64,000 nt of DNA from Planctomyces sp. SH-PL62 (lineage in GTDB: Bacteria > Planctomycetota > Planctomycetia > Isosphaerales > Isosphaeraceae): positions 4,588,001-4,652,000 of the forward strand of contig NZ_CP011273.1 in the NCBI RefSeq assembly GCF_001610895.1, read 5' to 3'. The notes beneath the pieces are model-generated. The model did not search any database. It worked only from the letters and a program-made list of their open reading frames with translations, and was not told where the DNA came from. The first letter of the stretch is position 1, and each line of letters opens with the position of its first letter. The position numbers and the translations under genes were made by a program. Below, piece by piece: positions 1 through 64,000 of this stretch.

Positions 1-25
1 TGCGCACCCGCAGGCGACACGTTTT

Positions 26-805
26 ATGAAGTCCATCGACGACCATCCGCCCTCAACCACTCGACGAGCCGTCGCGGCCCTGCCGTTCTCCACGAACGTC
101 CCCCAGCTCACGTACTTGATCCCGGGACATCCCCAGTGGTCGGCGGGGAGGAGGACGCGCGGAGCGGCCCTGGCGGCGCTGTATGCGTCGTCGGCCATCT
201 CGGCGCTTCTGCTCTGGGGCAGCCCGTTGAGTTGGTTCCTGCTGGTCGCCTCGATCTTCTTCCAGGGCCTGAGCTGGGTGGACGCGGTCCGTCAGAATCC
301 GTTCTCGGGCCTGACCCCCACGCCGGTCCTCGCCGTTACGGGGGCGGGGCTGAGCCTGGCCTTGCACGCGCCGGCCTTCGGGTTGCTGACGCTGCTGGCC
401 TGGCCGAGCTACGGGCCCGATCCCCAGGAGGGGTCGTACCTGGTCAACCGGCTCGCCTACAAGGATCGGCTCCCCTCCCCGGGCCAGTGGGTCTGGGTGG
501 ACGGCTCGGCCACGGGCCTGCAGAGCGCCGCCAGGGTCGTCGCCGTGGAGGGCCAGGAGGTCGAGTGGACCGGTCGACGCTGGACGGTCGACGGCGAGGC
601 GATCGACGAGGGCTCGGCCGGGACCTTCGCGGGCTACCCGAAGCGATGGAAGTTCCGGGTCCCGGGAAATCACGTCCTGCTCGACCCTGAGACCCGGGTC
701 CGCCCCGGGGAATTCCGGGCCCCCCTGATCGTGGTCGAGAGCGAGCACATCACCGGCCGCGTCTGGGCCCGATGCTCCTCCTTCTGGGAGCGCGGCTTGC
801 TCTGA
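26..805 (+). CDS. S26 (signal peptidase I)-like membrane protein, probably catalytically impaired
   Basis: 259 aa. Three hydrophobic stretches (about residues 46-63, 66-84, 100-125) precede a domain that reads like signal peptidase I. Residues 128-142 (S128, P131, G136, then YLVNR) follow the SxxPxxxxG pattern around the nucleophile. Residues 169-195 match the strand usually reading KRVVGLPGD followed by the NG turn. Residues 212-246 resemble the late VPxGHxxxxGD to IxG block. The family cleaves export signals with a Ser/Lys dyad. The expected lysine position is alanine (A169) here, so activity is doubtful, although that rests on alignment by eye. No partner gene is evident; a HIT gene follows 241 nt later. 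The fold is fairly sure, the function is not. Confidence 0.6.
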   Translation: MKSIDDHPPSTTRRAVAALPFSTNVPQLTYLIPGHPQWSAGRRTRGAALAALYASSAISALLLWGSPLSWFLLVASIFFQGLSWVDAVRQNPFSGLTPTPVLAVTGAGLSLALHAPAFGLLTLLAWPSYGPDPQEGSYLVNRLAYKDRLPSPGQWVWVDGSATGLQSAARVVAVEGQEVEWTGRRWTVDGEAIDEGSAGTFAGYPKRWKFRVPGNHVLLDPETRVRPGEFRAPLIVVESEHITGRVWARCSSFWERGLL

Positions 806-873
806 TCGCGACGGTTCTTCCCGCTCCCCGCCCCCCCGCCTCATCGCATCCTTCGTTTTTCGACGGGTCTGGC

Positions 874-903
874 GAGACATCTCCAACTCCCGCCTGTTAT
901 GAT
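874..903 (+). promoter_or_regulatory. Possible sigma70-type promoter upstream of the HIT gene
   Basis: A GAGACA element and TATGAT are separated by 18 nt, about 140 nt ahead of the GTG start at 1047. The -10 is good and the -35 matches 4 of 6 positions. Weak evidence only. Confidence 0.3.
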
Positions 904-1046
904 TGCATCGGGCGTGTGCGAAGCTCGGCCGCTGGACCGAGATCGTCTCGAATCGTCCGTTCGCGTCCGTTGCCGGCATCGTCCCGACGCCGATCGCCGG
1001 GCCTTGTTCATGCCGAGGGGTCTGCGATCGGCCGGAGTCTTCGACC

Positions 1047-1574
1047 GTGATCGATCGAATCTGGGCGCCCTGGCGTGCGCAGTACGTGTCCGGCACGGCC
1101 CCTGAGGCGAGGCCCGCCTCCGCATGCTTCCTCTGCGACGGTCTGGCCGAGGATCGCGACGCCGAGAACCTGATCGCCTGGCGCGGCCGGGAATCGGTGG
1201 TGGTCCTCAACCGCTATCCCTACAACAACGGCCACCTACTGATCGCCCCCCGAGCCCACCTGGGGACGCTCCAGGAACTCGAAGGCCGGTCGCTGGTCGA
1301 GCCGATCGAGACGATCCGCTGGATGATCCGGATCCTCGACCGCATGATGCGACCCCAGGGCTACAATGTGGGGCTGAATCAGGGGAAAGCGGCCGGCGCG
1401 GGGCTTCCGGGACACCTCCACTGGCATGTGGTGCCCCGCTGGGACGGCGACGTGAATTTCATGCCGGTCCTCGGCGAGACCAAGGTCGTCACCGAGAGCC
1501 TGGACGCGTTCCACGAGCGTCTGAGTCGGGAGATCGAGTCCGACCGCAAGTCCGGCGTAGGCTTGTCCGAATGA
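1047..1574 (+). CDS. HIT family protein (AP4A phosphorylase/hydrolase-like)
   Basis: 175 aa from the GTG at 1047, chosen because GGAG lies 10 nt upstream and the family-typical opening RIWAPWR begins at residue 4. Upstream in-frame residues look unrelated to the family. A CxxC pair (C27, C30) and the histidine triad H123-x-H125-x-H127 are visible, with the preceding NxGxxxGxGxxGH run. HIT proteins of this subtype hydrolyse or phosphorolyse dinucleotide polyphosphates such as AP4A through a nucleotidyl-histidine intermediate. It sits 90 nt upstream of the PIN-TRAM gene on the same strand and may be co-transcribed with it. Length is normal for the family. The substrate is not provable from sequence. 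Confidence 0.88.
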   Translation: MIDRIWAPWRAQYVSGTAPEARPASACFLCDGLAEDRDAENLIAWRGRESVVVLNRYPYNNGHLLIAPRAHLGTLQELEGRSLVEPIETIRWMIRILDRMMRPQGYNVGLNQGKAAGAGLPGHLHWHVVPRWDGDVNFMPVLGETKVVTESLDAFHERLSREIESDRKSGVGLSE

Positions 1575-1664
1575 ATTCATCTAGCTTTTTAATTCGTCGC
1601 GGCCCATCCTGGATCCATGACCGGATCGTCCCGGCAGCTCGATCGTAGCGAGGTCCATCATCCC

Positions 1665-2768
1665 ATGTTGCTCGTCCTGATTCGCTTGACGTTCATCCTC
1701 GTGGTCGCCGGCCTCGGCGTCCGCCTCGCCAGGGTCGTCGGCGAGAACGAACTCGGAAAGCCCTACGTCTTCTTCATCGGCCTGATGCTGGCGGCCATCG
1801 CTTGCGTGATGGGGGACCTGCTGACCCCGAGGAAGAAGATCCAGACGATCTCAGCCGTTTATTTCGGCGTGATCGTGGGGATCTTCCTGAGCAACCTCAT
1901 CAACGACGCGGTCCAGCCGGCGCTCCAGCTCTACGTCCATCCGATGATCCACTCGGCCATCGCCAGCGTTTTGATGCTGTTCATCAGCTATATCTGCATC
2001 TCGACCCTGTTGCAGACGAAGGACGACTTCCGGTTCGTGATCCCTTACGTCGAGTTCTCCAAGGAGGTCAAGGGGGCGCGTCCGCTCGTCCTCGACACCT
2101 CGGTCGTGATCGACGGTCGGATCGCCGACGTGGCGGAGACGAAGGTCATCGATCAGCCCATGGTGGTCCCGCGATTCGTCCTCCAGGAGTTGCAGGGGAT
2201 CGCCGACAGCTCGGACAAGCTGCGTCGCAATCGGGGACGTCGGGGCCTGGACATCCTGAACCGGCTGCAGAAGTCGCCCGGCGTCGAGGTCCGCATCGAC
2301 GACGCCGAGATCCCCGAATTGGCGGGGGTCCGCGAGGTCGACCAGCGGTTGGTGATCCTGGCGAAGCACCTGGGGGGGAAGGTCGTCACCAACGACTACA
2401 ACCTGAACAAGATCGCCCGGCTCCAGGGGGTCGACGTGATCAACCTGAACGACCTGGCGAACGCCATGAAGCCGATCGTCCTGCCGGGCGAGAACCTCAA
2501 CGTCAAACTGATCAAGCGCGGCGAGGAGGCCGGCCAGGGGGTCGGCTATCTCGACGACGGCACGATGGTGGTCGCCGAGCAGGGCGTGCACCACATCGGC
2601 GAGATCGTCCGGCTGACGGTCACGAGCGTCCTCCAGACCAGCGCGGGACGCATGATCTTCGGTCGCATGGAACTCCTGCCGCCGCCGAAGGGGGGCTCCC
2701 TGCCGAACCAGCAGGCCCATCACGACAACCCGCCGCCCGCCGCGCCCGGGCGTCATCGGGAAGTCTGA
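1665..2768 (+). CDS. PIN-TRAM membrane protein (YacL-like)
   Basis: 367 aa from the ATG at 1665, which has a GCGAGG element upstream; an earlier in-frame ATG at 1617 adds 16 unconserved residues. Four hydrophobic segments (about 1-20, 34-52, 62-80, 95-115) are followed by a PIN domain (about 140-265) with acidic residues D144, D150, E175, D226 and D244. A TRAM domain (about 272-335) and a Pro-rich tail complete the protein. PIN domains are Mg-dependent ribonucleases and TRAM binds RNA; the family is membrane-anchored and widely conserved, with the target RNA generally unknown. The gene converges on the aminotransferase gene, with a strong hairpin between them. Confidence 0.88.
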   Translation: MLLVLIRLTFILVVAGLGVRLARVVGENELGKPYVFFIGLMLAAIACVMGDLLTPRKKIQTISAVYFGVIVGIFLSNLINDAVQPALQLYVHPMIHSAIASVLMLFISYICISTLLQTKDDFRFVIPYVEFSKEVKGARPLVLDTSVVIDGRIADVAETKVIDQPMVVPRFVLQELQGIADSSDKLRRNRGRRGLDILNRLQKSPGVEVRIDDAEIPELAGVREVDQRLVILAKHLGGKVVTNDYNLNKIARLQGVDVINLNDLANAMKPIVLPGENLNVKLIKRGEEAGQGVGYLDDGTMVVAEQGVHHIGEIVRLTVTSVLQTSAGRMIFGRMELLPPPKGGSLPNQQAHHDNPPPAAPGRHREV

Positions 2769-2805
2769 CCGCTCGGCCTGGACGAGTCGCCGGGCGTCGA
2801 GCCGT

Positions 2806-2846
2806 CGCCGCGGGTCCGGGACCTTCGAGGCCCCGGACCCGCGGCG
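2806..2846. terminator. Strong hairpin between convergent genes
   Basis: A 15-bp perfect inverted repeat (2806-2820 with 2832-2846) encloses an 11-nt loop, which can add three more pairs around TCG. It lies between the stops of the PIN-TRAM and aminotransferase genes. No clear T-run follows on either strand, so bidirectional termination is likely but not proven. Confidence 0.6.
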
Positions 2847-2865
2847 AGGTCGTTTCGAAGCGGAG

Positions 2866-4116
2866 TCAGTTGACGGCCTGCTCCAGCCGCAGGCAACGGC
2901 CGATCTGGCGGATGGCCTGGCGGAGGCGGTGAGGGTTCTCGACGAGGGCGAGCCGCAGCGAGCCTTCGCCGGCCTCGCCGAAGCCCCGTCCGGGGCTGAC
3001 GGCCACGTTGGCCTCCTGCAGCAGCTTCATCGCGAAGTCGATCGAGCCCATCTGACTCCGCCAGGGCTCGGGCATATTGGCCCAGACGAACATGCCGGCC
3101 CTGGGCGCCTCGACTTCCCAGCCCTGGCGTCGCAGGCCCCGGACCATGATGTCGCGGCGATCCTGGTACTCGGCGACCTGGGCGAGCCGACCTTCCTCGC
3201 CGTGCCGCAAGGCGACGATCGAGGCGATCTGCACGGCCTGGAAGAGGCCGTAGTCGTAATAGCCCTTGATCGCCTTGAGGGCGCCGAGCATGTCGCGGTT
3301 GCCGGCGGCGAAGCCCACCCGCCAGCCCGCCATGTTGTAGCCCTTGGACATGGTCGTGAATTCGCAGCCGACCTTGATGGCGTCCTTGACCGACAGGAAA
3401 CTCGGCGGCTGATAGCCGTCGAACCCGATGTCGCCGTAGGCGAAGTCGTGGATCACGAAGAAGCGGTACTTCTTCGCCAGGCCCACGATCTCCTCGAAGA
3501 AGGCCGGCTCGACGACCGTCGAGGTCGGGTTGTGCGGGTAGTTCAGGACGAGGATCTTGGGCCTCGGCAGGAGGCTCTCGCAGACCCGGGCGATATTCGT
3601 CAGGAACGACTGCGAGTCGCGGACGTCGAGCGAGATCACGTTGGCGGACGCCAGGGCGATCGCGTGGACGTGGATCGGGAAGCTCGGCGCCGGCACCAGG
3701 GCCGTGTCGCCCGGCCCGAGGAGGGCCAGGCACATGTGGCTGAACCCCTCCTTCGACCCGATCGTCGCGACGACCTCATGGTCCGGGTCCAGCTTCACGC
3801 CGAACCGATTCTCATACTTGGCGGCGACCTCGCGGCGCAGGTTGTACACGCCGTTGGCGACGCTGTAGCGGTGGTTCCGCGCGTCTCGCGCGGCCTCGCA
3901 CAGCTTGTCGATCACCCACTCCTCGGGGGGATCGGTCGGGTTCCCCATGCCGAGGTCGATGACGTCGATCCCGGCCGTACGCTTGCGGTACTTCAGCTCG
4001 TTGATCTTGCCGAACAGGTATGGCGGCAGATTGCGTACCCGGGGAGCGACCTCGATGTCGTACCGTTCGGTCGACTCGTGTTCTTCTGATCCGGGATTCG
4101 TTGTCGGATCGATCAT
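2866..4116 (-). CDS. Class I/II PLP-dependent aminotransferase (AlaC / LL-DAP aminotransferase-like)
   Basis: 416 aa, ATG start. The fold-type I signatures are in order: GMGNPTDPP (about 56-64), NYPHNPT with N196, HDFAYGD with D224 and Y227, and the Schiff-base lysine K258 in [13 protein letters not shown]. These residues hold pyridoxal phosphate. The overall pattern is closest to the AlaC alanine transaminase and LL-diaminopimelate aminotransferase group, so it should move an amino group between an amino acid and 2-oxoglutarate or pyruvate. The exact substrate cannot be fixed. The gene is monocistronic in appearance: it has 479 nt of upstream non-coding DNA and faces the PIN-TRAM gene. Confidence 0.85.
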
Positions 4117-4595
4117 CGCGACCCTCGTCCTCGGCCCGCGGCAAGGTTAATGGCGAGAGCCTGCCGTCCATCGGACCCCCCGGCAGGCTCTTCATGGTTT
4201 CTCGACGATGGTCGGAGCTTCGCCTCGCGGACGCCTCGTCCCGACTTATCTTCTACAATACCTCAGATCGGCCGAAGCGTGCAGTTCCTTTCTTCCGGGC
4301 TTCGCCGACCGCGCGGAATCGTCGATTCGGCCGGCCAGGTCGACCCACCCCCGACGATCCCCCGCCGCGGGCGAAAATCCATGGAGCCAGGCGCGGATTA
4401 GAGTGATCCAGACGCCGCGACGGGTCGATAACTCGTCGTACCACCAGGAAGACCCACCGACATCGTAGCCGACACCCTGATTGACCCCGCGGCCCCAGGT
4501 CACGTCTGGATCTTCATAAATCGACGAAAGGGCGGATCGGTTCGCGCCGATCCGCCCTTTCTCGCATTCCGGGGCCTCGTCGAGAGGCGACGGGT
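4117..4595. other. Gene-free stretch upstream of the aminotransferase gene
   Basis: I see no convincing gene. Short open frames on both strands lack a recognisable domain and a ribosome binding site. The only clear element is the htrA-side terminator at 4526-4561. The aminotransferase promoter should lie near 4120-4250 but I cannot point to hexamers. Confidence 0.5.
4526..4561 (-). terminator. Terminator downstream of htrA
   Basis: A 15-bp perfect stem (4526-4540 with 4547-4561) has a 6-nt loop. It lies 35 nt past the htrA stop in the direction of htrA transcription. The stem is flanked by its own A and T tracts (GAAAG / CTTTC). Confidence 0.75.
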
Positions 4596-6167
4596 TTACT
4601 TCGTCTTGGACAGGGAGACGAAGCGGTTGACCGAGCTGCTGGACTGCACGTAGAACGAGAGGATCTCGCTCTGGGCGGCCAGTTCCTGGAACGACTTGAC
4701 GTCGCCGACGGGCTGGACGCTCTTGTCGCGCAGGACCTTGGTGATGACGTCGCCCTGCTTGAGGCCCTCGGCCTCTGCGGGGCTGTTCTCCTTGACGTCG
4801 GAGACGAGCAGGCCGCTGGCTCCGTCAGGCAGGCCGAGCGACTTGGCGAGTTCCGGGGTGAGCGGCTGGACCTCGAGGCCGAAGTCGCCCACGGGGGACT
4901 TCTCCGGCTCCTTGGCCGGGCTGGAGTCGTCCTTCTTCTCGATCTGGCGCTCGATGTCGAAGACCACGTTCTCGGCCGGGGCCGGGACGATGGTCGCCGT
5001 CTTGCGTTCGCCGTCGCGGTAGTACTCCACGGCGACCTCCCGGCCCGCCGGGCTGGAAGCGACCCGCAGGCGGAACGCGGGGAGACTCGGGATCGTCTCG
5101 CCGCCCCAGCCGATGATCACGTCGCCCTGCTTGAGCCCGGACTTCGCGGCCGGGCTGTCATCGACGACCTCGCCCACCAGGATGCCCTTGACGCCGGGCT
5201 CGAGGCCGAGCTGCTTCGCCAGCACCGGGGTGAGGGGGTCGAGCTTGATGCCGATCCGGGAGCGGCTGACCTTGCCGTCCTTGATGAGCTGGTCGGCCAC
5301 GTTCTGCGCCATGTCGATGGGGATGGCGAAGCCGATGCCGTCGTTGCCGCGACCGCCGGTGACGATCGCCGAGTTCACGCCCACGACCTCGCCCGCCATG
5401 TTGACCAGGGGGCCGCCGGAGTTGCCGGGATTGATGGCCGCGTCGGTCTGCAGGAAAGACTCGTAGTCGTTGATGCGGACATTGTTCCGCTCGGTGGCCG
5501 AGATGATCCCGGTGGTGACGCTCTGGCTCAGCTCGAACGGCGAGCCGACCGCCATGACGAGGTCGCCGACCTTGAGCTTCCGGCTGTCGCCCCGGAGAAG
5601 CGCAGGGTAGTTCGTGGAGTCGACCTTGATCACGGCCACGTCGGACTTGTCGTCGGCGCCGACGACCGTCGCGGGGAGCTCGATCCCGTCATGGAAGCCG
5701 ACGGTGATCTTCTCGGCCCCTTCGATGACGTGGTTGTTGGTCAGGATGTGGCCCTGGTCGTCGTAGACGAAGCCGGAGCCGACGCCGCTGCCGGGGCCGC
5801 CGAACTGGTTGTTCTGGGGGACGCCCTCGGGCCCGAAGAACTTCTTGAGCATCTCCTCAAGGTCCTTCATGTCGCGGGGGGACTGGGGGCCGCGGGGACC
5901 GCCGGGGTTGCCCGGATTGCCCGGGAACGGGAACTGGAAGTTCCGCATGTTCGGCCCCGACGACTTCTTCTTGACGCTGATCAACACGGCCGAGGGCTTC
6001 ACAGCCTCGGCGACCGCTTCATAGGCCTGCGACAGGGCCGCGGCGACCTTCTGGCCCTCGGGCGACACCTTGGGGGCCGCGGGCATCGGACGCAGGACAC
6101 CCGTCGAGCTGATCAACGCGGCCGTGGAGACCACGAGGGCCGCCCAGGCGACAGGGTTTCGCTTCAT
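4596..6167 (-). CDS. htrA: HtrA/DegP-type periplasmic serine protease with two PDZ domains
   Basis: 523 aa from the ATG at 6167, chosen over an upstream in-frame start because GGAGGAGAGAG lies just ahead and an N-terminal membrane/signal segment (about 6-25) follows at once. A Gly/Pro-rich linker (about 78-130) precedes the trypsin-like domain with the triad H146, D176 and S250 (in NPGNSGGP). PDZ domains lie at about 305-395 and 428-520. The family degrades or refolds damaged envelope proteins, with PDZ domains binding exposed C-termini. The gene is monocistronic, with its own hairpin terminator 35 nt downstream. The repeat-bearing spacer lies on its promoter side. Confidence 0.93.
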   Translation of the reverse strand: MKRNPVAWAALVVSTAALISSTGVLRPMPAAPKVSPEGQKVAAALSQAYEAVAEAVKPSAVLISVKKKSSGPNMRNFQFPFPGNPGNPGGPRGPQSPRDMKDLEEMLKKFFGPEGVPQNNQFGGPGSGVGSGFVYDDQGHILTNNHVIEGAEKITVGFHDGIELPATVVGADDKSDVAVIKVDSTNYPALLRGDSRKLKVGDLVMAVGSPFELSQSVTTGIISATERNNVRINDYESFLQTDAAINPGNSGGPLVNMAGEVVGVNSAIVTGGRGNDGIGFAIPIDMAQNVADQLIKDGKVSRSRIGIKLDPLTPVLAKQLGLEPGVKGILVGEVVDDSPAAKSGLKQGDVIIGWGGETIPSLPAFRLRVASSPAGREVAVEYYRDGERKTATIVPAPAENVVFDIERQIEKKDDSSPAKEPEKSPVGDFGLEVQPLTPELAKSLGLPDGASGLLVSDVKENSPAEAEGLKQGDVITKVLRDKSVQPVGDVKSFQELAAQSEILSFYVQSSSSVNRFVSLSKTK

Positions 6168-6983
6168 ATTCAACTCTCTCCTCCACAATTCCAGGGGGCA
6201 TCGCGGGCGTTTCGAGGTTGCGGAAGCCGCACGGCCCCCGATGGACGAACCCCAAGGAAATCGACCGACGCTCGCCCGTCGACTTCCCCAAAGCCACAAT
6301 CCGGAAGATCTTGGGGCGTGACGCCCAGGACTCTCCGGTCTGATCGTACGCGATTCCTCATTCCTACGACACGCGCCGCCCAAAGGTTTGTTCATGAACC
6401 CCGTGAAATTTCAAACATCTCGGAGGCTTCGAAATCCGTGACGATCGGCCTCCGGTCCTCCATCCCCGAGCGAGCCGCGGTATTGGCTTCGTTCGGCCTG
6501 CCCGGGCTTCCACTGGCTAGACGTAAAGGTTTACACCAACACAATTTGACGACGTTCGACACCACTCGCAATTGGCTTCGTTCGGCGCATTTGACCCTTC
6601 GGATCGCCGACCGGGGATCGCGTCGCTGTTTCCCAACCTCCCGCAGCGAAGCAGCCCGGGATCGGCTTCGTTCGACCCGACGCCGAACGGAGCCAGTCCT
6701 CCCCAAAGCTCTATCTAGTTGGATTTTGCATCGAATCAACGAGGCCGCAAATTGGCTTCGTTCGGCGCTTTTCTCTTCTCGGTTGGAAGCCAGGACTCAT
6801 CCCCGGATGCTCGTCGCGGTCTCGATCCGGAAAGGGGATCGTCCCAGCTTCACCATGGGATCCAGATCTGCAACACGCGGGCCTCCCTTCGGGTCGGCTG
6901 GAATATTTCTCGGAGCCGAAGTCGGATAGACTGGCAGGTTGAGGCGAGAGAGGGGCGATCGGGCATCGGAGGGTTGACGGACG
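6168..6983. other. 816-nt spacer between htrA and rlmN with periodic short repeats
   Basis: No gene is supported here. The stretch separates divergent htrA (minus) and rlmN (plus), so it should hold both promoters, but I see no clear hexamers. Its notable content is the four-copy repeat at 6485-6766. Open frames across it owe their length to high GC and contain the recurrent translation NWLRSA, which is the repeat read in one frame rather than evidence of a protein. Confidence 0.6.
6485..6766. repeat. Four copies of GGCTTCGTTCGGC at about 90-nt intervals
   Basis: Copies lie at 6485-6497, 6574-6586, 6664-6676 (last triplet GAC instead of GGC) and 6754-6766. Start-to-start distances are 89, 90 and 90 nt. 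Copies 2 and 4 share a longer context: CGCAA(A)TT ahead and GC(A/T)TTT behind. The intervening sequences do not resemble each other. I see no further copy in the window. Confidence 0.85.
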
Positions 6984-8021
6984 ATGGATCCCAGGAACAT
7001 CAGGCCGAGCGAGCTGGAGGATTGGGCCGCCGCGCGCGACTGCGACGCCACGGTCGTACGCAAGCTGCTCTCGGCGATCTTCCGGCGCGGCGTGCTCGAA
7101 CCCGGGCGCTGGATGGCCGAATCGCAGATCCCCAGAAGGCTGGCCGAGTCGATCGCCCCGCTCCCCCTGCCCCGGCTGACCCTCGACGGCTCGGTGGTCT
7201 CGCCGCAGGACGGGTTCCAGAAGCTCCGGTTCCGTACTGGCGAGGGGCTGGCGCTGGAGACCGTGCTGATCCCGCTGCACAAGCCGGGGGCGGTCAGCCT
7301 CTGCCTGTCGTCGCAGATCGGCTGCGCGATGGGCTGCACGTTCTGCGCGACCGCGCGGATGACGACGCGCCGGAATCTCCAGACCTGGGAGATCATCGAC
7401 CAGTTCCTCCAGGCCCGCGACCTGGTGCAGAGCCAGGGAAGGCGCGTGACCGGCGCCGTGTTCATGGGGATGGGCGAGCCGTTCCTGAATTACGACAACG
7501 TCCTGGCGGCGGCCGATCTCATGCGGTGTTCCTCCGCCGGTTCGGTGGCGGCGAAGGCGATCACCGTCAGCACGGTCGGCCTCGTCCCGGAGATCGACCG
7601 TTACACGCGCGAGGGCCATCGCTATCGACTGGCGATCAGCCTGGGGGCGGCGACCGACGCCAAGCGGAAGGAGCTGGTCCCCGTGGCCTCGCGATGGCCG
7701 GTCGCGGAAGTCGTCGCGGCGGCGCGTCGGCACGCCCTGGCCCGGCGATGCCGCGTCACCCTGGCCTACGTCTGCATCGGCGGCGTGAACGTCGGCGAGG
7801 ACGACGCGCGGGCGCTCGGCGAATTGATCGGCGACACGCCGGTCCGGGTCGACCTCATCGAGGTGACCGACCCGACCGGCCGCTACGCGCCCCCGACCGC
7901 CGAGGAGCTGCAAGGCTTCCGAGACGCCCTCACCCGGCACGTCGGCCAGCCGATCGTCCGGCGCTATTCCGGGGGCAAGGACATCCAGGCCGCGTGCGGC
8001 ACCCTGGCGGGCGTCGGCTGA
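6984..8021 (+). CDS. rlmN: Radical SAM RlmN-type rRNA/tRNA adenine C2-methyltransferase
   Basis: 345 aa. The radical-SAM cluster motif C114xxxC118xxC121 is present, as are the two RlmN cysteines: C107 in SLCLSSQ and C338 in QAACGTLAG near the C-terminus. GMGEPFLNYDNV and SLGAATDAKRKELVP are further family blocks. The family methylates C2 of A2503 in 23S rRNA (and A37 in some tRNAs) through a methyl-cysteine intermediate. It is a cytosolic, single-gene unit; the next gene begins 452 nt later. The sequence departs from E. coli RlmN in several loops, so a closely related paralogue is possible, but both essential cysteines are in place. Confidence 0.88.
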   Translation: MDPRNIRPSELEDWAAARDCDATVVRKLLSAIFRRGVLEPGRWMAESQIPRRLAESIAPLPLPRLTLDGSVVSPQDGFQKLRFRTGEGLALETVLIPLHKPGAVSLCLSSQIGCAMGCTFCATARMTTRRNLQTWEIIDQFLQARDLVQSQGRRVTGAVFMGMGEPFLNYDNVLAAADLMRCSSAGSVAAKAITVSTVGLVPEIDRYTREGHRYRLAISLGAATDAKRKELVPVASRWPVAEVVAAARRHALARRCRVTLAYVCIGGVNVGEDDARALGELIGDTPVRVDLIEVTDPTGRYAPPTAEELQGFRDALTRHVGQPIVRRYSGGKDIQAACGTLAGVG

Positions 8022-8473
8022 TCGCGAGCCGGGCCGAGCGGAGTCGTTGAAGAAGGGGCCGATCGGACGACCGGAACTCGCCCGACCGGGTCTGGCGGCC
8101 CCGAGATTCGGGGCTTACAATCGGGCCGCCTCAAGCCCTGGCGGCGCTCCCCGGTAGGATCGAGCGTACCGCGGTCGGGGGCATTGCTTTTATCCCCACG
8201 ACGCGCGGCGTCGCGGGGATATCGTCGGAGGGTGAACCGGGAGGTCAAGCCTTCGGGCGAACGACCTCCCCGCCGGCCACGGGAAACCGTGATCGGCGAT
8301 CGTCCTGCGTCGGTCAGGATACCTGCCTGGCCCCGCCGCGCGCTTCACGCTCGCGGCGACCCGGCGTCAATGATCGGCCCGCGATCGCCGACTCGTCCGG
8401 CACACGCCCTCCGACTCGTCCTCATCCCGTTCATCCGGATCGAGCGTTTTTCGAGCATCGAGAGGAGCCGGTC
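8022..8473 (+). other. 452-nt leader ahead of the SPFH-RT operon
   Basis: No open frame here has a recognisable domain. The stretch is crowded with stem-loops (see the candidate ncRNA entry), and GAGGAG at 8462-8467 is the ribosome binding site of the SPFH gene. I cannot identify promoter hexamers. None of the hairpins is followed by a T-run, so I do not read them as terminators of rlmN. Confidence 0.5.
8094..8390 (+). ncRNA. Candidate structured RNA (possible retron msr-msd) upstream of the SPFH-RT genes
   Basis: Successive perfect or near-perfect stems are visible. (1) 8094-8101 with 8123-8130, 8 bp, enclosing CCGAGATTCGG. (2) 8191-8204 with 8208-8221, 14 bp with one A-C mismatch and a GCG loop. 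(3) 8239-8246 with 8263-8270, 8 bp, enclosing a GCC-TTCG-GGC mini-hairpin. (4) CACGG-GAAA-CCGTG at 8278-8291. (5) 8294-8302 with 8382-8390, 9 bp, enclosing 8334-8340 with 8352-8358. Retrons carry a folded msr-msd RNA near their RT. The assignment is inference from position and folding; GC-rich DNA makes chance stems common, and boundaries are uncertain. Confidence 0.35.
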
Positions 8474-9196
8474 GTGTTGCGTCGCACGGTTGTCGTTCGC
8501 GAATACGAGCGGGGGCTGCTCTACGAGCACGGCCGGTTCCTCGAGATGCTGCCGCCCGGTCGTTACCGGCTCTGGAGCTGGCAAGGCCGGGAGATCTTCC
8601 GCGTCGACGTCCGCGAGGTGAGCGCGACGGTCGAGGCCCAGGAGATCCTCACCAGCGAGAAGATCGGCGTCCGGGTCACGCTGATCGCCCAGTACCGCGT
8701 CTCCGACCCGATCGCCGCCCGACATCGAGTCGGCGACTATCACTCCCAACTCTATCAAGACCTCCAGCTCACCCTGCGCGAGGCCATCACCGGGCGGACG
8801 CTGGACGAACTGTTGAACAATCGAGAGGCGCTCTCCCAGGACCTGCACGCGAGCGTCGCGCCACGGGCGAAGGCGTACGGGCTGGAGCTTACCCGGGTCG
8901 GCCTCAAGGACATGGTCCTCCCGGGTTCGGTCCGCGCCGTCTTCCTGCAGGAAGTGGAGGCCGATCTGAAGGGTCGGGCCGGCCTCACGGCCGCTCGCCA
9001 CGAGGTCGCCGCGGCGCGGGCGCGCGCCAACACGGCGCGGCTGATCCACGAGAATCCCTTGCTGCTGCGCCTCCAGGAGCTGGAAACCCTGGCGGGGCTC
9101 GCCTCGAAGTCGGGGAACGTGCTCATCATCCCCGGGCTCGACGCCCTTCTGTCCCGCACCTCGACCCCTCGCGCCGACCCCGGCGCCCCGGCATGA
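8474..9196 (+). CDS. SPFH/band-7 (slipin-like) protein linked to a retron-type RT
   Basis: 240 aa from the GTG at 8474, with GAGGAG 7 nt upstream. Residues 2-160 read as a band-7 domain: the GRxxxxLPPGRY turn (21-31), VDVREVSATVEAQEILTSE (44-62) and YRVSDPIAA. An Ala/Arg-rich helix (about 165-195) follows, as in stomatin and prohibitin relatives. These proteins form membrane-associated oligomers. Unlike most slipins there is no N-terminal hydrophobic anchor; the protein opens directly in the domain. The 3' end overlaps the reverse transcriptase start by ATGA (9193-9196), so the two are translationally coupled. Role unknown; a partner or effector for the RT is an inference from this coupling. 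Confidence 0.82.
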   Translation: MLRRTVVVREYERGLLYEHGRFLEMLPPGRYRLWSWQGREIFRVDVREVSATVEAQEILTSEKIGVRVTLIAQYRVSDPIAARHRVGDYHSQLYQDLQLTLREAITGRTLDELLNNREALSQDLHASVAPRAKAYGLELTRVGLKDMVLPGSVRAVFLQEVEADLKGRAGLTAARHEVAAARARANTARLIHENPLLLRLQELETLAGLASKSGNVLIIPGLDALLSRTSTPRADPGAPA

Positions 9197-10134
9197 ACCC
9201 CGGCCATCCCCTGAGCTACCTCGTCCCGCCCACCCTGCGTCGCCTGCTGACGCCCGCCGGGCCGTCGTCCGCCCACGCCCAGGCGCTCGCGCAGCTTCTT
9301 GGGGTGGCCGAGGACGAACTCGACGCGATCCGGCTCGGCCGCCGGTACCATTACCGACCGATCCGGGGCGCCAAGCCGGACGGGAGGGAACGGCGCATCC
9401 TGGCCCCTTCGCCGCCGCTCAAGCGACTGCAACGCCGACTCCTCGACGAGCATCTCGGGCGACTGCCGATCCATCCGTGCGCGACCGCCTTCCACCCCGG
9501 CGCGTCGCCCGTCTTCAATGCGCTCCCGCACGCGCGCGGGGCGACGATCGTCACGCTGGACCTCCGGGACTTCTTCGAAGCGACCCGAGCGTGGCGGGTC
9601 CATCGATTCTTCCGCGAGCAGGGCTGGAGCGGCGAGCCCTTGCGCGTCCTGATGCGCCTCTGCACCTTTCGCGACGGCCTGCCGCAAGGAGCGCCCACGA
9701 GTCCGTGCCTCAGCAATCTCGTGAACGTGCGGCTCGACGAGAAGCTCCGGCGCCTCGCCGCCCGGTCGCGGGGGATCTACACGCGCTACGCCGACGATCT
9801 GACCTTCTCATGGGTCGACGGCGGCATGCCCGGCGGCTTCCAGCGGGCCGTCGAGAACGTCCTGGAGCGGGAGGGATATGAGATCCAGCCTCGGAAAGTC
9901 TGGCGGGTGAGCCGGGCCCGCGATCGCCCTCGGGTGACAGGGCTGGTGATCGCCGGGGACGGGCGAGTCCGCGTCCCCTGGCGATTCCGGGTGCGTACGG
10001 TCCTGTTGCGATGGCGGTCGTGGCTCACCGGCGACCCCGTCGCCCGCGCGAGATGGCGAGGATGCCAGGGGTATCTGCGGATGGTGGACCGCAGCCGCGA
10101 GGGAGCCCGGAGCCGCCCCCGCAAGGGCGGCTAG
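9193..10134 (+). CDS. Retron-type reverse transcriptase
   Basis: 313 aa, ATG start inside the SPFH stop. RT motifs are in order: an R-I-L-A-P and LKRLQRRLL block (about 68-84), NALPH (109-113), which is the retron NAxxH signature, LDLRDFF with D123, LPQGAPTSP (163-171), YADD (199-202) with the two catalytic Asp, and VTG (248-250), the second retron signature, followed by a VPxxxRxxxRxxL thumb-like region. There is no maturase or endonuclease domain, and the length fits free-standing retron RTs (about 300-350 aa). It should copy a folded RNA into msDNA. A retron RT is well supported; the partnership with SPFH is new to me. Confidence 0.87.
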   Translation: MNPGHPLSYLVPPTLRRLLTPAGPSSAHAQALAQLLGVAEDELDAIRLGRRYHYRPIRGAKPDGRERRILAPSPPLKRLQRRLLDEHLGRLPIHPCATAFHPGASPVFNALPHARGATIVTLDLRDFFEATRAWRVHRFFREQGWSGEPLRVLMRLCTFRDGLPQGAPTSPCLSNLVNVRLDEKLRRLAARSRGIYTRYADDLTFSWVDGGMPGGFQRAVENVLEREGYEIQPRKVWRVSRARDRPRVTGLVIAGDGRVRVPWRFRVRTVLLRWRSWLTGDPVARARWRGCQGYLRMVDRSREGARSRPRKGG

Positions 10135-10159
10135 GTTCAACAACTGTTCGCCTTACGCG

Positions 10160-10177
10160 CGTCGACCCGGGTCGACG
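10160..10177. repeat. 18-bp perfect palindrome between RT and the convergent hypothetical gene
   Basis: CGTCGACCCGGGTCGACG reads the same on both strands, centred on CCCGGG. It lies between the stops of two convergent genes. It could be a short terminator stem or a protein binding site; nothing in the sequence decides. Confidence 0.5.
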
Positions 10178-10192
10178 GCCCGAGGTCCGGCG

Positions 10193-10582
10193 TCAGGACT
10201 TGCGCGAGCGGGCGCGACGGGCGGCGTCGTACCGCAGCGAGGCGACCAGCTCCAGCGTCGCCTTCGCGAAGGGCCGGAGTTCGGCCTGGCGGCCGATCCA
10301 TTCCTCGGAGTGGGGGGCTGCGGCGAAGACGTGGCGGCCGTGTCGCACCGTCCACTCGACCGCGCCCTGATCGACCAGATAGAGGAGCACGACGAGGCGG
10401 CTGTGCAGCGGCACCCGCGACCAGTACTCCGAACGACAGAGATCGTTTTCCAGGTGAAGGCCGACGAATCGAAGGGTCTCTTCGTACAGCGCGTTCAGAT
10501 GCTCATCGTTGCGATGCGAGTTGTAGTGGGCCAGGCGGCCCGTCCAGCGGCTTGAGAGTTCTCGGAGCGATGAAAGCGACAA
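10193..10582 (-). CDS. Hypothetical protein, 129 aa
   Basis: I do not recognise this family. The start is TTG at 10582. Codon use is strongly G/C at third positions throughout, which supports a real gene. The protein is rich in Arg, His and Trp, with no signal peptide, no membrane segment and no obvious metal-binding pattern. It reads as mostly helical. It faces the reverse transcriptase gene tail to tail, 58 nt away, and has its own 322-nt upstream spacer. Nothing shows that it belongs to the RT locus. Confidence 0.6.
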   Translation of the reverse strand: MSLSSLRELSSRWTGRLAHYNSHRNDEHLNALYEETLRFVGLHLENDLCRSEYWSRVPLHSRLVVLLYLVDQGAVEWTVRHGRHVFAAAPHSEEWIGRQAELRPFAKATLELVASLRYDAARRARSRKS

Positions 10583-10904
10583 CGCAGGTTTCCTCAGGGA
10601 CTCGTTCCCGGGCCGGATGGTCGACCCGATCCGTATCTTCTAGAGCATAATACTCGTCACGGCAAGTTTCAGGCCAAGCTTCGACCCCGAAATCCCCCGC
10701 CGGCTCCCCCGTAAGAGGCCCACTGGAGCCGGAACCACGGCAGGTCCGTTTCGCTTTGACAGCCGGCCGGGTATCGACTATGCTCAACCCGATCAACCAA
10801 AAAGCTTGCCGCTGGACGACTTGGGACCAGCCGGCGGGCTGTCCGCCTGACGGCTTCAGGGTGGAAGTCGTTCGATCGCTTCACCACGCGGAACCAGCCC
10901 GAAC
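10583..10904. other. Divergent spacer between hypothetical gene and MMPL transporter gene
   Basis: No gene is seen. It contains the promoter at 10756-10784 for the transporter and, near 10844-10860, a short hairpin CCTGA-CGGCT-TCAGG inside the predicted 5' leader. Confidence 0.5.
10756..10784 (+). promoter_or_regulatory. Sigma70-type promoter for the MMPL gene
   Basis: A perfect TTGACA and TATGCT are separated by exactly 17 nt. Transcription would begin near 10791, giving a leader of about 115 nt before the ATG at 10905. This is one of the best promoter matches in the window. Confidence 0.65.
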
Positions 10905-13397
10905 ATGTTTCCTTTTCTTGCCCGCCTGGTGCAGCGCCGGTCCTGGATCGTCCTCGTGCTGTGGACCGCGGCGACAGCCCTGCTCTTTCTTTACGCACCG
11001 CGCTGGGATGAAGTGACCAAGGACGACGACGTCCGGTTCTTTCCCCGGGACTACCCGAGCGTCGTCGGCCAGGACCTCCTGGAGCGAGGCTTCCCTCGGG
11101 ATGCGTCCAGCTCGCAGCTCGTCTTCGTCTTCGACCGCAGGTCGGGGCCTCTGACCCCCCAAGACCTGGCGTTCGTCGAGAAGCACGCGGCCGATTTCTA
11201 CAAGTGGAGCGAGGCCGACCCCACGCTGGGGGTCAAAAAGCTCGACACCCATCGCTCGCCGGTCATCGGCCCCAGGCTGATCGGCAAGGCGCAGGACGGC
11301 CCCGGCCAGGCCGTGCTCACGATCGCCTCGCTCAACGGCACTTACCTTTCGCGCAAGACGCGGATCGCCGTCGACAACATCCTGGAGTACCTGGCCCAGC
11401 AGCCGCCGCTGCCGGAGGGGCTGGAGCGGACGGTGACGGGGTCGGCGGTCGTCGGCCACGACATGAACACGGCCGCGAACGAGAGCATCGAGAACACGAC
11501 CACGGCGACGATCGTCCTGGTGATCGCGATCCTCCTGATCGTCTATCGGTCCCCCTTGCTGGCGATGGTCCCCCTGGTGACGATCGCGTTCTCGGTGGTC
11601 GTCTCGATGAAGGCGATCGCGGCCCTGACGGCGATCCCCTGGATCACGTTCCAGGTCATCAACATCACCCGCGTCTTCGTGGTGGTGGTCCTGTTCGGGG
11701 CCGGGACCGACTACTGCCTCTTCCTGATCGCCCGGTATCGCGAGGAGCTGGCGCGGGGACGCTCGCGGCGGGACGCGCTGCGCGAGGCGATCGAGCAGGT
11801 GGGCGGGGCGCTGGTCGCCAGCGCGGGGACGGTCATCATCGGGCTGGGGATGCTCTACTTCTCGAGCTTCGCCAAGATCCGCTACACCGGCCCGGCGATC
11901 GCGCTGAGCCTGACGATCGCGCTGCTGGCCGCGTTGACGCTGGCGCCGATGCTCCTGTCGTGGCTGGGGGGGGCGATCTTCTGGCCGTTCCGCCCGCCGC
12001 ACCACTCGCCCGGGATGAGCCGCGAGGAAGAAAGCCTGGATGAGGTGCCCATGTCGGGCTTCTGGGTGTGGGTGGCGAACCTGGTGGTCCGCCATCCGAT
12101 CTGGATCCTGGTCGTGAGCCTCTCGGCGCTGCTCCCCCTGGCCGTGATCGGCGCGAGGACGACGTCGAACTATAGCCAGCTCGCGGACCTCGCGCCGGAC
12201 CGGCCGAGCGTCGTCGGGGCGTCTCGGATCCGCCACTACTTCGCGGTCGGCGAGCTGAGCCCGACGATCGCGGTGGTCGAGAACCCCAAGCTCGATTTCC
12301 GATCGCCCGAGGGTCGCGAGAAGGTCGCCGAGGTCACGGCGAGGCTCCTGGCGGTCCCCGGCGTGGCCGAGGTCCGCTCGCTCTCGCAGCCGCTGGGGAA
12401 GCCGCCGATCCCCGAAGCCGAGATGAACTTCCTCCAGAAGATGGCCGATCGGGCCCTCCGCGCGGCGGCCGACGGCCGTTACGTCAGCATCAATCCGGTC
12501 GAGACGAGGGAGCCCGGCCAGGCCGAGGTGCCCGCGGCCCGCTCGCGCAACCACATCACGCGGTTCGACGTCGTCTTCGCGACCGACCCGTTCTCGAAGG
12601 CGAGCCTGGACTCCCTGGCCCTGGTCAACGAGACCCTGAACGCCGCCAGCCGACCCGGCGGGCCGCTCCAGGGCTGCACCGGCATCGGCCTCGCCGGCTC
12701 GACGTCGGCGGTGAACGACCTGATGCGGGTCACGACGGGCGACGAGCGCCGGATGTATTTCCTGGTCACGTTCGGGGTCTTCATCATCCTCGTCGCCCTG
12801 CTCCGTCGGCCGGGGACCTGCCTGTACCTCATCCTGACGGTCGTGCTGGGCTACCTGGCGTCGCTGGGGGTCACGGAGCTGGTCTTCAGCAGCATCCACC
12901 AGGGGACCGAGCCGTGGGGCGGGCTCGACTGGACCGTCGGCTTCTTCCTGTTCGTGATCCTGGTGGCCGTGGGGGAGGATTACAACATCCTGCTCATGGC
13001 CCGGGTCATCGAGGAGGAGGCCAAGCACGGGGTCGTCGAGGGGACCCGCCGCGCCGTGGCGCATACGGGGGGCATCATCAGCTCGTGCGGGCTCATCATG
13101 GCCGGCACGTTCGGCTCGATGCTGACCGGCAGCCTCACCTCGCTCAAGGAGCTGGGTTTCTCCCTCGGGCTGGGGATCTTGCTGGACACGTTCCTGGTGC
13201 GGCCGATCCTCGTCCCGGCCTTCGTGGTCGTGGCGGATCGGCTCTGGAACGATGTGGGCCCGACCAGAGCGGAACGCGCCCGGGAGCCCAAGCCCCTCGA
13301 TCCCTCGGCGAACGGCCAGCCCGCCGGTGCCGAGCCGGACAAGTCCCTCGTGCCGGACGCGGTCGATTCGTGCCTGGGCGAGTTCTACGAGGACTGA
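10905..13397 (+). CDS. MMPL/RND-superfamily transporter
   Basis: 830 aa. A signal-anchor helix (about 12-31) is followed by a periplasmic domain, then a group of membrane helices with GAGTDYCLFL near 265. A second periplasmic domain and a second helix group with AVGEDYNILLMAR near 690 repeat the pattern. This duplicated six-plus-six arrangement with a G-x-x-x-DY/EDY motif in helix 4 is the MMPL/RND design, a proton-driven exporter usually of lipids or hydrophobic compounds. The substrate is unknown. It is monocistronic in appearance, with a near-consensus promoter upstream. Its 3' end overlaps the opposing zinc-ribbon gene by 13 nt. Confidence 0.88.
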   Translation: MFPFLARLVQRRSWIVLVLWTAATALLFLYAPRWDEVTKDDDVRFFPRDYPSVVGQDLLERGFPRDASSSQLVFVFDRRSGPLTPQDLAFVEKHAADFYKWSEADPTLGVKKLDTHRSPVIGPRLIGKAQDGPGQAVLTIASLNGTYLSRKTRIAVDNILEYLAQQPPLPEGLERTVTGSAVVGHDMNTAANESIENTTTATIVLVIAILLIVYRSPLLAMVPLVTIAFSVVVSMKAIAALTAIPWITFQVINITRVFVVVVLFGAGTDYCLFLIARYREELARGRSRRDALREAIEQVGGALVASAGTVIIGLGMLYFSSFAKIRYTGPAIALSLTIALLAALTLAPMLLSWLGGAIFWPFRPPHHSPGMSREEESLDEVPMSGFWVWVANLVVRHPIWILVVSLSALLPLAVIGARTTSNYSQLADLAPDRPSVVGASRIRHYFAVGELSPTIAVVENPKLDFRSPEGREKVAEVTARLLAVPGVAEVRSLSQPLGKPPIPEAEMNFLQKMADRALRAAADGRYVSINPVETREPGQAEVPAARSRNHITRFDVVFATDPFSKASLDSLALVNETLNAASRPGGPLQGCTGIGLAGSTSAVNDLMRVTTGDERRMYFLVTFGVFIILVALLRRPGTCLYLILTVVLGYLASLGVTELVFSSIHQGTEPWGGLDWTVGFFLFVILVAVGEDYNILLMARVIEEEAKHGVVEGTRRAVAHTGGIISSCGLIMAGTFGSMLTGSLTSLKELGFSLGLGILLDTFLVRPILVPAFVVVADRLWNDVGPTRAERAREPKPLDPSANGQPAGAEPDKSLVPDAVDSCLGEFYED

Positions 13398-13588
13398 GCC
13401 CGCGGAGCGGCCTCGGGCGGCTTGCGCTCGACGGCCAGGAAGCGAAGACGACCGCAGCGCGGGCACCCCCCCAGGGTGTAGTTCTTCCACGACCACGCTC
13501 CGATGCGGACGAGGCCGATCTCGGCGGCGTCGCGAATCAGGCCGCATTTCGTGCAGCGGGCCTGCCAGCCGGGAGCGTAGCCGTTCAT
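13385..13588 (-). CDS. Small zinc-ribbon protein, 67 aa
   Basis: Two CxxC pairs (C12/C15 and C42/C45) bracket a Trp-containing core (GAWSWKNYTLGGCPRCG), as in zinc-ribbon folds, which bind one zinc ion. Function unknown; such small ribbons often bind nucleic acid or other proteins. ATG start at 13588. It is convergent with, and overlaps by 13 nt, the end of the MMPL gene. It lies downstream of the clpC terminator, so it is probably transcribed separately from clpC. Confidence 0.65.
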   Translation of the reverse strand: MNGYAPGWQARCTKCGLIRDAAEIGLVRIGAWSWKNYTLGGCPRCGRLRFLAVERKPPEAAPRAQSS

Positions 13589-13613
13589 CCTGGTCGCTCT
13601 CGTGAAGCCAACG

Positions 13614-13640
13614 AAAAGAGGGGGGCCGAAGCCCCCCTCT
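13614..13640 (-). terminator. Intrinsic terminator of clpC
   Basis: Read on the minus strand: a 10-bp stem AGAGGGGGGC / GCCCCCCTCT closed by a TTCG tetraloop, then TTTCG. It lies about 47 nt after the clpC stop. Stem, UUCG loop and T-run together make a textbook rho-independent terminator. Confidence 0.88.
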
Positions 13641-13686
13641 GTCTGGTACGTCTCACGGACGGCACGGCCTCGGCGGCCGTGCCGGA

Positions 13687-16200
<2,514 letters not shown>

Positions 16201-16281
16201 GCGGTCTACTCCGATCCGACGTTCTGGGCGGCGACGGGCCGACGTCCCCGTCGAGGCGACGAGCCGTTCCCTTATTTTTGC

Positions 16282-16312
16282 ATTGTACACCCGGGAGCGG
16301 CCGTCCGTTCAA
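16282..16312 (-). promoter_or_regulatory. Probable clpC promoter
   Basis: On the minus strand, TTGAAC (16312-16307) and TACAAT (16287-16282) are separated by 19 nt, about 80 nt before the clpC start. The -10 is strong; the spacing is longer than ideal. Confidence 0.42.
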
Positions 16313-16415
16313 TACGGCCTGCGGGACCGGGCGGGTTTTCCCACCCTCCCGCCCCGATGCGCGGGCGGCTCGGATCTCGCCCAGGGCCCCCTCGAACGTC
16401 GACGAGAGGCCCCGA

Positions 16416-16946
16416 TCAGGCGTCGGGGCCGTTCAGGGAGGTCAGCGCGCGCTCGACCTCCCATCGCCATTTCGAGCCGCCGTCCTGTTCCAGACACTGC
16501 CGGAAGGCCCGACGCGCCAGCTCGGGCTGGTGGGTCCGGACGTGGATCGCCCCCAGGTGCAACAGGGCGTCCGCGTCGGTGTCGTCCAGGGCCAGGATCC
16601 GCTCCACACGCCGCCGCGAGTCGTTCCAGCGGCCCTGAAGGTACGCCTCCAGCGCCTCTCCGAACAGGCGTTCGATCTCCTGGCGATGCCTCTCCGGGTG
16701 GCAGAGCCAGACCCACCACACGGTGTAGCAGAACGACGCCGACCAGGTCAGGATCGCGGAGACCGCGAAGAAATCCGCCCAGCCCGGCGCGAACGCCTCG
16801 ACCCAGATCCAGCGCGCCGCGATCGCCAGGTTGACGGCCGCGGCGAACAAGCCGGCCAGCAGCAGCCCGAAGACCTCCTGGCCCGTCCAGATCTGCGGGA
16901 GGCCCGGCCAGAAACACAACAGCCCGATCCAAGCTCGCCTCGGCAC
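16416..16946 (-). CDS. Membrane protein with C-terminal TPR-like helices
   Basis: 176 aa, GTG start with GAGGAG just upstream. Hydrophobic segments lie at about 4-20, 24-46 and 58-82. The C-terminal half (about 92-165) has TPR-type spacing (ALEAYLQGRWNDSRRRVERIL, ALLHLGAIHVRTHQPELARRAF). TPR arrays mediate protein contacts, so a membrane-anchored scaffold is likely, but the partner is unknown. It lies upstream of clpC in the same direction; the 215-nt gap with a promoter-like site suggests separate transcription. Confidence 0.65.
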   Translation of the reverse strand: MPRRAWIGLLCFWPGLPQIWTGQEVFGLLLAGLFAAAVNLAIAARWIWVEAFAPGWADFFAVSAILTWSASFCYTVWWVWLCHPERHRQEIERLFGEALEAYLQGRWNDSRRRVERILALDDTDADALLHLGAIHVRTHQPELARRAFRQCLEQDGGSKWRWEVERALTSLNGPDA

Positions 16947-17223
16947 CGTGGGCTCCTCCTCGGATTATCGCGCCCCGAAATCGAGGCCCTTACGTCCTGA
17001 TTGTAGATTCGGTCGGGCCCGAAATCAAGATTTTAATGCATGCACGCAATTGAATCCCCAGGCTCGGCCGCCGCGGCTTCGCAGACGTCGCGAACGCGGG
17101 AGTTGCGGTTCCTCCGCGTCGTTCAGATCGGACGGATCGGACTCGGAGTAGCAGGGGAATCGACGGTGACGGGCGAGGCGCCCCGTCACCGGCGTTGCAG
17201 CACGCATAATCGCCAGGACGGGA

Positions 17224-18515
17224 TCACCGCGAGAACTTGTCGCTCAGCTTGCGTCCCAGGAGCTTGAGCTTCTGTTTGTCGGGCGGGGTGAGGAAATCAT
17301 CGACGGGGGAGCCGATCCCGGCGCCTCGACCGAGGACGCTCACCTTGAGGTCGTCGACGGTGCCGTTGAGGCGGAGGCTGCTGAGGGCGTCGACGTCCAG
17401 CTCGAGTTCGGCGAGGAGTTTCTTCGCACGAGCGGGGACCCGTTCGGCGAGCCCTTCGAGGCCCATTCGATAGTCGAGTCGGCCGTCGAAGTCAGTCCAG
17501 CCGGAGATGATGATCGGGGTCTTGGCGAGATTGAGCGCGAGCTTGCTCGTGGTGATCCGGGCGTCCTTCACCGTGAAGTCGGTCCGCAGCGAGCCCACCC
17601 GGCTCTTGGTCGGGAGGCTGATGGAGGACTTCTCGACCTCGGAGAGGAGCTCAGTCCCGTCGAGCTGGATCGGGTCGATGAGGATCCGGCCGTTGCCGAC
17701 GAGCGTCTGGCTGAGGAGTTCGCGGGTCTCGCCGTCGCCCCGGAGGTAAAGCTCCATCGTCAGGTCGCCCTGGATTCGAGGCGTGGCGCCTGCCAGGACG
17801 GGGACGAGGTAGCGGAGGAACGCCATGCCGTCGTCGAGGACGACGCGATCCGCCCAGAGTTGGCCCTCGAAGCTGGGACGGCCGGGGATGCGGTCGAGCG
17901 ATCCGGAGAACTGGAAGGCCCCCTGATTCACGTCGCCGCTCATCGTGCCGGTGATCGTCTTGCCCTCTTCCCAGGTCCCCTCGCCCTGCACGTTCTCCAA
18001 CACGACGTCGGTCTGCGTCGGCTCGTCGATCAGGTGGACCTGACCGCGCTGGACGTGGATCTGGAGGTTCGTGGGGCCGGTCGAGGCCTCGCTCGGGGGG
18101 CGTCGGGGGCGGGTCGCTGGGCGCGGACGAGGTCGGCCAGTTCGAAGGTGCCGTCGGCCCGTCGCTGGACCCGGAGCTTGACGCCGTCGACGTCGAGGGC
18201 CGTCGCGTCGAGCCGTCCGCGGACCAGTTGGAACAAGCTGACGTCGACGTGGACCTTCTCGGCGTCGAGCCAGGGTCCGCTGGCCGAGCCGGGAGCGCCG
18301 ATCTTGAGGTTCTCCAGGTCGAGGCCGCCGCCGAAGCAGACCCGGAGCTTGTCCACGTGGACCGTACGGCCGCTGGAGCGTTCCAGCGCGGCGATGACGT
18401 GCGTCCTGGCCCAGTTCGTCGGTGCGACCAGGACGACCAAGCACCAGAGCAGGGCCGGCGCGACGACGATCCCGATGGGGATCAGCAGGAGCCGGCGGAA
18501 CCAGCGGCATCTCAT
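17224..18515 (-). pseudogene. AsmA/DUF748-like envelope protein gene, interrupted by a frameshift
   Basis: The N-terminal part starts at the ATG at 18515 (GGGAGGG upstream) with a membrane anchor (RRLLLIPIGIVVAPALLW, about 7-24). An AsmA-type beta region then runs to about residue 138, where the frame is lost at a run of six G on the plus strand (18095-18100). The C-terminal part continues in another frame from residues such as STGPTNLQIHV down to the stop at 17224. One extra base in the run would give a continuous protein of about 430 aa. AsmA-like proteins span the periplasm and act in envelope lipid or protein traffic. Sequencing error, true mutation and programmed slippage cannot be told apart here. 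Confidence 0.7.
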
Positions 18516-18826
18516 CGGAATCCCTCCCGAGCACCCGAAGGGCCCGGCCCTTCCCCAACCATCCTGGCCGGCGTGACGAACTGGTCGGAAGCCGACGGAC
18601 GTCGTCCCCGATCGGCTGCGAACCATAAGCGAATCGCCCCTGCCCTGCAAGAACACTTTGGCCGCGGCCGCCCCCCCCATGTTCGAGGATCGGCTCGACG
18701 CGACGGCCCGTCCCGATGCTCGCCCGAGCGTGCCGCCTCAGGATTGCGGCGGTCCTCGGGATGCGACAGAATCGACCCCTGAGGACGCATCGAGGAAGTC
18801 TCCCCTCCCCGTCGAGGCCGCCGATC
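18516..18826. other. Divergent spacer, 311 nt
   Basis: No gene is seen. A weak promoter candidate for the plus-strand metallohydrolase (TTGCGG at 18744, 17 nt, CAGAAT at 18767-18772) would give a leader of about 50 nt. A run of eight C at about 18671-18678 is the other visible feature. Confidence 0.35.
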
Positions 18827-21175
18827 ATGACGCCACGCGCGCGACTCGTCCCTCCACTCATCGCCGGGCTGGTCTTCTCGCTCTCACTCGTGGGCGGCCC
18901 GCGAGCCGTCCTCGCGGAGATTCTCCCAATCGTCGCCGACGTCGAGTTCCAACCCCTGAGCGCGCAGGCGCGTCGTGTGGTGCAGACGCTCGACCTGCTG
19001 GGCCAGCCGCTGAGTGCCGAGGAGAAGGCCCGGATCGACGCGGCCGTCCAGGCGGCCGAGGAAGGGCCGGGGATCAAGGCCATCCAGGAAGTGCTGGACG
19101 CGCACTGCCTGATCGGCGTCGACGTCAATCCGGAGAGCCGGGTCAAGTCGATCCAGGGTCCCGCCTCGCCCCGGTTGGTCCAGGGGGGCTGGAGCGTCTT
19201 CCTGGTCAAGGTCCACAACGAGGCCGGCGTCACCGCCGAGCTGGTCGTCGAGAGCCCCAACGCGGGCCCGATGCACAAGCAGTCGACCAACAGCGCGGAG
19301 CCGAAGGACACGATCCACAAGGCCGACCTGATCGATCGCTGGTGCGACGTCGTGATGTACCGCGACCGTCCGCTGTCGCGTACCCTTTCGGGACTGCCGG
19401 TGGAGTATCGGGTGTTGCAAATCGCCAGCCGCGACGCCGGACGTCGCGAGGCGAAGCTGACGTTCAACGTCGGCCAGGGGAGCCAGGATCTGGGCTTCCG
19501 CAGCGACGTCGACATCCTCTTCACCTGCGAGCCCGCCGTGACGGTGACGCTCGACGTCCGCGACGAGTCCGATAGGCCGACCACGGCCTCGTTCATCTTC
19601 CGCGACCGCCTGGGGAGGGTTTATCCATCGCCCAGCCGCCGGCTCGCCCCGGACTTCTTCTTCCATCCCCAGATCTACCGGGCCGACGGCGAGACCGTGT
19701 CGCTCCCCGCCGGCGAGTTCCAGGTCGAGTACACCCGAGGCCCGGAGTACCGCCTGCTCACGAAATCCATCACCGTGCCCAAGGGGAGCGCCCATCGCGA
19801 GGCGTTCAAGCTTGAACGCTGGATCCACCTTTCGAAGCGGAACTGGTTCTCGGGCGACCACCACGTCCACGCCGCCGGGTGCGCCCACTATGAGAGCCCG
19901 ACCGAAGGCGTGACGCCCGACGACATGTGGCGGCACATCCTGGGCGAGGATCTCGACGTCGGCTGCGTCCTGAGCTGGGGGCCTTGCTGGTACGCCCAGA
20001 AGGCGTTCTTCGACGGCAAGGTGCACAGGCTGTCCACCCCGGAGAACCTGATGCGGTACGACGTGGAGGTCTCCGGCTTCCCCTCGTCGCACACGGGCCA
20101 CCTCTGCCTGCTCCGGCTCAAGGAGGACGACTATCCCGGCACCACGCGCATCGAGGAATGGCCGAGCTGGGACCTTCCCGTCCTGAAGTGGGGGAAGGAA
20201 CAGGGGGGCGTCGTCGGCTTTTCGCACTCGGGCTGGGGGCTGGCGACTAAATCGATCGAGATCCCCAACGACGAGATCCCGCCGTTCGACGGGATCGGCG
20301 CCAACGAGTACATCGTCGACGTGGTCCATGACGCCGTCGACTTCATCTCGGCCGTCGACACCCCGATCCCCTGGGAGCTCAACATCTGGTATCACACGCT
20401 CAACTGTGGATATCGCACGCGGATCAGCGGCGAGACCGACTTCCCCTGCATCTACGGCGAGCGGGTCGGCCTGGGTCGCGTGTACGTCAAGCTCGACGAC
20501 GGCAAGCTCGACTTCGACCGTTGGTGCCAGGGGTTGAAGGACGGCCGCTCCTACGTCTCGGACGGCAAGAGCCACCTGATCGACTTCCAGGTCGACGACC
20601 GCGAGGTCGGCGAGGACGGGAGCGAGGTCAAGCTCCTCGCACCGGGGACGATCAAGGTCCGCGTGAAGGCCGCCGCACTCCTCGCCGAGACCCCTTCGCC
20701 CGAGACCGAAGCGATCCGGACCCGACCGATCTACGTCCAGCCCTACTGGCACGTCGAGCGGGCCCGGGTGGGGGCGTCGCGCAAGGTCCCCGTCGAGGTG
20801 GTCGTCAACGGCCTGCCGGTCGAGCGCCGGGAGATCGAGGCCGACGGCTCCATCCAGGATCTGGAATTCGACGTTCCGGTGACGAAGTCGAGCTGGGTGG
20901 CGGTGCGCATCTTCCCCACGTCGCACACCAACCCGGTCTTCGTCACGGTCGGAGACAAGCCGATCCGGGCGTCGAGGAAGTCGGCCGAATGGTGCCTGAA
21001 GTCGGTCGACCAGTGCTGGTCTCAGAAGGAGCCGGCGATCCGCGAGTCCGAGAAGGAGGCCGCGCGCCAGGCTTACGACGTCGCACGCGACGCCTACCGC
21101 AAGATCCTGTCGGAGTGCGAGGACGATCGGCCGGCGGCCGACGAGAAGGCCGCCGGTGGAGGAGAGGATCGATGA
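18827..21175 (+). CDS. CehA/McbA-family (PHP-like) metallohydrolase, exported
   Basis: 782 aa from the ATG at 18827, where a signal peptide (about 8-28, ending in AVLA) begins; 37 upstream in-frame codons are not signal-like. After a large beta-rich N-terminal region, the PHP-type metal site begins with GDHHVHAAGC (about 341-350), followed later by GFSHSGWG and GANEYIVDVV. The family hydrolyses esters or phosphoesters with bound metals; CehA itself cleaves carbaryl, but the natural substrate is generally unknown. The stop overlaps the next gene (ATGA at 21172), so the methyltransferase is translationally coupled. The short charged C-terminal tail (about 745-782) looks unstructured. Confidence 0.78.
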   Translation: MTPRARLVPPLIAGLVFSLSLVGGPRAVLAEILPIVADVEFQPLSAQARRVVQTLDLLGQPLSAEEKARIDAAVQAAEEGPGIKAIQEVLDAHCLIGVDVNPESRVKSIQGPASPRLVQGGWSVFLVKVHNEAGVTAELVVESPNAGPMHKQSTNSAEPKDTIHKADLIDRWCDVVMYRDRPLSRTLSGLPVEYRVLQIASRDAGRREAKLTFNVGQGSQDLGFRSDVDILFTCEPAVTVTLDVRDESDRPTTASFIFRDRLGRVYPSPSRRLAPDFFFHPQIYRADGETVSLPAGEFQVEYTRGPEYRLLTKSITVPKGSAHREAFKLERWIHLSKRNWFSGDHHVHAAGCAHYESPTEGVTPDDMWRHILGEDLDVGCVLSWGPCWYAQKAFFDGKVHRLSTPENLMRYDVEVSGFPSSHTGHLCLLRLKEDDYPGTTRIEEWPSWDLPVLKWGKEQGGVVGFSHSGWGLATKSIEIPNDEIPPFDGIGANEYIVDVVHDAVDFISAVDTPIPWELNIWYHTLNCGYRTRISGETDFPCIYGERVGLGRVYVKLDDGKLDFDRWCQGLKDGRSYVSDGKSHLIDFQVDDREVGEDGSEVKLLAPGTIKVRVKAAALLAETPSPETEAIRTRPIYVQPYWHVERARVGASRKVPVEVVVNGLPVERREIEADGSIQDLEFDVPVTKSSWVAVRIFPTSHTNPVFVTVGDKPIRASRKSAEWCLKSVDQCWSQKEPAIRESEKEAARQAYDVARDAYRKILSECEDDRPAADEKAAGGGEDR

Positions 21176-21939
21176 TTCGGCCCCACGATGAAGACCTGGC
21201 CGGGGCGTTCGACGACCAGGCCCCGAAGTTCGAGCGGGCCCCGGTGCAGAGCGATCCGGCGGCGCTCGAACGACTCGTCCGCGCCGCCGGCTTTCCGGCC
21301 GGGGCGCTCCTGCTCGACGCCGGCTGCGGCCCCGGTCTGGTGAGCGAGGCCTTCCTGAAAGCCGGGGATCGCGTGTTCGGCGTCGACCTCTCCCCGGTCA
21401 TGATCGACCGCGCCCGCGCGCGATGCGGCTTCGCGGGAGACTCGGCGCGGTTCCTCCAGGGCTCGATTTACGAGGACGGCGTGGCGGCGGAGGGGCCGTT
21501 CGACGGGGCCTATTCGCGGTACGTGCTCCACCACGTCCTCGATCCCCGCGCGTTCCTCGCCCGCCAGATCGAGCTGGTCCGCCCCGGCGGCCTGATCGTC
21601 CTGGGTGATCACATCACCTCCCCGGACCCCGCGCTCGCGCGACGCCACCAGGAATTCGAGGTCGGCCGCGATCGGACCCACACCAGGAACCTGACCGGCG
21701 GCGAACTCGTCGATCTCTTCGCCGACGCCGGCCTGAACGACGTCCACTACCAGGAGGAGGCGTTCGCGCTCGACTTCGACGAGTGGTTCGACCGGGGTTC
21801 ACCGAGCGAATCCAAGCAGAGCCTGCGTGAAGCCCTGGAGACCGGCCTCGACGCGCGAGGTTTCCGCGTCGCGCCGGGCCAGGGGGCGACGATCAGGATC
21901 GAGTGCGTGTACGCCATCGTCCGAGGTCGTCGGGACTGA
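21172..21939 (+). CDS. Class I SAM-dependent methyltransferase
   Basis: 255 aa. The SAM-binding motif LLLDAGCGPGLVSEAF (about 43-58) is followed by FGVDLSPVMIDRAR and the post-core helix PRAFLARQIELVRPGGLIVLGDH. This is a Methyltransf_11-type fold. The start ATG overlaps the metallohydrolase stop, with GGAGAGG upstream. The acceptor is unknown; coupling to the metallohydrolase suggests a shared substrate or simply shared transcription. A cytosolic location is expected. Confidence 0.82.
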   Translation: MIRPHDEDLAGAFDDQAPKFERAPVQSDPAALERLVRAAGFPAGALLLDAGCGPGLVSEAFLKAGDRVFGVDLSPVMIDRARARCGFAGDSARFLQGSIYEDGVAAEGPFDGAYSRYVLHHVLDPRAFLARQIELVRPGGLIVLGDHITSPDPALARRHQEFEVGRDRTHTRNLTGGELVDLFADAGLNDVHYQEEAFALDFDEWFDRGSPSESKQSLREALETGLDARGFRVAPGQGATIRIECVYAIVRGRRD

Positions 21940-21982
21940 GGAGGTGGACGCCCCCCAGCCCCGACGGGTGTGCTCGAATCAA

Positions 21983-24079
21983 TCAGTTGATGGGGGTGAT
22001 GGCCCTGGAGGGCGGGATGATCACCCCCTTGCGCCGGTAGGTGTTGCCGGAGATCGAGAAGTCCGGATAGCCCAACTCCAGGTAGGGATCGCCCCCGCCG
22101 TGGTTGCGGTTGATGGAGAGGTAGTCGCGGAAACCGTCGAACAGGTTTCCGTCGCCGTTCGGTCCGCCGATGACCGCGTGGATCCGACTGCCGATCCCGG
22201 CGACGCCGAAGGTGACCTCGGGGGAGTCGGCCGGCGTCGCGAAGTAGTTTCGGACGATCTTGGCGTACGACTGCCGGGGCTGATCGCCGAACATCGTCAC
22301 GCCCGACCAGTTGCCGCTGAAGTAGTTGCCGATGATCTGGATCTGATTCGGCGCGCTGCCGATGTAGATGCCGCTGGCCGTATTGTTGAGGAACTGGTTC
22401 CCCTGGACGTAGCCGTGGCCGGTGAAGTTGTAGGCGAACTCGATCCCGTTCATCCCCGTCGCCGCCCCGAAGGTGACGCCGTTCTCGGCGAAGGTGTTGC
22501 CGATGAAGATGCCCGTGGAGCTGTTGAACAGGATCGCGCCGAAGCCGAGGATGCTCCGCGCGGAGTAGGAGTTGGACATCTCGACCCGGGCGGTCGTGTT
22601 GAGGATCACGCCGGAATGGCGGTTGTGGACGAAGCTCGACCTGTCGATCTTCGCCGTCGAGGTTCCTCCGACGATCAGGCCGCCGCCGTCGGCCCGGTAG
22701 TCGCTGGCCAGGCCGTTTTCGGAGGCGGAGACGCCGTAGAAGGTGCCGTTGGCCCCATTGTCCAGGTAGACGCCGCTGCCGGTCTGGACGCCGTTGAACT
22801 GGCTGTAGCGCGCGTTCACCGTCGCGGGACGGCCGTTCTCGCTCCCCGCCAGCAGCCCGATCCATTTCGTCAGGTTGGTGCGGATCAGCCCCGTGTTCAC
22901 CGACGAGGCAAGGACGACCACCCCCCTCCCCTCGGGACCGGCGGAGGCGAACCACATGTCGTCGAACGAGATGTTATTGGAGTTGTAGACGAAGAACCCG
23001 TCGCCCCGCGTGGGATAGCTCACCGAGGAGACCAGCCCGGTCCCCACGAACTTGAGGTCGCTCTTGCCGACCACCTGGACGTTCTCGACGTAGGCGCCCG
23101 ACATGAGGCGGATCGTCGAGCCGGGCGAGGAGGCGGCGACCGCCGCGTTGATCGTCCTGAAGGGCGCCCCGAACGTCCCCGCGCCCGCGACGTCCTTGCC
23201 GGTCGCCGGGTTGACGAACAGCGAGCCCGCCGTCGCGAAGTTGCCGGTGAACGGCCGGCTGCCGTTCGCACCGTACTGATACTGGCCGATCGAGCGACCG
23301 TCGCGGTTCGGGTTGATGTACCACATCAACTGCCCGTTCGACTGGGGGGCGACCACGGCGAGGCCCGGGTCGTGATTCCCGTACAGGTCGAAGGCCAACG
23401 GGATCGCCCCCTTGGCGAACCCGCCGAAGTGGAAGATCTGATCCGGGAGCCGGTCGGAGTTGGTGTCGACGAGCCACTGGCCGTTGTTGAAAATGACCGG
23501 GTCGTCGATCCCGTCGTGGTTGAAGTCCTCCATCAGCGCGATGTCGCCCGGCGAACCGCCGTAGACGAAGCTCTTCGTCGTCCGGCCGCTCAGGTCGGTG
23601 CAGAACAGCCAGACGCCGTTGTTGGGGTCGAAAAGTCCCAGGTCCGTCGTCCCGTTCCCGTCCACGTCCCCCGTCACGGGCTTCCACTGAGGCCCGCCGA
23701 ACCGGATGTTCACGGCGGAGCCGTCGTTCCGGAGATCGAGCGACCAGACGCCGGTGCTCGGGCGATAGGAGCCGATGGTGGTGAGGGTGGTCCCGGTGAA
23801 GTCGCCGACCACCGGGACGTCGGAAGCCGATCCGAAGCTCCGGGTGATGTCGGTCGAGACGTTCATGTCGTTGTCGACGTAGTAGACCATCGAGCCGCCC
23901 GAGGGATAGGCGACGCCCATGCCGGGGATCAAGCCCGCACCCGAGAGGCACACCCGGTCCTCCACACGCTCCATCACCGGGACTGTGGGCCTCGCCCGTC
24001 GGCCCGTCGCCCGTCGTCCCCAGGACGCCGCCCCGCAAAACCGCCCCAGGGCCCCCGTCAGCTTAGCCGCTCTCGTCAT
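21983..24079 (-). CDS. Surface protein with FG-GAP/VCBS-type repeats and a right-handed beta-helix
   Basis: 698 aa, ATG at 24079 with GGGGAGAC upstream. The N-terminus is Arg-rich with MERVEDRVCLSG (about 36-47), similar to the LEPR-XLL motif found at the start of large planctomycete surface proteins. Residues about 80-260 contain FG-GAP/VCBS-type units (VVGDFTG, VTGDVDGNG, MEDFNHDGIDD). Residues about 290-690 are a parallel beta-helix of the NosD/pectin-lyase kind (repeated N-x-F, G-I-x-I/V-x-x-S and N-N patterns). Such proteins bind or cleave polysaccharides or act as adhesins. No catalytic residues are assignable. Monocistronic and convergent with the methyltransferase gene. Confidence 0.75.
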   Translation of the reverse strand: MTRAAKLTGALGRFCGAASWGRRATGRRARPTVPVMERVEDRVCLSGAGLIPGMGVAYPSGGSMVYYVDNDMNVSTDITRSFGSASDVPVVGDFTGTTLTTIGSYRPSTGVWSLDLRNDGSAVNIRFGGPQWKPVTGDVDGNGTTDLGLFDPNNGVWLFCTDLSGRTTKSFVYGGSPGDIALMEDFNHDGIDDPVIFNNGQWLVDTNSDRLPDQIFHFGGFAKGAIPLAFDLYGNHDPGLAVVAPQSNGQLMWYINPNRDGRSIGQYQYGANGSRPFTGNFATAGSLFVNPATGKDVAGAGTFGAPFRTINAAVAASSPGSTIRLMSGAYVENVQVVGKSDLKFVGTGLVSSVSYPTRGDGFFVYNSNNISFDDMWFASAGPEGRGVVVLASSVNTGLIRTNLTKWIGLLAGSENGRPATVNARYSQFNGVQTGSGVYLDNGANGTFYGVSASENGLASDYRADGGGLIVGGTSTAKIDRSSFVHNRHSGVILNTTARVEMSNSYSARSILGFGAILFNSSTGIFIGNTFAENGVTFGAATGMNGIEFAYNFTGHGYVQGNQFLNNTASGIYIGSAPNQIQIIGNYFSGNWSGVTMFGDQPRQSYAKIVRNYFATPADSPEVTFGVAGIGSRIHAVIGGPNGDGNLFDGFRDYLSINRNHGGGDPYLELGYPDFSISGNTYRRKGVIIPPSRAITPIN

Positions 24080-24515
24080 GATGTCTCCCCGCCTGAGGCC
24101 GATTCACGATGCCGCGTGGAAGCCCCCCCGCCCGCTTCCGGCACGGAACGGAACGGATGGGCTCAGTCGATTCTATCGCCATGATAGGCATCTCCCGTGC
24201 CCGGGAGACGGTGGTCGCGACAGTGGACCCGTACCGGGTCGCTCGCCCGAGGTCGCGAACGCGATTCGTCGCCTCCAGTTTCACCGGCGGGGGCGCGCCG
24301 TGTCGAGACGTCTCGATCCAAAGCTGGGCCTGGTGTAACCTAGCTCACCGATCGAAGGATGAGGAATCGGCCGACAGGAAAATCGGCCCGGATCGGCGTA
24401 TCGGCTGATCTTCGAGGGAGTCGGAGCCGATAACGAGGCGGAGGATCGGAACAGGACCAGCGCCGATCGGCGGGACGCCGAGGCGGGCCGAATTCGCAAG
24501 GAGGCGAATCCAGTC
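24080..24515. other. Divergent spacer, 436 nt
   Basis: No gene is supported. It should hold the promoters of the beta-helix gene (minus) and the DUF2142-like gene (plus); I cannot assign hexamers. A 14-bp perfect palindrome TCGAGACGTCTCGA at 24303-24316 could be an operator. Confidence 0.4.
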
Positions 24516-26348
24516 ATGGACACGACGCCGCAATCGACCGAGGACTCCCCGCGGCGCTCGCTGTCGCGCAACCTCCGACTCGTCATCGTGGGCCTGGTCC
24601 TCGCTCGGGGAGTGGTCGGCCTCTGCGTGACGCCCCTGTTCGAGGGGTGGGACGAATACCAGCACGTCGCCTACATCGTCCACATTCAGGAGACGGGACG
24701 ACGAGCGATCCTCGACGAGACGCTCGTACCGTCGAGCATGCTCGCGGCGATCCATCACGACTTCCCCCAGCCGGAAGCCGCGCGGGTGCAGATGCCGAAC
24801 GTCCTCAAGCCGCCGTCGTATGAATCCTACTGGCGGCTCGCATCGAACGGGACCGAGTCGACGACGCCCCGCCTCGCCGCGTCCGAGGTGCCGCCGCATG
24901 ATCTGAAGCTGTATCAGGCCCAGCATTCGTGGTGGTACTACGTCCTGGTCTCGCCGTTGTTCCAGGCCATGGGCGGGGTGAACGACCTGCGATCGTCCGT
25001 GACCGGCCTGCGGCTCTTGAACCTCGCGCTCACCGCCGGAGCCGTCTGGATCGCCCTGGGAGTCGTCTCGAAGCGGGTCCGCAGCCGCCGGACGGCCGGC
25101 TGGATCGCCCTCCTGATCGGCGTCCAGCCGCTCCTGGTGATGAACGGGATCCGCGTCTCCAGCGACGCCGCCGGGGTCTTCTTCTCGGTGGCCGCGGTCG
25201 CCGAGATGATGACGCTGGCGATCGACGAGCGCCGACTCGTCCGTCGGTCTTGCCGGATCGGCGTCCTGGTGGGCCTGGCCATCCTCATGAAGGCCTCCAA
25301 CTTCGCGATCCTTCCCGCGATGGGCGTGGCCTGGATCCTCGCCGTGGCGCGGACCCGTCCCGCGCCGAGGGTGGCGTTCGGCTCGGTGGCGGCGATCGGC
25401 CTGATCCTCGGCGCCCTGATCGGACCGGACCTGGCGCACAACCTGAGCACCTACGGAATCGCGACCCCGATCCAGGAGGCGCTGGAGAATCGCGCGAAAG
25501 GCCGAGGATTCTCCGATATGTACCAGGCTTTCCGCGAGTTCCATCCGGTCGCCTACGGGCGATGGCTGTTCGGCCAGGGCCTGTTCGTCCAGGGCAACTG
25601 GTCGTTCGTCCTGCCGATCAGCGAGCTCACCGTGATGCACTGGCAGGTCCTGGAATTGGCGGCCCTCGGCCTGTGCTTCCCTGCGGCGGGCCTTGTCATC
25701 CGCAGGCTCATCGCGAGGGCTCGCAAGCGGCCCCTGGACGGTGTCGGCGGTTTGACGATGGGCTTCGACTCGCTCGCCGTCCCCCTGCTCTGCCTCGCCG
25801 TCTGCGTCGGCTTTCATGCCGGACTGGTCTACCACGCCCTCCAGTCGGCGCTGGCCTGGGGCGTCTCGACCACGGGCCCCTGGTACGCCTCGCCGGCGCT
25901 TCCGTGGTTCCTGGTTCTGATCGGCGTGGGGGCGAGTTGCTGGCACCGCTTCGTGGCCCCGGGATTTGTGGCCGCGATCGTCTTGCTCAGCATCGCCGCG
26001 GAACAGACCTCGTGGTTCGTCCAGATGCTCCCGGTGTATTCGGGCGGAGCGGAAGGGTGGGCGGCCCTGAGCCGGATCACCAGCCTCCAGGTCGGGTTCC
26101 TGTCGACCACCACCTGCATCCTGGCGACCATCGTCGGCCTGGGGCTTTTCCTGACCGCCGTGCGATCCATCTCCCTCGCCTCGGACGGCGTCGCGACCGA
26201 ACCGGCGAGGCCGTCGTGGCTCACGATCGGCCGCAAGCGCGAGCGGGTCGACGCCAGCGCGGAGGGAGTTCCCGCTCCGGCCTGTCGGAAGGTCGCCGAT
26301 CACGAATCTCCGACGGTCGGGGCCGTCGACCATGAGACCCGGCGCTGA
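24516..26348 (+). CDS. DUF2142-like polytopic membrane protein (glycosyltransferase-C type)
   Basis: 610 aa. An N-terminal helix is followed by FEGWDEYQHVAYI (about 43-55), whose Asp-Glu pair sits where GT-C enzymes such as ArnT and PMT carry their acidic site. About ten further membrane helices follow. A Ser/Thr/Pro-rich periplasmic loop precedes QHSWWYYVLVSPLFQ. GT-C enzymes move sugars from polyprenyl carriers outside the membrane; DUF2142 proteins occur in polysaccharide loci, as here. Donor and acceptor are unknown. A bidirectional terminator follows. Confidence 0.72.
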   Translation: MDTTPQSTEDSPRRSLSRNLRLVIVGLVLARGVVGLCVTPLFEGWDEYQHVAYIVHIQETGRRAILDETLVPSSMLAAIHHDFPQPEAARVQMPNVLKPPSYESYWRLASNGTESTTPRLAASEVPPHDLKLYQAQHSWWYYVLVSPLFQAMGGVNDLRSSVTGLRLLNLALTAGAVWIALGVVSKRVRSRRTAGWIALLIGVQPLLVMNGIRVSSDAAGVFFSVAAVAEMMTLAIDERRLVRRSCRIGVLVGLAILMKASNFAILPAMGVAWILAVARTRPAPRVAFGSVAAIGLILGALIGPDLAHNLSTYGIATPIQEALENRAKGRGFSDMYQAFREFHPVAYGRWLFGQGLFVQGNWSFVLPISELTVMHWQVLELAALGLCFPAAGLVIRRLIARARKRPLDGVGGLTMGFDSLAVPLLCLAVCVGFHAGLVYHALQSALAWGVSTTGPWYASPALPWFLVLIGVGASCWHRFVAPGFVAAIVLLSIAAEQTSWFVQMLPVYSGGAEGWAALSRITSLQVGFLSTTTCILATIVGLGLFLTAVRSISLASDGVATEPARPSWLTIGRKRERVDASAEGVPAPACRKVADHESPTVGAVDHETRR

Positions 26349-26385
26349 ACCATCGACGAGGCTCGATCCCAGGACGAAATGAAAC

Positions 26386-26423
26386 CGCCGGCCGACCTCG
26401 CATTGGTGAGAGGTCGGCCGGCG
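26386..26423. terminator. Bidirectional terminator between convergent genes
   Basis: A 14-bp perfect stem (26386-26399 with 26410-26423) has a 10-nt loop. The plus strand continues TTGCTGTTTG and the minus strand continues GTTTCATTTC, so both directions are T-rich after the stem. Confidence 0.75.
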
Positions 26424-26463
26424 TTGCTGTTTGATCCGGAGGCAAGGAGCGCCGGAAGGACGC

Positions 26464-27273
26464 TCAGTGCCCGACGGAAACCCGGCCCGACGTCCGGGAC
26501 TTCCAGCGGCCGAGCCGCGCGGCGAGGCCTCGGAGGGAACGGGACGCCCCGCTCGGCATCCAGCTTCGTCGGGCGGGAGTCGGAACCCGCTCCAGAATGG
26601 CGATGATCTCCGCGTCGTTGAGTACGTACTCCTTGATCTGGAACATCCCCCCGAGGTGGCCCCGGGCGCGATCCAGAAAATCGGCGAACGACGTCGCGTC
26701 CCAGACGTGGAAATGGATGCTGTAGCCCACCTCCTCGAGGCGCTTCGCCTGGGCTTCAATCGCGGCCGGTTCTTCGATCCCCTCGACGAACCGAGCCCAC
26801 TCGCGGAAGTGCTCGGAACGCGAGACCTCCACCCCCTCCACGTCGTCGCGCACCAGATGGTCGAACGGGGTGAGGGCGCGATCGCGATCGAAGCTGTGGT
26901 CCTTGTTCGGCACGGCGAGATAGAGCGTCCCGCCGGGGCGGAGCTTCTTGAGGTGGTTGCGCACCGTCCCCAGGGGGTTCTCGGTGTGTTCCAGGAAGTG
27001 ATTGGCGACGATGAAATCGAGCGAGGCGTCCGGGAGGGTCCCCAGCCGCTCGCCGTCGTCGACGACGTCGACGTGGACGAGGTCGTAGTTGCGGAGTTCC
27101 GGGTAGTGGGCGCGCAGGCCGTCCACGTCCATGCGGTCGACGTAGCGGACCCGGGCGCGCTCGCCCATCTCCATCGGATGGTGCAAGGCGCCGACCTCGA
27201 CGCCGTCGCCGGCCAGGTGCTTGTGGCAGAGCCCGCGACGCCGTTCGAGCATCGCCTCCGGAATCTCGCTCAT
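26464..27273 (-). CDS. SAM-dependent methyltransferase (glycan cluster)
   Basis: 269 aa, ATG with GAGGGAGG upstream. GVEVGALHHPM (about 25-35) is a variant of the SAM-binding motif. DFIVANHFLEHTENPLGTVRNHLKKLRPGGTLYLAVPNKD (about 85-125) is the typical Methyltransf_11/23 core with the acidic-to-EHxxNP turn. It is the last gene of a minus-strand run with two large glycosyltransferases (70-nt gap), so it probably methylates a sugar or a glycan end. The acceptor is not known. Confidence 0.78.
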   Translation of the reverse strand: MSEIPEAMLERRRGLCHKHLAGDGVEVGALHHPMEMGERARVRYVDRMDVDGLRAHYPELRNYDLVHVDVVDDGERLGTLPDASLDFIVANHFLEHTENPLGTVRNHLKKLRPGGTLYLAVPNKDHSFDRDRALTPFDHLVRDDVEGVEVSRSEHFREWARFVEGIEEPAAIEAQAKRLEEVGYSIHFHVWDATSFADFLDRARGHLGGMFQIKEYVLNDAEIIAILERVPTPARRSWMPSGASRSLRGLAARLGRWKSRTSGRVSVGH

Positions 27274-27343
27274 CGGAACCTCCCTCGTATCCAGTGGACG
27301 TGGGCGGCGCGGCGCCGCCGGCTGTGAGTGGCTGGCTGGCGAC

Positions 27344-30300
27344 CTATTCCGCCACGCTCGTCGAGACCGGGGTGCGCGACCGGAAGACGTTCGCGTGAAC
27401 GCCGTGGACCAGATGCAAGTCGACGGATCGCGACGCCGCGTCGATCCTGCGGGCGTGCGTTCCGTCTCCCGCGGCGCTCTCGGCCGCGGCGCGGAAGAGC
27501 CGGGCGTACTGGACGATCATGTCCGTGTGGCTCGGCAGCGCGCGGAGGATCCACGAGGAAGCCTCGGCCATCGCCCGGCGCTTCGGTTCGTCGCGGGCCA
27601 ACGTCTCCAGATGCCTGGCCAGGCTCCGCGCGTCGCCCGGCTCGTAGAACAGCGCGTTGACGCCGCGTCGGACCTGCTCGGGAATCCCATAAACGGACGT
27701 CGTGACGATCGGCAGGCCGCGCCCCAACGCCTCCAGGACGACGTGCGGATAACTCTCCACCCGCGAAGTGCAGCAGAAGACGTCGGCCGCCTGCCAGTAC
27801 GGCGCGGTGGCCCCGGTCTCGTCGACGATGTGGAACCGCCCGCGACGATCGGCGTCGAGGCCGTCCGCGAGCCTCCGCAATTCCCGACTGTAATCGAGCG
27901 AGTCGCGCGCCCCGACGACGACGCAGCGGACCCGCGAGGCGTCGTCGGCCGCCATCGTTCGGAAGGCGTGAAGCAGATCGTGCTGCCCCTTGCGGTCGCA
28001 GACCGTCCCCAGGAGGAGCACGCAGACCTCGTCGGCCGCGAGGCCGAGCGCGGCGCGGGCCTGCTCGCGCGGCCAGCCCGCCAACTCGGCCTGGAAGCGC
28101 TCCACGTTCAGCGCGTAGCGGACGAGCCCGAAGTTGCGGCGGGTGTCCATGTCTTTCCAGACCTCGGCCGAGCTTCGCGCGGTGAACACCACGCGATAGG
28201 GGGACGGCATGCAGTCCAGGGCGATCCGCGCGATCTCGGTCGGGAACTGGTCGAAATACGTCTGCCAGGGCTCGCTCTCGTGAATGCTCCAGATGGACGG
28301 AACTCCCGCCTCACGCGCGGCGTCGACGGCCCAGAAGCCCTGGAGGGTATTGGCGTGCAGGACCTGACAGCCCTGCTCCACGATCAGGTCGACGGCCCTG
28401 CGCCGCGCCTCGGCGTAGCCGGCCTCGCCCCCGAACAGGCAGACCAGCGAGGGGTCGATGCGGACGGCGACGCCCGCCTTCTCGTACTCCTCGCGGAGCG
28501 GACCGTCCACCGGGCTTACGACGATCGGATCGGCGTGGCCGGAAGCTTTCAAGCCGGTGGTCAGCTCCAGCTCGAACCGCGACGCCCCTTCCCAGTTCAG
28601 GTTGTGCGAGACGGCGAGCACCCGGACGGGGCGGTCGACCGGCGCGACCGGCGCGACGGTGGGTTTGACCTCGAACGTCTCGCTCTGGGCGTCGTGATGG
28701 AGGCTGAAGTAGGGGTCGACGCGATGTCCGTGGATGCGTCGATAATTGGCCTCCTCGCGGGGATTGTCGCCGAACCCCCGCGTGGCCCCTTCGTAGTGGA
28801 ACAGTTCCGCCTCGGCGCAGAGGACGCTCCGTCGGCCGGCGTCGTGGAGCCGGTAGCCGTAGTCGGCGTCGTTGTAGGCCACGCCGAAATCGGTCTCGTT
28901 GAAGCCGTTCATCTCGCGGAACAGCTTGCGAGGCGTCAGCATGCAGGCGGCGGTGACCGCCAGGCAGTCCCGCGTGACGCGGGCGAGCCCCATCGCCCCG
29001 CCGTCCCACCACGGCAAGAGCTTGAACGCGTGCCCGGCAAGCCCCTCGTGCATCCCATGGACGATCCCCGCGTGCTGGATCCGACGGTCCTGATAGAGCA
29101 GCCTCGCCCCGACCGCCCCCACTCCCGGGAGCATCGCCCAGCCGACCATCTGGCTCAGCCAGCGCGGCTCGATGACCTCGACGTCGTTGTTGAGGAACAG
29201 GAGCAGTTCCTCCTGGACGCGCGCCACCGCCGCGTTGTGGATCGCCGCGTAATTGAAGACGCCGTCGACGTTCGGGATGTGCAGGACGGTGTGGGGGATC
29301 CGGGCCAGGTAGGCGAGCGTCTCGGGGTCGTCGCTCTCATTATCAATGATGTAGACGCGATAATTGCGATAGCTCGTCTTCTCCAACGACGTGAGCAAGG
29401 TCTGGAGAAGCTTTTTCTGGTTCCTGGTCGGGATCAGGATGGCGACCGAGGGCCCGTCGTCGGGCATCACGGGTCGGAAGACGCCGCAGCCGGCCGCGAC
29501 GGCCCAGTCCGGCTGCTCGACGCGACAGGGGACGCCGCGGCGGCCGAACGCCTCCTCGACGGCGCGCCGACCGGCCTCGAAGCTGTGCGGTTTCTCGTGG
29601 CCGCTCGCCGCCGTGGAGCCCGGCAGCACCCGCCAGTGATAGAGCATCTGGGGAATGTGCGCGATCCGTCGAGCCCGTTCCGAAGCCCGCAGCCAGAAGT
29701 CGTGGTCCTGCGAGCCCTCAAAGCCCAGACGCATCCCGCCGACCTGGCGGTAGAGGCTGGCGCGAACCGCCGTCAGGTGCCCCGTGTAGCAGAACGAGAG
29801 CAAAAGCTCGGGAGACCAGTCGGGCTTGAACTGGGGCGCGAACCGGCCGCCGTCCATGCCAAGCTTGTCGTCGTCGGTGTAGATCAGGTCCACGTCCCGC
29901 TCCCGATCCAGACGGATGGCCAGGTGCGTCAGCGCCTCGGGATGGAGGACGTCGTCATGGTCGAGCAGGACGAAGAACTCGCCGGTCGCGTGCTCTGCGG
30001 CCGTGTTGGTCGCGGCCGAGATGTTGCCGTTCGTCGCGCGACGGACCAGTCGCACTCGAGGATCGAGCGAGAGTCCGTCGGCCAGGTAAGCCGCCAGCGC
30101 GGGATCCGTGCTGGCGTCGTCGGCCAGGATCAATTCCCAGTGCTCGTACGATTGCGCCAGCACGCTGGCCACCGCCGCATCGAGCAGCGCGGGAGGCGTG
30201 TTATAGACGGGCACGAGGATCGAGAAGCTCGCGGGGCGCGGCAGCGTCTCGACCTGCTCGCGGAGGGCCTCAGCCCGGAAAGGCGAGGGTTCGTTGACTC

Positions 30301-30625
30301 GCCGCCAGGCGTCGTAGGCGTCGATCGGTTCCGAAGGCTGATGGTAGGCGCAGCCCGGCCCGCGGAAGACCCGCAGCGGGACCCATCGCCGGAGGTGATG
30401 CCGCACCTTGTTCTTAGCCTTCCGCACCGCCTTATTATAGGCGGCGCCCAGGCCGTCGGACCTCGCTACATGGACGAACCGCAGGGAGAGCCGCTTGAGC
30501 CTGGCCAGCCTCGCCCGCTGGACGGCCGCTTGCCGGACGATGTCCCGACGGAGCCTCCTTCGCAGGGCGGATTGGAGCGCCTGGCATGCGTTGATGACGC
30601 CCAGCGGTTCGGGCTCCACGATCAC
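27344..30625 (-). CDS. Multidomain glycosyltransferase (GT2-GT2-GT4), 1093 aa
   Basis: The start is placed at the GTG 30625, which overlaps the upstream gene stop as GTGA; further in-frame codons upstream lie within that gene and are low-complexity. A basic helical N-terminal region comes first. GT2 domain 1 (about 133-350) has SILVPVYN, LADDASTD and LLDHDDVL. GT2 domain 2 (about 395-640) has AILIPTRN, IIDNESDD and LFLNNDVEV. A GT4 domain (about 700-1060) has a Rossmann start VRVLAVSHNLNWEGA and the ESYPHVVLEALGRGLPIV donor-binding block. All should add sugars from nucleotide-sugar donors to a growing chain in the cytosol, as in rhamnan- or O-antigen-type synthesis. Substrates are unknown. 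Confidence 0.83.
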   Translation of the reverse strand: MIVEPEPLGVINACQALQSALRRRLRRDIVRQAAVQRARLARLKRLSLRFVHVARSDGLGAAYNKAVRKAKNKVRHHLRRWVPLRVFRGPGCAYHQPSEPIDAYDAWRRVNEPSPFRAEALREQVETLPRPASFSILVPVYNTPPALLDAAVASVLAQSYEHWELILADDASTDPALAAYLADGLSLDPRVRLVRRATNGNISAATNTAAEHATGEFFVLLDHDDVLHPEALTHLAIRLDRERDVDLIYTDDDKLGMDGGRFAPQFKPDWSPELLLSFCYTGHLTAVRASLYRQVGGMRLGFEGSQDHDFWLRASERARRIAHIPQMLYHWRVLPGSTAASGHEKPHSFEAGRRAVEEAFGRRGVPCRVEQPDWAVAAGCGVFRPVMPDDGPSVAILIPTRNQKKLLQTLLTSLEKTSYRNYRVYIIDNESDDPETLAYLARIPHTVLHIPNVDGVFNYAAIHNAAVARVQEELLLFLNNDVEVIEPRWLSQMVGWAMLPGVGAVGARLLYQDRRIQHAGIVHGMHEGLAGHAFKLLPWWDGGAMGLARVTRDCLAVTAACMLTPRKLFREMNGFNETDFGVAYNDADYGYRLHDAGRRSVLCAEAELFHYEGATRGFGDNPREEANYRRIHGHRVDPYFSLHHDAQSETFEVKPTVAPVAPVDRPVRVLAVSHNLNWEGASRFELELTTGLKASGHADPIVVSPVDGPLREEYEKAGVAVRIDPSLVCLFGGEAGYAEARRRAVDLIVEQGCQVLHANTLQGFWAVDAAREAGVPSIWSIHESEPWQTYFDQFPTEIARIALDCMPSPYRVVFTARSSAEVWKDMDTRRNFGLVRYALNVERFQAELAGWPREQARAALGLAADEVCVLLLGTVCDRKGQHDLLHAFRTMAADDASRVRCVVVGARDSLDYSRELRRLADGLDADRRGRFHIVDETGATAPYWQAADVFCCTSRVESYPHVVLEALGRGLPIVTTSVYGIPEQVRRGVNALFYEPGDARSLARHLETLARDEPKRRAMAEASSWILRALPSHTDMIVQYARLFRAAAESAAGDGTHARRIDAASRSVDLHLVHGVHANVFRSRTPVSTSVAE

Positions 30626-32787
30626 AGGGTGAGCCGCGATTGCGGGGATCGCGATCGGAGGCTCGGGCGCGGGGGCGGGGGCGGGGCGGGGGCGGGAGGC
30701 TCGATCGCGACGGGCGTCGCGGGCGGCTCGGGAGCGGGCTGGATCTCGGCGATCGGCGCCGGCGATTCGACCGCACCATCCGTGACCTCGGCCGCTTCGA
30801 GGATCTCGACGTGATCCTCGACCTCGACCTCCACGGTGGGCTCGATGGGGACCGCCGCCGTTGCGAGCGGTCGGGACCAATGCCCGATCGCCTCGCTGAG
30901 CGCGCGGCGGGCCTGGAGTGTTTTCGCGGAGGGGTCCAGGAGGACCTTTCGGTAGACCTCCAGCGTCTCGCTCGCGGTCTTCTCCCAGGAGAGGAATCGC
31001 GCCCGTTTCAGCCCCTTCTCGCGGAGTTCACGCCCGAGATCCGGGTCGGCCGCCATTCGCTGCATCGCCCGCGCCAGGTGGACCGGAGAGAGCCCCTCGG
31101 CGTAGAGGACGCAGTCGCCGCAGACCTCGGGGACGGACGAGAACGGCATCGCGACGACCGGCACCCCGGCCGCCATCGCTTCCAGGGGGGGGAGGCCGAA
31201 GCCCTCATACAACGACGGGAAGACGAGCGCTTGCGTGTTCTGGTAGAGCGCCCGCAATTCCTGGTGGCTCACCGCACCCAGGAACCGGACGCCCGCACGG
31301 CTCGGGTAATCCGACTCGGATCGCGGGGCTCGTCCGGCGAGCGCGAGCGCGGGGGGTTCGCCGTCGGTCCACCACTCCCGGAACATGGCGTAGGCCTCCA
31401 GCAGGCCCGGCAGGTTCTTGTGTGGGTAATCCGACGCGAGGCTCAACAGGTAACGGGGAGGAAGGTCGAAGTTCTCGAGGATCGTCGCGGTCTCGTCCTC
31501 GTCGACCGGGGAGGCGAAGGCGTCCAGGTCCACGCCGAGGAAGACGGGATGGATGACGCTCGGGTCCAGCCCGAACTCCGCCTCGACCTCGCGAGCGGTG
31601 TTCTCCGAGTAGGTCAGGACCGCCTGCGCGGCCGGCAGCGTCAGCCGGCTCGTCTGCTGATAGGCATTGTACTCGGCCTCGTTCGGGAAGACGTGGGCCA
31701 TGCGATAGGCGATCAGATCTTGATACGTGAGGACGACGTGGGCCCGGGATTCGAAGAGCAGCCGGGCGTGGGACCGATCGAAGATCTGCGCGGGCTTGTG
31801 GAGGATCGCCGCGTCGTCGGCCCAATCCTCGGGCGAGACCAGCCTTCCCTCGACGCCGTCGGCCTGGAGGGGGTGCGCGGCGAGGAGGGTCAGCTCGACC
31901 TCGGGCCTCGCCGCGAGCGCCTTGCCCAGGTTCACCGCGTACATCTTCGTGCCGTTCATCTCCAGGGGGAGATGACGGAGGTCGAGCGCGACCTTGATCC
32001 GCTTCGAAAACTGGTAGTCGACCGCGTGGGCCGCGATCGAGCCGTCGAGCGTCCCGGCGTGGCGATCCACCTGCCCCTTCATGTAGATATGGCGGTCTTC
32101 CAGCGTCTCCGGGCCGGCGGGCTCCGAGCCATCTCCCGACTCGACCGTCTCGGGAGGATCGGCGAGGACCAGGGAGCCTCCCGCGCGTTTGGCGAAGAAG
32201 CCCAGAGATCCCGCCCGCATCAGCCAGTCGTCCACCGCCGCGCGAGGGGAGCCGAGCGAGTCGTCGAGGAGCCCCACGGCGTCGAGGACGTCCCCTCGAA
32301 GGTAGTTGCAGAGCCGGCCCGCACGCGCCGCGAAGAGGGTCTCCGGCAGGTTTGCGATCGCCCGTCTCACGCCTTCTTCGTCAAGCCCCGCATTCGCGTC
32401 GAAGCCGTCGCCGTGGCTGATCGGGGTCGCCAGGGCGACACGTTCCTCGGAGTGGGCCGCCGCGGCGAGGGGCTCGATCCATCCGGGAGTCGGCAGCGCG
32501 TCGGGGGCGAGAAGGATGGCGTCGCCGTCGCGCTCGGCCAGGCCGCGATTGGCGTAGTCCACCCAGGCCAGGCCGCGCGGGCACCGCACGGTCTGGAGCC
32601 TCGGGTCGGCCGCCGCCAGCTCGGCCAACCCCTGAGCGAGGACGCGGTCGGCGCAACCGTCCTCGACGACCATCAGGCGGCGGAGCGCGGGCCCGCTGCA
32701 CTCCAGGATCGTTCGCAGCCGGGCCAGGATCGCGGGGCCGCCGAGCGTGACGGGCACGATGACATCGGCGAATCGAACCTGGGCCAT
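30622..32787 (-). CDS. Glycosyltransferase: GT2-like N-terminus plus GT4 C-terminus
   Basis: 721 aa, ATG with GGAGGAAG upstream. Residues about 5-170 resemble a GT2 nucleotide-sugar fold (DVIVPVTLGG, VVEDGCADR), but the usual DxD is not obvious (LLAPDALPTP). The GT4 domain (about 260-630) is complete, with HKNLPGLLEAY and the FPSLYEGFGLPPLEAMAAGVPVVA donor-site block. The last 60 residues are a Pro/Glu/Ala-rich tail. First gene of the minus-strand operon that continues into the GT2-GT2-GT4 gene (4-nt overlap) and the methyltransferase. The GT2-like part may have lost activity. Confidence 0.82.
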   Translation of the reverse strand: MAQVRFADVIVPVTLGGPAILARLRTILECSGPALRRLMVVEDGCADRVLAQGLAELAAADPRLQTVRCPRGLAWVDYANRGLAERDGDAILLAPDALPTPGWIEPLAAAAHSEERVALATPISHGDGFDANAGLDEEGVRRAIANLPETLFAARAGRLCNYLRGDVLDAVGLLDDSLGSPRAAVDDWLMRAGSLGFFAKRAGGSLVLADPPETVESGDGSEPAGPETLEDRHIYMKGQVDRHAGTLDGSIAAHAVDYQFSKRIKVALDLRHLPLEMNGTKMYAVNLGKALAARPEVELTLLAAHPLQADGVEGRLVSPEDWADDAAILHKPAQIFDRSHARLLFESRAHVVLTYQDLIAYRMAHVFPNEAEYNAYQQTSRLTLPAAQAVLTYSENTAREVEAEFGLDPSVIHPVFLGVDLDAFASPVDEDETATILENFDLPPRYLLSLASDYPHKNLPGLLEAYAMFREWWTDGEPPALALAGRAPRSESDYPSRAGVRFLGAVSHQELRALYQNTQALVFPSLYEGFGLPPLEAMAAGVPVVAMPFSSVPEVCGDCVLYAEGLSPVHLARAMQRMAADPDLGRELREKGLKRARFLSWEKTASETLEVYRKVLLDPSAKTLQARRALSEAIGHWSRPLATAAVPIEPTVEVEVEDHVEILEAAEVTDGAVESPAPIAEIQPAPEPPATPVAIEPPAPAPPPPPRPSLRSRSPQSRLTL

Positions 32788-33070
32788 GTCTTCCTCCGAA
32801 TAGGATCGCTGGATTCAGCTCGGCGACGACGCTCGCTCGTCGGACCGCGGGCGCCTGCCGCGAGGCGCGGACGGGGGAGGTGTACCCCGATCCGACGGGG
32901 AGGTCAAGGCAGGTCGGCGGGCGCTCGGCCCGGTCGAGACTCGCCTTGCTCGATCTCGGTCCCCGGCTATAATCCCGCGCCAAAACCGCCCTTAATCCGT
33001 CACGCGTCGGGCCAGGGCGTCCATCACTTCCTCGGTCATCCACCGATCTCGAGAAAGGTAGTGAGCCCGC

Positions 33071-34813
33071 ATGGCGAACCTGAATGCGTCCCCGCCCCGC
33101 AAGGGCCTGCTCGGCGTCCTCTTCCCGCGGACGTCCCCCGTCGCCCTGGCAGGCGAGGGGGCGGGCAAGGCGGCGAACGTTCAAGCGATGGAGATGGAGA
33201 TCTCCTGGCTGAAGATGCAGCTCGCCCAGTTCCAGAAGGAACAGTCCCAGTTCGAGGGGCCCGACCCCTACTTCCTGGGCACCGAACACCTCTCCGGCAT
33301 CATCCCGCCGATCCCGGGCGCAGGCGTCCGGGCCACCGCCGGCTCCCCTTCGATGGCCGGCTACATCCTCAGCGCGGACGCCTGGCAGATCCTCATCAGC
33401 AAGTTCCTGAAGCCGAATTCGCAGCTCCTGGACATCGGCTGCGGCAGCGGCAAAATGGCTCGCAACCTGGCGTACCACCCGCACGTGCGGAAGTACATCG
33501 GGTTCGACGTCCTCAAGGACAGCGTCGATTTCTGCAACCAGGTCCTCGTCCCCCGCATCGGGCCGAAGTTCGAGTTCCACCACCTCGACGTCGTCTCCTG
33601 CTACAACCCGCAGGGCGCGATCAAGCCCACCGAGGTCGCCTTCCCGGCGAAGGACGGCTCCGTCGACCTCGCCTGGGGCTGCTCGCTGTTCACCCACCTG
33701 CTCGAACCCGACGCGCGGCACTACCTCCGCGAAGTGCGGCGGGTCCTGGCCCCGGCCGGCATGTTCCTGCCGACGATCCACACCAACCCGGCGCCGGGGA
33801 CGCGGTATTCCGGCGACGAGGTCAAGATCGACGTCGACGTCGACTACTTCGTCGAGATGTGCGACGAGGCCGGCCTGACGCTCGCCGTCAAGCTCGGCGA
33901 GGTCCTCGGCCAGTACGCCATGCTGTTCAAGGTCAAGCCCGGCAGCTCCACGCCGACGATCGTGAACGTGGGCGGGGCCAAGACCGAGACCGAGGTCGCC
34001 GAGGCCTCCAAGCCGAAGACCGGCGGCGTCCCCGTCCCTCCCAACAACGGCGCGCTCACCGAGGAGATGCTCCGGCTCAACGAGCAATGGGCCGAGAAGG
34101 AGCACGTCACTCCGTCCGTCCACCCCGGCGACTTCATCTTCTGGTTCGTGGCCACCCACCCGGAGATGTCGCTCGAAGACGCGACGAAGTACTACTTCGA
34201 GGACGGCGCCCGCTCGGCGGCCAAGCTCGACGGCCACCTGACCCGGCTGTTCGGCGAGGACAAGAAGCCGATCAAGCTCCTGGAATTCGCCTCGGGCTAC
34301 GGATGCGTCTCGCGGCACCTCAAGAAGAACCCCCGGTTCGACCTGACCAGTTGCGACATCCACCCGGAAGCCATCGACTTCCTGACGAACCAGATCGGCG
34401 TCGACGCGCTCCAGTCGGCGCACACGCCTGAAGGCTTCGCGACGCCGAAGAAGTACGACGCGATCTTCTGCCTGTCGTTCTTCTCGCACATGCCCAAGGC
34501 GACGTTCGGGCGCTGGATCAAGGCGCTCTACGACTCGCTGGAAGTCGGCGGCTACCTCCTCTTCACGACCCACGGCGTCAAGAGCTGCCAGGGCCTCCAG
34601 ATCACGGTCGACGACGCCGACGAGGAAGGCTTCTGGTTCCAGGCCCGCAGCGAGCAGCACGACCTCGACGCCGCCGAGTACGGCCTGACCCTCAGCCTCC
34701 CACAATACGTCGTCCCGACCGTCCACAAGGCGGTCGGCGCCCCGATCGCCGACTACAAGCAGGCCGAGTGGTGGTTCCACCAGGATCTCTGGATCGTCAA
34801 GAAGAATCGTTGA
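33071..34813 (+). CDS. Two-domain SAM-dependent methyltransferase, 580 aa
   Basis: Two separate SAM-binding sites are visible: LLDIGCGSGKMARNL (about 118-132) with FDVLKDSVDF downstream, and LLEFASGYGCVSRHL (about 403-417) with CDIHPEAIDF downstream. Each is followed by its own Methyltransf_11/25-type core. The N-terminal 40-60 residues include a short helical/coiled-coil stretch (AMEMEISWLKMQLAQFQKEQ, 40-59). Residues about 296-320 form a linker rich in Lys, Glu and Val. Divergent from the glycosyltransferase operon, it probably modifies a glycan or its carrier. Whether both sites are active is unknown. A terminator follows. Confidence 0.82.
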   Translation: MANLNASPPRKGLLGVLFPRTSPVALAGEGAGKAANVQAMEMEISWLKMQLAQFQKEQSQFEGPDPYFLGTEHLSGIIPPIPGAGVRATAGSPSMAGYILSADAWQILISKFLKPNSQLLDIGCGSGKMARNLAYHPHVRKYIGFDVLKDSVDFCNQVLVPRIGPKFEFHHLDVVSCYNPQGAIKPTEVAFPAKDGSVDLAWGCSLFTHLLEPDARHYLREVRRVLAPAGMFLPTIHTNPAPGTRYSGDEVKIDVDVDYFVEMCDEAGLTLAVKLGEVLGQYAMLFKVKPGSSTPTIVNVGGAKTETEVAEASKPKTGGVPVPPNNGALTEEMLRLNEQWAEKEHVTPSVHPGDFIFWFVATHPEMSLEDATKYYFEDGARSAAKLDGHLTRLFGEDKKPIKLLEFASGYGCVSRHLKKNPRFDLTSCDIHPEAIDFLTNQIGVDALQSAHTPEGFATPKKYDAIFCLSFFSHMPKATFGRWIKALYDSLEVGGYLLFTTHGVKSCQGLQITVDDADEEGFWFQARSEQHDLDAAEYGLTLSLPQYVVPTVHKAVGAPIADYKQAEWWFHQDLWIVKKNR

Positions 34814-34842
34814 TCCGACTCACATCCTGATGAATCCACGAG

Positions 34843-34869
34843 AACCCCGGTCGATCATCGGCCGGGGTT
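34843..34869 (+). terminator. Terminator of the two-domain methyltransferase gene
   Basis: AACCCCGG (34843-34850) pairs with CCGGGGTT (34862-34869). Inner bases CGAT and ATCG extend the stem, and the plus strand continues TCGCTTTG. It starts 30 nt after the stop. It also covers the ancestral 3' end of the opposing DUF1559-like gene. Confidence 0.65.
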
Positions 34870-34880
34870 TCGCTTTGCGC

Positions 34881-34884
34881 CTAG
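34881..34884. repeat. Target-site duplication, left copy (CTAG)
   Basis: CTAG directly abuts the left inverted repeat and is matched by CTAG at 35784-35787. Confidence 0.85.
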
Positions 34885-34902
34885 GTTCTGTCTGACGGCT
34901 CG
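34885..34902. repeat. Left terminal inverted repeat of the IS
   Basis: GTTCTGTCTGACGGCTCG, an exact inverse of 35766-35783 over 18 bp. Confidence 0.92.
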
Positions 34903-35765
34903 AGGAGTCGGAAGCAACGGCGGATCATGGCGAGCTTCACCATCGCCAGGAAATTGACCGCCAGCTTCTCGAACCGGGTCGCCAGGCGGCGGTTCTCCTT
35001 CAGCCAGAGGATGCACCGCTCGACGATGTTGCGGCGGCGGTAGGCCTCGGCGTCGAACCTCGGGTTTCTCCGCTGATCCTTGCGAGTGGGGATCACGGCC
35101 CTGATGCCCCGACGTCGCAGATAGCGGCGGATACGCCGCTAGCTGTAGCCCTTGTCGCCGGCCAGGCGTCGAGGCCTGCGACGCGGCCGGCCTCGACCGG
35201 GACGCTTGATCCGCACCGCCTCCAGGGCCGGCTCCAGGGACTTCGACTCGTGGGCCTGGCCCGCCGTGACGACGGCGGAGAGCGGCACGCCGCCGGAGTC
35301 GACGACCAGGTGCAGCTTCGTCCCGAAGCCGCCCCGCGAGCGGCCGAGGGCGTGGTCGACGGGCTCGGCCGTCCCCCTTTTCCCCCCCGGCCCCGGCGGC
35401 CGCGCGGCTGGCCCGGATGGACGTCCCGTCGATGCACCAGAGGTCGAAGTCGATCCTTCCCGAGGCGTCAAGCCGCAGGTGGAGCCGCTCCAGGATGCGG
35501 TCGATCGTCCCATCGCGAGCCCAGCGGTTGAAGCGGTCGTAGACGCTCTTCCACTTGCCGTAACGTTCGGGCAGCTCCCGCCACTGGGCCCCTGTGTGCA
35601 GGATCCACAGGACCCCGTCGAGCGTGGAGCGGTGGTCGTTCCACCGACCGCCCGGTCTGCCCGCCGGAGGGAGCAGGTCGGCGATCAGGGCGAATTCGTC
35701 GTCCTTCAGCTCGTAGCGTCGCGACATCCCGGCCTCCCTGGTGAAGCCGCCATCGTAACCCTTTA

Positions 35766-35783
35766 CGAGCCGTCAGACAGAAC
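35766..35783. repeat. Right terminal inverted repeat of the IS
   Basis: CGAGCCGTCAGACAGAAC, an exact inverse of the left end. On the minus strand it supplies the residues GSV and the TGA stop (35773-35775) that now end the DUF1559-like gene. Confidence 0.92.
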
Positions 35784-36438
35784 CTAGCACCGCCCTCGCC
35801 CCGGCCCAGTTCGCGAGGATCTCCTCGCGAGACAGCCGGCCGGAACTCCCGTCCGAGAACGCGACGGCGAATCCGCCCGGATCGTGGGGGGCGGCGAACG
35901 CCGCGATTTCGGCCGGCGTCACGTCGCGAGGTTCGGTCCAGAAGATCTTCGGATCCGCCACCTCGACGAGGACGATCCACGGTCCCCCCGGGCCGACTCG
36001 GCCTGTGAGATCGAGCGAGCAAAGGTCGCCGTCGACGACCGCGGCGACGTTCGCGTGGCGCGCCGGGGCGGCCTGGGTGTTCAGGCACACCATGTCGTTG
36101 GGAGCGACGACGGCCGCCTTGAGATTCGCCGGGTGGTCCCAGGGGAGCCCGAAGTCGTACGGGACGGCGAACGCGTCGGGGAATTGCGACGCGCAAAGGA
36201 TGGCCCGCCAACTGTGCATCGATCGGCCGCCCGCATCGAGCTGGACAGCCGGCGGATTCCGCCCGGTCGCGTCGCGATAGTTTCGCAGGCCCAGGTGGAG
36301 CCGGAACGGGTTGTTGCCGCATTGCGAGGCGCGGGCGGCCGTCCTCGCACGCCCTGCGGCGGTGAGAAAGGCCGAGACGCCCGCCGCGACGACGACCATC
36401 AGCGCCAGATGCGTGAGCCTGAATTGGAACGGTCGCAT
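35773..36438 (-). CDS. DUF1559-like (pseudopilin-type) protein with IS-altered C-terminus
   Basis: 221 aa, ATG with GGGGAGGCG upstream. A hydrophobic N-terminal helix (about 9-27) is followed by AGRARTAARASQCGNN (28-43), NYRDATGRNPP, SWRAIL and LPWDHPANL, the ordered blocks of DUF1559, a large planctomycete family of envelope proteins with pilin-like N-termini. The canonical GFTLxE cleavage motif is replaced by FRLTHL, so processing is doubtful. The protein is shorter than most members. Its 3' end runs into the IS: codons after AVL now come from the element. Without the IS, the ending would be GAKRNPGR with a TGA at 34855-34857. Confidence 0.72.
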   Translation of the reverse strand: MRPFQFRLTHLALMVVVAAGVSAFLTAAGRARTAARASQCGNNPFRLHLGLRNYRDATGRNPPAVQLDAGGRSMHSWRAILCASQFPDAFAVPYDFGLPWDHPANLKAAVVAPNDMVCLNTQAAPARHANVAAVVDGDLCSLDLTGRVGPGGPWIVLVEVADPKIFWTEPRDVTPAEIAAFAAPHDPGGFAVAFSDGSSGRLSREEILANWAGARAVLGSV

Positions 36439-36538
36439 GACGCCTCCCCGAATGCGCCTTATCGGCCGTATCCAGTCTAGCGGCGTCCTCGATGAAGATG
36501 AATCGGCGTCAGCATGATCGACCGATTTCGTCGGGAAG

Positions 36539-39500
36539 TCAGGCGCTCTCGCGAGAAGCCTTCCTGGGCCGCTCGGGGATCGCGATCGTCGGCCGCGTCT
36601 CCCGAGGGAAGACCAAAAAATCGCGGGCGTGAAAGTAAGCTTCCACGCAGACGGCGGCCGTCTGGTCGATGTGGAAGCGAACCTCGAAAAGCGACCTGGC
36701 GCGGCTGCGATGGGCCGCGTAGAGGTCCGGGTGGCGGAGGTAGCGGAGCATCGCCGTGACCATGCGGTCGACGTCCAGCCCGCCTTGATCGTTCGACTTG
36801 GCGACGATCCCGGCCGTGCGGCGGTCGAGCGTCAGCATGTCGTGGATCGGTCCCCGGTCCGGCGCGATGACCGGGAGACGGCCCGCGAGGGCCGCGGCGA
36901 CCCACGTCGAGGTTTCCGCGGTCGGGATCTCGCGAGGGACGAGCGCCACGTCGCACTGGGCGATGAGCGGCGAGGCATCGCGCCCGCCCTGAGAGACCAT
37001 CTCCGACTCCATCAGCACGAGCCTCACGCGGCGACCCGCGCGTTCGGCGGAGGGGAGACGATTCAGGACGCGGACGGCCGTCATCGCATCCTGGCTCGCC
37101 TGAGGAGCCTCGGAACCGCCCGTGATCAGGAAGACCAGGAATTCCCCGTCTCGTTTGGCGATCCGCGCCGCATCGGAGGCGGCCGATGAGTCGGGCTGAA
37201 GGCCGGGACATAGGGGAATCCAGCGGCGGGCGGCCAGTTCCGGCCACTTTTTCAGGAATTCGGGCGACGGGTCGGTCTCGTGAAAGACGCCCGAGATCAA
37301 GTCGAGCGGGCGAGACGAGCGGGGGCCCGAGCCGGCGCGATCCACATCGAAGCCGCTGTTGCAACGTTCATCGTGATGAATGAACCAGGGGATGTTCAGG
37401 TCGGCATTGAACTGCGCGACGAGTCGATCGGCCGACTCGTGGCGGGAGTGGATGACGTCGATCTCGTGGAAGCGGATCAACTCCTGAAGGATCCTGACCC
37501 GAAGGCGGTTCGCTGCGCCGTCCTCGGCCGGTTGGCCGGCGGACCAGGGGGTCGCGCTTAGGGTTCCTTCGAGGAGGACGACGCGATCGCTCAACGCCTG
37601 CTGGAACGATCGAGTCTGCTCCGATGTCGAGACGGCGAGGACGAAGACCCGATGCTCGCGAGCCAAAGCGTTCGCGAGATGAATCGTCGACGCCGCGACG
37701 AGACCGGACTCCGAGCCGTCGATCACCAGGAGGATCCGCAACTCGCCCGGCGCGTCGAGTTTGCGCCGGAACCGCTCGCGGATCTCCTCCAGCGGGCCGG
37801 CGGCGCGGGCGTTGGACATGAGCGGAGGCCGCTTGAGCGCGAACCGCTCGGTCATCATGTCGTATTCGAAGAGCGTTTGGCCGAGGCTCCTCGCCATCGC
37901 ATTGAGGGAGACGTCGAAGGTCTCGAACACGCGGGACTTGACGTGAAGCGTCTCCTGTGCGTGCGTGTCCGCCTTGATCGACTGGAACGAGACCGTCTGT
38001 TCGTGCCGCCGGTAGTCGTTCAGCGACTCGGGCGCGAACGCGATCTTGCCCCCCCGAATCATCATGGCGTAGAAGAGCCAGTCCCCGGCGAACCGCATGC
38101 CCGCCAGTTCCTCGGCGAAGTCCAGGCGTTCCGGCTTGCGGAATAGGACGGCGCTGGCGTTGGGGACCGTGTTCTTCTGGCTCAACGCGAGTTCGGCCTC
38201 CTCGGCGGCCTCGGCCGTGTACGCCCGGCGCCAGCGCTCGGGATCGAGGTCGTCGGTATGGCCCAGGAAATCGGCCGCCCAGCGCTCGCCCTGGGGCCCG
38301 ATCAGCCCGGACTGGCAGTACGCCAGGGCGACTTCCGGATCGTGGAATTCGGGGAGGAGCCTCTCGAGGAATTCCGGACGGCAGGAATCGTCGGACTCGG
38401 CGAACCAGATCAGGTCGCCGGTCGCGAGATCCATCCCCTTCAGCCACTGGCGGAACGTACTGCCGCTGTTGCGCTCGTTGACCACGATCCGCATCGGGAC
38501 GGGCGACTCCGGCGCGAGGCGTCGCGCCACCTCCACGCTGTCGTCCGGCGAGGCGTCGTCCAGGAAGATGATCTCATGGGGCCGGACCGTCTGCTCGAAG
38601 ACGCTCCGCAGCCGGGTCTCCAGGAAGGGTGCGTGCCGATAGTTGGGGACGATCACCGAGACCTTCAGCACCTTCGACGGTCTGTAACCGTACTCGGAGC
38701 CCAGGATCGCGAGGAACTCGCCCATGAACCGCGACCAGGTGAACGAGCCCCGGATGGCGGCTCGTCCGCGCCCGCCCATCGCCGCGCGGGTCGAATCGTC
38801 GGAGAGCAATTCGTGGATCGTTCGAGCCATCGCCGCGACGTCGAGATAGGCGACGGCGACGCCGCCGCCGTCGAGGACCTCGGGCGCGCCCCCGGAGCCC
38901 TGGAACGCGACGACCGGGAGGCCGCTCTCCATCGCCTCCAGGTTCGCGAACGGACAAGGGTCCTCGCGCGAGGTCAGCGCGAAGACGTCGGCGGCGAGGA
39001 AGTACGGCGAGAGGTCGCCGCGGACGCCGGCGAACCGGATGCGGTCGGCGAGGCCGGCGACCTCGACGTCATGCCGAAGCCACTGGTACAACTCGTCGTC
39101 GACGACGTGGCCGAACCAGATGAACCAGGTCCGGTCGGCCAGGGATGCCGACTCCGGGTCGGCGAACAGCCGACGCGCGGTCTGGACGAAAAGGTCGGCC
39201 CCCTTGCGAAGGTCGATCGTCCCGCAGCCGAGCACGATCCGCGCGTCCTCGGGGAGTTCCAGTTCGTCGAGCACGCGTTCCCGCATCTCGTCGCGCGACA
39301 GGCCGCGCGTCCTGGCGTCGAGGCCGTAGCGCACGGTCTGGATCCGCGCGGGTTCGATCCCGAATCGATCGATCAACGCGTCGCGGACGACGTTCGCGGG
39401 GACGATCGTCCGTCGGCTGGCGGACTTGATCCGATCGATCGCCTCTCCGCCGCCGAGGATCTTGATGAACGTCGGCAGCTCGTGGATCCACGAGAGGACC

Positions 39501-41134
39501 GGGACGTCGGCGGCCTCCAGGGCCGCGTGGAATTCGCTGACCGCCATCGTGTTGCAGACGGCCGCGCCGGCGCGGGCGTACTCGCGGAACCGCTCGGCGA
39601 TGACGGCCGGGGCCGATTCCCAGGTGGCGAGCCCGGCCTCGACCACGTTCGCCAGCAAGAGCGTTGGAGCCCGGCGGACGAACTCCGATTCCAGTTCACC
39701 GGTCGTCTTCAGAACCACCCAGCATTCGACGCCGGGGAGCTTCGATAGCTCCTCGCAGAGCCGAAGCAGGCACAGCGGCGCCCCGGTCCGGCAGGCGGAG
39801 TGCGAGACGAGCAGGACCTTGTAGGTCGCTCGCCCCCGCGAGGCGGCGGAACGCTCACCGTCGTGGATCTTCCACGGGAGGGCTTCGAACGCGGTCGTCG
39901 CGAGCGCGGCCGGGGGAGGCCCGGCGACGATCGGAGGGGAGACGTGCGGGGTCTGCGTCCCCACCGCCTTGCCGAACTTGTGAAGCAACCGGCGCGAAGC
40001 CCTGGCGAGCGCGGGCCGAGGTCCGTCGTTCGCGGCCACGCGAAGGAAGCGGATCGAGAGCGTGAGGCATCGGCCGTGCAGGCGGGTCTCCGGGAAGAAA
40101 CGCCTGCGTACACCTCGACAACGCTCGATCACCCGGAGCGCCGTGCTTCTCCGCAGGTCGTCCAGTTGCATCGCCGCCGTGGCGTGGTGGTGCTGGAAGT
40201 GCGCCAGGTTGTGTCGAAGCCAGGGGTTTTCGCGCTCGAGGGCCGCGTGCTGGGTCGCAAGCGTCTGATGCTTCTCATCCAGGCTTGCGAATTCCTCGCG
40301 GAGCAATTGAAGCTCCTCGCGAAGTGCCAGAGCCTCCTCGATCGATGGGGTGGCGTCGGCGATTCGACCTTCACGCTCGCCCAGGACGAGGATCGAGGCG
40401 TCGGAGGATCGCCGATCGGACTCGATCGCCATGCGGTCGGACAGGCTCCGCCCCAGCCTCGCATAGACGGCGCGGATCTCGTTGCGACGGCCCGGCTCGG
40501 CGTCCGCCTCGAACAGCGGCCTGATGCCATGCGGGGGGTTTGGCCCGATCGCGAGCAGCCCGAGGCCGTCGCCGTGCGTGAACTCGAAGCTGGGATAGCG
40601 ACGGACCAGGTCGTGGAACGCGTCGTACGCCCCGAGCTTCCGGCCTTGCAGGCACGTCCGCGAGAGCACGAGCACGGCGCGATCGGAGAACTTCGCCTTC
40701 CAACGCTCGAAGTCGGCCATGAGGGCCTCGACGCCGGCGGCGTCCGAGGGGTGGAACAGGTCGATCGAGCCGTCCTGGAAGGTGTCGACGACCTCCTCGG
40801 AAGAGGGGCGAAGCAGCTTGGAAATGGTCGAGTACGCGCGATCATGGGCCTCCCGGACGCGCTGGAGCGAGGCTTCCAGGAAGGCCGAATTCGTCCCCGA
40901 ACCGAGACGGGGCTCGACCGCGAGGCAGCGGGCGTCGATCTCAAGTCGCCGGACGGCCTCGCACATCGAGAAGTAGATTCCGGGCTCGCGGACTCCGATC
41001 TGGACGATCTTGCGAGGTCGGATCGCATCGATGGTCCAGAAGATCACGGGGCTGATCTGGGCGTGGTCGCTGGGCTCGAAGGCGTGATCGGGCGCCCAAA
41101 ACGAGGCGGCCGACAGGTAATGTGCGACATCCAT
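36539..41134 (-). CDS. Giant multidomain glycosyltransferase (GT4-GT2-GT4-like), 1531 aa
   Basis: The start is set at the ATG 41134, with GAGGAG and AAGGAT upstream; an in-frame ATG at 41167 is an alternative. Residues about 1-210 form a Rossmann-like domain (KIVQIGVREPGIYF, CLAVEPR, DGSIDLFHPSDAAG) of the methyltransferase/hydroxylase kind. About 262-330 is a coiled coil. GT4 domain 1 (about 438-825) has VLLVSHSACRTGAPLCLLRL and PCPFANLEAMESGLPVVAF. A GT2 domain (about 835-1060) has VSVIVPNYRHAPFLETRL and DDASPDDS. A degenerate GT4-like domain (about 1160-1510) ends the protein. It resembles single-chain polysaccharide assembly enzymes. Exact sugars are unknown. Confidence 0.82.
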   Translation of the reverse strand: MDVAHYLSAASFWAPDHAFEPSDHAQISPVIFWTIDAIRPRKIVQIGVREPGIYFSMCEAVRRLEIDARCLAVEPRLGSGTNSAFLEASLQRVREAHDRAYSTISKLLRPSSEEVVDTFQDGSIDLFHPSDAAGVEALMADFERWKAKFSDRAVLVLSRTCLQGRKLGAYDAFHDLVRRYPSFEFTHGDGLGLLAIGPNPPHGIRPLFEADAEPGRRNEIRAVYARLGRSLSDRMAIESDRRSSDASILVLGEREGRIADATPSIEEALALREELQLLREEFASLDEKHQTLATQHAALERENPWLRHNLAHFQHHHATAAMQLDDLRRSTALRVIERCRGVRRRFFPETRLHGRCLTLSIRFLRVAANDGPRPALARASRRLLHKFGKAVGTQTPHVSPPIVAGPPPAALATTAFEALPWKIHDGERSAASRGRATYKVLLVSHSACRTGAPLCLLRLCEELSKLPGVECWVVLKTTGELESEFVRRAPTLLLANVVEAGLATWESAPAVIAERFREYARAGAAVCNTMAVSEFHAALEAADVPVLSWIHELPTFIKILGGGEAIDRIKSASRRTIVPANVVRDALIDRFGIEPARIQTVRYGLDARTRGLSRDEMRERVLDELELPEDARIVLGCGTIDLRKGADLFVQTARRLFADPESASLADRTWFIWFGHVVDDELYQWLRHDVEVAGLADRIRFAGVRGDLSPYFLAADVFALTSREDPCPFANLEAMESGLPVVAFQGSGGAPEVLDGGGVAVAYLDVAAMARTIHELLSDDSTRAAMGGRGRAAIRGSFTWSRFMGEFLAILGSEYGYRPSKVLKVSVIVPNYRHAPFLETRLRSVFEQTVRPHEIIFLDDASPDDSVEVARRLAPESPVPMRIVVNERNSGSTFRQWLKGMDLATGDLIWFAESDDSCRPEFLERLLPEFHDPEVALAYCQSGLIGPQGERWAADFLGHTDDLDPERWRRAYTAEAAEEAELALSQKNTVPNASAVLFRKPERLDFAEELAGMRFAGDWLFYAMMIRGGKIAFAPESLNDYRRHEQTVSFQSIKADTHAQETLHVKSRVFETFDVSLNAMARSLGQTLFEYDMMTERFALKRPPLMSNARAAGPLEEIRERFRRKLDAPGELRILLVIDGSESGLVAASTIHLANALAREHRVFVLAVSTSEQTRSFQQALSDRVVLLEGTLSATPWSAGQPAEDGAANRLRVRILQELIRFHEIDVIHSRHESADRLVAQFNADLNIPWFIHHDERCNSGFDVDRAGSGPRSSRPLDLISGVFHETDPSPEFLKKWPELAARRWIPLCPGLQPDSSAASDAARIAKRDGEFLVFLITGGSEAPQASQDAMTAVRVLNRLPSAERAGRRVRLVLMESEMVSQGGRDASPLIAQCDVALVPREIPTAETSTWVAAALAGRLPVIAPDRGPIHDMLTLDRRTAGIVAKSNDQGGLDVDRMVTAMLRYLRHPDLYAAHRSRARSLFEVRFHIDQTAAVCVEAYFHARDFLVFPRETRPTIAIPERPRKASRESA

Positions 41135-41886
41135 ATCCTTCACGCTCCTCGGGTCCCCCCTCGCCATCACGCGCCCCGGAAAAGCCCGATCGCGTCCCGG
41201 CGTCCCAACGCCTCGGCGCGATTCGTAGCTTCTCCCGGCGTCGAGCCCCGCGAGATCGGGAACGACCGCTCCTGTGTCATTCCGACTTAAATGACAGCAT
41301 GGCCAAAGCTTGTCAATCCGAAGCCCGGGGCGTGTGCGGTCGCGACGCGCCTCGGATTCAGTCCTCGCCACGATGGGACCCGTCAGGAGAAGTCCCACCG
41401 GACAGGTTTTCGAAGTTGGAGGCGGCGGCCCGACGGATCGAACTCCATTTCGATCTCGACAGGCCCATCCGGACGCTTGTTCCTCGCCGCCGTCCTGGTC
41501 ATGACAGTCCTCGTTTTCTTCGGCGTGGACGGCCTTCCACTCCAGATTTCTTGAGCTCACGCCCGAAAACCGCCCGACCGCGACGGCCTCCCACGCCCGA
41601 GGCGTCGCAGCGACGGTTGACAGCGATCACGAAACGGTTTAGATTCACGCCGCGCGAGTCCAGAAAGACGGCGAAGGGAAGGGTAAGTTAGGTTGCGAGT
41701 CAGGGGCGAATCCGCCTCCATTCGGATCGACCTTTCCCCGACCCTCCTCGCGTTCGAGTTCCTCGCGGAAACGTCGAGGCCCAGGAAGGGTCTCGTCGCT
41801 CTCGCTCCCGTCGCGAATCGTCGACGATCGGCCCTCCGCTCCGGCCCGATCGAAGCCGAAATCCCGTTTGGCGCAAAGGAATGCCC
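41135..41886. other. 752-nt divergent spacer
   Basis: No gene with a recognisable domain is present. It separates the giant glycosyltransferase (minus) from the GT8-like gene (plus). The plus promoter at 41617-41645 leaves a leader of about 235 nt. On the minus strand a TTGACA lies at 41316-41311, but the bases 17-18 nt beyond it make a poor -10. Confidence 0.5.
41617..41645 (+). promoter_or_regulatory. Sigma70-type promoter for the GT8-wecB unit
   Basis: TTGACA, 17 nt, TAGATT. Transcription would start near 41652. The hexamers are close to consensus in a GC-rich background, so chance is unlikely, but no experiment supports it. Confidence 0.5.
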
Positions 41887-43095
41887 ATGCACGTCTTCAC
41901 GAGCATCACGGCCAACTACCTGCCGAAGGCCGCATCGCTGGCCCACTCCGTCAAGCGCGTGCATCCCGAGGCGGTTTTCCACGTCGTGCTCTCGGACGAC
42001 ATGCCGGATTGCCCCTCGTCCGTCACGGGGGCTTTCGACTCGATCATCAACATCCGCGACCTCCCGATCGAGAACCTGCCGCGCTTCATCTTCCGCCATC
42101 GGATCGTCGAGCTTTGCACCGCCGTCAAGGGGGCCGCGTTCCAGCACATCGCCGACCTCCACGGCGCGGAGCGGATCTACTACTTCGACCCCGACATCAT
42201 CGTCACGAACCGGCTCGACGACCTGGAGCGGGCGCTCGACTCGTCCAGCGTCCTGCTCACGCCGCACTCGATCGAGCCCGAGTCGAACCCGGAGGCGATG
42301 GTCGACAACGAGATCACCTGCCTCCGGCACGGCGTCTACAACCTGGGATTCCTGGCCGTCCGCATGGATCGTAACGGACGCCGCCTCATCGACTGGTGGG
42401 CCGACCGGCTCACCCGATGGTGCTACGACGAGGTCCCCAACGGCCTCTTCACCGACCAGCGCTGGATGGACCTCGCCCCGGCGATCTTCGACGGCGTGAA
42501 GATCCTCCGCGATCCCCAGTACAACGTCTCGACCTGGAATTTGAGCCATCGTCGCGGCACCGGCGTCGCCCCCTACGACATCCAGATCAACGGCCGCCCC
42601 CTCGTCTTCTACCACTTCTCGGGCTTCGACAGCGGCGCCCAGCTCAAGATGCTCGACCGCTACGGCTCGCACAGCCCGGTCCTGTACGATTTCCGCGAAT
42701 GGTACCTGGCCGAATGCGAGCGCCACGGCCAGTCGACGATCGGCAAGACCCCGTGCCGGTACACGACCTACAAGAGCGGCGAGAAGATCAAGGACGAGCA
42801 TCGCCTGACGTATCGCCGCCGCGACGACCTGCTCCGGTACTTCGCCGATCCGTTCGACGACTCCGACCCGACGAATTCGTATCTCCACTGGCATCGCACC
42901 TACGTCGACGCGCCGGCGCCGCAGCCGACGCCCGCCCCGGAGGCGGAGCCGATCGCCGAGCCCACGGCCGAGCCCCGCCCCGCCGAGGCCACCGCCAGCT
43001 TGCGCGGGACCATCCGGGCGCACGCACCAGAACCGGCGCTCAGGGCTTATCGCTCGGTCAAGTCGGCATGGAGACGGATGGCCCGGACCGGTTGA
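41887..43095 (+). CDS. GT8-like glycosyltransferase
   Basis: 402 aa from the ATG at 41887; an ATG two codons earlier (41881) sits directly on AAAGGA, so the second gives normal spacing. A GT-A fold begins at HVFTSITANYLPKAASLAHSV. The DxD metal/nucleotide-sugar site is in RIYYFDPDIIV (about 96-106). DNEITCLRHGVYNLGFLAVR and FTDQRWMDLAP are typical of GT8 and related retaining enzymes. The C-terminal 60 residues are Pro/Glu/Ala-rich with a basic end. It lies 62 nt upstream of wecB on the same strand, which supports a role in polysaccharide synthesis. The sugar is unknown. Confidence 0.75.
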   Translation: MHVFTSITANYLPKAASLAHSVKRVHPEAVFHVVLSDDMPDCPSSVTGAFDSIINIRDLPIENLPRFIFRHRIVELCTAVKGAAFQHIADLHGAERIYYFDPDIIVTNRLDDLERALDSSSVLLTPHSIEPESNPEAMVDNEITCLRHGVYNLGFLAVRMDRNGRRLIDWWADRLTRWCYDEVPNGLFTDQRWMDLAPAIFDGVKILRDPQYNVSTWNLSHRRGTGVAPYDIQINGRPLVFYHFSGFDSGAQLKMLDRYGSHSPVLYDFREWYLAECERHGQSTIGKTPCRYTTYKSGEKIKDEHRLTYRRRDDLLRYFADPFDDSDPTNSYLHWHRTYVDAPAPQPTPAPEAEPIAEPTAEPRPAEATASLRGTIRAHAPEPALRAYRSVKSAWRRMARTG

Positions 43096-43157
43096 GCGGT
43101 CTCGAAGCGCCTCGCCGCCCCTGCACCCCCGATGATCGACTCCAAGGAGGGACGCCC

Positions 43158-44312
43158 ATGTTTTCAAGCGAAGGTCCACGTCGCAAGAACATCGTCTGCG
43201 TCGTCGGGACGCGTCCGGAGGCGATCAAGACGGCCCCGATCGTCCGCGCGCTGCGCGAGCAGCCATGGGCGCGCTGCCGGCTCGTCTTCACGGCCCAGCA
43301 TCGCGACCTGGCGGGGCCGATCTTCGACCTCTTCGGGATCCACCCTGACGTCGACCTGAACGTGATGCGTCCCGGCCAATCGCTCCCGGATCTGAGCAAC
43401 CGCCTGCTGGTCGCCGTTCACGAGACCCTGCAGCGTGAACGGCCCGACTGCGTGATCGCCCAGGGCGACACGACGACGGTCCTGGCCGCGGCCCTGGCGA
43501 GCTACATGATCGGCGCACCGTTCGCGCACGTCGAGGCCGGACTGCGGACGCATCGGCTCGACGCCCCCTTCCCCGAGGAAGCCAACCGGGTCGCCGCCAG
43601 CCATCTCGCCTCGATCCATTTCGCACCGACGCCCGACGCCCGCGACAACCTCCTCCGCGAAGGGATCGCTCCCGAGGCGATCCACCTGACGGGGAACACG
43701 GGAATCGACGCCCTGCACTTCGCGGCCGAACGCGAGTCCCCCCTCGGCGTTGGGCCTCGTCCCGGCGCGCGGTTCGTCCTCGTCACCGTTCACCGCCGCG
43801 AGAACCTCGGCGAGCCCCTGCGGCGGATCTGCGAGGGGGTCCGGCGACTCCACGATCGCCATCCCGATCTGGAGTTCCTCTGGCCGGTCCACCCCAATCC
43901 GGGCGTCGAGCCCGTGGTTCGGGGCGAATTCGAGGGCCTCGGGCGCGTCCACCTCGTCCGTCCGCTCGAATACGGGCCGTTCGTGACGGCGATGAAGCGC
44001 GCGGCCGTGATCCTCAGCGACAGCGGCGGCGTCCAGGAAGAGGCCACCGAGCTTCGCACGCCGGTCCTGGTGCTGCGGGAGATCAGCGAGCGCGAGGAAG
44101 CGGTGCGTTCCGGCGTCGCGCGTCTGGTGGGCCACGACCCGGACGCGATCGAGCGGGAAGGCTCGCGATGCCTGGCCGACGGCCCGGATCCGGTCCGCCC
44201 GGCTCTCCTCGGCTCTGCAACGCCGTTCGGGGACGGTCGGGCGGCGGCCCGGATCGCCTCCATCCTGCACCGCAAGCTTCATGTCGAGTCGGAGGCGACC
44301 GTCGGGGTCTGA
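43158..44312 (+). CDS. wecB: UDP-N-acetylglucosamine 2-epimerase (non-hydrolysing)
   Basis: 384 aa from the ATG at 43158, with a full AAGGAGG 7 nt upstream. Family blocks are in order: VVGTRPEAIKTAPIVRAL (about 15-32), VIAQGDTTTVLAAAL (about 97-111), HVEAGLRT, FPEEANR, TVHRREN, VHPNP and SDSGGVQEEA. The enzyme converts UDP-GlcNAc to UDP-ManNAc in the cytosol and supplies ManNAc or ManNAc-uronate for surface polysaccharides. Its place in the glycan island supports this. The gene ends 13 nt before the convergent sulfotransferase gene. Confidence 0.93.
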   Translation: MFSSEGPRRKNIVCVVGTRPEAIKTAPIVRALREQPWARCRLVFTAQHRDLAGPIFDLFGIHPDVDLNVMRPGQSLPDLSNRLLVAVHETLQRERPDCVIAQGDTTTVLAAALASYMIGAPFAHVEAGLRTHRLDAPFPEEANRVAASHLASIHFAPTPDARDNLLREGIAPEAIHLTGNTGIDALHFAAERESPLGVGPRPGARFVLVTVHRRENLGEPLRRICEGVRRLHDRHPDLEFLWPVHPNPGVEPVVRGEFEGLGRVHLVRPLEYGPFVTAMKRAAVILSDSGGVQEEATELRTPVLVLREISEREEAVRSGVARLVGHDPDAIEREGSRCLADGPDPVRPALLGSATPFGDGRAAARIASILHRKLHVESEATVGV

Positions 44313-44325
44313 CGCCGACGGTCGG

Positions 44326-45870
44326 TCACGACGGACGGTCGACCCGGGTGGACCTCAGCTCCCCGGAAGGGCCCAGGTGGCGGAGCTTGAGCCAGATCTG
44401 CTTGATTTGCTTCTTCCCCTTCACGGCCGCCCCGATCAGCGCGTTGGACTCGAAGCGGTCCAGCCGACGACGGAGCGCGACGTTCTCCAGCCAACGCTTC
44501 TCTTCGCGCTCGAGCGAGCGGACGAGCTGCTGCTCCTTGCGCATCGCGGTGTCCTGAAGCTGCGAGACCTGCGTCATCGTCTCATCGAGCCGGCGCCGAT
44601 CGGAGTCCCAGCCCCCCTGGGAGGTGGCGAGGGCCTGCTGGAACAGCTTGAGGCTCCGCTCCTGCTGATCGAGCGATTCGGCGAGCCGACGCTGCGTCTC
44701 CAGCAGGGTCTGCTCGGAATGGGCCAGGATGCCCTGGGTGTGGGCGAGCAACTGCTCGGCCTGGACCCTGCGCTCCTGATTGGAGACCAGTGTCTCCATG
44801 ACCCGGGCGAGTTGCTTCTCGGTCTGCTCGAGGCAGGACCTGGCGAGCTGGAAGCCCTTCTCGGTCTCGGCGAGGGCCTGCTGCGTCGCGGCGAGCTCGC
44901 GCTGGACGAGCGAGTTCTTCAGCTCGAAGTCTCGGGATTGGGCCCCGGTCTCGTTGCACTGGAATTCGACCTGGCGAAGACCTACGAGCGTCTTGCCGAG
45001 TTCGTTCCGGGTCGTCGCCAGCTGCCCCTGAGTCATCGCCTCGTATCGGCGGGCGTCCTCGGCGAGCCGTTCGGCGTTCGTCTCGGGATCGAAGTCGGCC
45101 CAGGCGTTCGCCCCCAGCTCGTTCAGGATGCGCTGCGACGGGTGTGCCACGGCGGCCGGCAGGTGGTGCACGCACGACGGGTCGTACACCCGCCGGACCG
45201 TCTCGTCGCTCCAGGGGAGGCCGCAGGCTTCGGCGAGGTTCTTGGTGTCGTCCCAGAACCTCGAAGTCCCGAATCGGACGACGTGGGCGTCACCTTCCCA
45301 CTCTTCGGCCGCCGCCTTCATCCTCGCCAGATGGACGCCGACGACGTCGATGGCGCTCCAGTACGGCATGTTCCCCTTGCTCCGCGTGCAGAGACTCATG
45401 GCGATCTCGTGCGGGGAGCGGAGCAGCGAGGCCGACACCACGTCGACGCCCTCGATGCGGTCGAAGACCTTCTTCCAGAAGGGCCAGACCAGGACCGTGC
45501 GCGGGTCCTTGAAACCCGAGACCGGCCCGCTCTCGATCAGGACGCGGGTGATCCGCTCCCCCTCCTCGAGCCACTCCTCGGGCAGAGTCCGCTCGTCGGG
45601 CCAGGCGGCCTGGGTCTGCAGGAAACGGGCGAGGACCGCCGGATCTTCGGGGAGGTCGTCGGCGAAGCCGAAGGCCCATTCCTGGATCCGACGGTTCAAG
45701 GAGTGGAACGGGATGGCTTCGAAGTGGCCGTAAGGGTTGCTCGGCGCCGCCGCGATGAGTTCGAACGGGCCGAGCGACATGCCGAGCTGTTGCAGGATGT
45801 TCGCCGTCAGGCTCGAGCCGCTCCGATGCATGCACATGAGGACGACGAGCTTGCGATTCGGTCCATCCAT
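44326..45870 (-). CDS. Sulfotransferase-like P-loop protein with a long C-terminal coiled coil
   Basis: 514 aa from the ATG at 45870, which has GAGGTG 6 nt upstream; a GTG at 45879 is less well placed. The N-terminal half has the PAPS-type P-loop CMHRSGSSLTANIL (about 13-26) and GFKDPRTVLVWPFWKK with RSPHEIAMSL, blocks of sulfotransferases. From about 265 to 480 the protein is Gln/Glu/Leu-rich in heptad-like order with almost no Gly or Pro, indicating a coiled coil, then a basic tail. The enzyme would transfer sulfate from PAPS to a glycan; the coil suggests oligomerisation or tethering. The acceptor is unknown. Confidence 0.77.
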   Translation of the reverse strand: MDGPNRKLVVLMCMHRSGSSLTANILQQLGMSLGPFELIAAAPSNPYGHFEAIPFHSLNRRIQEWAFGFADDLPEDPAVLARFLQTQAAWPDERTLPEEWLEEGERITRVLIESGPVSGFKDPRTVLVWPFWKKVFDRIEGVDVVSASLLRSPHEIAMSLCTRSKGNMPYWSAIDVVGVHLARMKAAAEEWEGDAHVVRFGTSRFWDDTKNLAEACGLPWSDETVRRVYDPSCVHHLPAAVAHPSQRILNELGANAWADFDPETNAERLAEDARRYEAMTQGQLATTRNELGKTLVGLRQVEFQCNETGAQSRDFELKNSLVQRELAATQQALAETEKGFQLARSCLEQTEKQLARVMETLVSNQERRVQAEQLLAHTQGILAHSEQTLLETQRRLAESLDQQERSLKLFQQALATSQGGWDSDRRRLDETMTQVSQLQDTAMRKEQQLVRSLEREEKRWLENVALRRRLDRFESNALIGAAVKGKKQIKQIWLKLRHLGPSGELRSTRVDRPS

Positions 45871-45906
45871 GACGTCCACCTCGAACCATCCGTGATTGAT
45901 GACGGT

Positions 45907-45930
45907 CCCGCCGCTTCGCCGAGCGGCGGG
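45907..45930 (-). terminator. Possible terminator of metG
   Basis: CCCGCCGC (45907-45914) pairs with GCGGCGGG (45923-45930) across an 8-nt loop. It lies 80 nt past the metG stop, in the gap before the sulfotransferase gene. No T-run follows on the minus strand, so this is tentative. Confidence 0.35.
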
Positions 45931-46009
45931 CTTCTTCCCTCTCTTCGGCCGATCGGCCGCCGAGGCATCACGAACTTTACCGATTATGCCGGATGCCGCG
46001 ACCCCATTC

Positions 46010-47599
46010 TCAACGCGCGTCCACCTTGGGGAACAGCGGCGCGGGCTTGCCGTCGACCACCGGGGCCGTCACCCGGAGATGCGTCTCGGAAGAGACCGGC
46101 GAGGCGGCCGAGGCGTAGGAGACGGCCTCCCAGGGTTGGTGCGACTCGAAGTCGAACGCCCGGTAGAAGGTCTCGGCGGTCTGCGGGAGGAACGGCTTGA
46201 TGAGAACGGCGGTCGCTCGCATCCAGTCGGCCAGGTTCGCCAGGACGACCCGAGTCGCTTCCTTGTCAACCTTGGCGAGCTTGAACGGCTGCGTCACCTG
46301 GATGTACTTGTTTGCGGCGTCGACCACCTCGAGCCAGATCCGCTGGAGAGCCGTGGTGTAGTCGAAGCCGCCGACACGGTCGCGGAGCGTCTCGGTGAGC
46401 GCGGGGAGGTCCAGCTCGCCCCGCCAGGCCGTCAGGTCGATCTCCCCGACTGGGCCGAGGTCGCCGTCGAAGTACTTCAGGCACATCGTCAAGATGCGGC
46501 TGTAAAGGTTGCCCAGGTTGTTGGCCAGTCCGCTGTTATAGGCGTCTGCGAACCGCTCGAAGGAGAATTCGCCGTCGCCGCCGAACGGGCACTTGCTCAT
46601 GAAGTAGTAGCGGAACGCCTCGGCCGAGAACTCCTTGATCAGGTCCATCGGCTCGACGACGTTGCCCAGGCTTTTGCTGAGCTTCTCGACCTCGCCGGTC
46701 TCCTCGTTCTTGCGATAGACGAACCCGTGGCCGAAGACCTTCCGCGGCAGCGCCACGCCGGCGGACATGAGCATCGCGGGCCACAGGGCGCAGTGGAAGC
46801 GGGTGATGTCCTTGCCGATGACGTGGACGTCCGCGGGCCAGAGCCGGGCGAATCGCTCGTCGTCGGTCCCATAGCCGACGGCCGTGACGTAGTTCAGCAG
46901 GGCGTCGAACCAGACGTAAATCGTCTGGTCGGCGTCGAACGGCGCCGGGATGCCCCAGGTGAACCCCTTGCGGGTGATGGCGACGTCCTTCAACTCGGCT
47001 TCCACCAGGCTGAGGATCTCGTTGCGACGGCTCTCGGGCTGGATGAAGTCCGGGTTCGCCGCATAGAACGCCAGCAGCTTGTCGCGGTAGGCGGAGAGCC
47101 GGAAGTAGTAATTCTCCTCCTCCACCCACGACAGCGGCGCGTTGGGGTGGTTGGGACAACGACCGCCGGCCTCGGCCACTTCCTTCTCGGTCTTGAAGGA
47201 CTCGCAGCCGTTGCAGTAGTGGCCGGCGTAGACCCCTTTATAGATGTCGCCCGCGTCGTAGACCGCCTGGATGAACTTCCGACAGCCGACGTGGTGGCGT
47301 TCCTCGCTGGTCTGGATGAAGTCGCTGTTCGAGATTTCGAGGGCGTTCCAGACGTCCTGGAACTGGCTGGCCATCTCGTCGACGTACGCCTTCGGCTCCA
47401 GCCCGAGCTCGCGGGCGCGGATGGTGACCTTGTTCGTGTTCTCGTCGTTGCCCATCAAGAAGTGGACGGACGCGCCTTCCATGCGCCGGAACCGCGCCTG
47501 GACGTCGGCGCCGATCTTCTCGAACGCGGTGCCGATGTGGGGGCGGCTGTTGGGGTAGTCGATGGCCGTCGTGATGTAGTACCGCTGCTGCTCGTCCAT
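46010..47599 (-). CDS. metG: Methionyl-tRNA synthetase
   Basis: 529 aa. The class I signatures are clear: PHIG (20-23) and KLSKS (306-310). The connective-peptide zinc region has C129, C132 and C148. WFDALLNYVTA and VHVIGKDITRFH shape the methionine and ATP site, and an anticodon-binding helical domain (about 365-510) ends the protein. The enzyme charges methionine onto initiator and elongator tRNA. There is no C-terminal EMAP/tRNA-binding domain, so it is the short form seen in several phyla. It appears monocistronic; the PEP-CTERM gene lies 123 nt upstream in the same direction. Confidence 0.95.
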   Translation of the reverse strand: MDEQQRYYITTAIDYPNSRPHIGTAFEKIGADVQARFRRMEGASVHFLMGNDENTNKVTIRARELGLEPKAYVDEMASQFQDVWNALEISNSDFIQTSEERHHVGCRKFIQAVYDAGDIYKGVYAGHYCNGCESFKTEKEVAEAGGRCPNHPNAPLSWVEEENYYFRLSAYRDKLLAFYAANPDFIQPESRRNEILSLVEAELKDVAITRKGFTWGIPAPFDADQTIYVWFDALLNYVTAVGYGTDDERFARLWPADVHVIGKDITRFHCALWPAMLMSAGVALPRKVFGHGFVYRKNEETGEVEKLSKSLGNVVEPMDLIKEFSAEAFRYYFMSKCPFGGDGEFSFERFADAYNSGLANNLGNLYSRILTMCLKYFDGDLGPVGEIDLTAWRGELDLPALTETLRDRVGGFDYTTALQRIWLEVVDAANKYIQVTQPFKLAKVDKEATRVVLANLADWMRATAVLIKPFLPQTAETFYRAFDFESHQPWEAVSYASAASPVSSETHLRVTAPVVDGKPAPLFPKVDAR

Positions 47600-47722
47600 T
47601 GCCCGTTCCTTGCCTTGAAGCTCGCGAGACCTCGCCCTTATCGGAGGCTTCGCCCGGGCCGACGGTTCACGAACCGGCTCGCCGCGAGCGCCGAGTGTAC
47701 CAAAAATCTTTCCAGGCTCATC

Positions 47723-48343
47723 TCACCGAGAAGCGGAAGCCGCCCGTCGTCGCCGCATCCAGAGCGCCCCGGCCGTCCCCATCGCGATCACCAGAAAGGC
47801 GGACGGCTCCGGGACGACGGGAGGGATGACGCTTGGCACCGGCGGCAGGAGCGGCGGGTCGTCCGGCGTGCTGGGGATGTCCGACGGCGGCGCCAGGGGC
47901 GGGACGACCTGCGGGGCGGGTGGGATGAATCCCTGGGGCAACCTCGGCCCGATGTGGGGATGGTAGAAGTCGAACCGGGCCACGTCCAGGTTCCTCCGCC
48001 AGACCATGTAGCCGATCAGGGGGCTCGACGCCGCGATCGAGGGATCGCCGTTGATCAGCCGGAGGACGGCCTGTCGCACGGAGATCGTGACGGGGGGCGA
48101 TGGCCGCGAAGCCCAGGTCGGCTCGCCCCCAGACAGGAACGACGCCCAGGAGTTCGAGTAAGCCGGAGAGGAGGCCGAGATCGGCGCGAACTCCTGGGCG
48201 GCAAGCCGTCCCGAGAACTTCGCACGCATCGGCCCGGCCTGGGCCGTCGCGAGGGGGAAGGCGAGGAGGACCATCCCGAGCGCGAGCGCAAGCCGTCCTC
48301 TTCGGTGAGCTTGAATTCTCAACGTCCTGCTGTTCGCATCCAT
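47723..48343 (-). CDS. PEP-CTERM sorting-domain protein
   Basis: 206 aa, ATG start. A signal peptide (about 15-36, ending AQA) is followed by a mature region that includes a Pro-rich spacer (about 140-175). The tail has VPEPSAF (about 177-183), a hydrophobic segment (to about 195) and RRRR, the PEP-CTERM tripartite sorting signal recognised by exosortase, which cleaves there and anchors or releases the protein. No exosortase gene lies in this window. Function of the mature domain is unknown. Same direction as metG but with a 123-nt gap. Confidence 0.8.
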   Translation of the reverse strand: MDANSRTLRIQAHRRGRLALALGMVLLAFPLATAQAGPMRAKFSGRLAAQEFAPISASSPAYSNSWASFLSGGEPTWASRPSPPVTISVRQAVLRLINGDPSIAASSPLIGYMVWRRNLDVARFDFYHPHIGPRLPQGFIPPAPQVVPPLAPPSDIPSTPDDPPLLPPVPSVIPPVVPEPSAFLVIAMGTAGALWMRRRRAASASR

Positions 48344-48654
48344 GCGTCACCCACCTCGCCGTCGATGGAATCCTTCCGCGACATCCCTCACATGACGCTG
48401 CGAGGAGATCTCGTGCCACCAGAAAAATCGGCCCTTCCGGCTCGAACTATTGACGCGAACCGAAGGATTGCAACGACGAGCCTGCGGGTTGTAGCGGTCC
48501 TTCGATCGGAGGTCGCGGTCCCTCCCGGACCCGGCTCGTTGTCACCCTCGCGTCGACGGAGTATCGTGGCGCGAGAGGGCGGATTCCCAGGAGCCTTGCG
48601 CGGCCGACCGCCTCGTCGAGACGCGCCGCCGTCGACATCCCCGGAGAGACGACC
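48344..48654. other. Divergent spacer, 311 nt
   Basis: No gene is seen. It should carry promoters for the PEP-CTERM gene (minus) and the aldehyde dehydrogenase gene (plus). I cannot assign hexamers with confidence. Confidence 0.35.
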
Positions 48655-50133
48655 ATGCCCCCAACCGCAGCGAGCGATCCGACCACCCAGCCCTTCCCGA
48701 CCCGGATGTACATCGACGGGAGCTGGCGGGACGGAGACGCCGGCAAGACGCTGGCCGTCATCAATCCGGCCGACGAATCGGTGGTCGCCGAGGTGGCCTA
48801 CGCCGAGGGAGCCGAGGCCGGTCGGGCGATCGAGGCCGCCGCGCGGGCCTTTCCCGCCTGGAAGGCCCTCTCGGCCTACGACCGCGCCAAGATCCTCAAG
48901 AAGACCGCCGAGCTGATGCGCGAGCGGGCCGACCGGATCGCCCGCGCGATGACGATGGAGCAGGGCAAGCCGCTGGCCGAGGCGAAGGCCGAGGTCCTGC
49001 ACTCCGCCGACACCTTCGAGTGGTTCGGCGAGGAGGCCAAGCGCGCCTACGGTCGCATCATCCCTCCCACGAACGTTTCCAAGCGCTATTACACCATCAA
49101 GCATCCGGTGGGAGTGGTCGGCACGATCACCCCCTGGAATTTCCCCGCGGCGCTCCCCAGTCGGAAGATCGGCCCGGCGCTGGCCGCCGGCTGCACGGTG
49201 GTGAGCCGTCCCGCCGACCAGACCCCCATCACCCTGATCCTGATGGTCGAGTGCCTGGCCGACGCGGGCGTCCCCCCCGGCGTCGTGAATCTCGTCATCG
49301 GCCCCGCCCGGCCGTTCGCCGACGCCCTGTTCGCTCATCCCGCCGTGCGCAAAATCAGCTTCACGGGGTCCACGGAGGTCGGCAAGGAACTCATCCGGCG
49401 GTCGGCCGATCAGGTGAAGCGCCTGAGCCTGGAACTCGGCGGCCACGCCCCGTTGATCGTCTTCCCCGACGCCGACGTCCAGCAGGTCGCGCAGGCGGCG
49501 GTGATCGGCAAGTTCCGGAACAACGGCCAGGTCTGCATCGCCCCTTCGCGATTCTACGTGCACGAGAAGGTAGCCAAGGACTTCACCGAGGCGGCCGTCG
49601 AATTGACGAAGAAGCTCAAGGTCGGCAACGGCCTGGAGGACGGCGTGCAGGTCGGCCCGATGTTCGAGGCCCGCGCCCTCGACAAGACCCAGGGCCTCAT
49701 CGACGACGCCAGGGGGAAGGGCGCCCAGGTCCTCACCGGCGGCGGCCGATCCTCGCGGTTCGAGAAGGGCTACTGGTTCGAACCGACCGTGCTGACGAAC
49801 GTCGACGGCGCGATGAAGCTGATGACCGACGAGCCGTTCGCGCCGGTCATGCCGATCCTCGATTTCGACAAGCTCGACGACGTGATCGCCGCCGCCAACG
49901 CGACGCCGTACGGCCTCGCCGCCTACGTCTTCACCAACGACCTGACCGTCGCCACTCGGATGGCCGAGGGGCTCGAAGCCGGGATCATCGGCATCAACGA
50001 CCCGATCCCGGCGACCCCCCAGTGCCCGTTCGGGGGCATGAAGGAGTCGGGCGTGGGCCGCGAGTTGGGGAGCGAAGGGCTGGACGCCTACTTCGAGACC
50101 AAGTACGTCGCCGTGGGCCTGCGGCAGTCGTAA
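48655..50133 (+). CDS. Succinate-semialdehyde dehydrogenase-type aldehyde dehydrogenase
   Basis: 492 aa. Catalytic features are present: TPWNFP with N162, general base E260 in LELGGHAP, and nucleophile C294 in NNGQVCIAPSR. FTGSTEVGK (236-244) forms part of the NAD site. The overall pattern is closest to GabD-type enzymes, which oxidise succinate semialdehyde to succinate with NAD(P), but the precise aldehyde is not certain. The residue usually lysine in the VxKPxE motif is arginine (R185 in SRPAD), which may affect cofactor preference. No GABA-pathway partner is adjacent. A strong terminator follows. Confidence 0.82.
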   Translation: MPPTAASDPTTQPFPTRMYIDGSWRDGDAGKTLAVINPADESVVAEVAYAEGAEAGRAIEAAARAFPAWKALSAYDRAKILKKTAELMRERADRIARAMTMEQGKPLAEAKAEVLHSADTFEWFGEEAKRAYGRIIPPTNVSKRYYTIKHPVGVVGTITPWNFPAALPSRKIGPALAAGCTVVSRPADQTPITLILMVECLADAGVPPGVVNLVIGPARPFADALFAHPAVRKISFTGSTEVGKELIRRSADQVKRLSLELGGHAPLIVFPDADVQQVAQAAVIGKFRNNGQVCIAPSRFYVHEKVAKDFTEAAVELTKKLKVGNGLEDGVQVGPMFEARALDKTQGLIDDARGKGAQVLTGGGRSSRFEKGYWFEPTVLTNVDGAMKLMTDEPFAPVMPILDFDKLDDVIAAANATPYGLAAYVFTNDLTVATRMAEGLEAGIIGINDPIPATPQCPFGGMKESGVGRELGSEGLDAYFETKYVAVGLRQS

Positions 50134-50143
50134 GCCTTCGAAA

Positions 50144-50180
50144 GCGAGACGCCCCGAGGCTTCAGCTCGGGGCGTCTCGC
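50144..50180. terminator. Strong hairpin between convergent genes
   Basis: A 15-bp perfect stem (50144-50158 with 50166-50180) has a 7-nt loop. It lies between the stops of the aldehyde dehydrogenase gene and ispG, and probably terminates both. T-runs are weak. Confidence 0.68.
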
Positions 50181-50206
50181 GAAGATCGGAACGGTGGATG
50201 GATCGA

Positions 50207-51376
50207 TCAGCCGAGGACGGTCAGTCCCGACTTGGCCTGCTTCTTCTTTTCCTTCTCGACGAAGGAGGCCAGGGGCTGGGTCTCCTCGTCGAAACGTTCG
50301 ACCTCTTCCAGCAGCGCCTGGACCATGTCGGCTTCTTTGACGTGACGGATGGGGACGCCTCGCTTGAATATGATCCCCTTGCCGGAGCCGGCGGCGATGC
50401 CCAGGTCGGCCTCTTTGGCCTCGCCGAAGCCGTTGACCAGGCAGCCGAGGATGCTGATCCGCAGCGGGTTGGTCAGGTGCTTCATCTTTTCCTCGACCTC
50501 GGCGACGATCCGCTCCAGGTCGATGTCGAGCCGGCCGCAGGTCGGGCAGGCGACGATCTCGGGCTTGGTCACGCGACGGTCGCAGGCGCGGAGGATGTCG
50601 AAACCGGCCTCGATCTCGGGGACGGGGTCGCCCAGGAGCGAGACCCGGATGGTGTCGCCGATGCCCCGAAGCAGGATCGAGCCGATCCCCGCTGCGCTCT
50701 TGAGCGTGCCGTACTCCCTCGAGCCGGCCTCGGTGATGCCGACGTGGGTGGGATAGTCGGACTTCGCGGCGTACTCGGTGTAGCAGGCGACGGCCGTCGG
50801 GACGTGGCTGGCCTTCAGGCTGACGATGATCTGCTTGTAGCCGAGACTCTCGGCGATCTCGATGCTCCGCAGCGCGCTCTCGACCATGGCCTCCGGGCAG
50901 GGGAAGCCGTACTTCTCGATCAGGTCCTTCTCCAGGCTCCCCGAATTCACGCCGATCCGCATCGGTACGCCGGCGTCACGCGCCTTGCGGACGACTTCCT
51001 TGAACCGCTCCACGCCGCCGATGTTGCCGGGGTTGATCCGGATCTTGTCGACGGCCCGGCGTCCCGAGGGGGTCCTGGCTTCCAGGCAGGCGAGGGCCAT
51101 GCGGTAATCGAAGTGGATGTCGGCGATGAGCGGGATCTTGATCTGATCGCGAAGGGCCGAGACGCCTTCGACGTCTTCCTTCTTGGGGACGGTGACGCGG
51201 ACGACCTCGCAGCCGGCCTCCTCGAGGCGGCGGATCTGCGCCAGGGTGGCCTCGGCGTCGAAGGTGTTGGTCGTCGTCATCGACTGGACCAGGATCGGGC
51301 TGTCTCCACCGACGACATGGTCGCCGATCCCGATCTCCTTCGTCTTGTGACGCTGGACGGTCGTCGCGTAGGCCAT
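50207..51376 (-). CDS. ispG: 4-hydroxy-3-methylbut-2-enyl diphosphate synthase (IspG/GcpE)
   Basis: 389 aa. The TIM-barrel part includes VQSMTTTNT (30-38), RVTVP and INPGNIG (114-120). The 4Fe-4S ligands are C277 and C280 (ACPTCG) and C312 (LGCLVNG). The enzyme reduces MEcPP to HMBPP in the penultimate step of the MEP isoprenoid pathway. Length fits the short bacterial form. The family motif NGPGE reads NGFGE here (F at about 317), a small deviation. ATG start at 51376. Divergent from the next gene; no other MEP gene nearby. Confidence 0.94.
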   Translation of the reverse strand: MAYATTVQRHKTKEIGIGDHVVGGDSPILVQSMTTTNTFDAEATLAQIRRLEEAGCEVVRVTVPKKEDVEGVSALRDQIKIPLIADIHFDYRMALACLEARTPSGRRAVDKIRINPGNIGGVERFKEVVRKARDAGVPMRIGVNSGSLEKDLIEKYGFPCPEAMVESALRSIEIAESLGYKQIIVSLKASHVPTAVACYTEYAAKSDYPTHVGITEAGSREYGTLKSAAGIGSILLRGIGDTIRVSLLGDPVPEIEAGFDILRACDRRVTKPEIVACPTCGRLDIDLERIVAEVEEKMKHLTNPLRISILGCLVNGFGEAKEADLGIAAGSGKGIIFKRGVPIRHVKEADMVQALLEEVERFDEETQPLASFVEKEKKKQAKSGLTVLG

Positions 51377-51506
51377 TGATCCTCGCCCTAATTTGTCGTC
51401 AAATCAGACTTTAACGCGCACTTCATCCTCGTGGACGTATGAATCGATCGTAATCGACCGCCGCCCCACGGTCAAGCCTGCGCGAGCCCGACGGACTCAT
51501 CCCTAA

Positions 51507-52403
51507 ATGAGCAAGCTCCCCCTGCCCCGCGTCGTCAAACGTCCCCTGGTGGTCGCCTGGAACGAGGCCCACCGCCTCGGGTGGCTGGCCCGCGACCACG
51601 CATCAGCGATGGCGTTCGGTCGTCGCGAGCATTGTACGGTTTGCGGCAAGACGAGCCGGATGCTCTATCGGCGTCGGGTGATCCCGCCGCGCCTGGTCGA
51701 GCTCTGGGGGCTGTCGGAGCGGCAGGCCGAGGCCCTCGCCCGCAAGGAATCCTGCGATTGCGCCGGCTGCGGCGCGAAGCTCCGCGCGCGTCGCATGGCC
51801 GAGGTCCTGCTCGACCTCTATCCGGTCGACGGCCGCCGCGTCACGGACCTTCGGGAATGGTCCGGCAGCCACGAGGCGGGCCGCCTTCGGATCGCCGAGA
51901 TCAATCGGATCGACGGGATCCATGAAGTCCTGGAAGACCTCGCGCGGTTCCATCCCTCCGACTACATCCCGAACGCACATCGCGGTTCCTACGTCCGGGG
52001 ATTGCGGCACGAGGATCTGGACGACCTGACCTACGAGGACAACCGTTTCGACCTCGTTCTGACGTCCGAGACGCTGGAGCATGTGCCGGATCTGGCGAGG
52101 TCGCTGGCCGAGATCCGCCGCGTGCTCGTCCCCGGCGGCCTCCACGTCTTCACGGCTCCGGTCTCGCCGCACTTCGCGAAGACCTTCCCGCGTGCGCGGT
52201 TGCACCGCGACGGCTCGATCGAGCAACTCGCCACCTGCATCCGCCATCCCGGAGGCGACGCCGGGTATCCCGTCTTCACCGAGTTGGGGATGGATTTCCC
52301 GGAACTTCTTCGCGAGGCCGGCTTCGAGACCGAAGTCCGTTTCGGGCCGGTTTCCGACGACGATCTCGGCCAGGTCTACGTCTGTCGCAAGCCTACGGTT
52401 TGA
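51507..52403 (+). CDS. Methyltransferase with an N-terminal zinc-ribbon-like region
   Basis: 298 aa. Four cysteines in two pairs (HCTVCGK at about 42-48 and CDCAGCGAKLR at about 83-93) suggest a zinc-binding N-terminal domain. A Methyltransf_11-type core follows: EDNRFDLVLTSETLEHVPDLARSLAEIRRVLVPGGLHVFTAP. The first glycine-rich SAM loop is not typical, so the SAM site may be altered. No strong ribosome binding site is seen before the ATG at 51507. It overlaps the convergent GT39 gene end by 11 nt. Acceptor unknown. Confidence 0.72.
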   Translation: MSKLPLPRVVKRPLVVAWNEAHRLGWLARDHASAMAFGRREHCTVCGKTSRMLYRRRVIPPRLVELWGLSERQAEALARKESCDCAGCGAKLRARRMAEVLLDLYPVDGRRVTDLREWSGSHEAGRLRIAEINRIDGIHEVLEDLARFHPSDYIPNAHRGSYVRGLRHEDLDDLTYEDNRFDLVLTSETLEHVPDLARSLAEIRRVLVPGGLHVFTAPVSPHFAKTFPRARLHRDGSIEQLATCIRHPGGDAGYPVFTELGMDFPELLREAGFETEVRFGPVSDDDLGQVYVCRKPTV

Positions 52404-54546
52404 GGACGGACGCGGCCCGCGCCACATCCTCCGCCGTGAGGTGGTAAAGGTAGATCGAGTGGCCGATGCGGCGGTCGGGCTGGAAGAGGCGGAAGTAGCC
52501 GTACACGTCGTTGTCCGATCGCCACGACGGGGCCCAGGCCTCCTGGTAGAACGTGGTCGGGTCGTAGAACCTCCACTTGAGGCCGTAGACGAGCGTCGCG
52601 CTGACGGCGTACCAGCCGGGCGTCAACTCGCCGGCCGGGCCCACCAGACGCGCGGCCGGCGCGGCCATGCGGATCAGCGAGCCCGGCCGGACCGGCGGCA
52701 GGAACCAGTCGAAGCGATCGCCCCTCATGGTGAAGAGGCTGGGATTGATCTGCCCGAAGTAGGCCAAGCCGATGGGCTCGTCGGGGATGTTCTCGCGGCA
52801 CCACTCCCGGAGATTGACGAGGTCCTGACCCCAGTCCAGGTTGCTGTCGATCAGTCGCGCCGGCGTCCGGTCGGGTCCGCCCGAGACGACGTTGAAATAC
52901 GACAGGTAATGCGGGTGGATCGCGGCCGTCGCCGCGATCGTCAATCCCAGGGCCCCCAGCACCGCCGCGCGACCGGCCGTTCGGGCGCGTCCCGACAGCG
53001 CCTCGATCCAGGGCGCGAGCTTCCCTGCCTGGACGTACAGATAGGGGAAGACCGCGAGGATGTAGCGCAAGCCGATGTTGATATCCGTCAGGAAACTCAT
53101 GGCGAAGAGGATCACTGACGGCACCGTCCAGAGCGCGATCTCGTCGGCCCATTCCTCTCGCGATCTTCGCCGCACGACAAGGAGTACGATCGACCCCAGG
53201 ACCAGGAGCCAGGTCCCTTCCGGCACCTTGTAGGCCAGCGTGGCCAGGTAATAATACCACCAACCCGTCCCGCGTAGCTCGCCGTTCAGATAGACGCTGT
53301 ATCCGGCCGAGGAACGGTCGGACGAGGCGGCCTCGACGCGCGCGGCTTCCACGTCCCCGGCCTTCAGCGCCGCGAAGGCCCGGTCCAGGCGCAGGGGGAT
53401 GCCGTCCGCCTCCAACTTCTGCTCGTCAAAGCCCAGCAGATAGTGCTCGGGGAGCGGGGCCGGGAGCTTCTCCAGGATCGTCCCGCGGAACCGATTCTGC
53501 ACGAACGGCCACTGGATGAAATAGAGCGGGTTGTCCGACGGCGGCGGCGTCCTGATCCCGCCGGGGGGAGGCTTGGTCAGGCTGCCGCTGGCGAACTCGA
53601 AACTCCCCAGCGGCTTGCCGACCCCTTCGAAGAGATAGCCGACGTCGATCGTCAGGATGCTCAGGGCGACCACGAGAAGGCCGTGCGCGAGCCCCCGGCC
53701 GAGCTTCCGCCCCCAGCTCTCCGACGACGGGACGAGCGCCAGCCGGACCAGCCACAGGAAGGGCCAGACGAAGTAGAGCAGGAGCATGCTGAACTTGGTG
53801 AGCTGCGCCACGCCGAGGGCCACGCCGGCGGCCGCCGCGCCCCCCCAGCCGGGACGCCGGAGGTAAAGCCAGAACAGGAACGTCGCCGCGACGCCGACCG
53901 CGCTCGAGCCGACGTCCGAGGTGATGAGCCTCCCGTGGGCCAGGATGTTCGGACAGAAGGCCCAGAGGGTCAGGCTCAGCAGCCCCGCCGTCGCGCCGTA
54001 GAGCCGGGCCGACCAGGCGAAGACGACCAGACCCCCCAGCACTGAAAAGAGCGGCATGACCATCCGGGCGAGGTCGAACAGCTCGAAGTAGCGGTCGGCG
54101 TTGGCGTACGCGAAGTCCTGCGAGAAGTTCAGCTGGGCCGGCTCGCGGTCGGTCCAGGCCCGTCTCTGGTAGAGCGGTTCCAGGACCGGCCCGGCTAGCC
54201 AGACCGGCAGCGCGGCGACCATCTTCACCAGGGGCGGGTTGTGGCGATAGAGCCGGAACGTCTGCCTGTCCCAGTACGTCAATCCGGCCGGCATGTGCAC
54301 GACCTCGTCGACGGTGGGATTCTCGGAGAAGAGGCTGCGCTCGGCCAGGGCCAGATGCACGCCCGACAGGGCGACGACGGCGAGTCCGATCCAGAACCTC
54401 CGGCGGCGGTCCCGAGGCGCGGCCTCGGGCGCCGACGGTCCGCCGGGCGGCTCGGAAGGCGGGATCGAGGGCGAGGGCGCGGGATGGGTCTGGGGACGGT
54501 CCGACTCTCGGCGGCGGTCGCCCGCGCCTCGGGACTTGCGAGCCAA
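52393..54546 (-). CDS. GT39 (ArnT/PMT-like) polytopic glycosyltransferase
   Basis: 717 aa from a TTG at 54546 with AGGAG 8 nt upstream. A Pro/Ser/Arg-rich cytoplasmic N-terminus (1-48) precedes the first helix. NPTVDEVVHMPAGLTYWDRQ and YRHNPPLVK (about 77-107) match the first periplasmic loop of GT39 enzymes, with Asp-Glu as the catalytic pair. Ten or more helices and a large C-terminal periplasmic domain follow. The family transfers sugars from polyprenyl phosphate to proteins or lipid A outside the membrane. It lies 34 nt after the xylulokinase stop, so it could be the last gene of that operon. Confidence 0.78.
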   Translation of the reverse strand: MARKSRGAGDRRRESDRPQTHPAPSPSIPPSEPPGGPSAPEAAPRDRRRRFWIGLAVVALSGVHLALAERSLFSENPTVDEVVHMPAGLTYWDRQTFRLYRHNPPLVKMVAALPVWLAGPVLEPLYQRRAWTDREPAQLNFSQDFAYANADRYFELFDLARMVMPLFSVLGGLVVFAWSARLYGATAGLLSLTLWAFCPNILAHGRLITSDVGSSAVGVAATFLFWLYLRRPGWGGAAAAGVALGVAQLTKFSMLLLYFVWPFLWLVRLALVPSSESWGRKLGRGLAHGLLVVALSILTIDVGYLFEGVGKPLGSFEFASGSLTKPPPGGIRTPPPSDNPLYFIQWPFVQNRFRGTILEKLPAPLPEHYLLGFDEQKLEADGIPLRLDRAFAALKAGDVEAARVEAASSDRSSAGYSVYLNGELRGTGWWYYYLATLAYKVPEGTWLLVLGSIVLLVVRRRSREEWADEIALWTVPSVILFAMSFLTDINIGLRYILAVFPYLYVQAGKLAPWIEALSGRARTAGRAAVLGALGLTIAATAAIHPHYLSYFNVVSGGPDRTPARLIDSNLDWGQDLVNLREWCRENIPDEPIGLAYFGQINPSLFTMRGDRFDWFLPPVRPGSLIRMAAPAARLVGPAGELTPGWYAVSATLVYGLKWRFYDPTTFYQEAWAPSWRSDNDVYGYFRLFQPDRRIGHSIYLYHLTAEDVARAASVLKP

Positions 54547-54580
54547 GCGAAGACTCCTGCGGGTGGTCGGGGAAGCTGGG

Positions 54581-56122
54581 TCAGAGGCCCTGGGCCACCA
54601 GCTCGCTGATCTCGCGGAAGCTCCCCTTCAGGTGCTCGTAGAGGCCGCAGTAGACCTTGTACGCCCGATCGTAGTACGCCTGGACCCGAGGATCAACGCT
54701 GGTGCTCTCGACGGTCATGATGGCGGCGTCGCACGCCTCGGGCACCGAGCTGTAGCCGCCGGTCCCCACCTGGGCGAGGAGTGCGGCGCCGAAGGCCGGA
54801 CCTTCGCTGGCGTTGATTGTATGGACGTCGGAACCGTAGACGTCAGCCTGGATCTGCCGCCAGAGGGCGTTCCGTGCGCCCCCGCCGGAGACGCGGATCT
54901 GCTCGATCGCGACGTTCATGTCGCGGATCAGTTCCAGGCTGTCGCGCATCGCGAACGTCGCGCCTTCCATCACCGCGCGGATCATGTGAGGACGGCCGTG
55001 GCGGACCGTCAGGCCCACCCACGCCCCCTTGGCGTCGGGGTCGAAGTGGGGCGAGCGTTCGCCGGTCAGATAGGGGAGGAAGAACAACCCTTCGCCCCCC
55101 GGCCCCGCGATCGCGGCCTCGGCGGTGAGGAGCTGGTAGGGGTCGATCCCCTGCGACCTTGCCAGGGCGACCTCGGCCTTGCCCAGCTCGTTGCGGAACC
55201 ATTGCAGGCTGCCGCCGGCGGAGAGGACCACACCCATGACGTGGTACGCGCCCGGGACCGCGTGACAGCCGCGTTGGAGCCTCCCTTCCGGGTCGAAGCC
55301 GAGGTGGTCCGAATGGGCGAAGACGACCCCCGAGGTCCCCATCGTGGCCGAGACGACCCCCTGCCTCACGATCCCGTTTCCGACCGCGCCGGCCGGCTGG
55401 TCGCCGCCGCCGCCAACGACGGGGACGCCCACGGGGAGCCCCGTGGCCTCGGACCCGATCGCGCTCACCGTCGCCGAGACCTCCGGGCTCTCGTGGCACG
55501 GCGGCAGGATGGCCGGGTCGAGGTCGAGCTTGCCCAGCAGTTCCCGGCTCCAGCGGCGGTTGGCGACGTCGAGGAGGAGCGTCCCGGAGGCGTCGCTGAC
55601 CTCGGTGGCGTAGGCGCCGGTCAGGCGATACCTGATGTAATCCTTCGGCAGCAGGACCTGACGGACCCGGTCCCAGTTCGCGGGCTCCTCCTTGCGGACC
55701 CAGAGGATCTTCGGCGCGGTGAAGCCCGTCAGCGCCCGATTGCCGACCATGCGGATGAGCGCCTCACGGCCGCCGGCTCGCTCCTCGATCTCGGCGCACT
55801 GGGCGGCCGTCCGTTGGTCGTTCCAGAGCAGGGCCGGGCGGATGACCCGGCCGTCGGCGTCGAGGAAGACCGAGCCGTGCATCTGGCCGCTGAGCCCGAT
55901 CCCCGCCACGTCCGCCGGCGCGAACGCGCCGTCGGCGAGGATCGAACGGAGCGTCTCCCGGGTCGCCGACCACCAGAGTTCCGGGTCCTGCTCGGACCAC
56001 CCCGGCCTGGGGTGCGAGCAGGGATACTCCGACGAGGCCGACGCCAGGATGCGACCCGATTCGTCGATCGCCAGCGCCTTGGTCCCGGACGTCCCGATGT
56101 CGATTCCGATGGTGACGCTCAC
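54581..56122 (-). CDS. xylB: Xylulokinase (FGGY family)
   Basis: 513 aa, GTG start overlapping the previous stop (GTGA at 56119-56122). The N-terminal ATP-site block IGIDIGTSGTKALAID (about 5-20), SGQMHGSV (about 79-86), LLWNDQRT and the C-terminal SGGGARNALWRQIQADVYG block are typical of XylB. The enzyme phosphorylates D-xylulose at O5 with ATP. No xylose isomerase is adjacent; instead the gene follows an MBL-fold hydrolase and a MetE-like gene. A related FGGY pentulose kinase cannot be ruled out, but SGQMHG favours xylulose. Confidence 0.87.
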   Translation of the reverse strand: MSVTIGIDIGTSGTKALAIDESGRILASASSEYPCSHPRPGWSEQDPELWWSATRETLRSILADGAFAPADVAGIGLSGQMHGSVFLDADGRVIRPALLWNDQRTAAQCAEIEERAGGREALIRMVGNRALTGFTAPKILWVRKEEPANWDRVRQVLLPKDYIRYRLTGAYATEVSDASGTLLLDVANRRWSRELLGKLDLDPAILPPCHESPEVSATVSAIGSEATGLPVGVPVVGGGGDQPAGAVGNGIVRQGVVSATMGTSGVVFAHSDHLGFDPEGRLQRGCHAVPGAYHVMGVVLSAGGSLQWFRNELGKAEVALARSQGIDPYQLLTAEAAIAGPGGEGLFFLPYLTGERSPHFDPDAKGAWVGLTVRHGRPHMIRAVMEGATFAMRDSLELIRDMNVAIEQIRVSGGGARNALWRQIQADVYGSDVHTINASEGPAFGAALLAQVGTGGYSSVPEACDAAIMTVESTSVDPRVQAYYDRAYKVYCGLYEHLKGSFREISELVAQGL

Positions 56123-56964
56123 GGACGGATCTCCCAGCGCTCGCCGCAGTTCAGGACCTTCGGCTCGACCTCGGACGGCAGGCGCCGCGCCTGTCGCTCG
56201 AACTCCTCGACCGGAGCCGTGTTAAACGTGAACATATCATAATGATGAGGGACGACGAAACGGGGGCGGACCCGCGAGGCCAGGTCGACGGCCTCGGCCG
56301 CGTCCATGTTGCCGGGGACGCCGCGGTCGGGGGCCCGGCCGTTGATCGGCAGGAACAGGACGTCGAGCGTCTCGCTCGCCAGGGCCTCGGCCAGCCCCTC
56401 GTAGGCCAGCGTGTCGCCGCTGTGATAGAGCCGCAGCCCCGCAGCCTCGATGATGAACCCCAGGTAGGGATGACGCCCGTTCGAATCGCGGTCGAACTCC
56501 TCGTGGGCCGAGGGGATCGCCCGGATGTGGAACCCCGCCCCCCGGACTTCCGCCCCGGAATCGACGCCGATCAGACGGTCGTCGGGGAGGCCCAGCCCGG
56601 TCGCGTAGGAACGGATCGCTTCGGGCAGCACCAGCATCGCCGAAGGCGAGGCGTCCAGCAGGTCCGGGACGGTCCCCGGGTCCAGGTGGTCGGAGTGCTT
56701 GTGGCTGGCCAGGAGCAAGTCGACCGACTTCAGGTCCCCCCCGCTCAGCGGAGAACGGGTCATCCGTACGTGGGGGCGGGGGGTCGCCTCGTATTTCCGC
56801 GTCAGGTGCTCGGAAAGGTAGAGGTCCACCGCCAGCAGGCCCTGCGCGGACTTGATCAGGTAGCCGCTCTGGCCGGTCCACCACACCAGCAGGCCGTCGC
56901 TCGGCGGGACGGCCTCCTCGATTTCGCGGACCAGGTCGTCCCCCATCCGGACGGGCTCGATCAT
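56119..56964 (-). CDS. MBL-fold metal-dependent hydrolase (UlaG-like)
   Basis: 281 aa from the ATG at 56964; a GTG at 56973 is an alternative. The metal motif HxHxDH is complete (H88, H90, D92, H93 in SHKHSDHLDPG). RAIPSAHEEF, YHSGDTL and FVVPHHYDMF supply the other ligands expected in this superfamily. These enzymes hydrolyse lactones or phosphoesters; UlaG opens ascorbate-6-phosphate lactone. The gene lies 23 nt after the MetE-like gene and overlaps xylB by 4 nt, so co-expression is nearly certain. The substrate is inferred to be sugar-related from the kinase partner. Confidence 0.8.
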   Translation of the reverse strand: MIEPVRMGDDLVREIEEAVPPSDGLLVWWTGQSGYLIKSAQGLLAVDLYLSEHLTRKYEATPRPHVRMTRSPLSGGDLKSVDLLLASHKHSDHLDPGTVPDLLDASPSAMLVLPEAIRSYATGLGLPDDRLIGVDSGAEVRGAGFHIRAIPSAHEEFDRDSNGRHPYLGFIIEAAGLRLYHSGDTLAYEGLAEALASETLDVLFLPINGRAPDRGVPGNMDAAEAVDLASRVRPRFVVPHHYDMFTFNTAPVEEFERQARRLPSEVEPKVLNCGERWEIRP

Positions 56965-56987
56965 GATGCTCACCAGGCCTCGATAGA

Positions 56988-58016
56988 TCAGGAACGACCG
57001 AGTTCGCGGCGGACGAGCGCCGCCCCTTCGGCCAAAGCGCGCGCCTTGCCCACCGCAATATGCCGGGACGTCTGGGAAAACCCGCAGTCGGGCGTCACCG
57101 AGACCCGCTCGGGCGCGACGTATCGGAGAACCTGGCGGATTCGATCGGCGACCAGTTCGGCCGGCTCCACCCAGGTGTTCTTCACGTCGACGAGGCCCAC
57201 CGCCACGTCCATTCCCTCGGGAAGCTCGGCCAGGATCTCGACCTCCGACATCTCCCGGCTGGCGAACTCGAGCGCCAACTGGTCGACCTTCGCCCGACCG
57301 ATGTGCGGGAAGAGGGGCCGGTACGAGCGTCGTCCCACCGCCCGCGCGCGATAGTTGCCGAAGCACATGTGCATGCTGATATAGGCGTCCACCCCCTCGA
57401 CCGTCCGCGCGACGACGTCGAGGAAGTAGTCGGGCGCGTCGGGATGGCAGGCGAAGCTCGGCTCGTCGATCTGGATGAAGTCGACCCCGGCGGCGGCCAG
57501 GGCCTTCAGCTCGGCCGCGACGATCGGGATCAGGGCCTCGGCGACCGAGCGACGATCGGCATAGACGTCCCCGCCGTCGATGCACCCGGCCAGCGTGAAC
57601 GGGCCCGGGACGGGCGTCTTCACCGGCGCGGTGACGTACTCCCGAAGCCGATGATACTCCGTCACCACGCCCAAACCATCCGGCGCGGTGAGCGGGGCGA
57701 TGCACCGATAGCGATCCCGCTGATCGTGGGCGGGGGCCCCCCAATGCCTCGCCTTACGCAGAGGCTCGAGCCCGCCGAGGTATTCGTAAAACCCTAGATT
57801 GAAGTCGACGCGCTGCATCTCCCCGTCGGTGATCCGGTCCAGGCCGGCCCTCAACTGGTCGTCGACGACCAGGCGGACGGCGTCGCGCACGGCTTCCTCG
57901 CGATCCACCGGACCGAACTGCTCGGGATGCTCCTTCACGTCCTGGACGAACTTCTCGTACCAGCCGGGGAATGACCAGCTGCCGATGACCGTGGCGGGTA
58001 ACAACGCGTCCGCCAT
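56988..58016 (-). CDS. MetE-like (cobalamin-independent methionine synthase C-terminal domain) protein
   Basis: 342 aa, ATG with AAGGATGAAGG upstream. It is a single UROD/MetE-type barrel, less than half the length of full MetE (about 750 aa), with no N-terminal domain. Zinc ligand candidates are H216 and C218 (MHMCFGN), E250 and C311 (TPDCGFS). DEPSF (D184, E185) is the conserved substrate loop. Such short proteins move methyl groups from various donors to homocysteine or other thiols. First gene of the operon with the MBL hydrolase and xylB. The true substrate is unknown. Confidence 0.78.
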   Translation of the reverse strand: MADALLPATVIGSWSFPGWYEKFVQDVKEHPEQFGPVDREEAVRDAVRLVVDDQLRAGLDRITDGEMQRVDFNLGFYEYLGGLEPLRKARHWGAPAHDQRDRYRCIAPLTAPDGLGVVTEYHRLREYVTAPVKTPVPGPFTLAGCIDGGDVYADRRSVAEALIPIVAAELKALAAAGVDFIQIDEPSFACHPDAPDYFLDVVARTVEGVDAYISMHMCFGNYRARAVGRRSYRPLFPHIGRAKVDQLALEFASREMSEVEILAELPEGMDVAVGLVDVKNTWVEPAELVADRIRQVLRYVAPERVSVTPDCGFSQTSRHIAVGKARALAEGAALVRRELGRS

Positions 58017-58416
58017 CCTTCATCCTTTCTTCAAGTTCTTCAAGCTGCGCCCGACTCCGGACGATCAGTGGATGAAGCGGGGGTGCGAGCCCGCGAACCG
58101 AAATCCCACGACGATGACGCTTGAGAAAAGCGATGGGGAGCCCGAAAGCCGGCTCAGCCAGCCCGCCGGGCCCTCCGATGCCGTCGTTCGTCAATCTAAC
58201 CGTGGCGTCCAGGCGATGCCAGGCCCTGCCCCGGAGAGAGTCGAATCCTCCACACAAGACTGCGTGCTTGAATCCTGTCACGATGTTTGTAGCGATCGGT
58301 ATATTCGTATAGAGTTTTACTTAGAGAAGGCACCTCGACGCTCCATGCCGAAGGGATTCGTGGGGATCGCCGCGGATCCCCTGCACCGACCGAGACCCTC
58401 TATCCGAGGTGGTGCG
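58017..58416. other. Divergent spacer, 400 nt
   Basis: No gene is seen. An AT-richer patch at about 58280-58325 contains TATATT (58300) and TATAGA (58308), the best place for the plus-strand promoter, though no good -35 lies at the right distance. I checked a TCGAATCC-containing piece (58237-58258) for a tRNA and found no cloverleaf. Confidence 0.4.
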
Positions 58417-59976
58417 ATGACTCGATCGCCGGTTTCGCGGGCTCTCTGGATTCTCCTGGCTTGCATCCTCTTCGGTACGATCGTCCCCGGGTCGACCTGG
58501 GGCCAGGAGCAGTCGTCGAGCCTCACGGAGGAAGATCGAATCCGGCTTCGCCGTTATGCCGCCGACACCTGGCGGTCGATGGACAAGCTGGCTTTCCCCA
58601 GCGGGCTTCCCGCCGACCGAGTCCATCGCGAGGGCGCGGGATGGGGGGAACCCGTCCTGGAGACGACCCCCACGAACATCGCGTCGTACATCTGGAGCGT
58701 GCTCGGGGCGGAGCGCCTGGAGATCATCACCCATGAGGAGGCGCGATCGAGGCTGACCCGGACCATCCAAACCCTTGAGGCGATGGACCGACCCCACGGC
58801 TTCTTCGTGAACGATATCGACCCCCGCGACGGGAAGCGGCTCACCGCCTCGCCGGTCGACTCATCACCTCGACGCCCGCTCATCAGTACCGTCGACAACG
58901 CCTGGCTGGCCCTGGCTCTCACACTGGTCGTCAACACCCAGCCCGAGCTCGCCCCCGCCGCCGACCGGCTGCTCCGGGCGATGGATTTCGGATTCTTCTA
59001 CGATTTCTACGACGCCGACGACCCGATCCGCCAGCCCGGCCTCCTCCGCGTCGGCTACTGGGTGGATGAGAAGGCTTTCTACGGGCATTACGGGATGCTC
59101 AACACCGAGGCCCGCATCGCCAGCTACCTGGCGATCGCCCGGGGCCAGCTCCCCCCCGAGCACTACTATCGGATGTACCGCACCCTCCCCACGGAGGTCG
59201 CGCCGCAGACCCAGACGCCGACCGGAAGGGCCCGCGATTATCACGGCGTCGCCGTCTTCGAGGGAGCCTACGACTACCTCGGCATGCGAGTCGTCCCCAG
59301 CTGGGGCGGCAGCATGTTCGAGGCGCTCATGGTGACCCTTTTCCTCCCGGAGGAGGAATGGGCCCCGAAAAGTTGGGGCGTGAACCATCCCCTCTACGTC
59401 CGCGGCCAGATCGAGCACGGCCTTCGCGAGATGAAATACGGCTACTGGGGCTTCTCTCCGTCCTTCCGTCCTTCGGGGGGGTACGAGGTCTACGGCGTCA
59501 AGGAGCTGGGCACCAACCCCAACGGCTACCTCTCGTACGACGTCGCCTGGGGCCTTCCCCCCCACCTGGCGACCCTCACCAGCGAGGTCGTCCACGGCGT
59601 CGTGACCCCCCACGCCTCATTCCTCGCCCTCCCCTACGCCCCTCGCGAGGTGATGGACAACCTCCGGGCCCTCGAAGAGCGTTTCCCCATCTACGGATCG
59701 CTCGGATTCCAGGATTCCGTCGACGTCCGCTCAGGCCTGGTCTCGGGATGCGTCCTGTCGCTCGACCAGGGGATGATCATGGCGGCCCTCACGAACGCCC
59801 TGGCCGACGACCACCTGCGGAAGGCGTTCTCGTCGGGGTCGGTGGAACGACTGGTCCGCCCCCTGATCGCGGTCGAGGAGTTCACCGCCGGGGCCCCGGG
59901 TCCCTACCCCACGGGCCATCAGACCGAGGCCCAGATCACCCGCCTCTCCGGGACCGAGCCGCGACTGGAGCGCTGA
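58417..59976 (+). CDS. Exported glucoamylase-like (alpha/alpha barrel) protein
   Basis: 519 aa from the ATG at 58417, chosen because GAGGTGGT precedes it and a signal peptide (about 8-30, ending in WGQ) follows at once. The body is helical with YAADTWRSMDKL, TPTNIASYIWSVLGAERL, VDNAWLALAL and GMLNTEARIASYLAIARGQLPPEHYYRM, the ordered blocks of the glucoamylase-like family (PF10091, which includes GH144-type enzymes). The family acts on beta-glucans or related polysaccharides. GGSMFEALM and acidic residues around FYDFYDADD are candidate active-site elements. Periplasmic or secreted. A strong terminator follows. Confidence 0.75.
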   Translation: MTRSPVSRALWILLACILFGTIVPGSTWGQEQSSSLTEEDRIRLRRYAADTWRSMDKLAFPSGLPADRVHREGAGWGEPVLETTPTNIASYIWSVLGAERLEIITHEEARSRLTRTIQTLEAMDRPHGFFVNDIDPRDGKRLTASPVDSSPRRPLISTVDNAWLALALTLVVNTQPELAPAADRLLRAMDFGFFYDFYDADDPIRQPGLLRVGYWVDEKAFYGHYGMLNTEARIASYLAIARGQLPPEHYYRMYRTLPTEVAPQTQTPTGRARDYHGVAVFEGAYDYLGMRVVPSWGGSMFEALMVTLFLPEEEWAPKSWGVNHPLYVRGQIEHGLREMKYGYWGFSPSFRPSGGYEVYGVKELGTNPNGYLSYDVAWGLPPHLATLTSEVVHGVVTPHASFLALPYAPREVMDNLRALEERFPIYGSLGFQDSVDVRSGLVSGCVLSLDQGMIMAALTNALADDHLRKAFSSGSVERLVRPLIAVEEFTAGAPGPYPTGHQTEAQITRLSGTEPRLER

Positions 59977-60004
59977 TCTCGCGTCCACGAATGCGATCGC
60001 CTCC

Positions 60005-60044
60005 AGCCCGCAGGAAGCCGTGATGGCTTTTTCGCGGGCTTTTT
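60005..60044 (+). terminator. Intrinsic terminator of the glucoamylase-like gene
   Basis: AGCCCGC (60005-60011) pairs with GCGGGCT (60034-60040). An inner stem AAGCC / GGCTT stabilises it, and the stem is followed by TTTTCC. It starts 28 nt after the stop. Confidence 0.8.
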
Positions 60045-60128
60045 CCAATCTGGAAAGTTCAACCGCGACGGCCCGGATGTTTGTTTTGGAAAACGCGCCA
60101 ACGACACGCCATTCCGAGACGTAGCATC

Positions 60129-60156
60129 TTGCGGAACGATCGACTTGTTTGATAAT
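60129..60156 (+). promoter_or_regulatory. Possible promoter for the DUF1501 gene
   Basis: TTGCGG and GATAAT are separated by 16 nt in an AT-rich island (60146-60164). The leader would be about 180 nt. Confidence 0.4.
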
Positions 60157-60346
60157 AATTATACCCGCTTCGCCGCATGATCGCTCTCATCCAGCACGAC
60201 GTCCTCGGCCGGGATGGGCGTCGATGGACCTCCGCCCGATTTCCCACGCCGAGGCCCGCCAGAACCCACTCCGCGAGTCGCGCGACGCGACGAGCCCTCC
60301 GCCGGCCCCCGAATCCCCCCCCAGATCCCCAGAAGGAGACCCGCAG

Positions 60347-61654
60347 ATGGCGACCGGATGTCAAGGGCCGATGAGTCGTCGAGGCTTCCTGACCGTGGGC
60401 GCGCTCGGGTTGGGGAGCTTGACGCTCGCCGATCTGCTGCGGAGCCAGGCCCGGGCCGAGCTCAAGACGTACGACGCGATCAAGGCGACGGCCGATTCGG
60501 TGATCCACATCTTCCTGCCGGGCGGCATCGCCCACCAGGAGACGTTCGATCCCAAGCCGTTCGCCCCGGTCGAGTACCGCGGCGACATGGGCTCGATCCC
60601 CACCAAGCTCGACGGCGAGCGGTTCAGCGAGACGCTGCCGCAGACCGCCCAGCTCGCCGACAAGATGACCGTGATCCGGTCGATGACGCACGGCGAGGCC
60701 GCCCACGAGCGCGGCACGCACAACATGTTCACCGGCTATCGTCCCAGCCCTGCTCTCCAGTATCCCAGCTTCGGCAGCGTGGTCTCGCACGAGTACGGCC
60801 CCAAGAACAACCTCCCCCCCTACGTCTGCATCCCCCGGATGCCGAACGTCTACGCGGGGACCGGCTACCTCAGCTCGGCCTTCTCGCCGTTCAGCCTGGG
60901 TAGCGACCCGGCCTCCAAGCGGTTCCGCGTCCAGGACCTGAACCTCCCGACCGGCATCGACGACGCCCGCTTCTCCTCGCGTCGCAACGTGCTCGACGCC
61001 GTGAATTCGTACTTCCGCGAACGCGAGAAGAGCGACAACATCGAGGCGATGGACACCTTCTACGACCGGGCCTACAGCTTGATCAGCTCGCAGCAGGCGC
61101 GCGAGGCGTTCAACATCGCCGCCGAGCCCGACGCGATCCGCGACGAGTACGGCCGCAACCCGGCCGGCCAGCGCATGTTGCTGGCGCGTCGGCTGGTGGC
61201 CGCGGGCGTGCGGATGGTCACTCTCGAATACGGCTCCTGGGACCTCCACAACCAGATCGTGCCCGGCATGAAGAACCAGATGCCGGCCTTCGACCAGGCG
61301 TACGCCACGTTGATCCGCGACCTCGATCGCCAGGGCCTGCTCGACCGCACGCTGGTCATGGTGTCCAGCGAATTCGGCCGGACCCCCAAGATCAACAAGG
61401 ACGGCGGCCGCGACCACTGGCCGAAGGTCTTCAGCGTGGCCCTCGCCGGCGGCGGCGCCAAGCGGGGCCTGATCTACGGCGCCTCCAACGCCACGGCCAC
61501 CGAGCCCGAGCGCGACCCGATCGGCCCCGAGGACCTGGCGACGACCGTCTACCACATGATGGGCATCGTCGCCGACAAGGAGCTGATGGCCCCCGGCGAC
61601 CGCCCGATCGAGATCGTCGACGGCGGCAAGGTGGTCAACGAACTGCTCGCCTGA
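60347..61654 (+). CDS. DUF1501 protein with Tat signal
   Basis: 435 aa from the ATG at 60347, with AGAAGGAGA upstream. A twin-arginine signal MSRRGFLTVGALGLGSLTLA (about 9-28) opens the protein. HIFLPGGIAHQETFDPKP, HGEAAHERGTHNMFTGY, SEFGRTPKIN and GGRDHWPK are the family blocks. The fold is alkaline-phosphatase/sulfatase-like; conserved His and Asp residues probably bind metal. DUF1501 proteins are abundant in planctomycetes, exported folded, and of unknown substrate. It precedes a PPC-domain gene by 97 nt, a frequent pairing in this phylum. Confidence 0.87.
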   Translation: MATGCQGPMSRRGFLTVGALGLGSLTLADLLRSQARAELKTYDAIKATADSVIHIFLPGGIAHQETFDPKPFAPVEYRGDMGSIPTKLDGERFSETLPQTAQLADKMTVIRSMTHGEAAHERGTHNMFTGYRPSPALQYPSFGSVVSHEYGPKNNLPPYVCIPRMPNVYAGTGYLSSAFSPFSLGSDPASKRFRVQDLNLPTGIDDARFSSRRNVLDAVNSYFREREKSDNIEAMDTFYDRAYSLISSQQAREAFNIAAEPDAIRDEYGRNPAGQRMLLARRLVAAGVRMVTLEYGSWDLHNQIVPGMKNQMPAFDQAYATLIRDLDRQGLLDRTLVMVSSEFGRTPKINKDGGRDHWPKVFSVALAGGGAKRGLIYGASNATATEPERDPIGPEDLATTVYHMMGIVADKELMAPGDRPIEIVDGGKVVNELLA

Positions 61655-61751
61655 CCCTCGCCCACGGGGCGGCGTCCCCGCCGCCCCAGCCGCTTTCCCT
61701 CCCCGCCTTCCGGGATCCGTCGCGCCACGTTCCCCCGCTCGATCCGCACCC

Positions 61752-64000
61752 ATGAGAGCCTCGATCATGCGCCGACCCCGCCTCGAACGCCTTCGCCGCC
61801 TCGTCGTCGCCTTCTCGCTCGCCGCCGCCTTCGCGACGTACGCCCGGGCGTCGACCCCCAGCCTGACCGCGGTCCGGCCGATGGGGGGCCAGCGCGGGAC
61901 CGAGGTCGAGGTCGTCTTCTCAGGTGCACGGCTCGGCGACGCCCAGGAGGTCCTCTTCTACCAGCCGGGCGTCGTCGCGACCGGGATCGCCAAGGTCGAC
62001 GACAACAGCTTCAAGGCCACGGTCCAGATCGCGGCCGACTCCCCGCTCGGCTTCCACGACCTGCGAGTCCGAACGGCCACCGGCGTGAGCGAACTCCGCG
62101 GGTTCAGCGTCGGCGCCATGAAGGAGGCGGTCGAGGTCGAACCCAACAACGACTTCGAGGCCCCGCAGGCGATCCCGATGAACGTCGTCGTCAACGGCGT
62201 GGCGGAGAACGAGGACGTCGACTACTTCGTGGTCGAGGCCAAGAAAGGGGAGCGCATCTCGGCCGAGGTCGAGGGGATGCGGCTGGGGATCACCCTGTTC
62301 GACCCCTACGTCGCGATCCTGAACGCGAAGCGATTCGAGCTGGCGTCCAGCGACGACGCGGCCCTGCTCTGGCAGGACGGCTTCACCTCGATCCTCGCCC
62401 CCGAGGACGGCAAGTACATCATCCAGGTCCGCGAGAGCGCCTACGCGGGCAACGGCTCGTGCCTGTACCGGCTGCACGTGGGCGGCTTCCCCCGCTCCAC
62501 GGGCGTCCTGCCGGCCGGCGGCAAGCCGGGACAGACGCTCGCCGTGCGCTGGATCGGCGATGCGACCGGCGAATCGACGTCCGAGGCGGCGCTCCCCGCG
62601 GAAGCTCGCGCGGGCTGGGGACTCCAGCGGCAGGACGACAAGGGGGCTTCGCCCTATCCGAACGCCTTCCGCCTGGTAAACCTTGAGAATGCGATGGAGG
62701 TCGAGCCCAACAACGACCAGGGGACGGCGACGCCGTTCACCGCCCCGGCCGCTCTGAACGGCGTGCTGGAGAAGCCGGGCGACACCGACCATTTCGTCTT
62801 CACCGGCAAGAAGGGCCAGGTCTTCGACTTCAAGGTCTACGGCCGCCAGGTCCGCTCGCCGATCGATGCGGTCCTGTATCTCGCCAAGAAAGGGAGCGGT
62901 GCGCTGGCCGGGAGCGATGACGCGGTCGGCCCGGACAGCTACTTCCGCCAGGCCCTCCCGGAAGACGGCGAGTACGTCGTCTGGATCGCCGACCACCTCG
63001 GGAAGGGGGGGCCCGATTACGTCTACCGGATCGAGATCAGCGTCCCCGAGCCCCGGCTGACCGTCTCCACCCCGGCCGAACAGATCATGCTGGGGACGGG
63101 AGTGATGGCGGCCAGCGTTCCCAAGGGGGGGCGGCAGGCGATCCTCCTGCAAGGGAGCCGGGCCGACTTCGGCGGCGAAGTCCTCTTCAGCGCCGAGGGA
63201 CTCCCGGCGGGCGTCGAGATGGAGGCCCCGCCCCTGGCCGCCAGCCAGGCTCTCGTACCCGTCCTGTTCACGGCCAAGGCCGACGCGGCGCCCGCCGGCG
63301 CGCTCGTGGCGGTCTCGGGCAAGTCGGCCGACCCCAACGTCGCCGTCCGTTCCGAATTCAACACCCTGTCGGCCTTCGTGCTGGCCCCCAACAACAACGG
63401 CATCATCATGTGGTCGCGCTCGGTCGACCGCCTCGCGGTGGCCGTGACCGAGGAAGCCCCCTACTCCATCGAGATCGTCCAGCCCAAGGTGCCCCTGGTC
63501 CGCAGCGGCCAGATGGGCCTGAAGGTCAAGGCGATCCGCAAGCCCGACTTCAAGGCGGCGATTGCGGTGTCGCTCCCCTGGAATCCGCCGGGCGTGGGCT
63601 CGGGGGGCGGGGTCGCGATTCCCGAGGGCCAGGACGAGGCGGTCATCCCCATGAACGCCGACGGCAACGCCGAGCTTCGGACCTGGAAGATCGTCGTCAA
63701 CGGGTCCTCCTCCGGGCCGACCGGGCCGATCATGGTCTCCTCGCAACTGGCCGACCTGACCATCGCCGCCCCCTACGTCGGGCTGACCTTCCAGGCGGCC
63801 GGCGTGGAGCAGGGCAAGGAGACGGACATGGCGGTCGCCGTGGCGAAGAACGTGGACTTCGACGGCGAGGCCAGCGTCACGCTCATCGGCCTGCCGAACA
63901 AGGCCACGACCGACGCCAAGTCGATCACCAAGGAATCGACCGACCTGGTCTTCCACATCAAGACCGACGCCGCCTCGCCGGTCGGCAAGCACGCGAACCT
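61752..64000 (+). CDS. PPC-domain exported protein, partial (runs off the window)
   Basis: 749 codons are visible from the ATG at 61752 (a second ATG at 61767 is possible), with no stop before the window end. A signal peptide (about 15-37, ending in ARA) is followed by an IPT/TIG-like domain (about 38-110, starting PSLTAVRPMGGQRGTEV). At least two PPC (bacterial pre-peptidase C-terminal) domains follow, each opened by EVEPNND (about 120 and 317) and containing DVDYFVVEAKKGE or DTDHFVFTGKKGQ. PPC domains are beta-sandwiches that assist secretion or carbohydrate binding. The later part (from about 430) is beta-rich and unrecognised. Probably co-transcribed with the DUF1501 gene. Confidence 0.82.
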   Translation, partial: MRASIMRRPRLERLRRLVVAFSLAAAFATYARASTPSLTAVRPMGGQRGTEVEVVFSGARLGDAQEVLFYQPGVVATGIAKVDDNSFKATVQIAADSPLGFHDLRVRTATGVSELRGFSVGAMKEAVEVEPNNDFEAPQAIPMNVVVNGVAENEDVDYFVVEAKKGERISAEVEGMRLGITLFDPYVAILNAKRFELASSDDAALLWQDGFTSILAPEDGKYIIQVRESAYAGNGSCLYRLHVGGFPRSTGVLPAGGKPGQTLAVRWIGDATGESTSEAALPAEARAGWGLQRQDDKGASPYPNAFRLVNLENAMEVEPNNDQGTATPFTAPAALNGVLEKPGDTDHFVFTGKKGQVFDFKVYGRQVRSPIDAVLYLAKKGSGALAGSDDAVGPDSYFRQALPEDGEYVVWIADHLGKGGPDYVYRIEISVPEPRLTVSTPAEQIMLGTGVMAASVPKGGRQAILLQGSRADFGGEVLFSAEGLPAGVEMEAPPLAASQALVPVLFTAKADAAPAGALVAVSGKSADPNVAVRSEFNTLSAFVLAPNNNGIIMWSRSVDRLAVAVTEEAPYSIEIVQPKVPLVRSGQMGLKVKAIRKPDFKAAIAVSLPWNPPGVGSGGGVAIPEGQDEAVIPMNADGNAELRTWKIVVNGSSSGPTGPIMVSSQLADLTIAAPYVGLTFQAAGVEQGKETDMAVAVAKNVDFDGEASVTLIGLPNKATTDAKSITKESTDLVFHIKTDAASPVGKHAN

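What the first reader, a model, noticed from the sequence alone, without database searches (positions are those of the whole stretch)
8094..8390. Stem-loop-rich leader as a candidate msr-msd RNA
Five successive stems of 5-14 bp, some with UUCG or GAAA loops, fill a 300-nt stretch directly upstream of the SPFH-RT pair and no hairpin ends in a T-run. Retron RTs use a folded RNA encoded next to them as primer and template. The 14-bp stem at 8191-8221 would be the natural msd hairpin candidate.
Basis: partly seen in the sequence, partly recalled or inferred. Interest (0 to 1): 0.62.

Follow-up and report, generated by a model that had tools for sequence, protein, structure and literature searches.

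The report
Conserved RNA beside SPFH-reverse transcriptase pair
The stretch in front of this membrane-scaffold-like gene and its reverse transcriptase encodes a real, conserved, folded RNA found in distantly related bacteria with the same gene pair; the enzyme is of the retron kind but the RNA is not built like a normal retron RNA, so it looks like a new variety of RNA-plus-reverse-transcriptase system.

Summary
The leader is real, conserved RNA. A covariance model trained only on other-genus loci finds the window's leader as the sole significant hit in its genome; on the alignment fitted to that model, 68 of 81 pairs show two-sided changes. Leader, SPFH and RT are missing together at the same site in two congeners. 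The RT is of retron lineage; SPFH-linked RTs form one clade. But a canonical msr is not met: neighbouring RTs without SPFH carry a textbook msr (11 of 11 held-out loci, 93) that no SPFH locus credibly shows, and P2 lies outside the only a1/a2-like helix. So 'structured RNA partner of a retron-type RT' is supported; 'msr-msd with P2 as msd' is not. Most likely a new retron-like variant: RT, remodelled ncRNA, stomatin-like protein. No DNA product or defence is shown.

The parts
8092..8121 (+). putative promoter: CTGGCG (8092-8097), 18 nt, TACAAT (8116-8121)
   Evidence: Best-scoring -10-like box ends 12-19 nt before P0 in 15 of 16 leaders (in 9 of 16 the paired -35 begins TTG). No shuffled control was run for this. 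Only 8 of 12 consensus matches in the window; the strict scan finds none.
8129..8417 (+). conserved structured ncRNA (approximate, inferred ends)
   Evidence: R1, built without this genus, hits 8130-8404 + at E 9.9e-11 and is the only significant hit in the whole genome, E 5.3e-9, next 1.63. G-U cells 110 against A-C cells 33 mark the + strand.
8135..8182 (+). P1 helix 8135-8139 / 8178-8182
   Evidence: Pairs mapped; 4 of 5 pairs with two-sided changes.
8141..8172 (+). P0 hairpin, invariant GCGGC ... GUnCCGC
   Evidence: Found in 15 of 15 leaders trimmed (used there as the anchor); 6 of 11 pairs with two-sided changes, 5 never vary.
8191..8221 (+).
   Evidence: 11 of 11 modelled pairs have two-sided changes; sequence changes (62% identity over 8 related pairs of rows) while pairing is kept.
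8224..8234 (+). P3 5' strand, long-range helix
   Evidence: 11 bp with 8405-8415; other sequence but still paired in the other leaders (weakest in L244).
8239..8270 (+). Pa hairpin with an inner UUCG loop
   Evidence: Fold; equivalent hairpin in other leaders.
8272..8297 (+). extra hairpin with GAAA-type loop, seen in the four Paludisphaera-type leaders, L239 and L242
   Evidence: Alignments, by eye.
8294..8390 (+). lower stem of the P4 domain, 8294-8302 / 8382-8390
   Evidence: Sequence; modelled part 4 of 4 pairs with two-sided changes (helix 7).
8306..8378 (+). core: UGC (8306-8308), P4 8309-8316 / 8371-8378, GGAUACC (8317-8323), P5 (8324-8366), UCAA (8367-8370)
   Evidence: UGC, GAUACC, UnAA invariant in the 14 full-length aligned rows; P4 with neighbouring pairs 97% paired, 8 of 11 with two-sided changes (helix 8).
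8405..8415 (+). P3 3' strand
8474..9196 (+). SPFH/Band_7 protein, 240 aa, GTG start, stomatin/slipin-like, apparently without stomatin's N-terminal membrane hairpin (stomatin topology recalled)
   Evidence: PF01145 2.5e-25; profile position 7 aligns to residue 32-76 of the near-full-length stomatin chains, depending on construct, E about 1e-33.
9193..10134 (+). retron-lineage reverse transcriptase, 313 aa, start overlaps the SPFH stop by 4 bases
   Evidence: RVT_1; NALPH, YADD, VTG in the sequence; best PDB matches are retron RTs.

Best explanation
The leader encodes a trans-acting structured RNA that is the dedicated partner of the retron-lineage RT downstream, in a three-part cassette: ncRNA, stomatin-like SPFH protein, RT. 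Shown: the RNA is conserved by covariation on the + strand, was found only with this gene pair in what was searched, and comes and goes with it as one unit; the RT belongs to the retron lineage. Inferred: a promoter just upstream starts one transcript at P1; the RT binds the RNA through its invariant elements (P0 and the UGC/GAUACC/UnAA core) and copies part of it into DNA, the variable hairpins (P2 or P5) being candidate templates; the RNA or RNA-DNA complex controls assembly of the SPFH protein, by analogy with known retrons in which RT, ncRNA and DNA hold an effector in check until a phage disturbs them. The RNA differs in plan from the canonical msr-msd of the neighbouring retrons, so priming site and template are unknown.
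For: RNA reality: a model built from 8 other-genus leaders hits 7 of the 8 SPFH-RT loci it was not trained on, the window at E 9.9e-11. On the alignment fitted to it, 91.0% of cells paired against 35-43% when slid; 68 of 81 pairs with two-sided changes against 34-37 slid; covariation score 0.561 against 0.07-0.11; 0 of 500 shuffles as high. De novo RNAalifold on the 8 training leaders: 52 of 81 pairs with two-sided changes. Strand: 110 G-U against 33 A-C cells. Linkage: RT downstream on the same strand in 16 of 16 close SPFH relatives; no match below E 1.9 at 66 RT loci without SPFH; the 9 genomes that R1 hits among 397 of the class are each hit in front of an SPFH-RT pair, but 8 of these 9 are the training loci themselves. 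Unit: leader, SPFH and RT all missing between RlmN and the next ORF in two congeners, about 91 bp left in G005. RT lineage: retron RTs are the best profile (2e-43) and fold matches. SPFH-RTs form one clade, SH-aLRT 98, among 156 RTs (quick search). No terminator and a 4-base SPFH/RT overlap fit one transcript.
Against: No expression, binding, cDNA or defence data exist here. The canonical msr was not found and no consistent a1/a2 pairing of the RNA ends was seen, so direct evidence that the RNA is primer or template is missing. Of 10 flanking ORFs from 7 loci scanned, six match a Pfam family (NamZ twice, NYN, DEAD helicase, ketoacyl synthase, DUF6798) and four none; of 10 scanned against PADLOC only the helicase matches, in helicase families; so no defence island was seen. 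L247, a sixteenth SPFH-RT locus, gives no R1 hit at E <= 10 and shows only a P0-like hairpin by eye; L115 is hit in two pieces only. The class-wide R1 search missed five genomes whose leaders direct scanning hits, so it says little about orphan copies. The window's promoter is weak. R1 placed the window's P3 strands at other positions than the 11-bp helix found directly. The fitted alignment leans towards the structure.
Confidence: 0.7

Rival explanations
1. One reading: a canonical retron msr-msd, with P2 (8191-8221) as the msd hairpin, primed by 2'-OH branching.
For: RT of retron lineage with NAXXH, YADD and VTG; leader upstream in the same orientation; P2 is a nearly perfect hairpin whose sequence changes while pairing is kept, as expected of a templated msd.
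Against: A canonical msr model finds nothing credible at 16 SPFH-RT loci but 11 of 11 held-out neighbour loci. P2 is outside the only long-range helix; no consistent pairing of the RNA ends was found (by eye). Neighbour RNAs fold in the plan a1-SL1-SL2-SL3-msd-a2, which this RNA does not match.
Confidence: 0.12
2. A retron RNA whose canonical part is the P3-closed 3' domain (P3 = a1/a2, Pa = msr stem, P4-P5 = msd), with P1-P0-P2 as an added 5' module.
For: P3 is an a1/a2-like helix that closes a hairpin and a long terminal stem in the canonical order.
Against: Some of the best conserved bases of the RNA (UGC, GAUACC, UnAA) would lie in the msd, which in retrons varies most (recalled); no conserved G follows P3's 5' strand by eye; no 8-bp UUU-loop stem seen in the 3' domain.
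Confidence: 0.2
3. A cis-acting leader (riboswitch- or protein-binding-type regulator) of the SPFH-RT operon that the RT does not use as substrate.
For: Lies in the 5' leader of the operon; internal loops with invariant bases resemble binding pockets; co-absence with the operon is also expected.
Against: No terminator. In the window the structure ends 58 nt before the SPFH start; in 14 of 15 leaders it ends 45-105 nt before the first SPFH profile position (230 nt in L244), though the start codon can be nearer than that (about 26 nt in L117, by eye). Retron-lineage RTs work with a neighbouring ncRNA, the neighbour RTs have one, and no other RNA was found here.
Confidence: 0.13
4. Chance hairpins of a G+C-rich intergenic region.
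Against: Covariation across genera, families and one Chloroflexi MAG, and the blind model hit.
Confidence: 0.01

Closest known systems
Retrons (RT + msr-msd ncRNA + effector)
   Same: RT of the retron lineage with NAXXH/YADD/VTG, conserved ncRNA upstream, accessory gene in the same operon.
   Different: RNA is of another plan, no canonical msr detectable; partner is a stomatin-like SPFH protein, which matches no family of PADLOC-DB at E <= 1; DNA product unknown.
Canonical retrons of the neighbouring RTs (e.g. L041, L213, L197)
   Same: Nearest RT relatives (with the SPFH clade in one set of 47, support 99); ncRNA upstream of the RT.
   Different: They have SL1, SL2 (mostly UUU loop), a1/a2 and an msd hairpin and no SPFH match in the DNA held, often only 1.5 kb each side.
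DRT2, DRT9 and similar RT-ncRNA defence systems
   Same: RT working with a neighbouring structured ncRNA (from listings and abstract beginnings).
   Different: RT scores far better against retron RTs (2e-43) than against Drt2 (3.6e-9).
Stomatin/slipin/HflK SPFH proteins
   Same: Band_7 domain; profile match to stomatin.
   Different: Begins about where stomatin's membrane hairpin ends (topology recalled), so probably no membrane anchor of its own; sits in an operon with an RT.

Membership tests
Retron | RT of the retron lineage | tested here: met
   PDB profile 2e-43 to Ec86 RT, group II and DRT RTs at about 1e-9; Foldseek ranks 1-18 all retron RTs, model mean pLDDT 75.
Retron | NAXXH in region X, YADD, VTG in region Y (definitions: passages of PMC4244168 and PMC6868368) | tested here: met
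   NALPH, YADD, VTG in the window RT; substitutions in the six relatives aligned, such as HAxxH or HVxxH, YGDD or YCDD, ITG or IVG.
Retron | Structured ncRNA adjacent to the RT | tested here: met
   15 of 16 loci by model R1, 8 of them its training set; covariation.
Retron | Canonical msr (SL1, 8-bp SL2 with UUU loop) as in the neighbouring RTs | tested here: not met
   R2: no match at 15 of 16 SPFH-RT loci at E <= 10, and in L245 one partial match, E 0.41, about 3 kb from the leader; 11 of 11 held-out neighbour loci matched, E 2.3e-13 to 0.0026, one of them (L037) on the strand opposite the RT; window 7900-11000 with filters off, best E 0.47.
Retron | a1/a2 inverted repeat pairing the two ends of the ncRNA | tested here: inconclusive
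   The 5' end pairs locally (P1); P3 is a1/a2-like but closes only the 3' domain.
Retron | msDNA primed from a 2'-OH of a guanosine | not testable with these tools
   Needs biochemistry.
Retron | Effector that defends against phage | not testable with these tools
   The flanking ORFs scanned give no defence island.
Rfam families | Match to a described RNA family | tested here: not met
   No match in the leader at E <= 5 (window; loci L117, L240, L034, L242).
SPFH/Band_7 proteins | SPFH domain above the Pfam cut-off | tested here: met
   PF01145, 90 bits against a cut-off of 23.6.

The most novel reading that the evidence does not exclude
A retron-lineage RT has given up the msr-msd for an unrelated class of structured RNA, and so primes and copies in a new way; its product controls a stomatin-like ring or cage, making a nucleic-acid-gated membrane scaffold.
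Probability: 0.35. Interest if true: 0.85.

Novelty: new variant of a known kind. Interest (0 to 1): 0.7.

Why it matters
Retron RTs are thought to depend on a stereotyped msr-msd RNA. Here a clade that groups with canonical retrons has a different, strongly conserved RNA and a partner type that I found in no retron description in the open library (two papers hold both words; in the one I searched, PMC7159879, they are not joined; the other was seen in the listing only). It makes directly testable how an RT and its RNA co-evolve, and whether SPFH proteins can be effectors. Retron RNAs also underlie genome-editing tools, so a new RNA plan with its own RT is of practical interest.

Tried and rejected
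Folding energy as the main evidence: rejected, since 7 of 160 tiles fold as well. Rfam: no match. Viral contigs for SPFH: no relatives; for the RT: 66 loci, none with the SPFH profile. Phages: 48 records match the RT, all under 60% identity. Plasmids: SPFH matches all under 60% identity, none covering 80% of the query. Alternative pairing of the P1 5' strand with bases after P2 (an a1/a2 substitute): present in a few leaders by eye, not consistent. Search of the neighbour leaders for GAUACC or P0: none conserved. SPFH structure model too poor to use (mean pLDDT 61.9). The class-wide R1 search ran with stricter filters and missed five genomes (three congeners and those of L239 and L242) that direct scanning hits; 8 of its 9 hits are training loci. 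Automatic a1/a2 finding in the neighbours was right in some rows and spurious in others; I rely on the folds of five of them, four of which show a1/a2 closed. Of the 11 held-out neighbour loci, L219 is a close relative of the trained L119.

Not tested: tree with careful bootstraps (quick search only; the exact order between the SPFH clade and the 31 neighbours has support 70 only); which sub-region co-varies with RT region Y; a shuffled control for the promoter boxes.

Full report
Check of the observation. The + strand of 8094-8390 folds better than all 200 dinucleotide shuffles (z -3.57), and the reverse strand nearly as well (z -2.97). This alone proves little, because 7 of 160 equal-length tiles of the window reach the z recomputed for that stretch, -3.2; the conserved element 8130-8417 reaches -5.8, below every tile. 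No terminator-like site was found in 8000-8500.

Setting. The window lies in a planctomycete; its close relative L033 is recorded as Paludisphaera soli. RlmN (6984-8021), the leader, SPFH (8474-9196) and RT (9193-10134) are followed by a small ORF and an MMPL-type transporter gene (named from memory; no family search was run on it). The same order holds in three congeners (in one of them an extra gene lies between RlmN and the leader). In two other congeners, G005 and G002, RlmN and the small ORF are neighbours (about 91 bp and 900 bp apart) with no blastn or tblastn trace of leader, SPFH or RT between them. The leader therefore belongs to the cassette and not to RlmN.

How common. With an SPFH profile at E <= 1e-60, 14 of 397 genomes of the class match, 10 of them also seen in a search of 95 genomes of one other family. 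Two more came from RT searches: a Chloroflexi MAG (L034) and a genome of the same phylum but outside the class (G168 = L247). All 16 SPFH genes have the RT downstream on the same strand. The SPFH-linked RTs are one clade with SH-aLRT 98 among 156 RTs, quick search.

The RNA. Fifteen of the 16 leaders share one plan. R1 was built from the eight Gemmata-type leaders only; RNAalifold without guidance gave 81 pairs, 52 with two-sided changes. R1 then found 7 of the 8 SPFH-RT loci it had not seen, including the window at 8130-8404, E 9.9e-11; L115 was hit in two pieces and L247 was missed. In the window's whole genome it is the only significant hit, E 5.3e-9, the next being 1.6. Among 397 class genomes R1 hit 9, each in front of an SPFH-RT pair, but 8 of these are its training loci and five genomes with real leaders were missed under the stricter filters. 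Among 67 other loci, 66 with RTs lacking SPFH plus L196, the short copy of the L247 locus, there was no match below E 1.9. On the 16-row alignment fitted to R1, 91.0% of cells pair against 35-43% with partners slid, and 68 of 81 pairs show two-sided changes against 34-37. This alignment leans to the structure; the blind hit does not. G-U cells outnumber A-C cells 110 to 33, so the + strand is the RNA. Bases invariant in 14 full-length rows include GCGGC/GUnCCGC, UGC, GAUACC, UnAA and CC. P2, P3, Pa and P5 change more in sequence (54-62%, Pa 38%) while pairing is kept; P0 and the core are 86-97% identical in the same eight pairs of rows (some low figures reflect misaligned P3/Pa in the window's genus). 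A -10-like box ends 12-19 nt before P0 in the best candidate of 15 of 16 leaders (no shuffled control), which would put the 5' end near P1; the window's own promoter is too weak for the strict scan.

The enzyme. The RT has NALPH, YADD and VTG. PMC4244168 and PMC6868368 (passages read) give NAXXH and VTG as retron-specific. Retron RTs lead both the PDB profile search and the fold search. PADLOC's best family is RT_XIII, with several others close, so no type is assigned.

The test for a canonical msr-msd. The smallest well supported set that holds the SPFH clade and other RTs (47 rows, support 99) has 31 other RTs. None shows SPFH in the DNA held. Upstream of them lie RNAs with SL1, an 8-bp SL2 with mostly UUU loop and, in folds of five, SL3, an msd-like hairpin and, in four of the five, a closed a1/a2. 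PMC6868368 describes an 8-bp stem with a UUU loop as bound by part of RT-Eco1. R2, built from 20 of the 31 loci, finds all 11 others, E 2.3e-13 to 0.0026, one (L037) on the strand opposite the RT, and nothing credible at the 16 SPFH-RT loci or in 7900-11000 with filters off. So the lineage is a retron lineage, but its RNA is another. Whether P3 is a much changed a1/a2 cannot be decided here.

Mechanism. Shown: conserved RNA, linked to SPFH-RT, retron-type RT. Inferred: RNA binding by the RT, copying of part of it, and control of the SPFH protein by the complex. The SPFH protein aligns to stomatin from about the end of stomatin's membrane hairpin (topology recalled), so it may be a soluble scaffold recruited or released on a signal. 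Defence is a guess by analogy; the flanking ORFs scanned show no defence island, though the patchy distribution would fit.

Literature. Of the open library, two papers hold both 'retron' and 'SPFH'; in PMC7159879 the SPFH word is only in a reference title, and PMC4936722 was seen in the listing only. PMC12548924, PMC8867640 and PMC12405507 were seen as passages. The listings (no paper) showed no title or abstract beginning that describes such a system. Subscription papers were not searched.

Noticed in passing
L041, L048, L197, L198, L202, L213, L035 and other neighbour loci, about 190-600 nt upstream of the RT: Canonical-looking retron ncRNAs, mostly in planctomycete genomes; in the seven loci given to Rfam none matched a retron family at E <= 5.
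   Followed up: partly
L201 and L202 upstream regions: Two copies of the canonical retron ncRNA core in tandem before one RT.
   Followed up: no
L037 205-299, minus strand: The canonical msr match lies on the strand opposite the RT.
   Followed up: no
L247 (G168): AT-rich SPFH-RT locus whose SPFH ORF holds two SPFH domain matches; only a P0-like hairpin seen by eye upstream.
   Followed up: partly
L116, G000:C1:5996978-5997697: A second retron-like RT in the same genome, inside a 1157-codon open frame, 43% identical to the window RT.
   Followed up: no
L115 about 6780-8280, minus strand: In congener G004 an extra gene of about 1.5 kb, by eye, lies between RlmN and the leader.
   Followed up: no
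window 10193-10582, minus strand: A 129-aa ORF conserved in all five congeners examined but matching no Pfam or NCBIfam family.
   Followed up: no
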